From Synechococcales cyanobacterium bin31.maxbin.ball.101 (GTDB lineage: Bacteria; Cyanobacteriota; Cyanobacteriia; Leptolyngbyales; Leptolyngbyaceae), in the NCBI GenBank assembly GCA_013298165.1, contig JAAFJU010000035.1:1-36549 (forward strand): a stretch of 36,549 nucleotides of DNA, in the 5' to 3' direction. The notes beneath the pieces were generated by a model. It did no database searches and was not told the origin of the DNA. It was given only the letters and a program-made list of their open reading frames with translations. Both the position numbers and the translations under genes were made by a program. The number at the start of each line of letters is the position of its first letter. Position 1 is the stretch's first letter. Below are positions 1 through 36,549 of the stretch, one piece after another.

Positions 1-918
1 ATTGGGCTTCCGAATCCAGGCGTTCCAGGCTTTAACCAGATAAAGCTGATTGACCAAGCCGTTGAAACCATTCCCCAAACTGCCCATAAAGTGACCACTG
101 GCATTACTCAACAGCGGATCCATTGAAGCGAGGGTTGCAGCAGGCCGATCGCTGGGAGCCAGCAGATCACTGTACCCATCGATCAAAACCACCACGTCGG
201 GTTGATAGTCCAAAAGCTGATTAGAGAGCTGGCTGAGAACATTGCTGGTCAGATATCCTGGTACCGCTGCATTGATCACCCGATATTGCCCTTCCCGAAT
301 CTTCGGCGGCAGGCGCAGGGCTTTTTCCATTTCGTCGGCGAAGTAGGGCAGGACGTCGGGTCTAAAGTTTTTGGCGTTGGCTTTTTGGTCTTTGACTTGT
401 TGATTGAGTTGGGTTTCTAAAAGGGAGGCGATCGTTGCGCCATTGTCAGGACTCAGCGTCCCAAAAGCAACAGAACCACCCACCAAAAGAATCCGAACTT
501 CCCCGGCAGGTTTAGCTGAGGGAATCACTTGGGAGGCACGAAAGCCTTGGGCATTAATTTCAGCAACGCGGGTCTTTTGGTTGGGCAGGAGTTCATAACC
601 CGTCAAGGCACTGGGTCGGACCTTGAGTTCACCCCAGTCAGCCCCACTGACCGCTTGCCCAGAGACCGTATTCATTTGGAGGCGATAGTCACTCACCGCA
701 GACGGCTCACCAAAATAGCCCGCCAGTTCCCCCGCTTTCCCCGACGCGCCAACTCCCACACGCAGCGCCAACTCAGCGACCAAAATCGCTAGGGGCACAG
801 CGGCCACTAGCAACGGCAACGGGATGTTTTTTTTGCGCGATCGGCTCTTGGATGAATAAGAACCGCCGAAGGGGGAAGGTTTGCGACGACGAGGGAACTG
901 AAAGGGAAGACGGAACAT
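1..918 (-). CDS. SGNH/GDSL-fold protein, membrane anchored, partial (runs off left edge)
   Basis: The open frame starts at ATG 918 and stays open to the window edge, giving 306 codons with no stop, so the C-terminus is missing. A basic N-terminus is followed by one hydrophobic helix (about residues 32-52), so the rest probably lies outside the cytoplasmic membrane. LVGGSVAFG (146-154) resembles the block I nucleophile motif of SGNH hydrolases, with GGS in place of GDS. INAAVPGY (215-222) and LIDGYSD (245-251) look like later SGNH blocks. The ribosome site AGGAG lies inside the end of secF, six bases upstream of this gene, so it is probably translated from the secDF transcript. The substrate is unknown; acyl or glycan ester chemistry is only a family-level guess. 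Confidence 0.75.
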   Translation of the reverse strand, partial: MFRLPFQFPRRRKPSPFGGSYSSKSRSRKKNIPLPLLVAAVPLAILVAELALRVGVGASGKAGELAGYFGEPSAVSDYRLQMNTVSGQAVSGADWGELKVRPSALTGYELLPNQKTRVAEINAQGFRASQVIPSAKPAGEVRILLVGGSVAFGTLSPDNGATIASLLETQLNQQVKDQKANAKNFRPDVLPYFADEMEKALRLPPKIREGQYRVINAAVPGYLTSNVLSQLSNQLLDYQPDVVVLIDGYSDLLAPSDRPAATLASMDPLLSNASGHFMGSLGNGFNGLVNQLYLVKAWNAWIRKPN

Positions 919-924
919 TGAAGC

Positions 925-1887
925 TTATTCTCCTGCGGGGACGGGGACGACTGGAGAACCGGGGGTTCTATTTCGCCACCACGCCAATAACGTACTCGCG
1001 ATAAAGATACTGGAGTATGCGCCCATTGCAAAGCCAATAATCAAAGCTAAGGCAAAATACTTCAGCGTTTCGCCCCCAAAAATAAAGATCGAGGTCAAAG
1101 TCAACAAGGTCGTCATGGTGGTGTTAATGGACCGACCGAGGGTTTGATTCACCGCCTGATCGACGACATCATCAATGCTACGGCTGGGGTCTTCGGCGAG
1201 GACTTCCCGGACCCGATCGTAAATGACCACCGTGTCGTTGACAGAGAATCCCACGATCGTCAACAGCGCCACAATGAATAGGCTATCCACTTCAATGCCA
1301 AAGGCCAGACCCAAAATCGAGAAAATCCCGACGGTGATAAAGACATCGTGGAGGAGAGCGACGATCGCAAAGACGGCATAGTCCCACTGGAACCGAAACG
1401 CCAGATAAACGGCGATTCCGGCGAAGGAGACCAACAGCGCCAGCATTCCAGAACTAAATAGCTGTTTACCTAAGGTCGGACCCACGGTTTCGCTACTCGA
1501 TCGGGCCAGGTCAAAGGATCCAATTTTCTCAACGAGCGCTTTTTGGAGTTTTTCACGCTGGGCTGCATCTAGCGTACTGCTGCGAATCGAAACCGCAGGA
1601 GGCTTGTCGCCTTGGCCTTCGACGATTTGCACACTACTAGCGCCAAGACCTTGTTCTTCAAGAATCTTCCGAATGGTTTCGAGGTTCAGAACATCGGCTT
1701 TGCAGTTGGATTTATCCGGGCAGGCGATCGGCAACTCCAACCGAGTTCCACCGACAAAATCCAAACTGGGACGCAAAGGCGCACCAATGGTTTTCCAAGA
1801 AAAGAGCATCGATGCAATGCCCGCCACAATGATGGCGATCGAAATGGACCACCAGAGTCCCCGTTGCTTAATAACCTGTAGCTTCAT
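925..1887 (-). CDS. secF: Protein translocase subunit SecF
   Basis: This is the inner-membrane partner of SecD, which helps the SecYEG channel complete protein export using the proton gradient. The 320 residues show the expected plan: a first membrane helix (about 11-30), a periplasmic loop with FVGGTRLE (44-51), then five more helices. The family signature [16 protein letters not shown] lies at about 213-228, and ALLHDV at 177-182. A Cys-containing insert ([10 protein letters not shown]) lies in the first loop. The start ATG at 1887 directly abuts the secD stop codon, which implies one transcript and coupled translation. Length and motifs are normal for cyanobacterial SecF. Confidence 0.97.
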
Positions 1888-3375
1888 TTAAGCGGCCTCC
1901 GTGCCTTGGGTCGTGGTGGGTTTGCTGATGTCTGGGGGATTTGGACAGAAGTAGTTGGCTTTGCGCAAGGATGGAATACTCAACACATAGAACAGTAAGG
2001 TCCGACTACAGGTAATGGCGGTGAACATACTAATCAAGACGCCCAAGGTCAAGGTGACGGCGAAGCCTCGAACCAAGCCCGTGCCTAACCAATACAAGGC
2101 CGCACAGGCGATGATCGTGGTGATGTTGCTATCGAAGATACTGCTAAAGGCCCGTTCAAACCCTGATTTGACCGACTGGTACAGGGTCTTACCTGCGAGA
2201 ATTTCTTCACGGGTTCGTTCAAAAATCAAGACGTTGGCATCGACCGCCATGCCCACACTCAGAATGAATCCCGCAATCCCTGGCAAGGTCAAAACAAATC
2301 CCGGGAGCAATACAAAGCAAGCCAGGTTTAGCAATGCATAGATGAGTAGGGAAACCGAGGCGATCGCACCGGGCAGTCGGTAATACAACACCATGAATAC
2401 CAATACTAGGAAGATTCCTCCCAGTCCAGCGTAGACGCTGCGTTGAACGCTGTCTTGACCAAGACTGGCTCCGACGACGCGGTTTTCGGCGATTTCGATC
2501 GGGACTGGCAATGAACCGCTCTTAAATTGAATGGCTAATTCATTGGCGGTATCCAACGTAAAACGGCTAATGGAAGCACCGCCGCCAGTAATCCCGTTTT
2601 GGGCAAATTCAATGCCGACGTTGGGGGCGCTAATCAAGGTGTCGTCGAGAAAGACGCCAATACTGCGACCTGTTCCCGCAAGACGCTTGGTCATTTCTGC
2701 GAACTTATTACCACCATCCGAATCAAACTGAATGTTCACCTGCCAGTCATCCCCCGTACCGCTGCCATAGGGCTGGGCGAAGGCTTCCTTGAGGTTGCGT
2801 CCGTCGATTCCGGTCCCATTGAATAACGGGGTGAAGTTTTGTTGACTGATTTTTTTCAGTTCGACGCCGAGTTCCGCTAGGGCTTTGCGATCCTCAGATT
2901 TCTTGAGTTCTTTAATTTTTTTGCGCAAATCGCTTTCATTGGCCAGCAGAACACGATATTGCTGGAAAGCCGCTGTAAATTTGTCTTCGCTCCCGGCTTT
3001 CTGTTCACGGAACTCTAATTGAGCCGATCGTCCCAGCAAGCTTTCGGCTTCGTAGGGATCTTTAATCCCCGCAAGCTGGACCAAAATCTTGTCAGTACCA
3101 ACGCGCTGGACGAGGGGTTCGGAGACGCCTAGGCGGTTGACCCGATCGGAAATCACGCGCTCCACATCGGCCACGGCTTTTTGGCCTTCACCGCTGGAAA
3201 TGTCCTTAATGGTGTCCGACGGTTTCACTTGTAAGGTAAGCTGTGAGCCACCCTGCAAGTCAAGCCCCAAGCGAAACGGACTCGTGCCCGACTTCAAAAT
3301 GGGATTCACGAGGAGAAAGAGAGAGGCGGCGGTGAGCGAAATGATCAGACCGAGGAGCCAGCGTTGCCTTGCCAT
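1888..3375 (-). CDS. secD: Protein translocase subunit SecD
   Basis: SecD works with SecF in the plasma or thylakoid membrane to pull exported proteins through SecYEG. The 495-residue protein has an N-terminal helix (about 5-25), the SecD motif LGLDLQGGSQL (37-47), a large periplasmic region with a charged coiled stretch (about 150-180), and a C-terminal helical bundle. That bundle carries SVGMAVDANVLIFERTREE (about 373-391, with VDAN at 378-381), which is diagnostic of SecD/RND proteins. It is the first gene of a secD-secF-SGNH operon and is divergent from the decarboxylase, with only 61 bases between the two starts, so both promoters must lie in or near that gap. Confidence 0.97.
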   Translation of the reverse strand: MARQRWLLGLIISLTAASLFLLVNPILKSGTSPFRLGLDLQGGSQLTLQVKPSDTIKDISSGEGQKAVADVERVISDRVNRLGVSEPLVQRVGTDKILVQLAGIKDPYEAESLLGRSAQLEFREQKAGSEDKFTAAFQQYRVLLANESDLRKKIKELKKSEDRKALAELGVELKKISQQNFTPLFNGTGIDGRNLKEAFAQPYGSGTGDDWQVNIQFDSDGGNKFAEMTKRLAGTGRSIGVFLDDTLISAPNVGIEFAQNGITGGGASISRFTLDTANELAIQFKSGSLPVPIEIAENRVVGASLGQDSVQRSVYAGLGGIFLVLVFMVLYYRLPGAIASVSLLIYALLNLACFVLLPGFVLTLPGIAGFILSVGMAVDANVLIFERTREEILAGKTLYQSVKSGFERAFSSIFDSNITTIIACAALYWLGTGLVRGFAVTLTLGVLISMFTAITCSRTLLFYVLSIPSLRKANYFCPNPPDISKPTTTQGTEAA

Positions 3376-3436
3376 ACGAAACCCTTATCATTGAAACAAA
3401 ACCCTTCCATATCAACCGATCATAATACCATCCATC

Positions 3437-4888
3437 ATGAATTCCGATCGTCAATCTAAAACACCCCTCTTCGATCGGCTCCAATCCAGCGCTAATTCTG
3501 GCAACATTCCGTTTCACACGCCCGGACATCACAAAGGCCAAGGAGTGGATGGGAGACTGAAGACGGCTTGGGGTGAGGCGATGTTTCGATCGGACCTGCC
3601 GGAGCTACCGGAACTCGATAATCTCTTTGCCCCAGACGGCGTAATTGCAGAGGCACAAACTTTGGCGGCTGAGGCTTGGGGAAGCGATCGAACCTTTTTC
3701 CTAGCCAATGGTTCGACGGCGGGGGTGATGGCGGCGATTTTGGCGGTGTGCAATCCGGGGGATGCGGTGTTGATTCCGCGCAATGTGCATCGATCGGTAA
3801 TTTCGGGTTTGATTTTGTCGGGTGCGCATCCCGTTTTTATGATGCCAGAGGTGGATGTTACGATCGGAATTGCCCATGGCGTGACGGCGGAGACGATCGA
3901 ATCCCATTTGATTCACAATCCAAAAATCAAAGCAGTTCTGATTATTAATCCAACCTATTACGGCGTGTGCAGTGATTTAGTTAGCATTGCAAACCTGGTT
4001 CATCAGTATGGTTTGCCATTAATCGTAGACGAAGCCCATGGTGCCCATTTTCAGTTTCATCCTGCGCTTCCGATCGCCGCTCTCACCGCCAACGCTGACC
4101 TGGTCATTCAATCCACGCACAAAACCCTGTCGGCACTGACCCAAGCGTCAATGATGCATTTGAAGAGCAGTCGCGTTAACGCAGGCAGACTTTCCCGCGC
4201 ATTAGAACTGGTCCAATCCACAAGTCCCAATTACTTACTCCTTGCCTCCCTAGATGTCGCGAGAATGCAAATGGCAACGCAAGGAGAATTGCTGTTGGGA
4301 AAGGCGATCGATCGGGTGATGCGGGTGCGGGGCGAGATCCGATCGATTCCCCATTTGACAACCCTAGAATTCAAACCCTGTCCTGGATTTTTCAAACTCG
4401 ATCCATTGCGACTGACGGTTTTTATTTCAGGGATGACGGGCTTTGAAGCAGACGAGATTTTGCATGAAGAACTGGGGGTAACTTGCGAACTTCCAGAGTT
4501 TCAGAGTCTGACATTTATTTTCACCCATGGCACAACCGACGACGATTGCGATCGATTAGTCAGCGCTTTGAAACAGTTAAGCGATCGGATTAGCAATAGT
4601 AAAACTCCAGTTTTAAATTCGGAATTAGCAACAGGATTACCAACACAGGTGCTATCCCCAAGAGATGCTTTTTTTGCAGATTCACAGACGGTTTCAATTG
4701 AGGCGGCGATCGGCCAGGTTTCCGCAGAACTCATCTGTCCCTATCCACCAGGAATTCCCGTCTTGATGCCGGGGGAACGGATTACGGCGGGGGCGATCGG
4801 CTATTTGCAGCAGATTATTGCAGCGGGTGGACAGGTGACGGGTGCGGAGGATAGCACGCTTGAAACCATACGAGTGATTGACATCTAG
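3437..4888 (+). CDS. PLP-dependent Orn/Lys/Arg decarboxylase family protein
   Basis: This is a fold-type I PLP enzyme of the Orn/Lys/Arg decarboxylase group and probably makes a polyamine such as cadaverine, putrescine or agmatine; the sequence does not settle the substrate. Visible family marks are HTPGHHKGQG near residue 27, ANGSTAGVMAAI (90-101) for phosphate binding, VDEAHGAH (197-204) with the cofactor-contacting Asp198, and STHKTL (226-231) with K229 as the expected Schiff-base lysine. A C-terminal domain carries PYPPGIPVLMPGE. At 483 residues it has the short form, without the extra N-terminal wing domain of the large enterobacterial enzymes. A diverged copy of its last 15 codons occurs at 7373-7419. 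Confidence 0.9.
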   Translation: MNSDRQSKTPLFDRLQSSANSGNIPFHTPGHHKGQGVDGRLKTAWGEAMFRSDLPELPELDNLFAPDGVIAEAQTLAAEAWGSDRTFFLANGSTAGVMAAILAVCNPGDAVLIPRNVHRSVISGLILSGAHPVFMMPEVDVTIGIAHGVTAETIESHLIHNPKIKAVLIINPTYYGVCSDLVSIANLVHQYGLPLIVDEAHGAHFQFHPALPIAALTANADLVIQSTHKTLSALTQASMMHLKSSRVNAGRLSRALELVQSTSPNYLLLASLDVARMQMATQGELLLGKAIDRVMRVRGEIRSIPHLTTLEFKPCPGFFKLDPLRLTVFISGMTGFEADEILHEELGVTCELPEFQSLTFIFTHGTTDDDCDRLVSALKQLSDRISNSKTPVLNSELATGLPTQVLSPRDAFFADSQTVSIEAAIGQVSAELICPYPPGIPVLMPGERITAGAIGYLQQIIAAGGQVTGAEDSTLETIRVIDI

Positions 4889-4958
4889 AAGAACAAGTTG
4901 ATGAAAACGATCGCAACACTGTTCCCGAATCTGACGCTTTTAGGATAAAATTGGGATT

Positions 4959-5303
4959 ATGGAAGTTCAGCCACGCGAAATCCAGGTCTATCTCGACGAT
5001 GACGGCGTTAGTCTGTTCGATCGATGGTTGGATAATCTGCGAGATTCTGTTGGGCAGGCACGAATCCGACTTCGTTTAAAACGGGTTAAACTGGGAAATC
5101 TCGGTGATTATAAATCCGTTGGAGATGGGGTTTATGAGCTACGGATTGATGTTGGTCCAGGTTATCGAGTTTATTTTGGACAGGTTGGGAGTACAGTTGT
5201 CTTGTTGCTCTGTGCTGGAGATAAAGGTTCTCAAGACCGCGATATTTTGAAAGCTAAGGAGTATTGGGAAAAGTATGAAAAGCGTCAAAGCTCCAACGAC
5301 TAG
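4959..5303 (+). CDS. HigB/RelE-like toxin (addiction module killer protein, COG3657 type)
   Basis: The 114-residue protein has the layout of the RelE/HigB-like killer proteins, which are small ribosome-dependent RNases. The family pattern is clear: an N-terminal strand, then FDRWLDNLRD (21-30), RIRLRLKRV, GDYKSVGDGVYELRID (49-64), GPGYRVYFG (67-75) and a C-terminal GDKGSQDRDILKAKEYW (88-104). The gene overlaps the start of the next one by 29 bases, the usual toxin-then-antitoxin order of this subfamily. An AT-rich TAAAAT hexamer shortly upstream (about 4944-4949) may be a -10 element. RNA cleavage is inferred from the family and no activity can be read from sequence. Confidence 0.85.
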   Translation: MEVQPREIQVYLDDDGVSLFDRWLDNLRDSVGQARIRLRLKRVKLGNLGDYKSVGDGVYELRIDVGPGYRVYFGQVGSTVVLLLCAGDKGSQDRDILKAKEYWEKYEKRQSSND

Positions 5304-5616
5304 ATCCTATGAAGTATCGCTGACTCAGGCATTGCGTGATCCACAGCAAGCGGCAGCCTATCTTCAAGCGGCTTTGGAAGAATCAGCGACTGAACCTGAA
5401 TTGCTTCAAGCTGTGTTGAGTGATATCGCGATCGCTCGCGCAACCGATCGTTCTGACATCCCAAATTTTGCATCCCAGCCAATGCATGAAGCGATTCCTG
5501 ATTTAATGCTGTGGCTAGAAACGATCGGATTACAGCTTTCTGTGACGCCGATCGCACGAAATGGGACAATTGCAGGACCACAGAGCTTGACTGCGATCGA
5601 AACTAAAGCGGCATAA
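5275..5616 (+). CDS. HigA-like antitoxin (COG3636-like), partner of the upstream toxin
   Basis: The 113-residue product begins inside the toxin gene (29-base overlap), so the two are probably translationally coupled. The segment LRDPQQAAAYLQAALEES (21-38) matches the N-terminal signature of COG3636 antitoxins, which normally continue into a Cro/C1-type DNA-binding helix-turn-helix. Here the second half (DIAIARATDRSD onward, ending LWLETIGLQLSVTP) does not show a convincing helix-turn-helix, so DNA binding and autoregulation are not assured. Pairing with the toxin rests on gene order and overlap. Confidence 0.75.
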   Translation: MKSVKAPTTRSYEVSLTQALRDPQQAAAYLQAALEESATEPELLQAVLSDIAIARATDRSDIPNFASQPMHEAIPDLMLWLETIGLQLSVTPIARNGTIAGPQSLTAIETKAA

Positions 5617-5673
5617 CTAATTTATTGAAACGTCCAATCTAATCGATCGTCAGCGATCGGTTAAGACTCTATT

Positions 5674-6096
5674 TTATTCTGGTGGATGTCTCCCAACATC
5701 TACCCACATTTCCCTTGCATTTACAAGTTGAGGGCGATTCATTCGGAGGATTACGATCGTAATCTTACCGATCGAAGTGCGGGGAATGAGTTCAGTAAAA
5801 TTATCATTCCATTGAAAGTGATCACTCCAACGATCCCGTTGAGGATGGAAGAATCGAATCATTTCTCCTGCTTCTGTATCAATGGCTGACTGACGATTGG
5901 ACTTATATCGATTACAGGGTGGACAGGCTAAACACAGGTTTTCAAGTCGAGTCAGACCACCGATCGATTGGGGTGTGATATGTTCAAATTCAAACGTAAT
6001 CGCCATCAGTGCTTCGCTTGTTTGACAATAGGCACACCGATCGCAAAACTGTTTGCGAATCTGACGCTGTAATTTGACGGGAACGTATACACTCAT
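5674..6096 (-). CDS. HNH endonuclease of a recurrent two-gene module (copy 1)
   Basis: This 140-residue HNH nuclease has zinc-ribbon cysteine pairs C21-x2-C24 and C58-x2-C61 that bracket the core: FEHI (37-40) with His39, NLCLACPPCNRYK (53-65) with Asn53 and Asn62. A C-terminal extension contains RFFHPQRDRWSDHF (about 80-93) and a later IGK...IL segment. The same extension occurs in the second HNH protein of this window (32059-32502). Its start codon overlaps the stop of the upstream small gene by four bases (ATGA), which implies coupled translation. Candidate roles are restriction-like defence, a toxin, or homing; none can be chosen from sequence. Confidence 0.88.
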   Translation of the reverse strand: MSVYVPVKLQRQIRKQFCDRCAYCQTSEALMAITFEFEHITPQSIGGLTRLENLCLACPPCNRYKSNRQSAIDTEAGEMIRFFHPQRDRWSDHFQWNDNFTELIPRTSIGKITIVILRMNRPQLVNAREMWVDVGRHPPE

Positions 6097-6437
6097 GATG
6101 CAATTGCAAGTTCATCGAGGCGTTTTAAGGTGTAAAGTGCCCGAGCTTTTAGGACCATGAGATGATCGGCTTCTGCCAAAATTCGATCGAGTTCAGCAGT
6201 TTCAGCTTCAGAAAGTTTGGCTTCAGCATTTTGGGCGAGAAGCTCATCGAGACGGGCTTGTTCAGGGAGGGAGATTTTGCAATGGGCGAGGGCGAGGAGT
6301 TCATCTCGGCTGAGGCTCACGAGACATTTGCGATCGTTCAAAAGGGGATTGGAAAGCTGTCGATAGGCGTCCAAGTCCAGCAGTACCCCAATTTGGGTGC
6401 CTGTATCGTCAGTGATGTAGCGAATCGCGTCAGACAT
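6093..6437 (-). CDS. Small partner of HNH module (Phd/YefM-like N-terminus, helical C-terminus)
   Basis: The 114-residue protein is encoded directly upstream of the HNH gene and overlaps it by four bases. The N-terminus (RYITDDTGTQIGVLLDLDAY, 6-25) resembles the start of Phd/YefM antitoxins, which have a 'control ... GxxxAVLL...YE' pattern. The C-terminal half is a charged helical region, LSEAETAELDRILAEADHLM (75-94) followed by LKARALYTLKRL. This half is clearly similar to the partner of the second HNH gene (32509-32757). An antitoxin or immunity role is an inference from architecture and coupling; it could also be a DNA-recognition subunit. Confidence 0.7.
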   Translation of the reverse strand: MSDAIRYITDDTGTQIGVLLDLDAYRQLSNPLLNDRKCLVSLSRDELLALAHCKISLPEQARLDELLAQNAEAKLSEAETAELDRILAEADHLMVLKARALYTLKRLDELAIAS

Positions 6438-6532
6438 AATCGGTACTGGATGAATGGCGGTAGTCTCATTCTAGCTGATGACTGGGGGTGATTGTAGAGG
6501 ATTGCGCGATCGACCCTTTTCAGTCTTGACCA

Positions 6533-6682
6533 TTAATTAAATCCCATCACAATTTCAAAAGCTTCTTGAACGTCTTGCCAATAGTGATCTTCAAGTTGTC
6601 CAATGATGCCTAAAACGCGCTCATAAGCGACTGCTCGAACTTGACCTAAATCAGGATATCGAGGCAGTTTACCCTTCGGCAT
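6533..6682 (-). pseudogene. Remnant of a MazF/PemK-like toxin (C-terminal tail only)
   Basis: A 49-codon frame begins at ATG 6682, overlapping the end of the MazE-like antitoxin by 14 bases, which is the usual position of the toxin start. It encodes a product with YERVLGIIGQLEDHYWQDVQ (20-39) and ends EIVMGFN. This resembles the last helix region of MazF-family toxins, where a 'RV.G.L....W..V..AL...LG' pattern precedes the stop. The roughly 60 residues that form the MazF beta-barrel and catalytic site are absent. The likely history is an internal deletion that left an antitoxin with a stump of its toxin; an unrelated small protein is possible. Confidence 0.5.
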
Positions 6683-6905
6683 CGATGCCATCTCCCACGA
6701 CGCAGTCCCACAGAGCTAGTTCAGCTTGATACTCGGGATCCTCTCGATCGGCTTCTAATGCCAACCGAATTTCCTGGTTCAGCTTTGCAGTGCGATACTC
6801 ACTGAGGAGCTTCTGGATATAGGAAGTCCGATCGCCTTCCGCATAGCGATCGATAAATGCCAAAAGATTATCTTCCAGGTTGACCGTAATTTGCTGCATG
6901 AGCAT
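6669..6905 (-). CDS. MazE-like ribbon-helix-helix antitoxin
   Basis: The 78-residue protein has a ribbon-helix-helix N-terminus: a beta strand QQITVNLEDNLLAFIDRYAE (4-23), then DRTSYIQKLLSEYRTAKL (25-42). An acidic C-terminal tail (EADREDPEYQAELALWD) is of the kind that wraps a MazF toxin. Such proteins bind their own promoter and neutralise the toxin. The following gene, which should be a full MazF, is reduced to a 49-codon stump (6533-6682), so this may be an orphan antitoxin. Initiation may be at Met1 or Met3, which are only two codons apart. Confidence 0.75.
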   Translation of the reverse strand: MLMQQITVNLEDNLLAFIDRYAEGDRTSYIQKLLSEYRTAKLNQEIRLALEADREDPEYQAELALWDCVVGDGIDAEG

Positions 6906-7148
6906 CTCCGAAAAGCTTGAGTCATGAGGTTATGCCCATTATAAGCGTTTGATCGCCCCCAAATTTTCCCTCCCCACTCCAGATCTTTAATTTCCCGCTA
7001 AACTAAGGAAAGTCCTTGCAATCTGGCTATCTCGATCATCCGATCGCAAATCCAAAATCCACTTCTCCTATGGATCTTGCAGCAGTCTTACAAAAGATCA
7101 AACAAGCATTCTTGATCACACCACAAACAATGCTTTAGGCAATCCAGA

Positions 7149-7355
7149 TTAACGAATGATCGATAATCTCGCCTGAATTTCCGAAGGATCTGCCACCTCA
7201 AAGAAAAGCTCGATCGCCTCTTTAAGATTAACTTTCGACTCTTCCACAGAATCCCCTTGACTCGCAATATCCAACTCAGGACAGAGCGACACATAACCCT
7301 CCCCCTCCCGCTCAATCATCACCGTAAATCGCTGTCTCCGTGCCATAGAACTCAA
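7149..7355 (-). CDS. HicB-like antitoxin, apparently without HicA
   Basis: The 68-residue product matches the HicB partial-RNase-H fold: a strand RFTVMIEREGEGYVSLCPEL (9-28), then DIASQGDSVEESKVNLKEAI (29-48) and ELFFEV. HicB proteins neutralise the HicA mRNA interferase, normally encoded next to them. No HicA frame with its conserved GSH motif is present on either side. The start may be TTG 7355 or ATG 7346 (third codon after it); a strong GGAGGAGG at 7360-7367 fits the TTG slightly better in spacing. The gene begins a few bases from the decarboxylase-like fragment at 7373-7419, at the edge of the inserted island. Confidence 0.75.
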   Translation of the reverse strand: MSSMARRQRFTVMIEREGEGYVSLCPELDIASQGDSVEESKVNLKEAIELFFEVADPSEIQARLSIIR

Positions 7356-7372
7356 AATGCCTCCTCCCCAAC

Positions 7373-7419
7373 GCGGAAGATGGTACGCTGGAAACCGTTC
7401 GTGTGATTGAGATTCAGAA
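7373..7419 (+). pseudogene. Diverged fragment of a decarboxylase gene 3' end
   Basis: These 47 bases align without gaps to the 3' end of the decarboxylase gene (4844-4890), with about 37 of 47 identical. They read AEDGTLETVRVIEI against AEDSTLETIRVIDI in the intact gene. Most differences are at third codon positions, as expected for a homologous coding sequence under selection rather than a fresh copy. The decarboxylase stop TAG is CAG here. The similarity ends abruptly at 7373, next to the hicB ribosome site. It marks a probable junction where an island was inserted or recombined between decarboxylase and ferredoxin genes. Confidence 0.75.
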
Positions 7420-7430
7420 TGGAGGGACGG

Positions 7431-7769
7431 ATGCCGATCGTCACAGCTCAGGGAAAATCAATTGAATGTCCGATGGGTGCTAATCTTCGGCGGGTTCTTT
7501 TGGAGAATGATGTGGCACTCTACAATGGCGGCGCTACCGTGATTAATTGTCACAGCATTGGCACCTGCGGAACCTGTGCGGTAGCGGTTTCAGGAGCTGT
7601 GTCCGAGATTAATTGGAAAGAGAAAGCGCGCCTTGCATTGCATCCTCATTCCTTGGTGGGGTCTCGCGAAAAGGGGCGGCGGTTGGCTTGTCAGGTGACG
7701 GTTTTGGGAGATGTGACGGTGGAAAAGTACGATCGGTTTTGGGGACAAGGGGATACGATCGTTTGGTAA
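7431..7769 (+). CDS. 2Fe-2S ferredoxin
   Basis: This is a small soluble electron carrier with a 2Fe-2S cluster. Counting from the longer possible start at 7407, the ligand cysteines are C48-x5-C54-x2-C57 (INCHSIGTCGTC) and C95 (RLACQV). The x5-x2 spacing is that of the adrenodoxin/bacterial type, not the x4-x2 spacing of photosynthetic plant-type ferredoxins. I chose ATG 7431 because GGAGGG lies five bases upstream and the product then starts MPIVTAQGKSIE, a normal ferredoxin N-terminus (112 residues). The upstream sequence is the decarboxylase-like fragment. The redox partner is unknown; it is probably not the main Photosystem I acceptor. Confidence 0.88.
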   Translation: MPIVTAQGKSIECPMGANLRRVLLENDVALYNGGATVINCHSIGTCGTCAVAVSGAVSEINWKEKARLALHPHSLVGSREKGRRLACQVTVLGDVTVEKYDRFWGQGDTIVW

Positions 7770-7823
7770 TACCAGATCAATTCGTCATTAGGGACTCGCC
7801 ATTTTATAACATCCGAATGTCGT

Positions 7824-7884
7824 GGACTTCGACTCCGCTCAGCCCACTAGATCCTGAGTTGAGGACTGAGCGGAGTCGAAGTCC
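7824..7884. repeat. Perfect 19-bp inverted repeat between convergent genes
   Basis: The arms 7824-7842 (GGACTTCGACTCCGCTCAG) and 7866-7884 are exact reverse complements around a 23-base loop. The element sits between the convergent ferredoxin and M48-like genes and could end transcription from both sides, although no long T-run follows. Sequences of the TTCGACTCCGCTCA type recur in many cyanobacterial genomes (from memory), so this is probably a dispersed palindromic repeat. Confidence 0.85.
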
Positions 7885-7913
7885 GTGTGGGATCATGTTT
7901 ATTGACAAATCCC

Positions 7914-10181
7914 TTACAACATTACAAACAGTCCAATTCCCACAAACAATCCCCCGATCAAAATCGACCAGATCTGATGGCCTCCAGCGATCACACCATA
8001 ACGGGTTCGGGCGGCCTCGACATCCATCCAGAGCGTTCCACCGCGCCGCAGCCAACCCGCGATCGTCACCGTCTCACCCACCGACTGCGCCAAGGTCCGA
8101 TCGCCCCAAATCGACCGCAATAGCAATCCCACTGGCCCTAAACTAGACCCAAAATGAAGTTTGATTTTGTCGCCTGAGGGCATCTCTAACCAGAGATCTT
8201 GCCCCAGCCAATTAGAGGCTCCGCTGCGGCCTTGCAGTTGGCCTTGAAGCATCGTCAATTGAGGCTTGAGCGCAGTGGCTTTAGCATGGCAAAGGGCATT
8301 GATGCGGGCGAGATCCTCAGAGGTAAAGTCTTGCCCCGGTTTCGCCCGATCGCAGCGACTCATGCTGTCCGTCAATTCTGGAAAGAATGCATTAAATCGC
8401 ATCCAAGTTCCCAACCCAAACCCCAATAGCGATAATCCAATAAATAGCGCATAGTCACTCCCTAAAAACGCCAGACGCTGTTGACCTAAAGCATAGGCAA
8501 TCCAGCCCACGCCCCAAGCCATCCAAGCTAAAAGATATCCGCCGATCGCCCAAGTAAACGGCGACGCCCAATTCCGAAGATCGCTACTGGGAAATCGAGT
8601 GGGCATGGCCGTTGCAGGCAAAACAGGTGTGAGATTCCATTGCTGAGCGATCGTCGCCAGACGACCTAACCGAAACTCCGTCGGGCGCTGCGACTGGTTC
8701 AGGGTCAGCCAGGATTCGACGGCGCTGAGGGGTGCGGTGGCTGACTCCTGACGGGCGATCGGCAACAACGGCTCTAGGGCCTCTAATAGAAAGGCTTGGG
8801 GATGATTTAGAGATTGCTGCAAAGACGATCGTAATTGCATCAGAGTACTGGCCAGACCATTGGGATTCCCCGTCAGATCACAGACTTGCCGATCGCCCTG
8901 ATCCGATCGCGATCGAGACAGCCAAAACCCCATCCAACGTAACCCAGAAAAAATACCGTAACTCCCAGAAGCCGACATCCCAAACACATTTCCCGCCAAT
9001 TTCCAAATCCAGCTCAAAGGCTTAACCTTCTGGGGTTGCAGTGATAACGCCAAGAACCGATCGGCCCATTGCGAGCATTCCCAATAGCAGAGATAGGGCA
9101 GTAACATCAGCGATGTCGTGGACGACAAGACTGACGTTGTCCAATTTTTCAAATGATCGACTTCTAACGCATACAATGTAGCAATTTCACCTTCATTAAG
9201 CTGAGTGAGAACCGATCGACTTACGGCAATGGTTTGCTGTTGGGGGAGAATGCCATAACTGAGGACTAAGGGCAACTCAGTTTCAATGATTTCGAGGCGG
9301 GGGAGAGATTGTTTTTTGTCTTTGCAATGGCGCTGCAAAACGCGATAGGCTTCGGCACTATATTGCGAAAGCTGACCTGTGGAGAGGGTTTTGAGCGCAC
9401 CCGATCGTTGAAGCTGCGATCGAATCAACCAAGGACTCACCCCAATAGCCAGGACCGCCAGCCCCGTCAACGGCACCCAAGGAATGTCGATCGCCATTGG
9501 CTGCTTCCACCAGAAGGGCAAGACCTTATTTCTCAACTCTCCAAAAATCTGCCCACTCCATTGCAAGCTGCCAATCCAAAGCGCTGGAATACCCACAAGT
9601 CCGGCGGTGGTAAGGAGTTGAACCAAGGGGAGATTGAAGTTTTTACTGGACGGCAAGTTGCGCCATTGGGTCGCCCGATCGTAGGACGAATCAGGATCAA
9701 AACTCGTTAAAGCAGGAGCCACGGGTGCGTCCTCCAGTCCCATGGCCCGATCGATGAACTCTGCTTCGGATTCTGCATCCGAAATTCGGGTCGTTCTGCG
9801 ACTGCGGCGCTGTGGACGGGCCACTTCCTGGTCTACTAACGGGACAAATCCTGTGCGATCGGACTCGATCGATTCGGACTCGATCGGTTCAGATCCAATC
9901 GGTTCACCCATTTGGGTGAGTTGCTGGTTGGCCCAGGCTTTGACCTGACTGTTGCGGGCGGTCGTAAGCTGAAGGGCCAGATCACGGGCGATCGAGAGAT
10001 TTCCAGCCCGTTGATGAAGGGTAACGAGTCCCATTTGGGCCTTCCAGCCATCGCTGGTCTGAAGCTCCCCCGTCTGCTGCAACTGCTGCACCACTTGAGT
10101 GAGGGCAGTGAAGGCGGTGCTGTCATCGCCTTCGGAAAGCGATCGTAGCCCTTGAGCGAGCAGTGAGGAAATGTCCGACAT
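7914..10181 (-). CDS. Large M48 (HtpX/Ste24)-like membrane protein with degenerate zinc motif
   Basis: The 755-residue protein starts with a TPR-like helical region (1-90), then a low-complexity acidic linker (about 93-110, Glu/Ser/Ile rich) and a basic patch. Membrane segments follow at about 186-205 and 237-253, then an M48-like domain, and further C-terminal hydrophobic segments (about 535-580 and the last 25 residues). The M48 landmark ISR..L..LNEGEI precedes ALEVDHLKN (338-346), where active enzymes have HELGHxxN. Glu340 and His343 are kept but the first zinc His is Leu339. The protein may therefore lack peptidase activity and act as a membrane scaffold or quality-control factor. It is convergent with the ferredoxin gene. 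Confidence 0.7.
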   Translation of the reverse strand: MSDISSLLAQGLRSLSEGDDSTAFTALTQVVQQLQQTGELQTSDGWKAQMGLVTLHQRAGNLSIARDLALQLTTARNSQVKAWANQQLTQMGEPIGSEPIESESIESDRTGFVPLVDQEVARPQRRSRRTTRISDAESEAEFIDRAMGLEDAPVAPALTSFDPDSSYDRATQWRNLPSSKNFNLPLVQLLTTAGLVGIPALWIGSLQWSGQIFGELRNKVLPFWWKQPMAIDIPWVPLTGLAVLAIGVSPWLIRSQLQRSGALKTLSTGQLSQYSAEAYRVLQRHCKDKKQSLPRLEIIETELPLVLSYGILPQQQTIAVSRSVLTQLNEGEIATLYALEVDHLKNWTTSVLSSTTSLMLLPYLCYWECSQWADRFLALSLQPQKVKPLSWIWKLAGNVFGMSASGSYGIFSGLRWMGFWLSRSRSDQGDRQVCDLTGNPNGLASTLMQLRSSLQQSLNHPQAFLLEALEPLLPIARQESATAPLSAVESWLTLNQSQRPTEFRLGRLATIAQQWNLTPVLPATAMPTRFPSSDLRNWASPFTWAIGGYLLAWMAWGVGWIAYALGQQRLAFLGSDYALFIGLSLLGFGLGTWMRFNAFFPELTDSMSRCDRAKPGQDFTSEDLARINALCHAKATALKPQLTMLQGQLQGRSGASNWLGQDLWLEMPSGDKIKLHFGSSLGPVGLLLRSIWGDRTLAQSVGETVTIAGWLRRGGTLWMDVEAARTRYGVIAGGHQIWSILIGGLFVGIGLFVML

Positions 10182-10341
10182 AACTGAATACCTAGCTGAA
10201 GTCCTAAACGATGGCCTGACAAATTTGCTGATTGAATGGGATTAGGGTTCCCATAGGATACCTAATTCCCGAAGCTTGAGCGTCCCAAAATGCTAAGGTT
10301 AACTATCCAGAGTAATGATTTTTTATGAGTCTTCGAGTCTT

Positions 10342-10695
10342 ATGAGCCTTCAAGTCTACGGAATTCCTAACTGCGGCACCTGCAAAAAAGCCCTGACTTG
10401 GCTAGTTGGCAATCGCATTGACCATGAATTCGTCAACATCCGTGAAACGGAGATTTCCCAAGAGACGATCGCCCGTTGGGTCGCTTCCCTCGGCAACAAG
10501 CCCATGCGGAACACCTCCGGCCAATCCTACCGATCCCTCGGCACCGAAAAAGAGTCCTGGGATGATGCCCAATGGACCACCGCCTTCACCCAAGACACCA
10601 TGCTATTGAAGCGTCCGCTGTTTGTTAAAGACGGTGTTGCGGTTGCAGTTGGATTTCGCGATCCTGACAGTGTTCGGCAGGCGATTTTAGGTTAG
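10342..10695 (+). CDS. ArsC/Spx-family thioredoxin-fold protein
   Basis: The 117-residue protein of the ArsC/Spx/MgsR group has the N-terminal redox motif YGIPNCGTCKKAL (5-17; CGTC, a CxxC pair), then EFVNIRETEIS and the C-terminal LLKRPLFVKDGVAVAVGF (about 90-107), typical of the family. Members either reduce arsenate or, in Spx-type proteins, bind RNA polymerase. No arsenic genes are nearby, so a general thiol-redox or regulatory role is as likely. I start it at ATG 10342 (MSLQVYG), because the nine extra codons from 10315 are not family-like. No strong ribosome site precedes either start. Confidence 0.85.
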   Translation: MSLQVYGIPNCGTCKKALTWLVGNRIDHEFVNIRETEISQETIARWVASLGNKPMRNTSGQSYRSLGTEKESWDDAQWTTAFTQDTMLLKRPLFVKDGVAVAVGFRDPDSVRQAILG

Positions 10696-10729
10696 GGAGA
10701 GGGTTTCATTAAGACCCGTGACTGACCCG

Positions 10730-10834
10730 GCGAATAAATTCGCGGCTACACGAACAAAACCCGTCTTCACGGGTTAAGACGCTCTTCCAGTCCGCGACGG
10801 CGGACTTCGTTTGTGTAGGCGCGAATTCATTCGC
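10730..10834. repeat. Cloverleaf-like dispersed repeat
   Basis: Outer arms 10730-10755 and 10809-10834 pair over 26 bases with three mismatches. Inside are two perfect 7-bp hairpins, 10758-10775 (AACCCGT/ACGGGTT, loop CTTC) and 10789-10806 (AGTCCGC/GCGGACT, loop GACG). The whole can fold into a four-way cross on either strand. It lies between convergent genes at one edge of the replication module. It has the look of the non-coding palindromic repeats common in filamentous cyanobacteria and could also stop transcription. Confidence 0.85.
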
Positions 10835-10871
10835 TAGGCACTCTTTGGATGCGGTTGGATGTGATGAAATC

Positions 10872-11960
10872 CTAAACGATCGTCCCCCAAACCTCAGGAT
10901 TAATCTGAAACTGCACACTATTCAGCTTGCTTTTCCCCGGTAATTCCTGGGCACTAATCAAAAACTTTTCTTGCTTTAACAGTTCGATCGTCCGCCAAAA
11001 AATCTGATTATTGCGCGAACTATTACTCCCCAACAAATCCAGACTATTAAATAGTCCCTGCTTCGACAAAATCATATATTGCCCGTCGGAAATCGTTCCC
11101 CAAGCCACCCGACTGGCCAGATACATTAGTAACCGCATCCGATAGTCATTTTTCGCATTGCCTCCAAGCCGCTGGGACAGATCAATTTTTTGCGGAAACA
11201 AAATTCGATCCCTGGCGGCTCCGTGACAAGACAACTCCACCGTGTAGCGTTCCGCCATTTCATAGCTCAAGTCCGCCGCCCGAAACAAGTCAAACCCCGA
11301 ATCCGATCGCTCCGGCACAAAATCCACAATCTTCAACAGCGATCGCACCTCCACCTTCCGGTTCGCCGCATCGGTCCCGGTTTTCCCTAGGGCAATGGAA
11401 CGGGGGTAGACCAACTCCACCCGATGCAACGTCACGAGATCCCGATGCACCTGCGATCGGATCTTCGAGGCGAAACCACCATCCCTAGTGCGGGTATAGC
11501 CCAACGCCACCAGCAGATCGTCCGAGTCAAAACTCACCGGACCCTGCCCCACTCGCGATCCCAGGCGCGCACAATAGAGCAAAATCGCCAGTTGTCGAGG
11601 ATTCAAAAAGGTCATCAAGGCGTTCAACCAGCGCTCTTCAACGCGACCATCCACTGCCGCTAGACCTTGGGCAAGGCCCTTGTGAACGCAGCCCGTCCAG
11701 TCCATTTTTTCGAGGGCGAGGGGGATCTGCTGTCGGACTTCGACACTATCCATAGCCATGCGTCGCACCAGCCCGACCTCCTCACCTGACTCCACCCGCA
11801 TCTCTAGGTAAGTCTCCTCACCATCGGGGCGCACTAGGGGTGGACGCAAATCGGGATTTCTCAAAGGGATACCAGCACGGGCCACCAGCCGAAGCAGATG
11901 ACCCTCAACGGGAAAGCTGGATTGTGTGGCATCCAATGGGACAGGTACAGCTTGGGTCAC
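10872..11960 (-). CDS. Initiator-like winged-helix protein of a plasmid-type replication module
   Basis: I do not recognise a named family with certainty. The 362-residue protein has a central region FLNPRQLAILLYCARLG (about 118-134) followed by DDLLVALGYTRTRDGGF (about 147-163) and SQVHRDLVTLHRVELVYP, which has the helix-turn-strand texture of plasmid replication initiators. A second helical region (SDGQYMILSKQGLFNSLDLL and beyond) could be another winged helix. It is divergent from the CyRepA1 gene across a 680-base region with short direct repeats, so a role in origin binding or copy control is plausible. It starts with GTG at 11960 and lacks a good ribosome site. Confidence 0.55.
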   Translation of the reverse strand: MTQAVPVPLDATQSSFPVEGHLLRLVARAGIPLRNPDLRPPLVRPDGEETYLEMRVESGEEVGLVRRMAMDSVEVRQQIPLALEKMDWTGCVHKGLAQGLAAVDGRVEERWLNALMTFLNPRQLAILLYCARLGSRVGQGPVSFDSDDLLVALGYTRTRDGGFASKIRSQVHRDLVTLHRVELVYPRSIALGKTGTDAANRKVEVRSLLKIVDFVPERSDSGFDLFRAADLSYEMAERYTVELSCHGAARDRILFPQKIDLSQRLGGNAKNDYRMRLLMYLASRVAWGTISDGQYMILSKQGLFNSLDLLGSNSSRNNQIFWRTIELLKQEKFLISAQELPGKSKLNSVQFQINPEVWGTIV

Positions 11961-12644
11961 AGGAAGAACTCTCTGGAATAGATGACGATGGAACCGCTAT
12001 ATCTAGCGTAAAAATCCTTCAGTTCACATAGGATACCCCGTATTTAGACATGTGATTGTAACTGTGACTGTAACCGCCGCGTCTGATTTTACCCGATCGC
12101 TCTGTAACTTTCCCGTCAAAAGATCCCTCGATTCTGGAGGCGTAAAACAAGCTTTAGCCATCCCGCCTGCGTCTAAAATGGAGATCCGCTGGATCGACCG
12201 GAAGGATCGACAACGATCGCCGAATCTACGCCACGATCGCCCCGACTACCCATCCCACCCGCGTCTAAAAAAATACCACTTCCCGGCTCAAAAATACGCA
12301 AGTCCATAACACCCTCGTCAGACTTCATCTGTGACGCCCTCGGATCGTTTAGCCGTAACGCGCTCGGATCGACGCATCTGTCCTCTTGAGATCCAAAGCT
12401 TTGAGTGTTAACTTGATGGCCGTTGAGGGGCTACTACCACTGGCCCGATCGCAAGCTACCACCTTGTGAACTCGACATTTGGATCTTTGTCCTATCGGTC
12501 AACCGCCTAGTTTTGTTTTGACTAGAAGCCGGATTGATTTTGTAGTGCGAGTCCCGCTTTGTCTAAAGTCGTAAAATAATTTTCCCAAAGCAAAACCCCT
12601 CTAGCTTCCCTACCACAGTTAGCCAAAGGGGTAATTGTTCAACC
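11961..12644. other. Intergenic region with direct repeats, putative plasmid-type origin
   Basis: No gene of convincing quality lies in these 684 bases between two divergent replication genes. Repeats seen are a 12-base tandem pair (12052-12063 and 12064-12075, GTGATTGTAACT type); a 21-base pair 12158-12178 and 12250-12270 (19 of 21 identical, ending GCGTCTAAAA) with a weaker third match at 12079; and three 14-base copies of TAACACCCTCGTCA type at 12307, 12332 and 12356, spaced 25 and 24 bases. Spacing near two or more helical turns is typical of iterons bound by initiators. There is no strongly AT-rich unwinding block, which weakens the origin call. Confidence 0.5.
12307..12369 (+). repeat. 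Three iteron-like 14-base direct repeats
   Basis: Copies start at 12307 (TAACACCCTCGTCA), 12332 (TGACGCCCTCGGAT) and 12356 (TAACGCGCTCGGAT), with periods of 25 and 24 bases. The last two continue to match as CTCGGATCG. They lie inside the gap between the two divergent replication genes and could be initiator binding sites. Confidence 0.5.
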
Positions 12645-15600
12645 TTGTCATCCCAATTTGCGGTTGGGATATCTGTCCTTATGTCCAAGAATTGTATCAG
12701 AGGTTGCGACTCTGTGCTAGAGTCGCGATCGAATTTGCATTCAAATTCTTTATCAATTCAATCCCCATCGATTCATTCCTCTATTCAATCGTCTCAAAAT
12801 CGATTAAATGGAGTAGCGTCCGGTCTGGGTCGATCGATCTTGAGTAAGCGCGTTGCCCAAGACCATGAGCAGGAGTGGCTTGACAGTGGCGTAGACGCTC
12901 AAATTATTCATTTAAATGTTCAAACATTAGTTGATTCAGAGATTGACAGTCATCGGCGCGAGATGGCCTACCCCATTGCGGAAAAATTGAATTGGAAAGT
13001 GACGCGATCGGGCCGTAAGAAAGCGTTGCGGGGCTGGTGGGTGAGCGGGGTTGACCCCTTGAACGGCTGGCAACAAATGCTGTGGGGACGCTTCAAGCCG
13101 GATGCTGCTACGCCTGTGATGGATCGTGCTAAGGGAAAGCCTGCGAAATACCTGAGTCCGAGTTTGGGTAAGGGTTCTAGCCGATTGGTTTTATTGGATG
13201 TGCCGTTTTCGGTGTGGCAATTGGTGGCCGATCGGTATCAGGTGGCGATCGATCGTCAGGACAAGCGATCGGGGTTTTGGAGTTGGGTGTGGCGGCGGCA
13301 GATTCCGGTGGTGTTGACGGAGGGGGAGAAGAAGGCGGGATGTTTGCTCAGTGCGGGGTATGCGGCGATCGCACTGCCGGGAATTTTTGGCGGGTCTCGT
13401 CGGGAAGGCAATCAGTTGATTCCCGAATTGGCGGTGTTTGCTCAAAAGTCGCGGGAGTTTTTGATTTGTTTTGATTATGAATCGCGGGCCTCTGTGGTGC
13501 AGCAGATCAATTTAGCGATCGCGAAACTGGGATATTTGATTCCGCGAGTCTCGTTCCGAGAGGCGTTGCCAACGGTGGCTTGTGGGGATGATGATTCGGT
13601 GGCGGAGACTTCGACGGTGAAGGTGGTGACGCTTCCCGGACTGGAGAAGGGCGTGGATGATTTCGTTGTGGCGCAAGGGATTGAGGCGTTTGAGCATTTG
13701 ATTGAGCAGGCGGAGGACTTTGGGAATTGGCAGGCGGCGAGGGCTTGGGCGTTGACCTATACGCCGGATGAGGTGGTGACGCAGCGGTATTTGGAAAATG
13801 TGAATTACCCGAATTCGGGATTTGTTTGTATTAAAAGTCCCAAGGGCACGGGGAAAACTACGGCGTTGCGATCGTTTCTTAGAGAACACCAAGGCGATCG
13901 GAAAGTTTTGGTCTTAACCCACCGCATTCAATTGGGTCGATCGATTTGTCAAAGTTTGGGATTGCCTTGGATTACGCAAGTCAAGGCTGAGCCTGAGCTA
14001 GAACAGTTAGGCTATGGACTTTGCATTGATTCATTACATCCTCGATCGCAGGCAAAATTTGAGCCGCAGGATTGGGAAAATGCGATCGTGGTGTTGGATG
14101 AAGTGGAGCAGGTGTTATGGCACGCGCTGAATAGTATTACTTGTGCCAATAGTCGGGTGAGAATTTTGTCAACGCTGAAAGCCTTGGTGCAGACGGTTTT
14201 GAATTCGGGGGGATTGGTGATTGCCCAGGATGCGGATTTGTCGGATATTAGCGTTGATTATTTGCTGAGTATGTTGGATCAGCCGCTGGAACCATGGCTA
14301 TTAGTCAACCAATGGAAACGTGCTGAACTCTCAGACACCTACTTATACGACACCAAAAATCCCGCGCCTCTGTTGTTGCAATTGGAGAAGATGATTGAAA
14401 CGGGTCCGGTATATGTGTCGCTGGATTCGCAAAAGGTGAAGGGCCGCTGGAGTTCGAGAAATCTGGAGACTTATTTATGCGATCGGTTCCCCGATAAAAA
14501 AGTCCTGCGCATTGATAGTGAAACGGTGGCGGATTTTAGTCATCCGGCCTATGGCATTTCTCAAGATGTGAATGCGGTAGTCAAACCGTTTGATATTGTT
14601 TTGGCGACGCCGACGATCGGGACTGGGGTGTCGATCGATCTGACGGATCATTTTGTGGCGGTGTTTGGAATTTTTAATGGCGTGACCTCTGATACGGAGT
14701 CGCGTCAAGCCTTGGCACGGGTCAGAAGTCAGGTGCCGCGCTATGTCTGGGCCTCGCACTATGGTTTGGGTAAAATTGGGAATGGCAGTTGTTACTATCG
14801 CGATATTGTGGATTCGACGACGAAAGGTGTGCGATACAATATTGCGCTGTTGCGCGAGGTAGATTTCGATTTAGATCAAGGCAGTGATCCAGTGGCGTTG
14901 CGCACTTGGTCTCGAATGGCGGCGCGGGTGAATTTGTCGCTGATGCATTATCGTCAGGAAATGAGACGATCGTTGGAGCAAGAGGGCTGCAACGTGACGA
15001 TCGTGACGGATGATGCGGTCAAAATTTTAGGCGATCGTTACACGGTGGAAGCGCAGTACGATCTGACCGTGGGAACCTTAGAAGTCCCCGGCTACGAGTA
15101 TCTCAGCCGTTACCATGATCCCGATGAAATCGATCATCTGTATGAAACGATGACACAGGTTCGTCAAAACAATCAACAGGCGGAGGCGATCGCGATTTCG
15201 TCGTCACAGGACATGGATGGGACATCGCAAGAGATTGATTCTCACCAACGCTATCGTCAACGGAAGCGGGAACTACAATCTCGCTATGCAGTGGATGTAA
15301 CGGCAGATCTTTCGCTTAAGGATGAACAGGGCTGGTATACGCAGTTGCGATTGCACTATTACTTGATGCATGATCCATTGTTCGTTCGGTTGCGCGATCG
15401 GGCGATGTTGGATGCTCAGTTGCAGCGCGGAAATGGCATGTTGGCGTTGCAGGATGTGAAGCTGATTACGGCTCAAGTGGAGATGCTGCGGGCGTTGGGC
15501 GTGGTGGGATTACTTGATCCGGAGCGTCGGACTAGGACGACAGATGCGGATGTGCAGCGGATGTGGGCAATGGTGTTGGCCCATCGGAAGGATGTGCGGA

Positions 15601-15827
15601 TGTTGTTTGGGATTAATGTGACGGATAAGACGGCTCCGATGACGGCGATTCAATTGATGCTTTCGAAGATGAATTTGCGTCTGGTTTGTGTGTCGCGCGA
15701 TCGGAATTTGGTGAATGGTTGTCGTGGGGGGCTGCGGGTGTATCAGTTTGTGGTGCCGACGGACGATCGATCGTCTATTTTTGAGCAGTGGAAGGCTCAG
15801 GATGAGTTGTGTTTGCAGGCTGTATAG
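12645..15827 (+). CDS. CyRepA1-family plasmid replication protein (primase-helicase like)
   Basis: The 1060-residue protein matches the cyanobacterial CyRepA1 architecture. EWLDSGVDAQIIHLNV (77-92) is an N-terminal signature. A DUF3854/TOPRIM-like domain follows, with VVLTEGEKKAGCLLSAGY (222-239, Glu226) and ICFDYES (274-280), then a P-loop helicase-like domain with Walker A SPKGTGKTT (398-406) and Walker B VVLDEVEQ (482-489). ATPTIGTGVSIDL and SRQALARVR downstream look like helicase motifs. Such proteins start replication of cyanobacterial plasmids. The first start is TTG 12645; ATG 12681 is an alternative, and the first 60 residues are Ser/Gln rich and not conserved-looking. No frameshift is visible, so the gene may still be functional within the chromosome. 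Confidence 0.88.
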   Translation: MSSQFAVGISVLMSKNCIRGCDSVLESRSNLHSNSLSIQSPSIHSSIQSSQNRLNGVASGLGRSILSKRVAQDHEQEWLDSGVDAQIIHLNVQTLVDSEIDSHRREMAYPIAEKLNWKVTRSGRKKALRGWWVSGVDPLNGWQQMLWGRFKPDAATPVMDRAKGKPAKYLSPSLGKGSSRLVLLDVPFSVWQLVADRYQVAIDRQDKRSGFWSWVWRRQIPVVLTEGEKKAGCLLSAGYAAIALPGIFGGSRREGNQLIPELAVFAQKSREFLICFDYESRASVVQQINLAIAKLGYLIPRVSFREALPTVACGDDDSVAETSTVKVVTLPGLEKGVDDFVVAQGIEAFEHLIEQAEDFGNWQAARAWALTYTPDEVVTQRYLENVNYPNSGFVCIKSPKGTGKTTALRSFLREHQGDRKVLVLTHRIQLGRSICQSLGLPWITQVKAEPELEQLGYGLCIDSLHPRSQAKFEPQDWENAIVVLDEVEQVLWHALNSITCANSRVRILSTLKALVQTVLNSGGLVIAQDADLSDISVDYLLSMLDQPLEPWLLVNQWKRAELSDTYLYDTKNPAPLLLQLEKMIETGPVYVSLDSQKVKGRWSSRNLETYLCDRFPDKKVLRIDSETVADFSHPAYGISQDVNAVVKPFDIVLATPTIGTGVSIDLTDHFVAVFGIFNGVTSDTESRQALARVRSQVPRYVWASHYGLGKIGNGSCYYRDIVDSTTKGVRYNIALLREVDFDLDQGSDPVALRTWSRMAARVNLSLMHYRQEMRRSLEQEGCNVTIVTDDAVKILGDRYTVEAQYDLTVGTLEVPGYEYLSRYHDPDEIDHLYETMTQVRQNNQQAEAIAISSSQDMDGTSQEIDSHQRYRQRKRELQSRYAVDVTADLSLKDEQGWYTQLRLHYYLMHDPLFVRLRDRAMLDAQLQRGNGMLALQDVKLITAQVEMLRALGVVGLLDPERRTRTTDADVQRMWAMVLAHRKDVRMLFGINVTDKTAPMTAIQLMLSKMNLRLVCVSRDRNLVNGCRGGLRVYQFVVPTDDRSSIFEQWKAQDELCLQAV

Positions 15828-15973
15828 ATTGATGTAAGACATGAGATAGCTCGGAGGAAGCGTTTGCGCAGACGGAGGTCAAGCTCCTGCCGCCCCACTG
15901 CATGGGCGCGATTCCCGTTCCGGGAGACTCTGTCAACGATCAAAGCTTGTAAGTCTTCAGGAGAAAGAGACAT
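15797..15973 (-). CDS. Small open frame, possible gene remnant (58 residues)
   Basis: The frame starts at ATG 15973 with AGGAATTC-like purines only weakly placed upstream, and reads into the 3' end of the CyRepA1 gene by 31 bases. The first half, MSLSPEDLQALIVDRVSRNG, looks like a true protein N-terminus of the kind seen on small cyanobacterial proteins. The second half (Arg-rich, then ISCLTSIYTACKHNSS) does not. It may be the 5' stump of a gene cut when the replication module arrived. Confidence is low. Confidence 0.25.
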   Translation of the reverse strand: MSLSPEDLQALIVDRVSRNGNRAHAVGRQELDLRLRKRFLRAISCLTSIYTACKHNSS

Positions 15974-16132
15974 AGGAATTGAGAAGAGTGAATTATGAAT
16001 TGAGAAGAAGTATTTCTATCTTGGCAGAAGATGAGGAAAAGCGGGTAGCGCGTTAGAATTAGGGGAACGCCATCCGATGACAGTAAAGCATTATAATGAG
16101 ACTAATGAATCAGCTCTGAAGCAGGACGTACC

Positions 16133-16486
16133 ATGCCGACCAGCCTCATCCTTAATCCTGAACTCCTCCAAGAAGCGATCGACCTCAACACCGATACCCC
16201 GATCGAAACCTTGGTCGAAACAGCCCTGCGCGCATACATTGATCACTATCGATCGCTCAAAACAGACGCAAGTCCCAGCTTTGGTGAATCGATCGTCGCC
16301 TTCCGCGAGAAACACAACATTAGCCAAATGGACATTGATCCAGATGAGATTTGGGGTGATATTCGCGATCGGAATTTCGTTGGAACTATCTTGCTCCAAC
16401 AAGCCGGAGCCTTTGCCAATGACCCGACACTAGAAGAAATTCGAGATCAAATCTATGCAAATCGTGGTCGATCGGAAATTGAATAA
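16133..16486 (+). CDS. VapB-like antitoxin without a visible toxin
   Basis: The 117-residue protein begins TSLILNPELLQEAIDLNTD (3-21), followed by ETLVETALRAYIDHYRSL (25-42), the ribbon-helix-helix layout of VapB-type antitoxins. A middle part, SFGESIVAFREKHNISQMDI (48-67), and an acidic tail, FANDPTLEEIRDQIYANRG (94-112), follow; similar tails occur on cyanobacterial small antitoxin-like proteins. No PIN-domain toxin follows: the next gene is a broken DUF433 frame. A perfect TATAAT lies at 16092-16097, a reasonable -10, with no clear -35. It may be an orphan antitoxin or act with a toxin elsewhere. Confidence 0.65.
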   Translation: MPTSLILNPELLQEAIDLNTDTPIETLVETALRAYIDHYRSLKTDASPSFGESIVAFREKHNISQMDIDPDEIWGDIRDRNFVGTILLQQAGAFANDPTLEEIRDQIYANRGRSEIE

Positions 16487-16565
16487 GCGCGTCTTATTGC
16501 AGAGGATGGATGCAGGTTAGAATGAATGGAGAACAATCCGATCGAGGATTGATCGACCCATATCA

Positions 16566-16938
16566 ATGAGTACAACCCCAATGAACTATCGCGACATCAT
16601 CACGTTGGCGTAGCCTACCGTAGGTAATCGAACCTAGTAAGCGCGGGGGCAAACCTTGCGTTCGTCGGATGCGGATCACTGTTTATGACGTATTGGGCTG
16701 GTTAGCGTCCGGCATGAGCCACGCGGATATTTTAGATGACTTCCCAGAACTGACAGAAACCGACATCCTCGCTTGCCTCGCTTTTGTTGCCGATCGCGAT
16801 CGATGCCTCACCTCCATGGCAGGTGTCCACGGAAATTCCACTATTAGGCGATCGGACCCATTTACTCCTATCGGGAGAATCAGAAATCTCCCTCGAAGAC
16901 GCGATCGTCCTTGCACCATTTTTCCATGTAAACCCTGA
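16566..16938 (+). pseudogene. DUF433 (VapB-like) gene broken by a 22-base palindromic insert
   Basis: The first codons (from ATG 16566 or 16581) read MNYRDIIT, and after a break at 16605-16626 a second frame continues EPSKRGGKPCVRRMRITVYD and then VLGWLASGMSHADILDDFPE and LTETDILACLAFVADRDR. Joined, this is a complete DUF433 protein, a family usually paired with DUF5615 toxins. The 22-base insert contains an in-frame TAG and shifts the frame. Homology ends near 16806; the rest of the frame to 16938 is not family-like. No DUF5615 partner follows, because the histidine kinase gene converges on it at once. Confidence 0.8.
16605..16626. repeat. 22-base small mobile repeat inside the DUF433 gene
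   Basis: TTGGCGTAGCCTACCGTAGG plus two bases, with the palindromic core CCTAC-C-GTAGG. Removing exactly these bases restores the DUF433 reading frame (ACG followed by ATC GAA). Its size and GCGTAGCCT...GTAGG pattern resemble the very small dispersed repeats described in Nostoc and related cyanobacteria. Confidence 0.7.
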
Positions 16939-16964
16939 ATTATTTTTGAGATCTAGATTTTAGA

Positions 16965-19295
16965 TTATGACAACGTTCCGATAGAGCTTACGATCGCAGA
17001 TTCCATGGGCAGTGTGACCAGACAGGTTGTCCCCGCTCCCACCACACTCGTAATCTCGATCGTCCCTTGATGGAGATCCACGCATTTCTTCACCACCACT
17101 AACCCTAAGCCCGTCCCTGGAATCGTGCGGACATTCTTGCCGCGATGGAACGGCTCAAATAACTGTCGCTGATCCTCTAACGGAATGCCAATGCCTTGAT
17201 CCTGAACCTGAATCGTCACCCCATTCGATCGAAATGCTAAGGTCAACCCGATCGGACGATCGATCGGAGAATACTTGATAGCATTGGAAAGCAAATTAGA
17301 GAGAATCGATCGGAGTAACGTTTCATCAAGACTGACCAAACCCGCCATGCCAAAACATTTGAACTGCAATAGCGGCTGTCCCCCCGCACTCAATTGCATT
17401 TCCTCCACAAACTGCTGACAATAGGGTTCCAAGGCCAAAGGCTGAGGATTAAAGGCCAGTTTACCAGTTTCGGCGCGGTTGATGGTCAGAATATCATCGA
17501 GCAATTGCACCATATTTCGCACGGAATCTTGAATACGATGGAGGTTTCGCAGTCGTTTTTCTGTATTGTCCCAGGTGGGTTGCGAATGTTCTAACACCTG
17601 CGCCGCCGCCAGTGCCGTACTCAAGGGCGTGCGAAACTCATGGGACGCCATGGCAAAAAAGCGCGTTTTTAGTTCACTCAGTTCCTTTTCCCGTTCCAAG
17701 GCGAGACGAATTTCATCCAGGCGTTTGCGTTCCGTGATGTCGCGAGCATTGACGATCGTTCGAAGCTTCTCCGTACTATCTACAAAGGGCTGACTCACCG
17801 CTTCCAAGATCCGCCAAGAGGCGTCACAGTGGCGATGACGAAACTCGATCGGCGGCTGGATCTCGGGTTCAGAGATCCGGCAAGTGAGTCGATCGCGCAA
17901 CGGGGACTCTCCTAAATCATGAGTGCTACTCCAATCATCAGGATGAATGAAATTATGAATGGATTGACCCACTAAATCGGAAATTGCATAACCTAAGACT
18001 TTTCTCACCGAAGGACTCACATAGACGATCGTTCCATCTGGCTCCAAAATCATCACAATATCCAACGCATTTTCAATTAACGATCGGAATCGCCCTTCAC
18101 TTTGACGCAATGCATTTTCGACAATTTTGCGTCCACTCGTATCCCGCTGCACCGCAATCCAATAGGTATACCAGCCCTGAGGATCTGCCACAGGAACGAG
18201 ACTAAATTCATTCCAAAATTCAGAGCCATCTTTGCGATAGTTAATCACTTCGATCGTCACAGATTCCCAGTTGGAGAGCGCCGATCGAACCCGTTGCAGT
18301 TCCACTTGATCAGTCTTCGGACCTTGTAAAATTCGAGGCGTTTTGCCCAGCACTTCATCGGGGGAATAGCCTGTAATGCGGGTAAAGGCTTCATTGACGT
18401 AGAGAATACGCGGACCCGGACGATCGATCGGCTCCGCTTCCGTAATGATCACCGCATCATTGGTGTTTACGACCACCGATTGCAAGAGTCGCACCTGTTC
18501 CGCCTGCCGCTGTCGTTCTGCAATTTCACTTCGCAGTGAGGTATTGGCGGTGGCGAGTTCCGTGGTGCGTTGTTGAACCCGTTGTTCAAGTTGGTTGTTG
18601 AGCTGTTGGAGTTGGGTATAAAATTCCGATTGTTGAATGGCGATCGCGACTTGCGTGGCCAATTGCTGCATTAACTCCACTTCCCAGTCGTCCCACTGGC
18701 GTGGATGGCTACATTGGTGGGCAATCAGCAACCCCCAGAGGTACGATCGATCCCCCGCTTCAGAGGACGCTTCCGTTCCATCTCGATTTTCCTGAATAAT
18801 CGGCACCACCAATTTCGCCTGCACCCCAAACTGTTTCACAAAGTCCGCCAGACAAGACTCCACATCAGTCTGTTCGACGTTGGTAATCGTGCGAGTTTTC
18901 CCAAGCGAATACGCCTGGTGGTATTGCTGCGGAAACACCTCTTCCGGGAAGGTTTGGCCAAGAACGCTGGGATAGGACGGCAACACCGTTTCATGAATGG
19001 CGCAGCCCGTACCATCGTCCCAGAGCCGATAGATCAAAACTCGATCGGCTCCTAAAAACTGTTGGACTTCTTTCACCGTCGTGTCGAGGACTTCACTGAG
19101 ATTCAGCGTTTTCCGAATCTGTTGTGAAATCTGTTTCACCAATCGTTCACGATCGGTTTGCTGTCGCAACACGAGTTCCATCTGCCGTCGCCGAAGGTTC
19201 GATCGTCGGACGAACCAAACCACGGCAAGCAGCATAAGGGTGGCAAAACCACTCCAAATTACGAGGTCATGACCCAGGACAGTGAAATGGTTCAC
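16965..19295 (-). CDS. Membrane-anchored GAF/PAS sensor histidine kinase
   Basis: The 776-residue kinase has one N-terminal membrane helix (about 10-30) and then a GAF domain (about 50-225). In the GAF domain VESCLADFVKQFGVQAKLVV (145-164) keeps the Cys148 position used for bilin attachment in phytochrome-like GAFs, but the following His is Leu149. A coiled coil (about 226-265) leads to two PAS domains (about 270-390 and 400-522). The catalytic core has the H-box FFAMASHEFRTPLST (546-560, phospho-acceptor His552), an N-box with Asn671, DQGIGIP (699-705) and GTGLGL (727-732). It starts with GTG 19295. It lies just downstream of cpcL on the same strand, so it may act with the response regulator at 20411. 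Confidence 0.92.
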   Translation of the reverse strand: MNHFTVLGHDLVIWSGFATLMLLAVVWFVRRSNLRRRQMELVLRQQTDRERLVKQISQQIRKTLNLSEVLDTTVKEVQQFLGADRVLIYRLWDDGTGCAIHETVLPSYPSVLGQTFPEEVFPQQYHQAYSLGKTRTITNVEQTDVESCLADFVKQFGVQAKLVVPIIQENRDGTEASSEAGDRSYLWGLLIAHQCSHPRQWDDWEVELMQQLATQVAIAIQQSEFYTQLQQLNNQLEQRVQQRTTELATANTSLRSEIAERQRQAEQVRLLQSVVVNTNDAVIITEAEPIDRPGPRILYVNEAFTRITGYSPDEVLGKTPRILQGPKTDQVELQRVRSALSNWESVTIEVINYRKDGSEFWNEFSLVPVADPQGWYTYWIAVQRDTSGRKIVENALRQSEGRFRSLIENALDIVMILEPDGTIVYVSPSVRKVLGYAISDLVGQSIHNFIHPDDWSSTHDLGESPLRDRLTCRISEPEIQPPIEFRHRHCDASWRILEAVSQPFVDSTEKLRTIVNARDITERKRLDEIRLALEREKELSELKTRFFAMASHEFRTPLSTALAAAQVLEHSQPTWDNTEKRLRNLHRIQDSVRNMVQLLDDILTINRAETGKLAFNPQPLALEPYCQQFVEEMQLSAGGQPLLQFKCFGMAGLVSLDETLLRSILSNLLSNAIKYSPIDRPIGLTLAFRSNGVTIQVQDQGIGIPLEDQRQLFEPFHRGKNVRTIPGTGLGLVVVKKCVDLHQGTIEITSVVGAGTTCLVTLPMESAIVSSIGTLS

Positions 19296-19356
19296 AGGGC
19301 AATTGGGGATAAATCCAAACAGGATACAATCAGTCTATAGGCAAGACCAGCCCTTA

Positions 19357-20088
19357 TTAAAGATGGAACAGGATGGCCGCTAGCAGAAGCACCATAAACC
19401 CTGCTCCACCGTAAAACAATCCAATCCAAGCCTGTTCCAAAGCCTTCGGCGGATTTTTCTGCCAGTTCCAACGGTAGTAATCTAACCGAGAACCGTCCTT
19501 CGATGGCATGGGCTGCGGTAGGCTGTTGCGATAGTCTTCGCCATAGCGGGCCATATGGGCAAAGGTGACGTCCCCTTGGGCGCGCTGGGGGAGAATGCGT
19601 CGCCGCTGATAGGGCACTGTGCTATCGCCAAAGTTGCTCAGATATTCATCACTGTTGAGCAGCGCATCCACAAACCCTTGTAATCCCTTCGTCGCCAGCA
19701 CAATGGACCAGGCCATTTTTTCCCGATCGCCGTACACGGCCCGACCGAGGACCCTTTGAATACAAATTTCAACAAACCGATAATTATTATTACTGTTGTA
19801 CAGCAGTCGTCGGACTGAATCCGACAAGAGTAGCCCTCGAATAAATTCTTTAACGTTAATTTGATTCGATCGTAGCTGAGATTCTAAAAAGGTTTGACGA
19901 TAGCTAGAGAGCATCTGTTGCTCATGGAAAATCTGGCAGTAGGCCGCTCGGATCAATCCATCCAAATCAGAACCAGATAGAAGATAATCCGTGGTATAAA
20001 TGCGCGGCTGTTCGTCCCCGAATACCTCAAATCCAGCCACTCGGTGATTTTGGGAATTGGGATGGTAGCTTAATAAAGGAAGCGTCAT
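19357..20088 (-). CDS. cpcL: Phycobilisome rod linker CpcL (CpcG2 type) with membrane anchor
   Basis: The 243-residue protein starts with a phycobilisome linker domain (about 15-165: DYLLSGSDLDGLIRAAYCQI, FIRGLLLSDSVRRLLYNSN, CIQRVLGRAVYGDREKMAWS) and, after YYRWNW, ends in a hydrophobic helix (about 222-242, GLFYGGAGFMVLLLAAILF). Ordinary CpcG linkers join rods to the allophycocyanin core and lack this helix. The CpcL form anchors core-less phycocyanin rods in the thylakoid membrane and passes energy to Photosystem I. AGGAG lies six bases before the ATG. A histidine kinase follows and a response regulator is divergent. Expression is likely to respond to light quality, an inference from neighbours and family. 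Confidence 0.93.
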   Translation of the reverse strand: MTLPLLSYHPNSQNHRVAGFEVFGDEQPRIYTTDYLLSGSDLDGLIRAAYCQIFHEQQMLSSYRQTFLESQLRSNQINVKEFIRGLLLSDSVRRLLYNSNNNYRFVEICIQRVLGRAVYGDREKMAWSIVLATKGLQGFVDALLNSDEYLSNFGDSTVPYQRRRILPQRAQGDVTFAHMARYGEDYRNSLPQPMPSKDGSRLDYYRWNWQKNPPKALEQAWIGLFYGGAGFMVLLLAAILFHL

Positions 20089-20410
20089 AAAAGTCTCCTG
20101 AACAAGGCACTAAAAAAGGGTTTAAGGTTAGTCTGCAGTGGAGCGATCGAGTCAGCCCCTTCCTCAACCCTCCCATACCCCTCGGAAGGAAACCGATCAG
20201 AACTTTGGTAAAGAAACCGGAAAGAATGCGGTGAACTTACAAATCTTGAAATTTCGTTATGTTTATTGAGATGAAGTTTCTTTGTAGTGTGGTATGAACG
20301 CTGAAGTTTGAATTTTAGGGATCGATCGGGAGACACATTCTCGTAAAATCAGCTAGGTCCATCCTTTGCGATCGCCCCTTACCCGCCCCAACTCCCTCAC
20401 CCTCGGCACT
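20089..20410. promoter_or_regulatory. Divergent intergenic region between cpcL and response regulator
   Basis: These 322 bases hold no credible gene. Both flanking genes are read away from it, so both promoters should lie here. A TAAAAT hexamer at about 20344-20349 could be a -10 for the response regulator; no confident -35 or operator repeat was found by eye. Confidence 0.5.
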
Positions 20411-21100
20411 ATGAGGATTTTGCTTGTTGAAGATGATATCCGTCTGGCTGAAACCTTGGCGGAAGCCCTCACCGATCAGAGGTATGTGGTGGATATTGCA
20501 ACGGATGGGGAAGCGGCATGGCAGCAAGCGAAGGTGCTGGATTATGATTTGATTGTGCTGGATGTGATGTTACCGGAGTTGGATGGAATCAGTCTATGCC
20601 ATCGATTTCGATCGCACGGTTACAGCTTACCGATTTTGATGTTGACGGCCTGCGATACCCTGAATGATGAAATCAATGGATTGGATGTGGGGGCCGATGA
20701 CTATGTGGTCAAGCCCGTGGATTTACAAAAACTATTTGCGCGAATTCGGGCATTGCTGCGTCGTCGGACGGTTGCATCCACTCCGGTTTTGCAATGGGGC
20801 GATCTACAACTGAATCCCAGTACCTATGAAGTGAGGTATGGACAAACCCCGGTTCATTTAACGCCGAAGGAGTATGCGCTCTTAGAACTTCTATTGCGAA
20901 ATGGTCGTCGGGTTCTGAGTCGGAGTGTGATGATTAACCAAGTCTGGTCACTGGAGTCGCCGCCCGAGGAGCATACGGTGAAAGTGCATATTCGAGGTTT
21001 ACGGCAAAAGCTGAAGGCGGCTGGAGCCGCAGAACAGTTTATTGAAACTGTTCATAGCCTAGGCTATCGACTCAATCAACTTAATCTTCCGGACGATTGA
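20411..21100 (+). CDS. OmpR/PhoB-family response regulator
   Basis: The 229-residue DNA-binding response regulator has the receiver acid pair at residues 8-9 (MRILLVEDD), the phospho-acceptor Asp51 in DLIVLDVMLPELDG, Thr79 and Lys101 (YVVKPVD). The C-terminal OmpR winged helix contains LTPKEYALLELLLRNGRRVL, then TVKVHIRGLRQKLK and VHSLGYRL. I start it at ATG 20411; the longer TTG frame from 20366 adds residues unlike the family. It faces cpcL across 322 bases, and the sensor kinase lies just beyond cpcL. A kinase-regulator pair split around its target gene is plausible but not proven. No specific orthologue such as RpaB is implied. Confidence 0.92.
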   Translation: MRILLVEDDIRLAETLAEALTDQRYVVDIATDGEAAWQQAKVLDYDLIVLDVMLPELDGISLCHRFRSHGYSLPILMLTACDTLNDEINGLDVGADDYVVKPVDLQKLFARIRALLRRRTVASTPVLQWGDLQLNPSTYEVRYGQTPVHLTPKEYALLELLLRNGRRVLSRSVMINQVWSLESPPEEHTVKVHIRGLRQKLKAAGAAEQFIETVHSLGYRLNQLNLPDD

Positions 21101-21303
21101 TCGATCGTTGAATCCGCAAACATGAGGGTAATCCCAAATATTTATCGATCGTTTGCACAATTACAAAATTGTATTAATCTATAATTACAAAGCGTGACTC
21201 AAAGCCACTGCTCAAGGACATTGGGCAGCCAGCCCGATCAACTTTGCCGCCCCAGTCCGCAACTCGACGAATCGGAATCACTTATTGGTATGTGAGGCAT
21301 TGC

Positions 21304-21759
21304 ATGAAAGTTCGCCGTTATCAAACCAGTGATTGGCCTCGTCTCTGCATCATTCATGACCTTGCTCGTATGGATGAGTTGCGCGCAGCGAACCTAGTTG
21401 AAGCGTTCCTACCACTGGAGGTTGCCGCAGAAAAGGAGGATCTATTTGACTATGAAATCCTCGTTGCCGAAGAAGATAACTTGGTTCTTGGTTTCATTGC
21501 TTATAGTCAAGATGAGCTTACTTGGCTCTATGTCGATCCAAGTTTCTACCGAATGGGTGTCGGGCGTCTATTGACTAGATCGGTTCTTGAGGCACGCCCC
21601 GGTGGGATTTGCATTGAGGTGTTGCAAGGGAACGATGCGGCCTTGAAATTCTACAAATCTATTGGCTTTGTAGAATCCAAGGTCGTCAATGGCAAGATGC
21701 CGGGTAACGAACAGTATCTCGTCACTGTTCATTGTCTGGATTACATCTGCAATGCCTAA
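21304..21759 (+). CDS. GNAT-family N-acetyltransferase
   Basis: The 151-residue acetyl-CoA-dependent acyltransferase starts MKVRRYQTSDWPRL, a normal GNAT strand-1/helix-1 opening. The acetyl-CoA binding motif is WLYVDPSFYRMGVGRLLTR, with RMGVGR as the R-x-x-G-x-G loop, and NDAALKFYKSIGFVE is the classic C-terminal motif B. I use ATG 21304 because the 20 codons before it (from TTG 21244) do not resemble the family. The acceptor, small molecule or protein N-terminus, cannot be told from sequence. Confidence 0.88.
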   Translation: MKVRRYQTSDWPRLCIIHDLARMDELRAANLVEAFLPLEVAAEKEDLFDYEILVAEEDNLVLGFIAYSQDELTWLYVDPSFYRMGVGRLLTRSVLEARPGGICIEVLQGNDAALKFYKSIGFVESKVVNGKMPGNEQYLVTVHCLDYICNA

Positions 21760-21865
21760 CACTTCATTCAAACCAATGCTGCATCGTTAGTTTGAATTTA
21801 CATTCCCTCTAACCCAACCCCGATCGCACTCCCCAAGACCCCAGGTATTCATTCGATCGCCTTGA

Positions 21866-21913
21866 TTGCACAAGAATCTGCCTAGTCGTCTCCCAAGACA
21901 AACTCTTGTGCAA
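21866..21913. terminator. Inverted repeat between convergent genes, possible bidirectional terminator
   Basis: The arms TTGCACAAGA (21866-21875) and TCTTGTGCAA (21904-21913) pair perfectly around a 28-base loop. It lies between the convergent GNAT and SGNH lipase genes, just beyond the latter's stop. The loop is long and no T-run follows closely, so termination is uncertain. Confidence 0.4.
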
Positions 21914-21923
21914 GGCGTTTTGA

Positions 21924-23099
21924 TTACACCGTTAAGGGTTGTCTATTGAGTAGCGTTTGAATCGTACTGGTGGTCAGCAGGGGTTGAACTTGGGCGATGA
22001 GTTGCTGGACGATCGGACGAACCGCGCCATTGTTCAGCAATCCAGCCGCCGTTTCTAAACTCGTTTCTAGAACACGGCTCGGAGTGGGACGAGTCAGCGA
22101 TCGTTCAAAGGCATCTGCAATAAAACGATGACCCTGAGTCGTTGGATGCAAGTCATCCCAGTAGAAAAACCCCTGAGGATTCGTGGGATTGCCTTGTCGG
22201 ATCAGGGGATCAGTGAGATTGGTAATGCCAAACTCTTGAGGACGGTTTGCAACCGCTTCTCCCGCAGAAAAGAGATCCACTTGCACAATATCGACATTCA
22301 ACGATCGTGCCCGCAAACTATTTTCAAGCTGCACCAATGTCTTTTCCAAAACTAGATTAAAGCCAATGGTATAGGCTGTTCCAATTAAACTGGAAACATC
22401 TCCCTGACTGAGGGTTCCGGGTACTCGTCCCAGATTTGGAAGATTAGCAACCGCGATCGTCCCAGCCCCGTGAACGGCTAAATTCGTCACCGCTGTTGCG
22501 ATATTTTGGACACTTTGAACGATCGCACCATACAACCCAATAAAACTGCGAAGGTTTCCAGTGGCTAATCCTTGCAATAAACTAGAGGGCAACGACAGAA
22601 AATCGTTTCCTCCAGCGAAGACGACATAGAGTGCTTTTGGATTAGCCCCGTGAGGAGAAGTCGATCGAAAAAGATCCACTTGATCCAATACACCCGGAAG
22701 GCTAGCTCGGGCCTCTGCAGACCCCGTGTTAAAGCGTCCCGTCGTCGCACCTCCGAAGGCGAAATTCAGCACTTGATTGGGCTGTAAATGCAATTTTGGA
22801 GCCAGTTGGTCGATCCAAATGGGACCATTTGAAAAGCGCCCTTGAAAGTAGGAAGCATCTGGAACTGTGCCACGAGTGGCCCGAAAAACATTTCCAGTAT
22901 CTGACAAACTATCGCCAAATACGACGATTTGTTCATAGTTTCGGACTCTGAGGGTATTGCGGGAATCGATCGCGATCGGACTGTTTTGATCACGACGATT
23001 GCGACGAAAGGCTTGATAACGGTTGTGATAATCCTGTCGCCAATTGTGACGGGAAGCATCAGAATAGGAACGACTAGAGCACGGATCGAACTGGGGCAT
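21924..23099 (-). CDS. SGNH/GDSL lipase or esterase
   Basis: This 391-residue hydrolase of the GDSL group has block I VVFGDSLSDTGN (59-70, nucleophile Ser64), block II FAFGGATTG (113-121, Gly117), block III AGGNDF (162-167, Asn165) and block V DDLHPTTQGH (315-324, catalytic Asp/His318). A C-terminal helical tail of about 60 residues follows. I start it at ATG 23099, with GGAG six bases upstream, rather than the TTG four codons earlier. No signal peptide is visible: the N-terminus is polar and rich in Ser, Arg and Asn. Similar cyanobacterial proteins carry esterase or lysophospholipase activity, but the substrate here is unknown. Confidence 0.9.
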   Translation of the reverse strand: MPQFDPCSSRSYSDASRHNWRQDYHNRYQAFRRNRRDQNSPIAIDSRNTLRVRNYEQIVVFGDSLSDTGNVFRATRGTVPDASYFQGRFSNGPIWIDQLAPKLHLQPNQVLNFAFGGATTGRFNTGSAEARASLPGVLDQVDLFRSTSPHGANPKALYVVFAGGNDFLSLPSSLLQGLATGNLRSFIGLYGAIVQSVQNIATAVTNLAVHGAGTIAVANLPNLGRVPGTLSQGDVSSLIGTAYTIGFNLVLEKTLVQLENSLRARSLNVDIVQVDLFSAGEAVANRPQEFGITNLTDPLIRQGNPTNPQGFFYWDDLHPTTQGHRFIADAFERSLTRPTPSRVLETSLETAAGLLNNGAVRPIVQQLIAQVQPLLTTSTIQTLLNRQPLTV

Positions 23100-23359
23100 A
23101 AAAATCTCCAAATTTTTAGAAAAAATTCAAGAAATCGGACGAAATTAGTGAAAAATAACCCAACAAACGAACATTAGAAACTCATTTCAACTGAGCATAG
23201 AGCGACTGCTCATAGCATATACCCTCCACGAAGGACTTATGGCTTTTATGCAACTTTAAGACATCAGAACTTTATTTTTCAGTAGAGGAGTTATCTGATC
23301 TTCAACAAGAGGTCCAGTGCGATCGTAAAATGTCTCTAGACTCATTTGGTTTCCCACTG

Positions 23360-23818
23360 ATGAATACTGTGAAAAACGCTGATTCCTTCACGATTACCTT
23401 TGCACCGATCGATTTAAATGATGCCTATAATCTGGCCGACGATGAGGCGAATGGGGCGATCGTCCTGATGAGTGGTATGGTGCGTAACCAGACAGACGGT
23501 AAGCCCGTTGAATATTTGGAATATCAGGCGTATGAGCCGATGGCGATCAAGGTGTTTCAACGGATTGGTCAAGAGATTCGGACAACTTGGCCCGATGTAA
23601 CCCATGTGGTGATTCATCATCGGACGGGGAAATTGACGATCGGCGAAATCAGTGTACTCGTGGCGATCGGCTGTCCGCATCGAGGCGAAGCCTTTGCCGC
23701 TTGTCAGTATGCGATCGATACCCTGAAACATAATGCACCCATTTGGAAAAAAGAATGGTGGCTCGATGGCAGTAGCAGTTGGGTGAGCATTGGAGCCTGT
23801 GAGCAGGAAGCCTGTTAA
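23360..23818 (+). CDS. moaE: Molybdopterin synthase catalytic subunit MoaE
   Basis: MoaE joins MoaD to insert two sulfurs into precursor Z and form molybdopterin, needed for nitrate reductase and other molybdoenzymes. The 152-residue protein shows GAIVLMSGMVRNQTDGKPV near the N-terminus, LEYQAYEPMA, VVIHHRTGKLTIGEISV with the conserved HR-G, GCPHRGEAF, and KHNAPIWKKEWW with the catalytic lysines. The start could be ATG 23330 (ten residues more) or 23360, and neither has a clear ribosome site. No other moa gene is adjacent, which is common in cyanobacteria. Confidence 0.95.
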   Translation: MNTVKNADSFTITFAPIDLNDAYNLADDEANGAIVLMSGMVRNQTDGKPVEYLEYQAYEPMAIKVFQRIGQEIRTTWPDVTHVVIHHRTGKLTIGEISVLVAIGCPHRGEAFAACQYAIDTLKHNAPIWKKEWWLDGSSSWVSIGACEQEAC

Positions 23819-23853
23819 ACTGATAGTCTGAAATCTGTGGAGAATTGACGATC

Positions 23854-25662
23854 ATGGATGCACTCCAAGCCCGCTATGAAAAAACCATTGATGACCTGAT
23901 TACAGCCACCTTAAAAGGTAAAATTAGCGGCACCTTTCAGATTTACGATCGGATTGTGCAGGAATTTGAGACGGGGAGTGATGAGATTTTCGATCAATGT
24001 GTGACCGATCGGCAACAGGCCATTGCCGAATTTTTAGACTCTGAGGATGATCTCAAGCAAGCCAAAGCCATCCGCCAACAGCGCGCCCTCAAGACCATTC
24101 AATCGGAATGGAAACGCTACCAAAGCGAACAGCAACGCAAGGACACGATCGCCTCAGCCCTCAGCCAAATCCTCACCGCAAACCCCGACGATCGCCTCGG
24201 TGCATGGCTCAATACCATTGATCTCAACCATCCCAATTCCCTGGCTTTAGATCAACAAAAGGAACTTGCCATTCGATTAAATGGCATGAAGGGCAGTGAT
24301 GAAGTCTTGGGATCGATCGTAGAGGGGATTCCGTTAGGCTTAAAGTCTTGGAAAAATTTGGAATTGCACTTAGTGGCTTGGCTCTTTGAACGATCGTCCA
24401 ATATGGGATTTTCCAATGAAGCGGAGTCAGTGGGACCTTGGAAACTTTGGGCCAACGAAGTCAAAAGTGCCATGCCAGAATCATTGTTTCGGGTGATGCT
24501 TCAGGCCGATCGGGATATTGAGGATTGGACGGCTTTGGTGAGCGATCGGGATTGGGTGGAGCTAGCGATCGTGCTGTTGACGACGCAGCGGGGACTGGTC
24601 GCCTGGGCCGAAACGCAGCCCTACACCTCAAAAGGCGGTCGTCAACTTTGTATTTCCACCTTTTTGACCTTCACGATCCTCTGGATGAAATTGTCAAATC
24701 ACTTTGCAACCTTAAGACCGAGCTTACAAGCAGTGAGTTTTCAAGTGGTCATGCAGCTCCTGCGCAGTTTTTCCCAGAAGCCCTATTTCCCCTTTTATGG
24801 CGGTATGGTAGCCTTATTGTCTCAGGGGGGCGTGAATGATTTACTCACCTATTTGGATGCGCCGCTGCGACAGGTGCCCCAGACTCAGGAGAAGGCGAGA
24901 ATTATGACGCTGATTGGCTATTCGCAGCAGGTGATTCGGAATACGGAGGGTGCGATCGGCTTCCACCAGGAGGCGTTGGAAATCGCAAAGTCTGCCGATG
25001 ACTATCTCTGTGCCATTGCAAATCTCAATCATCTCAGTCGCACCTACGCCATTGCAAAAGACTACGACCAAGCGATCGCCTTTGCACAGCAAGCGCTGAT
25101 CTTAGCCCGTCAGAAAGGCGATTCCCTGGGTCAAGCGAATGCATTGGCAAATGTTGGCTATAGTGAAATTTTACGATCGCGACAGTTCGATCGTCTCGAT
25201 GAAGACAGTGCAGAGATTCCGATTTCACAATTGATGCAGGGATTGCAGTTGGCCAGTGGTCAGGACGATCGGGCCAGTCAAGCCTTATGCAATAACAGTT
25301 TAGGCATTGCCTATGTGATGATCAATCAACCCGCGCAGGCATTGCCCTATTTGGTCCAGGGATTACAGGCGGCGCAGGAATCGGGCGATCGGTATTTGCA
25401 GGGCATGAATTTAACCTACTTTTCAGCGGCTCAAAGTCTACTGGGCAAATCCGAAGAGGCCATGCTGTCTGCCATTTTAGCCATGTATACCCTGGAACAA
25501 ATTCAAGCCTCTGAATGGCAGCAGTCCCGCAATGATCTGTTGATTTTGCGAGGACGATTGGGGCTAGAAGCGTTTGATGCCCAAATGCAGGCACTCCGAT
25601 CGCAGGTGATTCGATCGATCGGGGTGGATGGCTATGACCATGTGCTGACATTGCTTGTGTAA
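23854..25662 (+). CDS. Tetratricopeptide repeat protein of unknown function
   Basis: The 602-residue soluble protein has an N-terminal charged coiled-coil-like part (about 10-110, KQAKAIRQQRALKTIQSE region), a central helical part without clear homology, and C-terminal TPR units from about residue 345. In the TPR region, stretches such as NTEGAIGFHQEALEIAKSAD, DYDQAIAFAQQALILARQKG and QPAQALPYLVQGLQAAQESG repeat the alanine and tyrosine pattern of TPR helices. TPR arrays bind partner proteins. I start it at ATG 23854 with GGAG about 11 bases upstream. It follows moaE by 35 bases and might be cotranscribed, but no link to molybdopterin is evident. Confidence 0.85.
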   Translation: MDALQARYEKTIDDLITATLKGKISGTFQIYDRIVQEFETGSDEIFDQCVTDRQQAIAEFLDSEDDLKQAKAIRQQRALKTIQSEWKRYQSEQQRKDTIASALSQILTANPDDRLGAWLNTIDLNHPNSLALDQQKELAIRLNGMKGSDEVLGSIVEGIPLGLKSWKNLELHLVAWLFERSSNMGFSNEAESVGPWKLWANEVKSAMPESLFRVMLQADRDIEDWTALVSDRDWVELAIVLLTTQRGLVAWAETQPYTSKGGRQLCISTFLTFTILWMKLSNHFATLRPSLQAVSFQVVMQLLRSFSQKPYFPFYGGMVALLSQGGVNDLLTYLDAPLRQVPQTQEKARIMTLIGYSQQVIRNTEGAIGFHQEALEIAKSADDYLCAIANLNHLSRTYAIAKDYDQAIAFAQQALILARQKGDSLGQANALANVGYSEILRSRQFDRLDEDSAEIPISQLMQGLQLASGQDDRASQALCNNSLGIAYVMINQPAQALPYLVQGLQAAQESGDRYLQGMNLTYFSAAQSLLGKSEEAMLSAILAMYTLEQIQASEWQQSRNDLLILRGRLGLEAFDAQMQALRSQVIRSIGVDGYDHVLTLLV

Positions 25663-25731
25663 ATCAGAGTCTAAGGTGATTTACATAAAAAGTTCTACCT
25701 CTGGAGAGGCTTCGAGTCCCCGTTCCAGACC

Positions 25732-25830
25732 GTGCCGGAATGAATTCGGCACTCTTAGAGCGAAGTCAGTTGAAACTGACTGAAGAATCCTAAAGGGCTG
25801 AATAATGTTCCCAGTCTACTTCAGTAGACT
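25732..25830. repeat. Set of hairpins forming a dispersed-repeat-like block
   Basis: Three perfect small hairpins lie between convergent genes: GTGCCG/CGGCAC (25732-25737, 25747-25752), GTCAGT/ACTGAC with a TGAA loop (25765-25780), and AGTCTAC/GTAGACT with a TTCA loop (25813-25830). The order, hairpin sizes and four-base loops recall the cloverleaf element at 10730-10834, although the sequence differs. It may also end transcription. Confidence 0.65.
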
Positions 25831-25919
25831 TCGTCCTGAGAGCGCCAACTTCTAGTTCGGCGCGGAATCAATGCAGCGATCGACAAGATTGTTCGGGTAG
25901 AGGCTTTCTGGGAAACCAC

Positions 25920-27170
25920 CTAACACCATACCTTCACGACCTTTCCTTGAAGGGTCTGATCAAAAAGATAAGTCTGATGGCTTGCCGTATTCTCGGCATT
26001 GACAGTCCAAGATTGGTTTGGATTAAACAGCACTAAGGATGGGTTTCCGCCCGGTTGTAGCGGGCTTAGCGTTTGGGTCAGGCATTGGGCAGGATTTTGG
26101 CTGAGGCTTCGCCATAGCTCGATCGCTGTCAATGCTCCGGTCTCAACCAGGCCAGACCAAAGGGCAGATAAAGCAAAGGGATAACCGATCGCACCCATGG
26201 GCGCTTCGGAGAAGGCAACGGTTTTCTCTTCGTAGGTGTAGGCGGCATGATCCACTGCGATCGCATCGATCACACCGGATTTAATCCCTTGGATCAGGGC
26301 AGTGCGATCGGCTGAATTTCCCAACGGTGCCGCAAGTCGCAGTCGAGGATCGTAATCCTTGAGGGAATTGGTTTCTAGTAATAAATGATGCCATGTCACA
26401 CTTGCCGTAATCGGCAAGCCTTCCGCTTTAGCAGATTCAATCATCGAGACCGATCGCGCCGTTGAAACTCGCATAATATGAACAGGCGTTGGAATTTCCC
26501 GCAGCAATTCCAATATCATGGCTAATGGAACCGTTTCCGCACTATCTGGAATCCCAGGCAAGCCATATTTCAAGGCATTCACCCCATCGCGAATCGTCCC
26601 CTTCCCCGTCAATTCCGGATCGCAGGGCCAGAGCATCAGTGGTTTTCCAAGGGTTTGCAAATACTCTAGGGTGCGACGAAGCATTAAGGGTTGAGCGATC
26701 GGCTTACCATCAGAAAACCCGATCACTTGCTCCTTCAGTTCTGCAAATTCACACAATTGCTTGCCTGCAGTTTCCAACGTTAACGCGCCCCAGAAATTAA
26801 CCTGAGGAATTGGAAACTTCAGACCTTGAATCGTCTCGCGCATCCAATTGACTTGCCCTGGGTTATCCAAAGCGGGCAAGGTATTCGGCAATAGACTCAC
26901 CTGAGCAAATCCGCCCGCGATCGCCCCTTGCAACAGCACTGCCAACGTTTCGCGTTCCTCATGCCCCGGTTCCCCCGATCGGCTATACAAATCCACCAAC
27001 CCCGGACCCAACAGCGCCCCCTCTGGGTTTAAAACCTCCGCACCATCAGGTTTTGAAAGCTGTGGAGCAATGGCTTGGATCTGACCTTGATTGAGAATGA
27101 CATCACAGATACGATCGGAATCTGCAACGGGATCAAGCACACGAACCTGTGAAAGAAATTCCAGTGACAT
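25920..27170 (-). CDS. Dihydroorotase-like protein, probably catalytically inactive
   Basis: The 416-residue amidohydrolase-fold protein of the type I dihydroorotase group corresponds to the PyrC step of pyrimidine synthesis. The usual metal motif HxH after PGLVD reads LYSRSGEPG here (61-69), so both histidines are lost (Tyr62, Arg64). The canonical DHAPH is DHAAY (307-311), with Asp307 kept but the last His lost. His261/262 and His231 remain. Non-catalytic dihydroorotase homologues (PyrC' or PyrX) are known to scaffold aspartate transcarbamoylase in other bacteria. I start it at ATG 27170 (MSLEFLSQVRVLDP); the longer frame reads into a miniature element. Confidence 0.8.
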   Translation of the reverse strand: MSLEFLSQVRVLDPVADSDRICDVILNQGQIQAIAPQLSKPDGAEVLNPEGALLGPGLVDLYSRSGEPGHEERETLAVLLQGAIAGGFAQVSLLPNTLPALDNPGQVNWMRETIQGLKFPIPQVNFWGALTLETAGKQLCEFAELKEQVIGFSDGKPIAQPLMLRRTLEYLQTLGKPLMLWPCDPELTGKGTIRDGVNALKYGLPGIPDSAETVPLAMILELLREIPTPVHIMRVSTARSVSMIESAKAEGLPITASVTWHHLLLETNSLKDYDPRLRLAAPLGNSADRTALIQGIKSGVIDAIAVDHAAYTYEEKTVAFSEAPMGAIGYPFALSALWSGLVETGALTAIELWRSLSQNPAQCLTQTLSPLQPGGNPSLVLFNPNQSWTVNAENTASHQTYLFDQTLQGKVVKVWC

Positions 27171-27243
27171 AGTAGGAAATGGAAGGATGAACGATCGGAA
27201 CAGGAAACAATCTAATATTAAATCTTCTCGTGATAGGCAACAG

Positions 27244-27338
27244 CCCGATCCCCCTAAATCCCCCTTAAAAAGGGGGACTTTGAGCAGGACCATTCATTTT
27301 CCGGTCCCCCCTTATTAAGGGGGTTAGGGGGATCGGGA
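27244..27338. mobile_element. MITE-like element with long terminal inverted repeats
   Basis: The left arm (27244-27277, CCCGATCCCCCTAAATCCCC onward) and the right arm (27305-27338) are near-perfect reverse complements, and each is itself a small hairpin (CCCCCTTAAAAAGGGGG; CCCCCCTTATTAAGGGGG). The 95-base block carries no gene and lies between the dihydroorotase-like gene and the phosphatase gene upstream of it. Such CCCCCTAAATCCCCC elements are widespread in cyanobacteria. Confidence 0.8.
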
Positions 27339-27358
27339 CTCTGCTAATCACCCCATCA

Positions 27359-28693
27359 TCACAATGCACCCGCAGCAGTCTTATCCAAAACCCCACCCAA
27401 GTGAATCGTAATATTAGCGGCGCGCAGGACAGGGGGCCGATCGCTACCATTCGCATAATCAATCACACTCACCGCACCATTGCCCTGTTTGAAATTCCAG
27501 AATGATGAGGGACCAGCACCTGAAACATGGCAGAGAATAGCTTTATTAATGGCATCGTGAGCCACGACTAAGGTTGTGGTGCCCGGTTTAGCTTGGGTGG
27601 CGATGTCATTCCATCCGGCGATCGCTCGCTTAAAGACATCATCCAGATTTTCCCCCTCAGGCATTTGCACCGTTTCGGGTTTCGCTTGCCATGCATCCAG
27701 TAATGCCCCGTCGGTAGCACGGATTTCAGATTCGAGTTTGCCTTCCCAGGTACCGTGGCTGATTTCCCACAGGTCTTGGCGGCCTTGAAGTTCGACACCG
27801 GGATGGTGTTTCAGAATCAATTCAGCAGTTTCCTTGGGGCGTGACATGGAACTGGTCACGGCTGCATCAATTTGCACCGATTTTAAAAACTCGCCCGCCT
27901 GTTCGCCTTGGCGTTGACCATTTTCATTCAAAGGAATATCAATCTGTCCCTGAAAACGTCCATCCCGATTCCAATTGGTTTCACCATGGCGCACGAGGAG
28001 AAGCCGTTTGACTTGATCGTGTTTGGGTTTCGGTAAGGGGGTGCCGAGGTGGGCGGTGAGGTTGAGGGATTCGATTTGGACGGGATCGCCCAGTTGATTC
28101 GAAAAATTCAGGACGCTGATGCAGCAGTTCGACTGTTCAATGCGCTGGTGCTGGGAGGCAGTGAGTCCGATCGCAGTATTAATCAACGCGCGATTAATGG
28201 CGCTGTGGGCCACCAGCAAAATTGTTTGGTTCGGGTGCTTTGGAATAGTCTCTTTCCAAAAGCGAGCCGCTTGTTTATAAAGTTCTAAAAACGGATACCC
28301 ATCAACAGGCGTTCCATCCAGCGCATTTCCCACTAGACGCAACTCGTGGGGAGCAGATTTCCATTGGGCCATTTCGGTGGGATACTGCTTTTCAATATCC
28401 GTAAACATCATCTCTTCCCAGAGTTTAATGTCTACCTCTTTCAAATCCTCTGAATAAATAGTCTCGGGTGGGGACTGGAAGGCTTCGATCGCCAAAGCGG
28501 CAGTTTTTTTAGCCCGTTGCAGGGGACTGGAATAGATTGCATCAAACGAAATTCCCACTAATGCCTGTCCCACCTGTCCCGCCATGGTCTCACCCTTAGG
28601 CGTCAAGACGGACTTATCACAATGCCCCTGAACCCGCCCTTCGACGTTGTAGGTGCTCTCTCCATGCCGCACAATGATGACGCGGGTTGCCAT
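27359..28693 (-). CDS. Two-domain histidine phosphatase (phosphoglycerate mutase-like)
   Basis: The 444-residue protein consists of two histidine-phosphatase domains in tandem. The first has VIIVRHGESTYN (5-16, His10) and VAHSAIN; the second has LLLVRHGETNWN (231-242, His236) and VAHDAINK (His379). Both keep the RHG nucleophile and the second catalytic His. Duplicated proteins of this sort in cyanobacteria are often named 2-carboxy-D-arabinitol-1-phosphatase or simply histidine phosphatase; the true substrate here is unknown. The start at ATG 28693 fits the family. Confidence 0.88.
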   Translation of the reverse strand: MATRVIIVRHGESTYNVEGRVQGHCDKSVLTPKGETMAGQVGQALVGISFDAIYSSPLQRAKKTAALAIEAFQSPPETIYSEDLKEVDIKLWEEMMFTDIEKQYPTEMAQWKSAPHELRLVGNALDGTPVDGYPFLELYKQAARFWKETIPKHPNQTILLVAHSAINRALINTAIGLTASQHQRIEQSNCCISVLNFSNQLGDPVQIESLNLTAHLGTPLPKPKHDQVKRLLLVRHGETNWNRDGRFQGQIDIPLNENGQRQGEQAGEFLKSVQIDAAVTSSMSRPKETAELILKHHPGVELQGRQDLWEISHGTWEGKLESEIRATDGALLDAWQAKPETVQMPEGENLDDVFKRAIAGWNDIATQAKPGTTTLVVAHDAINKAILCHVSGAGPSSFWNFKQGNGAVSVIDYANGSDRPPVLRAANITIHLGGVLDKTAAGAL

Positions 28694-28854
28694 GCCAGTC
28701 TCCTAATATTTGATGGGGTGCCATAGGTCGCCCACAATCCTACCGCATCCGGGTCTCTGCGTTGCACCTCATCAATCACTTGACAAGTCGAAGTCATTTC
28801 GACTACGCTTTAGTTCAAGAAAAGAGTTAAAACATTTCACAGGAGATTTTCTGT

Positions 28855-29589
28855 ATGGCATTTCAAAATCGCGAAGGTCAAAAAGTCCCCACGGTAACGT
28901 TCCGCGCAAGGGCGAATGGGGACTGGGTGGATATTTCAAGTGAAGAGTTATTTGCAGGGCGCACGGTGGCAGTCTTCTCGTTGCCTGGAGCCTTCACGCC
29001 GACTTGTTCTTCGACTCACGTTCCGGGCTATAACCAGCTTGCAGGCGTATTGAAAGAAAATGGCGTCGATGAGATTGTTTGTTTGTCCGTGAATGATGGC
29101 TTCGTCATGGAGGAATGGTCGAAGGACCAAAAGGCGGAGAACGTGCGTTTCATTCCCGATGGCAATGGCGAGTTCACCGAAGGCATGGGTCTGTTGGTGG
29201 ATAAGAATGATTTGGGTTTTGGGAGCCGATCGTGGCGCTATTCCATGATCGTCAAGGATGGCGTTGTGGAAAAGATGTTCATTGAGCCGGAGGAGCCGGG
29301 TGATCCATTCAAGGTCTCTGATGCGGAGACCATGCTGAACCATATCAACCCCAGTGCGGAGAAGCCTAAGAACATTTTCTTGTTTGCTAAGAAGGGTTGT
29401 CCATTCTGTGCAAAGGCGAAGGCCATGCTGCGCGATCGGGACATGAGCTATGAGGAAGTCTATGTCGGCGAAGATGTGAGCTTGTTGGCATTGAAAGCTG
29501 CAACGGGCGCACTGACGGTTCCACAGGTGTTTATCGATGGCAACCTGATTGGGGGATCGGAGGATTTGGAAGCTTACTTGGTGGGCTAG
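28855..29589 (+). CDS. Peroxiredoxin-glutaredoxin fusion
   Basis: The 244-residue fused antioxidant enzyme has residues 1-165 as a Prx5-type peroxiredoxin, with the peroxidatic cysteine in [17 protein letters not shown] (43-59, Cys51). Residues 172-244 are a glutaredoxin with GCPFC (181-185, Cys182 and Cys185), TVPQVFIDG (221-229) and GGSEDL. The glutaredoxin part can recycle the peroxiredoxin part with glutathione, so hydroperoxides are reduced by one polypeptide. AGGAG stands nine bases before the ATG. No regulator such as OxyR is adjacent. Confidence 0.95.
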
Positions 29590-29606
29590 TTGTTTACGGC
29601 GACCTC

Positions 29607-29780
29607 ATACCAAATCTGATAGTAAATGCAACACATCCTGGCAAACCGCCCCCCAGCCCCCAATTCTGGGGGAGCCGGAGCTAGGTTAGATTTCCGGTCC
29701 CCCCAGAATATAGCCCTTAGGGCATCTAAGAAAGGGGGTTAGGGGGCTTGATGTATAGCAATGACTAACTGATTTGGTAT
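29607..29780. mobile_element. Composite MITE-like element with ATACCAAATC terminal inverted repeats
   Basis: The outer arms 29607-29629 (ATACCAAATCTGATAGTAAA type) and 29758-29780 match as reverse complements in 19 of 23 bases. Within lie C-rich/G-rich arms (CCCCCAGCCCCCAATTCTGG; AAAGGGGGTTAGGGGG). The 174-base block has no coding frame and reaches into the stop codon of the RDD gene. It resembles a non-autonomous transposon remnant with a second palindromic element nested in it. Confidence 0.7.
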
Positions 29781-30238
29781 TAATCACGGGATGACAATCG
29801 CATCACCAAAGTACCTGCAATTAAATCATGGAGTGCTTGTCGTTTAGGATTAAACAGAACCATGAGATAGCCCACGCAGAGCAGTAACGCTGATAACAAG
29901 GTGCTGAAGTATCTTGCAGTCGATCGCCAGAAACTAATTTGTCTACCATTGAGGTCCGTCACTTGAAGACCCATGACCCGTTTCCCAAGGGTTGCTCGCT
30001 TGGACGAGCTTTCTTGAAGCGAGTAATAAATCCACCCAATCATTAAACCAATCAAACCTTGTAGGATGATTTCTTTTAAATTTATGGTGGCGGAGGTAGC
30101 GAGGTTAAAGATTCGATTGACCAATGAATTAATGATGCTGAGAATCACACTATCAATTAAAGCGGCGATCACTCGTTGCCAAAAGGATGCGTAGGGGACG
30201 GAAGATTGTTCTAAATTGAAGGTCATGGGATAAGCCAA
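29780..30238 (-). CDS. RDD-family membrane protein
   Basis: The 152-residue integral membrane protein begins its RDD domain with YASFWQRVIAALIDSVILSI (16-35), carrying the Arg and Asp of the family name in the first helix. Two further hydrophobic segments follow (about 80-97 and 125-143), and a loop KRATLGKRVMGLQVTDLNG is typical of the domain. The C-terminus has FNPKRQALHDLIAGTLVM, the conserved closing motif. The function is poorly known; some members affect ion tolerance. A miniature element touches its stop codon. Confidence 0.88.
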   Translation of the reverse strand: MAYPMTFNLEQSSVPYASFWQRVIAALIDSVILSIINSLVNRIFNLATSATINLKEIILQGLIGLMIGWIYYSLQESSSKRATLGKRVMGLQVTDLNGRQISFWRSTARYFSTLLSALLLCVGYLMVLFNPKRQALHDLIAGTLVMRLSSRD

Positions 30239-30393
30239 TAGTAGAGAGTGAATTGAATCTGGATAAAATGATGGATGAATCGTTCAATAAATCAATCGTA
30301 GCTTTAGCTCATTCATCCTTCATGAGGCTCTCGACTCAATTCTAAAAGGCGTCTAGGTCTTAAGACCCAGACTAGCCAGAGCGTCGCATCCTG

Positions 30394-30451
30394 ATAGAAT
30401 AGAAGCTGTCTTTTTCAAGACAGCTTTAAACCCTTTATCTTCAGTAGTTTT
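30394..30451 (+). promoter_or_regulatory. gltX leader with -10-like box and 10-bp hairpin
   Basis: A TAGAAT hexamer (30395-30400) is followed by a perfect hairpin, AAGCTGTCTT / AAGACAGCTT (30403-30412 and 30417-30426, loop TTTC). A 25-base spacer then leads to the gltX ATG. The hairpin lies within the presumed 5' untranslated region and lacks a T-run, so it may stabilise the mRNA or regulate expression rather than terminate it. Confidence 0.45.
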
Positions 30452-31888
30452 ATGTCTGTTCGAGTTCGCATTGCTCCGAGTCCCACCGGAAACCTCCACA
30501 TCGGGACCGCCCGCACCGCCGTCTTTAATTGGCTCTATGCCAAAAACAAAGGGGGCAGCTTTATTTTACGGATCGAAGACACTGACCTCGAACGATCGAA
30601 ACCTGAATTTACCCAAAACATTCTAGATGGGTTGAAATGGCTCGGCTTGAATTGGGATGAGGGACCCATTTTCCAAACCGATCGTACTGCACTCTACCAA
30701 ACCAAAATTCAATCCCTCCTCGACCAAGGCTTAGCCTATCGCGCCTACGACACCCCCGAAGAAATCGAAACCATGCGCGCCCGCCAAAAGGCCCGCAACG
30801 AAGCCCCCCGCTACGACAACCGCCACCGCAATCTAACCCCAGACCAAATCGCCGCCTACGAAGCCGAAGGTCGCACTGCCGTCATCCGATTCAAAATCGA
30901 GGACAGCCGCGAAATCACCTGGACCGATTTAGTCCGGGGCAATGTGTCCTGGAAAGGACGGGATCTAGGCGGCGATATGGTCATTGCCCGTGCCTCTAAT
31001 ACTGGGACGATCGGCGCACCGCTATACAACTTTGTCGTGGTGGTCGATGACATTGATATGGGAATTACCCAAGTGATTCGCGGTGAAGATCACATTGGCA
31101 ACACACCCAAACAAATTCTGCTCTACGAAGCGCTCGGGGCAACGGTTCCAGAGTTTGGCCATACGCCGTTAATTTTAAATGAAACAGGCGCAAAACTGTC
31201 AAAGCGTGATGGTGTCACGTCAATTTTTGACTTTAAAAAAATGGGCTATACTGCGGCAGCTTTTTGCAATTACATGACCTTACTAGGCTGGTCGCCGATC
31301 GAAGGCATGGACGAGATTTTCTCTTTAGAGTCCGCCAGCAAAGTGTTTGGTTTCGATCGGGTGAATAAGGCGGGGGCGAAGTTTGATTGGGATAAGCTCA
31401 ATTGGATTAACAGCCAATATTTACATGCGATGCCTGTTCCAGAATTAACAGACTTACTCATTCCCTATTGGCAGGAAGCAGGATTTGCCTTTGACCCGAT
31501 CGCCGATCGCCCTTGGTTAGAACGCCTCGTCGCAGTCATCGGCGCAAGCCTAGCTAAACTGACCGATGCCGTTGAAATGGCCGAGTACCTATTCACTCAA
31601 GCCGTCACGCCCACCGAAGACGCCACAAAACAATTGGGTCTCGATGGCGTTAAAGATGCCTTGAGTGCAGTGCTAGCGGCTATTCCAACGGAGGCATTAA
31701 CTGAGGAATCTGCCAAAGCGATCATTGATGCAGTGGTCAAAGAGAAAGGGGTCAAAAAAGGACTAGTCATGAAGTCATTGCGGGCTGGATTGACGGGTTC
31801 ACTGCAAGGTCCTGATTTAATGCAATCTTGGCTATTGCTGAATGCCAAAGGCTGGGATCGCATTCGATTAACCGGGGCGATCGGCTAA
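30452..31888 (+). CDS. gltX: Glutamate-tRNA ligase
   Basis: GltX charges tRNA-Glu with glutamate; in cyanobacteria it is usually non-discriminating, so it also feeds tRNA-Gln amidation, and its product is the substrate for tetrapyrrole synthesis by HemA. The 478-residue class I synthetase has the HIGH motif [14 protein letters not shown] (8-21), [10 protein letters not shown], a GEDHIGNTP region and the KMSKS-like loop AKLSKRDG (247-254). The anticodon-binding region is alpha-helical from about residue 320, as in bacterial GltX. It is convergent with the second HNH module. Confidence 0.97.
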
Positions 31889-31991
31889 AGCATTCATCGT
31901 CACTGCAGGCTATTCGACTTGAGCCTCGCCTGTAATAGGACTCCAAGTCTGGATAGCTTGCAGTGAACTGGTGATTGATTGGATTCTAACC

Positions 31992-32059
31992 AACCGATTT
32001 ACTGAATGCCGTCATGTCACGGGTGTAGCGATCGTCTAGGCTGGGGGAGTGCGATCGAT
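31992..32059. repeat. 68-base direct repeat, copy A
   Basis: Copy A matches 32898-32965 in 65 of 68 positions. It begins AACCGATTTACTGAAT and ends near the GGCTGGGGGAGTGCGATCGA block. The two copies flank the HNH module (32059-32757), so they could reflect its insertion or be substrates for its loss by recombination. Confidence 0.85.
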
Positions 32060-32502
32060 TACAAGCCCATTCGTTCTCTCGCAGCCGCAGAAGGATACAA
32101 TCCCCGATCGATCAAAATCTGCCGTTCTACCAAACGATCGCGATCGTTAAACCCCAAAATTCTAGCCGTCGCTTCTCCGATCGCACTGACAGGACTGATC
32201 ACCGCTCCTTCTAGGCAAAAATGGTCACTCCAGAGATCGCGTCGAGGATTATAAAACCTCACAAATTCCTGCGTTTCCCAAATAATAGAACCCACATCAC
32301 TACCTTTATATCGGTTACAAAAAATGCAGGCATGAGCAAGATTCGTCGCATCATTCGGACCACCATGCTTAAGGCTGATAATGTGATCGATCGAGCATCC
32401 AAAAATCGTATCGTCATCATGAATCAAACAATATTCACACAAACGATCGGCACGATTGATCACTAATCTACGCAAATCCTGGGATAAATAAGGACGTTCC
32501 AT
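32059..32502 (-). CDS. HNH endonuclease of a recurrent two-gene module (copy 2)
   Basis: The 147-residue HNH protein has zinc pairs C22-x2-C25 (LCEYC) and C59-x2-C62 (CIFC), catalytic IDHI (38-41) with His40, NLAHAC (54-59) with Asn54, and NRYKG with Asn63. It shares with copy 1 the C-terminal RFYNPRRDLWSDHF and an IGEATARIL segment, so the two belong to one subfamily, although most other positions differ. The small partner gene ends six bases upstream. The gene abuts the 68-base repeat copy A and lies in a repeat-rich region. Confidence 0.88.
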   Translation of the reverse strand: MERPYLSQDLRRLVINRADRLCEYCLIHDDDTIFGCSIDHIISLKHGGPNDATNLAHACIFCNRYKGSDVGSIIWETQEFVRFYNPRRDLWSDHFCLEGAVISPVSAIGEATARILGFNDRDRLVERQILIDRGLYPSAAARERMGL

Positions 32503-32508
32503 ACAACT

Positions 32509-32757
32509 CTATGCTGCGATAAGATGTTGATGAGCACGAGCTTTAGCAAGGCGAAGAAGATGTTCTAACATCATATATTGATCAAGTTCGGCTTTCTCAG
32601 GCGCAGTCAATAGTGAATTTTTCTCACGAAATATCAGATCTGCAACTCGTTCCTTAGCCTCTTCAGACGGCTGAAAAGCAATCAGACTTTTCGGAGTAAT
32701 ACCTGCCGCAATAAAACTAATGATTTCATCATAGGCAGTTGAAGTTTCGATCGGCAT
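32509..32757 (-). CDS. Small helical partner of HNH module (copy 2)
   Basis: The 82-residue all-helical, charged protein is encoded six bases before the HNH gene. EEAKERVADLIFREKNSLLT (28-47) and APEKAELDQYMMLEHLLRLA (48-67), then KARAHQHL, align with the C-terminal half of the partner of copy 1 (its LSEAETAELDRILAEADHLM and LKARALYTL). It lacks the Phd-like N-terminal strand of copy 1, having a different start (SFIAAGITPKSLIAFQPS). The shared part is therefore the likely HNH-binding or regulatory region. Confidence 0.75.
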   Translation of the reverse strand: MPIETSTAYDEIISFIAAGITPKSLIAFQPSEEAKERVADLIFREKNSLLTAPEKAELDQYMMLEHLLRLAKARAHQHLIAA

Positions 32758-32897
32758 AACAATGCTCCTGATTACGCTCTACCCCTAGCTTAACCTATTC
32801 AGTCGCCCTACCTCAAGACTGATGGAGTTTTGCGATCGATTAGAAGCATCGATAGGTCTCCGACCGACTACGTCAACGAAGCCACCAAAATCAAACA

Positions 32898-32965
32898 AAC
32901 CGATTTACTGAATACCATCATGTCACGGGTGTAGCGATCGTCTAGGCTGGGGGAGAGCGATCGAT
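32898..32965. repeat. 68-base direct repeat, copy B
   Basis: Partner of 31992-32059 (three mismatches). Its GCGATCGTCTAGGCTGGGGG core with the following bases (32934-32963) is repeated exactly at 33485-33514, giving a third, partial copy. Confidence 0.85.
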
Positions 32966-33126
32966 AAGACATTCTCAATTAAAAAATCCCCAACTCAAAT
33001 TGACATAAGTTTTTCTTAATTCGTAGCCCGATAACTTGATTCTGAAATCCCCAACTGAATTAAAAAATCTCTAACTCAATTTAGAAGATTTCAAATTCGA
33101 TCGAGAAATCCCCAACTCAAATTAAA
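32966..33126. repeat. Degenerate tandem array with 20-21-base period
   Basis: Units start at 32984, 33004, 33024, 33045, 33065, 33085 and 33106. The best four (32984, 33045, 33065, 33106) read AAATCCCCAACTCAAATT or close to it; those at 33004, 33024 and 33085 are decayed. An earlier partial unit covers 32966-32983. The period equals two helical turns, with A-tracts in phase, so bent DNA or a protein-binding array is possible. The array lies in the 430-base gene-free stretch 32758-33193. Confidence 0.75.
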
Positions 33127-33193
33127 GGACAGATTAACCGATCGGACTCGCCTCAAGACTGCTGAGGAAGTGCGATCGCTACACCTATTAAAA

Positions 33194-33397
33194 CTAACTC
33201 GGCTTACAATCGAGAAAGCTCAACGAATCTGGATCTAACGAAGATGCGATCGCAGACTCCAGTACAGCTTCGATCGGATATCCAATTTCATCAGCACGAC
33301 TATAAAAGGCATCCCGAATATGTTTCGGTAATTTCTCAAGAAACGCCATTGCCGTTGCCGCATCCAAATGATTCACTACTTCGATCACTTGCATCAT
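33194..33397 (-). CDS. Small uncharacterised protein, possible DNA-binding or antitoxin type
   Basis: I chose ATG 33397 (with a second ATG at 33394) because GAGGG stands four to seven bases upstream; the longer TTG frame to 33430 looks untranslated. The 67-residue product has FLEKLPKHIRDAFYSRADEI (about 18-37), then GYPIEAVLESAIASSLDPDS (38-57) and a tail LSFLDCKPS. The pattern of a short helix, a turn and a second helix ending near SxLD recalls cyanobacterial orphan antitoxin-like proteins. No toxin is adjacent on the same strand. Confidence 0.6.
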   Translation of the reverse strand: MMQVIEVVNHLDAATAMAFLEKLPKHIRDAFYSRADEIGYPIEAVLESAIASSLDPDSLSFLDCKPS

Positions 33398-33484
33398 CAA
33401 TCCCTCATGATATTCTACGCAATACTCCAAACTTGATAGATCTTAGCTTACCCGATCGCCCCATCCCAAGAGTACTGAGGGAAT

Positions 33485-33514
33485 GCGATCGTCTAGGCTG
33501 GGGGAGAGCGATCG
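33485..33514. repeat. 30-base direct repeat, copy C
   Basis: Identical over 30 bases to 32934-32963 and one mismatch from the matching part of copy A. It lies in the divergent gap between the small orphan gene and the YhcG-type nuclease gene. Confidence 0.8.
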
Positions 33515-33559
33515 GATCTATGATATTTATATCGACCGAGCATTGAGGAAAATCACCAC

Positions 33560-34579
33560 ATGTTACAGACATCCGCCGAGTACAAAACCTGGATCATCCA
33601 CCTCAAAACACGGCTGCGATCGCTCCAAATGAAAGCCGCCGTCTCAGTCAACGCGGCACTGCTGGAGTTTTACTGGGAACTGGGCGCAGACATTGTGGAC
33701 AAGCAGAAAAATAGTACTTGGGGCGATGGCTTTTTGAAGCAACTGAGTGCTGATTTAATGGCTGAATTCCCCGAGATGAAAGGATTTTCCAAGCGGAACC
33801 TAGAACAAATCCGCCGCTGGTACAGCTTCTATGCTCATGATCCTGAAATTGCGAAACAAGCTGTTGCGCAATTGAGTCAAATTCCATGGGGACATAACAT
33901 CATGATCGTTGCCAAATGCCAATCCACCCAAGAAGCTCTCTATTACGTCGAAAACACGATCGCCCACGGCTGGAGTCGAAACGTCCTCACCCACCAAATC
34001 GAAAGCAAACTTTGGGAACGCGAAGGACGATCGATTGCCAACTTTGCGGCAACACTACCCAAACCCCAATCCGATCTCGCCCAACAAACCCTAAAAGATC
34101 CCTATATCTTCGACTTTTTAACGCTAGACAAAGATTACAACGAACGAGATTTAGAACGGGGATTGATTGCACATATTACGCAATTTCTATTGGAGATGGG
34201 CGCAGGGTTTGCTTATTTGGGGCGGCAGGTAGCGCTTCAGGTCGGCGATCGGGAGTTCTTTTTAGACTTGCTGTTCTACCATACCCATTTGCATTGCTAC
34301 GTCGTCATCGAACTCAAAACCGGAGATTTTGAACCCGAACATGCCGGGAAACTCAATTTCTATCTCAAAGCCGTAGACGAACAACTCCGACGATCGGGCG
34401 ATCAGCCTACGATCGGACTCTTACTCTGCAAACAGCGAGATCGGCTCGTCGCAGAATGGGCGCTGAGTGATGTGAACAAACCTATTGGAATTTCAGAATA
34501 TCAAATTACCCATGATTTACCAGAGGAGGTTCGATCGAGCCTGCCCAGCATCGAACAAATCGAATCAGAACTCTCTTAA
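33560..34579 (+). CDS. YhcG/DUF1016-type PDDEXK nuclease
   Basis: The 339-residue protein has an N-terminal DUF1016 helical domain (about 10-160: NAALLEFYWELGADIVDKQK, GFSKRNLEQIRRWYSFY, IPWGHNIMIVAKC) and a C-terminal PDDEXK nuclease domain. The catalytic constellation is FFLDLLFYH (233-241, Asp236) and VVIELKTGDFEPEHAGKL (248-265, Glu251 and Lys253), with LLLCKQRDRLVAEWAL closing the fold. Such proteins occur near restriction systems and mobile DNA and are thought to act on DNA. It stands among repeats and nuclease genes, with no methyltransferase nearby, so a complete restriction system is not present. Confidence 0.92.
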   Translation: MLQTSAEYKTWIIHLKTRLRSLQMKAAVSVNAALLEFYWELGADIVDKQKNSTWGDGFLKQLSADLMAEFPEMKGFSKRNLEQIRRWYSFYAHDPEIAKQAVAQLSQIPWGHNIMIVAKCQSTQEALYYVENTIAHGWSRNVLTHQIESKLWEREGRSIANFAATLPKPQSDLAQQTLKDPYIFDFLTLDKDYNERDLERGLIAHITQFLLEMGAGFAYLGRQVALQVGDREFFLDLLFYHTHLHCYVVIELKTGDFEPEHAGKLNFYLKAVDEQLRRSGDQPTIGLLLCKQRDRLVAEWALSDVNKPIGISEYQITHDLPEEVRSSLPSIEQIESELS

Positions 34580-34607
34580 TCCTTACGATCGTCCTGAAGT
34601 TCAACGG

Positions 34608-35027
34608 CTAATTAGACTCAAACGAAAACCGCCGCCGTTTTCCATCAAACTTGATACAACATTGATTCAAAATATCTCGCCCTAAAATCATTCTTTGAGC
34701 ACCACCAATTAGTCTAGCTTCACACGAAAGGACCTTAACACCCACAAAAGAAACTTCCCCGAGAGTAAAACTAACCCGACAGGGATAGCCGATCGTATTT
34801 CCTCCGCCCACACCTGTAATTAACTCCTTCGTCTTCAGCACAGGAAGCTGAAGAATTGAAACAGCCTCAAGTGGAATCAACGTACAATCTGACCCCGTAT
34901 CTAAAAAAGCCTCGATCGGGTATTCGCGTTGACGGCTTTCGTCAGGATGAGCCAATAAAAGATTAAGAATGGGCGCAAATGGAATCGCAAGATTATCTGA
35001 AATCTTTGTGTAAGAATACTCAATCAT
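34608..35027 (-). CDS. Retropepsin-like (clan AA) aspartic protease
   Basis: The 139-residue single-domain aspartic protease has FLDTGSDCTLIP (41-52) with the catalytic Asp43 in DTGS, then GVGGGNTIGYP (flap region) and MILGRDIL (113-120), the hydrophobic-hydrophobic-Gly motif that ends the retropepsin fold. Active enzymes of this size work as homodimers. Its ATG overlaps the stop of the upstream gene (35024-35311) by four bases. Substrates are unknown; the coupled partner is the obvious candidate substrate or regulator. Confidence 0.85.
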   Translation of the reverse strand: MIEYSYTKISDNLAIPFAPILNLLLAHPDESRQREYPIEAFLDTGSDCTLIPLEAVSILQLPVLKTKELITGVGGGNTIGYPCRVSFTLGEVSFVGVKVLSCEARLIGGAQRMILGRDILNQCCIKFDGKRRRFSFESN

Positions 35028-35311
35028 GCATCGATCGGACTGCGAAACGCACCGCCAACGTGGTAAACAGGCTCTTCAACCGTAACCCACTGCATCAGAA
35101 TATCGCGGTAGCCATACTTGTGATAAACCCGCTCCGCCATCGCCCGATCGTCCCAATCATGATCCAAAACTTGCCCATCTTCAAAGGCAACATATTGATT
35201 GAGATAATTTTTCAACAACTCAGGCTTCGTCGCCTCAAAGAGCGATTGTTGGCGATCAAGATACTCTAATCGATCGCGATCAATATATTGGGATAGTTCT
35301 TCCTGTGTCAT
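35024..35311 (-). CDS. Small partner of the aspartic protease (DUF5678-like)
   Basis: ATG 35311 is the start, with AGGAGG nine bases upstream. The 95-residue product has an N-terminal helical part (TQEELSQYIDRDRLEYLDRQ) and a core in which LLKNYLNQYVAFEDGQVLDH is followed by DWDDRAMAERVYHKYG. This resembles the DUF5678 pattern 'L..y.gkyVAfvdGqvi..g.d...l...v...yg'. The gene ends by overlapping the protease gene (ATGA). This pairing of a small DUF5678-type protein with a retropepsin-like protease is, to my knowledge, common in cyanobacteria but without an assigned function. Confidence 0.75.
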   Translation of the reverse strand: MTQEELSQYIDRDRLEYLDRQQSLFEATKPELLKNYLNQYVAFEDGQVLDHDWDDRAMAERVYHKYGYRDILMQWVTVEEPVYHVGGAFRSPIDA

Positions 35312-35414
35312 AAAAAGCAACCTCCTGACGAGTATTTATAAATCTACTCCAGCACACTCAGTAAAACTATTCTAGCGCACCCATTGTTCAATTGATATTC
35401 CACAGGAGCTGCGC

Positions 35415-36074
35415 CTATGACTGCAACGATCGTTTCAATGCCGCCAGCTCCGCATCAATCTCATCCGCCTCACCCAATGCCTCAAATCGTTTTTCCAATT
35501 GATTATCGCTGAGGTCCTTCGCCAGCTCCGCCTGCGCCTCCAAATTCAAAACCTTATCTTCCATATTTTCAAACGCCTTCAAGACATCGCTCGTCCCCGT
35601 CGTATCTAATAGATCCGTCAACTGCAAAGACGCCTCAGCCGATCGTGCCCGAGCAATGTACAGATCTTTCTTATTCTTCAGTTCAATGACTTGACCTTCG
35701 AGCTTCCGAAGATTTTGTTTTAAATTGGCAATCAATTGGAGTTGCTCTTTCTGCTGCAATCCCATTGCTGTCGCCGTTGATTGATAGGCACGGCGACGAG
35801 TCAGCGCATCATGGGCCATCTCCTCATTTCCCTTAGACAGCGCAAGTTCAGCTTTACGGTAGTATTCCTCCGCTTTCGAATTCGCTTGATGCTGCTGCCG
35901 ATCGGTCCGTTTTTGCAACGCGATCGACTGCGCCACTGCCTGCCGAAGATTGACTAGATCCACCTGCAACTTCGCCACAATCTGCTCTAGCTGTTGCTCA
36001 GGATCTTGGCGCTTCGTCAATTGGTCATTGACCGTCGCCTTCAGCACACGGGACATGCGATCGAAAAAAGCCAT
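35415..36074 (-). CDS. PspA/IM30-family protein
   Basis: The 219-residue coiled-coil protein of the PspA/Vipp1 (ESCRT-III-like) family starts at ATG 36074: MAFFDRMSRVLKATVNDQLT, the amphipathic helix that binds membranes, then DPEQQLEQIVAKLQ. Long helices follow (LRQAVAQSIALQKRTDRQQH; LALSKGNEEMAHDALTRRRA, with the conserved GNEE/DAL..R turn). It ends after ELAALKRSL without the extra C-terminal helix of thylakoid Vipp1, so it is the PspA-like paralogue, probably for membrane stress. The 13 extra codons to 36113 do not look coding. Confidence 0.9.
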   Translation of the reverse strand: MAFFDRMSRVLKATVNDQLTKRQDPEQQLEQIVAKLQVDLVNLRQAVAQSIALQKRTDRQQHQANSKAEEYYRKAELALSKGNEEMAHDALTRRRAYQSTATAMGLQQKEQLQLIANLKQNLRKLEGQVIELKNKKDLYIARARSAEASLQLTDLLDTTGTSDVLKAFENMEDKVLNLEAQAELAKDLSDNQLEKRFEALGEADEIDAELAALKRSLQS

Positions 36075-36149
36075 AGTCACACCGCAAATGAAACCATTCG
36101 CCCTAAACGTCACTATCCATTGTGACAGATCCAGGCCAGAGCAGGGAGC

Positions 36150-36549
36150 CTATTTCTGCACCTCAACCCCATCGAAGCCTTGCTGCTTCAACTGCTGAAC
36201 CTTCGCCTCTGCTGCCTCACGACTCGAATAGGTCTCACCCATTTGAATCACCGCACCATTCTCACCATTCTTGAAATAAGCCCCAGAATCAGACTTCTGC
36301 GCCCGCTCCAGATCCGTATCCCCGGTGTAGGGAATCTCCACGCGATAGCCACCCGTCGGAGGCACAGGCACCGTCGTCTCCACAGGCGGAATCGAAGTCG
36401 GCGTCGAAGGCGCTGGAGGCAATTCTACGGTCCGCACAGGTTGAGGAGCCGCCGATCGGGCAGGCGCTGGATAGCTCTTCTGGGGCTGAGCTGGACGATA
36501 GAGAGAAGGCTTCGGTTTGGCTGCAGGTTGAGCTGCGATGTTGCTGGGT
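36150..36549 (-). CDS. SPOR-like domain protein, C-terminal part (runs off right edge)
   Basis: The frame is open from the window edge to the stop at 36150, so the N-terminus is missing. The visible part has a Pro/Ala-rich linker (AAKPKPSLYRPAQPQKSYPA, then PPAPSTPTSIPPVETTVPVP). A compact domain follows: GYRVEIPYTGDTDLERAQKS, AYFKNGENGAVIQMGETYSS, REAAEAKVQQLKQQGFDGVE. The last part has the SPOR pattern 'F..ge.A......L...G....v'. SPOR domains bind denuded peptidoglycan at division sites. It lies upstream of the PspA-like gene, 75 bases away on the same strand. Confidence 0.75.
   Translation of the reverse strand, partial: PSNIAAQPAAKPKPSLYRPAQPQKSYPAPARSAAPQPVRTVELPPAPSTPTSIPPVETTVPVPPTGGYRVEIPYTGDTDLERAQKSDSGAYFKNGENGAVIQMGETYSSREAAEAKVQQLKQQGFDGVEVQK

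Follow-up and report, generated by a model that had tools for sequence, protein, structure and literature searches.

A small HNH nuclease gene pair between long direct repeats in a cyanobacterial genome, and its probable insertion with duplication of target DNA

In the 36,549 nucleotides of contig JAAFJU010000035.1 from Synechococcales cyanobacterium bin31.maxbin.ball.101, referred to here in their full length as the window, the second of two HNH nuclease gene pairs is enclosed by direct repeats. This raises the question of whether the pair entered this site as a cassette and, if it did, by what route it came and what would keep it there. The explanation considered likely, taken as a whole, is that the pair was inserted by host repair, which duplicated about 75 bp of the target, and that it persists in the manner of a toxin-antitoxin system.

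The repeats and the DNA between them

The initial annotation described direct repeats of 68 bases with three mismatches on either side of the second HNH pair. This is borne out (65/68 identical, 31992-32059 against 32898-32965), and the match can be extended to 70/75 (93%), giving copy A at 31985-32059 and copy B at 32891-32965, spaced 906 bp start to start, with a self-match E-value of about 1e-27. Copy A lies directly 3' of the stop codon of the HNH gene (32059-32502, minus strand), which encodes a 147 aa HNH endonuclease-fold protein with intact HNH and zinc motifs (CxxC, DH, N, CxxCN). On the same strand at 32509-32757 is the gene for its partner, an 82 aa putative antitoxin that consists of a tail only and belongs to no curated family. 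Between the start of the partner and copy B is a region (32758-32890) presumed from its position to carry the promoter. The whole cassette (32060-32890), made up of the partner, the HNH gene and this upstream part, contains these two ORFs only and no transposase, and there are no inverted repeats of at least 20 nt at its ends.

A third, partial copy of the repeat (33485-33514, 30 nt) is 97% identical to A and 100% identical to its counterpart in B. Between copy B and this fragment is a 78 aa ORF with no assigned family (33194-33430, minus strand), which together with the partial copy is possibly a second, older insert at the same spot. A DUF1016/YhcG PDDEXK nuclease gene (33560-34579) adjoins the cassette.

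Beyond this site the 5.39 Mb genome (356 contigs) contains no complete copy of the 75-mer, and the other matches are weak and of 35 nt or less; being unique to the site, the 75-mer is a local and not a dispersed repeat. CTCAAGACTGCTGAGGGAGTGCGATCG, considered as a genome-wide repeat, was likewise rejected, as it occurs at one site only. The search proposed in the initial annotation for other cassettes bounded by the same repeat found none in the genome; the repeat belongs to the site and is not a cassette end shared between modules. In about 394 kb of the same genome there are six comparable bracketing pairs, two of them at another HNH locus and four that, judged by eye, look like repetition within coding sequence.

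The HNH protein and its partner

The HNH ORF matches PF01844 (E 2.7e-9), its catalytic and zinc residues are conserved, and its structural model is confident (pLDDT 92). Among solved folds, the Gme HNH nickase and the HNH domains of Cas9/IscB are nearest by sequence; by structure the best matches are PtuB chains from complexes of Septu and retrons (TM 0.59-0.63, Foldseek E above 1e-3). The PADLOC model for PtuB also matches, with E 2.1e-6 for this protein and 3.7e-16 for that of the first HNH pair. These matches of predicted fold and sequence are compatible with either a toxin or a defence effector. The PtuB matches would favour defence over addiction as the role of the pair, which would then be a Septu/PtuB-like effector and its regulator, inserted in the same way. 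Against this, neither a PtuA ATPase nor a retron adjoins either HNH pair, the cassette contains no ATPase gene, and the matches may reflect the HNH fold alone; on balance, defence as the function is unlikely, although credible.

A small ORF lies directly upstream of the HNH gene in 95 of 100 loci, and a profile of the tail, built from the tail-only members and then iterated, matches 93 of the 95 partners but only 4 of 475 shuffled sequences. The view that the tail is the part common to the partners is upheld by this count. The initial annotation had taken the partner at 32509-32757 to be a form that lacks a Phd-like strand; instead, tail-only is the normal form of this subfamily, with orthologues of 78-86 aa in six genomes. 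By the profile measure there are 11 tail-only partners, and the rest carry various N-terminal parts. The partner of the first HNH pair (window 5674-6437), which has no bracketing duplication, combines the common tail with a different N-terminal part. No family in Pfam or NCBIfam covers the tail, and one partner has a ribbon-helix-helix (RHH) match with E 0.0095. The partner is modelled as entirely helical (pLDDT 74). It is a reasonable inference, made already in the initial annotation, that the tail would bind the HNH nuclease.

The arrangement resembles that of a type II toxin-antitoxin module, which is made up of two small adjacent genes, usually with the antitoxin first, as the partner is here in the 95 loci given above. 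Type II antitoxins have a DNA-binding and a toxin-binding part, for which the variable N-terminus and the conserved tail would be the putative equivalents. The HNH protein would then be the toxin. In the favoured explanation the partner, through its variable N-terminus and helical tail, would restrain the nuclease, and because of this proposed restraint the loss of the pair would be costly, leading to its persistence by addiction.

Duplications at other loci and how they may have arisen

Bracketing direct repeats are present around this HNH and partner family at about 15 loci in the same genome, which has about ten more family members, and in its relatives. Examples, with spacing measured start to start, are those on contigs C13 (80 bp, 82% identity, spacing 898), C21 (87 bp, 85%, 963) and C160 (71 bp, 89%, 917) of the same genome, and those in the related genomes G026 (85 bp, 92%, 815), G027 (124 bp, 94%, 1020), G034 (64 bp, 80%, 799), G001 (125 bp, 88%, 994) and G015 (128 bp, 80%, 918); further cases exist. 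The sequence of the repeat differs from locus to locus, with short words at most in common. In the clearest cases the right copy starts 0, 3, 7, -3, 8, 10, 14 and 17 bp from the HNH stop codon, and at other loci 33-73 bp from it. The downstream border of the cassette is at the HNH stop codon, and its upstream border is the more variable of the two between loci.

With one criterion for all genes, a right copy from -15 to +75 bp from the stop codon, bracketing is seen for 16 of 92 HNH genes and, among the control ORFs, for 2 of 155 (Fisher p=4e-6). In this count the HNH loci are related and so not fully independent, and the controls, ORFs of 150 aa or more taken from these loci, may include some that are not genes. 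An earlier version of the count gave 17/76 for the HNH genes against 20/1306 positions. Two observations count against insertion with duplication: 76 of the 92 HNH loci have no detectable duplication, so that either it decays or there are other routes; and, apart from one case of 29 bp, no duplication is above about 94% identity, so that the insertion event has not been caught fresh.

Other forms of the pair were seen in the course of this comparison. At L029 (2613-3114) an orphan tail-bearing protein of the partner type lies between repeat copies with no HNH gene adjoining, and a 1.35 kb block containing an HNH pair is present at 96% identity in different surroundings on plasmids pSYLA and pSYLB of Synechocystis PCC 6714 (L218, L219). 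The HNH protein was looked for in phage records and not found there.

At several loci the repeat can be recognized as a piece of a neighbouring gene. In G027 it is the 5' end of a glycosyltransferase gene including the start codon, with the HNH stop codon overlapping that ATG; the left copy there holds a later insert of about 100 bp (L107, 5743-5840), which begins with a palindrome and has what looks like a short target repeat of its own. A WD40 gene provides its 3' end as the left copy in G026, the only species available from its genus; in G015 the left copy is the intact 3' end of hsdS, and the right copy a frameshifted, decaying duplicate. The 5' end of mfd forms the repeat on Pseudanabaena plasmid ABRG53a. 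In each of these four cases it is because of the duplication that the target gene is intact.

The mfd case also provides an empty site. Sequence of mfd is present at about 92-93% identity on six other Pseudanabaena plasmids, five of which have the full gene start, and in CP112877 and CP112875 the leader and start are single and continuous. ABRG53a has the leader and the first 44 nt of mfd, then the partner-HNH cassette, then mfd anew from nt -1, which means that about 45 bp of the mfd site were duplicated. This comparison serves the HNH family at a locus other than that of the window. The mfd start on these plasmids (L304, L305, L308, L303) is a hotspot, with DUF6883/DUF4926 or DUF4926 genes on others; CP112876 has PemK/MazF and the HNH pair, and no more of mfd than a 5' fragment.

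Elsewhere the comparisons were less complete. For the window locus, gltX is present in genomes of the same genus (86% protein identity) but both the pair and the repeat are missing there, and no clean empty site can be defined because the neighbourhood beyond gltX is not syntenic. For the cassette in G001 (L162) one flank matches in G000 while the other side is rearranged. At the carB locus the pair is present in G002 and absent in G003, but the far flanks differ. The idea of the initial annotation that the module is gained or lost as a cassette is supported at other loci of the family, through locus-specific repeats, one empty site and the shuffling described below, but without a clean empty site at the locus for which it was put forward. 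The repeat in the window looks target-derived, which at this locus rests on the uniqueness of its sequence, and we infer that the locus arose in the same way as the other duplication-flanked loci of the family.

Toxin-antitoxin genes are bracketed in the same fashion. Repeats of 84 bp (94%), for which an S1-domain gene served as target at its 3' end, enclose HigB and its antitoxin. A PIN toxin and its Phd/YefM-like antitoxin lie between repeats of 74 bp (81%), and a composite of an HNH pair and a ParE toxin between repeats of 137 bp (93%). Single-copy S1 genes are present in genus g41, but their outer flank is not conserved and they were not counted as clean empty sites for HigBA.

In the 26 species of g41, small modules are set apart by blocks of a HIP1-rich repeat of about 100 bp. 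The modules include HEPN/MNT-like, YoeB/YefM-like, BrnT/BrnA-like and PIN genes and two kinds of HNH pair, most of these names having been assigned by eye. Arrays of such modules are found at L276 (3539-16256), L277, L278 and L280, with no integrase noticed in the array stretches that were read. One HNH cassette, 87-92% identical, is present in five genomes, where homology ends at the repeat blocks and the neighbours differ; on this comparison of sequences, its recurrence is cassette shuffling. As the g41 repeats are a dispersed family and not target duplications, this route would be related to, but distinct from, the one proposed for the window.

The g41 cassettes, exchanged between copies of a dispersed repeat, do lend something to a different history of the window locus, in which a local repeat containing HIP1 (A, B and the 30 nt copy) existed beforehand and the pair was brought in by homologous recombination between copies of it on incoming DNA; the partial copy at 33485 would fit this as well. 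It is nevertheless rather unlikely, given that the 75-mer is absent from the rest of the genome and that, wherever the target is coding, the repeat comes from unique sequence of the target gene.

The nuclease might instead have moved the pair itself, by nicking opposite strands 40-140 bp apart so that repair would insert the cassette and fill in a long duplication. It is predicted to be active and is the only enzyme of the unit, the border of the cassette is at its stop codon, and the duplications do span 40-140 bp. Such self-mobilization is improbable when toxin-antitoxin modules without an HNH gene carry the same duplications, as do restriction-modification systems by the account in PMC3874152, and when upstream borders and duplication lengths vary and a conserved cassette end is not seen. 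The bolder version, which makes of the HNH pair a minimal autonomous mobile element whose tail-checked nuclease makes staggered cuts, with the cassette pasted in and 40-140 bp duplicated, is a little more improbable again. HIP1 might in that version provide microhomology at the junctions: its core, CGATCG, is near an end in 6 of 9 duplications, while among size-matched random windows the share is 3-19%, a post hoc count on nine duplications only. Chance or an assembly artefact, with A and B as similar intergenic DNA that has no link to the pair, is favoured only by the assembly being a draft (356 contigs) and is scarcely credible against the strength of the A/B self-match and the recurrence of the structure at independent loci, some in complete genomes and plasmids.

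Insertion by host repair is the favoured route, because the HNH-free toxin-antitoxin pairs show the same structure. In this explanation a fragment carrying the pair would enter by illegitimate, microhomology-type host repair of a broken or staggered end, and it is this repair that would duplicate the target; at the window locus, the two-gene cassette at 32060-32890 would have entered the site with about 75 bp of target becoming copies A and B. The insertions that survive would be those leaving the flanking genes intact, and the direct repeats could later permit loss, amplification or exchange by homologous recombination.

Comparison with known systems

The window locus bears on how small addiction modules without a transposase spread through chromosomes and on their density in cyanobacteria, as well as on the nature of a widespread gene pair of HNH nuclease and tail protein. 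Long target duplications are a base-exact record of each insertion, and the g41 arrays are natural collections of toxin-antitoxin cassettes with no evident integrase. The mechanism of insertion, a question posed in 2000 for restriction-modification genes, becomes testable in transformable cyanobacteria.

Septu PtuB and retron HNH effectors are alike in HNH fold and overall topology, with a weak profile match, but their partner is the PtuA ATPase or the retron, whereas the HNH protein here is accompanied by a helical tail protein of small size. Integron gene cassettes are likewise small, often encode toxin-antitoxin systems, have a repeat directly after the stop codon and form arrays, as the modules here do in one genus. 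Unlike integron cassettes, the loci of one genome have unrelated repeats and there is no integrase in the cassette; a reading as integron cassettes with related attC sites is disfavoured by these unrelated flanking repeats and by the absence of a full copy of the 75-mer from the rest of the genome. In Microcystis aeruginosa PCC 7806 a ParE/ParD-like toxin-antitoxin system lies between identical 152 bp direct repeats (PMC7935541). This too is a two-gene cyanobacterial module between direct repeats, and it occurs without the neighbouring gene in another strain, but its repeat holds a 16 bp inverted repeat and its toxin is RelE/ParE-like, whereas here each site has repeats of its own, and at loci other than that of the window these are parts of target genes.

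The closest likeness is to insertion with long target duplication, with which the size of the flanking repeats, their locus-specific sequence and the lack of a transposase or terminal inverted repeats all agree. Insertion with a long, variable target duplication has been described for restriction-modification systems, in the work of Nobusato 2000 and Furuta 2010 as cited in PMC3874152 and PMC3031569. By those accounts they too are compact addiction-type units without a transposase, with variable target duplications of about 100 bp recognized through genome comparison. In contrast to them, the unit here is an HNH nuclease with a small tail protein and no methyltransferase, is found in cyanobacteria and has its border at the nuclease stop codon. 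As far as the literature searches show, the HNH-tail pair as a mobile unit, its border at the nuclease stop codon and the involvement of several cyanobacterial toxin-antitoxin families are new. Insertion with long target duplication appears to be known mainly for restriction-modification genes, and here it would extend to a previously undescribed toxin-antitoxin-like pair.

Follow-up and report, generated by a model that had tools for sequence, protein, structure and literature searches.

Retroviral proteases are restrained by upstream sequence until they have dimerised. Bacterial retropepsins are described in PMC12239564 as homodimers whose active site lies where the two subunits meet, and one of them, RimB, is known from rhizosphere and plant infection work. 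Among the phage-defence candidates in PADLOC-DB, PDC-M08 and PDC-M52 each include a retropepsin, and PDC-M52 is common and multicopy in cyanobacteria. A search of the open-access literature (bioRxiv being outside its scope) returned nothing on the function of DUF5678 and no protease toxin or retropepsin held by an antitoxin, and neither PDC-M08 nor PDC-M52 was found in the open-access literature.

The gene pair analysed here lies in a window of 36,549 nucleotides, the whole stretch of DNA studied, which forms contig C159; the cyanobacterial genome to which it belongs totals 5.4 Mb in 356 contigs. The first-pass annotation had described a small DUF5678-like protein tied by a four-base overlap to a retropepsin-like protease inside a nuclease-rich island. 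Both open reading frames and the ATGA overlap were confirmed on the minus strand at 34608-35311, and "nuclease-rich island" is a fair description, since a YhcG nuclease and an HNH protein adjoin the pair. The features are as follows.

32059-32502: HNH protein (PF01844, 37.5 bits; weak PtuB-like and IscB-HNH matches)
33560..34579, plus strand: YhcG/DUF1016 PD-(D/E)XK nuclease, convergent with the pair, context only (PF06250, 218 bits; PF17761, 140 bits)
34608..35027, minus strand: retropepsin-like aspartic protease gene, 139 aa, second of the pair (open reading frame and Pfam)
34893..34901, minus strand: catalytic Asp-Thr-Gly, residues 43-45 of the protease (sequence)
35024..35027, minus strand: ATGA overlap of partner stop and protease start (sequence)
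35024..35311, minus strand: DUF5678-like partner gene, 95 aa, first of the pair (open reading frame, ATG at 35311)
35084..35227, minus strand: predicted DUF5678-like core of the partner, residues 29-76, helix, beta-hairpin, helix, strand (AF2 model; hhalign E 2.7e-5)

An in-frame TTG at 35320 would lengthen the partner by 3 aa. The YhcG neighbour is PADLOC PDC-S02 (E 2e-151), and an 82-aa open reading frame directly precedes the HNH protein (window 32059-32757). A DUF5678 fusion elsewhere, at L060, also has an HNH remnant as its neighbour, with a small protein upstream of the remnant. Three congeners have proB and ispE after a SPOR-PspA gene and are homologous to the window only as far as the PspA end at 35427, indicating that the pair lies in variable DNA, at a junction. 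Plasmid searches with the window partner, the window protease, the fused protein L067 and the second-type protease of C126 gave no match, and a search of 2.9 million viral contigs found nothing related to either the fused or the split family; the window proteins thus show no signal of counter-defence or mobility.

The identification of the second gene as a retropepsin-like protease was borne out by matches above the Pfam cut-offs to PF13650 (28.7 bits, cut-off 24.3) and PF00077 RVP (27.1 bits, cut-off 20.7), by the DTG motif and by the best PDB match by sequence, HTLV-1 protease (E 6e-4). The protein has a single catalytic motif, FLDTGSDCTLIP, followed by a hydrophobic-Gly motif, MILGRDIL, near the C-terminus, as is characteristic of clan AA retropepsins, and both motifs align with the C-domain of the fused proteins described below. 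D-T-G was invariant in all six split proteases aligned (alignment A7), and D-S-G in all 14 fused proteins aligned (alignment A6). An AF2 model of the window protease, built from two sequences, had a pLDDT of 29 and was set aside.

The partner matched PF18929 (DUF5678) at 17.8 bits, below the curated cut-off of 23.2, so that the earlier wording "DUF5678-like" was the right one, and profile comparison and the model fold strengthen the link. Ten split partners, taken as an alignment, gave an hhalign E of 2.7e-5 against the N-domain from 14 fused proteins, every one of these 14 scoring for both PF18929 and PF13650, and a split-type homologue in genome G040 exceeds the PF18929 cut-off (26.3 bits). 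The AF2 model of the partner (mean pLDDT 77.5) has helices at residues 3-27 and 29-36, strands at 39-44 and 47-52, a helix at 55-66 and a strand at 72-76. Its best Foldseek matches were DUF5678 proteins of Pandoravirus (E 7e-4, probability 1.00); a PDB fold search with the same model gave nothing at E <= 0.001. From the profile match, the G040 homologue and the model fold, the partner is very likely a divergent DUF5678 relative. No DNA-binding domain was recognised in it by Pfam, which gave only the sub-threshold DUF5678 match, or by NCBIfam, which gave nothing. The anti-CRISPR AcrIF9, the top hit of a second comparison with solved folds, was rejected as a fold relative, its match (Z 2.9, 53 residues at 3.2 A) being at noise level. 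Several pandoraviruses, which are amoeba viruses, have DUF5678 proteins in the Foldseek viral library.

The two halves occur naturally as one protein in other cyanobacteria. PF18929 matched at 43 places in 36 of 292 cyanobacterial genomes, and all 43 were inspected. DUF5678 and an intact retropepsin form a single protein at 22 of these places, mostly of 203-210 aa and in the order partner-protease, and they are intact neighbouring genes at 3. The retropepsin is damaged at 6 places; the copy at L065 has a catalytic Asp-to-Asn change, and the protein at L061 keeps frame and tail with the catalytic core absent. At the remaining 12 places no retropepsin was seen nearby, indicating that the domain has other uses; among them are L225 (1083-2135), where DUF5678 is C-terminal on a response-regulator-like protein, and L226 (1364-1723), where it is C-terminal on a short helical-repeat-like protein. 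In G040, at L048 (562-1752), a 396-aa protein of unknown type ends in a split-type partner, and after it comes a protease that is intact and encoded separately.

In a profile comparison, the split proteases matched the C-domain of the fusions at E 3.9e-6. Codon comparison of two fused pairs gave dN/dS values of 0.09 and 0.15 for the N-domain and 0.18 and 0.23 for the protease; both domains of the fused forms are under purifying selection. The natural fusions make a physical association of partner and protease likely, and, at the level of sequence, the fusions, the profile matches and the purifying selection give good though indirect support for joint action of the split proteins. One group of solitary DUF5678 genes (L056-L058, L062) has dN/dS of 0.28-0.52, one copy containing a stop codon, and for L056-L058, which come from one genus, the changes were too few to tell whether the genes are constrained.

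The split pair recurs within its own genome, which has 5 partner copies (a match at G000:C256, E 0.32, was dropped from the count). The accompanying protease is intact in 3 of them (C159, the window; C354; C312); a frameshift interrupts it at C126, and only a scrap is left at C319. The 4-base overlap is not general in the split subfamily, the gap being 12 at C354 and 0 at C312. At C126:31600-33000 (L018) two pairs lie in tandem, the DUF5678-type pair with the frameshifted protease and an intact M08-like pair (see below) with a 4-base overlap. The partner was found in 5 of 39 relatives, in none of 3 congeners and in at least 4 genomes of a 386-genome phylum sample, in many of which the best 13-14 candidates per genome were scored; the split form is therefore rare and patchy. 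Since intact or decayed copies of the pair turn up at many loci (16 for the split DUF5678 type), it is more than a chance juxtaposition. An intact protease without its partner occurs at 0 of the 16 loci. Protease-first searches found no partnerless intact protease of the split subfamily in 39 genomes, and none in 292 genomes among the best 13-14 candidates per genome that were scored in many of them. The module is thus conserved, and the protease is not found mostly alone, an outcome for which the first-pass annotation had allowed.

Two further types of small partner plus retropepsin were compared with the pair. Among the PADLOC models, the window protease matched PDC-M08B weakly (E 0.0046, 15 bits, to a model that has no curated cut-off) and the partner did not match PDC-M08A; neither protein matched PDC-M52 at E <= 1, and the pair is thus not placed in PDC-M52. 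The M08-like type consists of a short protease after a 76-83-aa partner with a Y..EW(V/L)..GEV..HS core. All 7 intact short M08-like proteases have this partner, 5 of them with the exact 4-base overlap. The window genome contains 11 M08-like partners, 4 with an intact retropepsin, and all 4 of its intact short M08-like proteases are partnered. A protease-first profile search of that genome returned the same 4 intact proteases and one with the active-site half deleted; its other matches were a secreted retropepsin of another kind and two weak ones, to DUF5678-type proteases including that of the window. Alignment of the M08-like partner with DUF5678 profiles is weak, though it keeps the register (hhalign E 4e-4 and 5e-4, probability 31-35%). 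Since the M08-like upstream partners that were tested matched no PADLOC model, they may not be the M08A of PADLOC. Orphan M08-like partners with no live protease in the same genome are L240 (C270:55829-56382), whose protease keeps frame and tail and has lost the stretch with the catalytic DTG, L244 (C188), L238 (C150), L241 (C270:19023), L242 (C29:22222) and L243 (C40).

PDC-M52B was found at 67 places in 38 of 194 genomes, as 48 full proteases and 19 broken ones. A full A-family partner lies directly upstream of 46 of the 48 full proteases, usually overlapping; L135 and L176 are full proteases without a partner. At least one intact M52 partner gene or pair is present in the window genome. L129 (G126), L133 (G046) and L160 (G138) each have two M52 pairs that differ in subtype and lie within 1-3 kb of each other, arranged head to tail or convergently. 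The one weak plasmid match of the L064 protease, in Pseudanabaena, proved to be an M52 pair and was discarded. A separate retropepsin family of ~150 aa (MGAVRVKVKLTNAIDE...; L088, L089, L090, L092, L095, L098, L101, L103) is widespread in cyanobacteria; no small partner was seen beside it, and it is apparently solitary. Because PADLOC-DB already lists small partners with retropepsins as phage-defence candidates (PDC-M52A/B; PDC-M08B), the earlier expectation of a new type of module was too strong.

We then classed the loci by which half had survived. By profile search of both parts, the 16 loci of the split DUF5678 type comprise 6 with both genes intact, 7 with only the partner intact, none with the reverse and 3 others (L043, half a partner and no protease; L044, at a contig end; G026, a protease remnant only). 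The M08-like type occupies 18 places, 7 with both genes intact, 9 with an intact partner and a broken or absent protease, none with the reverse and 2 set aside (L245, at a contig end; L236, with a stop in the partner itself). Over both types the one-sided losses therefore stand at 16 to 0, the partner being kept and the protease broken or gone. Under a model in which each one-sided break strikes the two genes in proportion to their length, p is 0.026 for 7 of 7 in the split type, 0.016 for 9 of 9 in the M08-like type and about 4e-4 together, values that are not exact probabilities because loci within a genome are related; when only visible protease remnants are counted, 7 of 7 losses (7 to 0) fall on the protease (p 0.03). 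Orphan partners are full length with low pairwise dN/dS (0.08 for L041/L042; 0.16 for L243/L244), the time since orphaning being undated. The asymmetry does not extend to all three partner types: M52 losses stand at 6-7 to 2 (p 0.36-0.45), with no excess beyond gene length. The losses in the split and M08-like types are as expected if the protease is the liability.

We consider it an evenly balanced proposition that the partner is a dedicated controller of a dimeric retropepsin, most likely restraining it, and that the two form one functional unit. The small retropepsin would be active only as a dimer, and the dedicated DUF5678-like partner would bind and control it. The partner would be translated first and, since its stop overlaps the protease start, the protease would always be made in its presence. 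In the fused forms the partner domain stands just before the N-terminal strand of the protease, which would place it near the dimer platform of the known retropepsins covered in PMC12239564. Restraint could then act by blocking dimerisation or the cleft, and a stress such as infection might release the protease, so that the unit would work like a toxin-antitoxin pair or a zymogen-like switch whose dangerous half is the protease. Restraint is the simplest account because it covers the coupling, the fusion, the multicopy patchiness and the one-sided loss together. Fusion to a protease is unusual for an antitoxin and counts against restraint, as do the DUF5678 places without a protease, the lack of bias in M52 and the weaker p value for visible protease lesions; judged by sequence, the fused forms would be equally compatible with a regulated enzyme and with a toxin-antitoxin pair.

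In the main rival, which is possible though we hold it doubtful, the protease would be a regulatory enzyme with one or a few specific targets and the partner a subunit that activates or aims it, acting as a dimer-stabilising chaperone or as a substrate adaptor, with nothing toxic or restrained. This rival predicts binding as restraint does; the two differ in whether the partner raises or lowers activity and in whether the protease is toxic. The one-polypeptide fusions, often at chromosomal places common to congeners (L080-L083), speak for it; purifying selection on both halves fits a stable enzyme with a regulatory domain, and DUF5678 on the proteins at L225 and L226 looks like a binding module. 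The 16-to-0 excess of protease losses over partner losses, however, is not expected of an activating subunit, and neither is the patchy multicopy presence (5/39 relatives, 0/3 congeners, 5 + 11 partners in the window genome). Those same losses might be ordinary decay viewed through a partner-first search, with the partner a substrate or by-stander, which we regard as improbable: 5 of the 7 split-type orphans were first found by partner-seeded search, the absent proteases may never have existed at those loci, and the solitary DUF5678 group described above is not clearly constrained, but protease-seeded searches gave no intact partnerless protease in the two related types, and the orphan partners, though undated, are full length with low dN/dS. 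On what such a unit would be for, anti-phage defence, in which infection frees the protease to cut a host or phage protein, is a tentative suggestion. The sister arrangements PDC-M52A/B and PDC-M08B are PADLOC phage-defence candidates, the YhcG neighbour is PDC-S02, and the pair occupies variable DNA where congeners have proB-ispE next to PspA. Against this, PADLOC candidates are assigned by guilt by association, with no experiment found in the open-access literature; the window protease is weak against PDC-M08B and the partner matches neither A component; and the lack of viral-contig or plasmid relatives leaves no signal of counter-defence or mobility.

If the partner does restrain the protease, the pair would belong to a bacterial family of proteolytic switches with a retroviral-type enzyme, and this would suggest why these genes decay asymmetrically. 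DUF5678, a family without a stated function, would gain a concrete, testable role in controlling or aiming a retropepsin, and because nature offers both fused and split forms, the mechanism lends itself to testing. More speculatively, cyanobacteria may have a large class of proteolytic toxin-antitoxin-like modules, in which retropepsins are held by small antidotes lying upstream, with two or more folds among them: the helical M52A type and the DUF5678-like one, which is either split or fused. The protease would then be a liability that is lost repeatedly, the antidote being kept, perhaps to guard against sister proteases, and the window genome would contain 16 antidotes of the DUF5678-like types for 7 live proteases.

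Compared with known systems, the window protease resembles RloA/RimB of Pseudomonas and APRc of Rickettsia in being a single-domain clan AA enzyme with one DTG, whereas RloA is secreted and no small partner is described for it in the accessible part of PMC12239564. The partner shares with DUF5678 (PF18929) the core motif, the model fold and the place before a retropepsin, but falls below the curated cut-off. In PDC-M52, too, a small gene immediately precedes that of a ~139-aa retropepsin and in most cases overlaps it; the M52 partner, however, belongs to a ~72-aa helical-looking family unrelated to DUF5678 by any search here. PDC-M08 is alike in its short retropepsin, the 4 intact members in the window genome each being preceded by a partner of 76-81 aa that overlaps by the same 4 bases, but the window protease reaches only E 0.005 against the B component. 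By these sequence comparisons the pair appears close to PDC-M52 without being a member, and its membership of PDC-M08 is unproved. Type II toxin-antitoxin pairs are likewise two small coupled genes, dispensable and patchy, and the pair shares with them a small first gene that overlaps the second, multicopy and patchy presence and a first gene that outlives the second. It differs from them in that fused forms are common and the partner has no recognised DNA-binding domain, which in a type II antitoxin gene is usual, not universal. By this analogy we propose that the pair may work like a toxin-antitoxin system or a zymogen switch, as an undescribed subtype linked here to two PADLOC phage-defence candidates.
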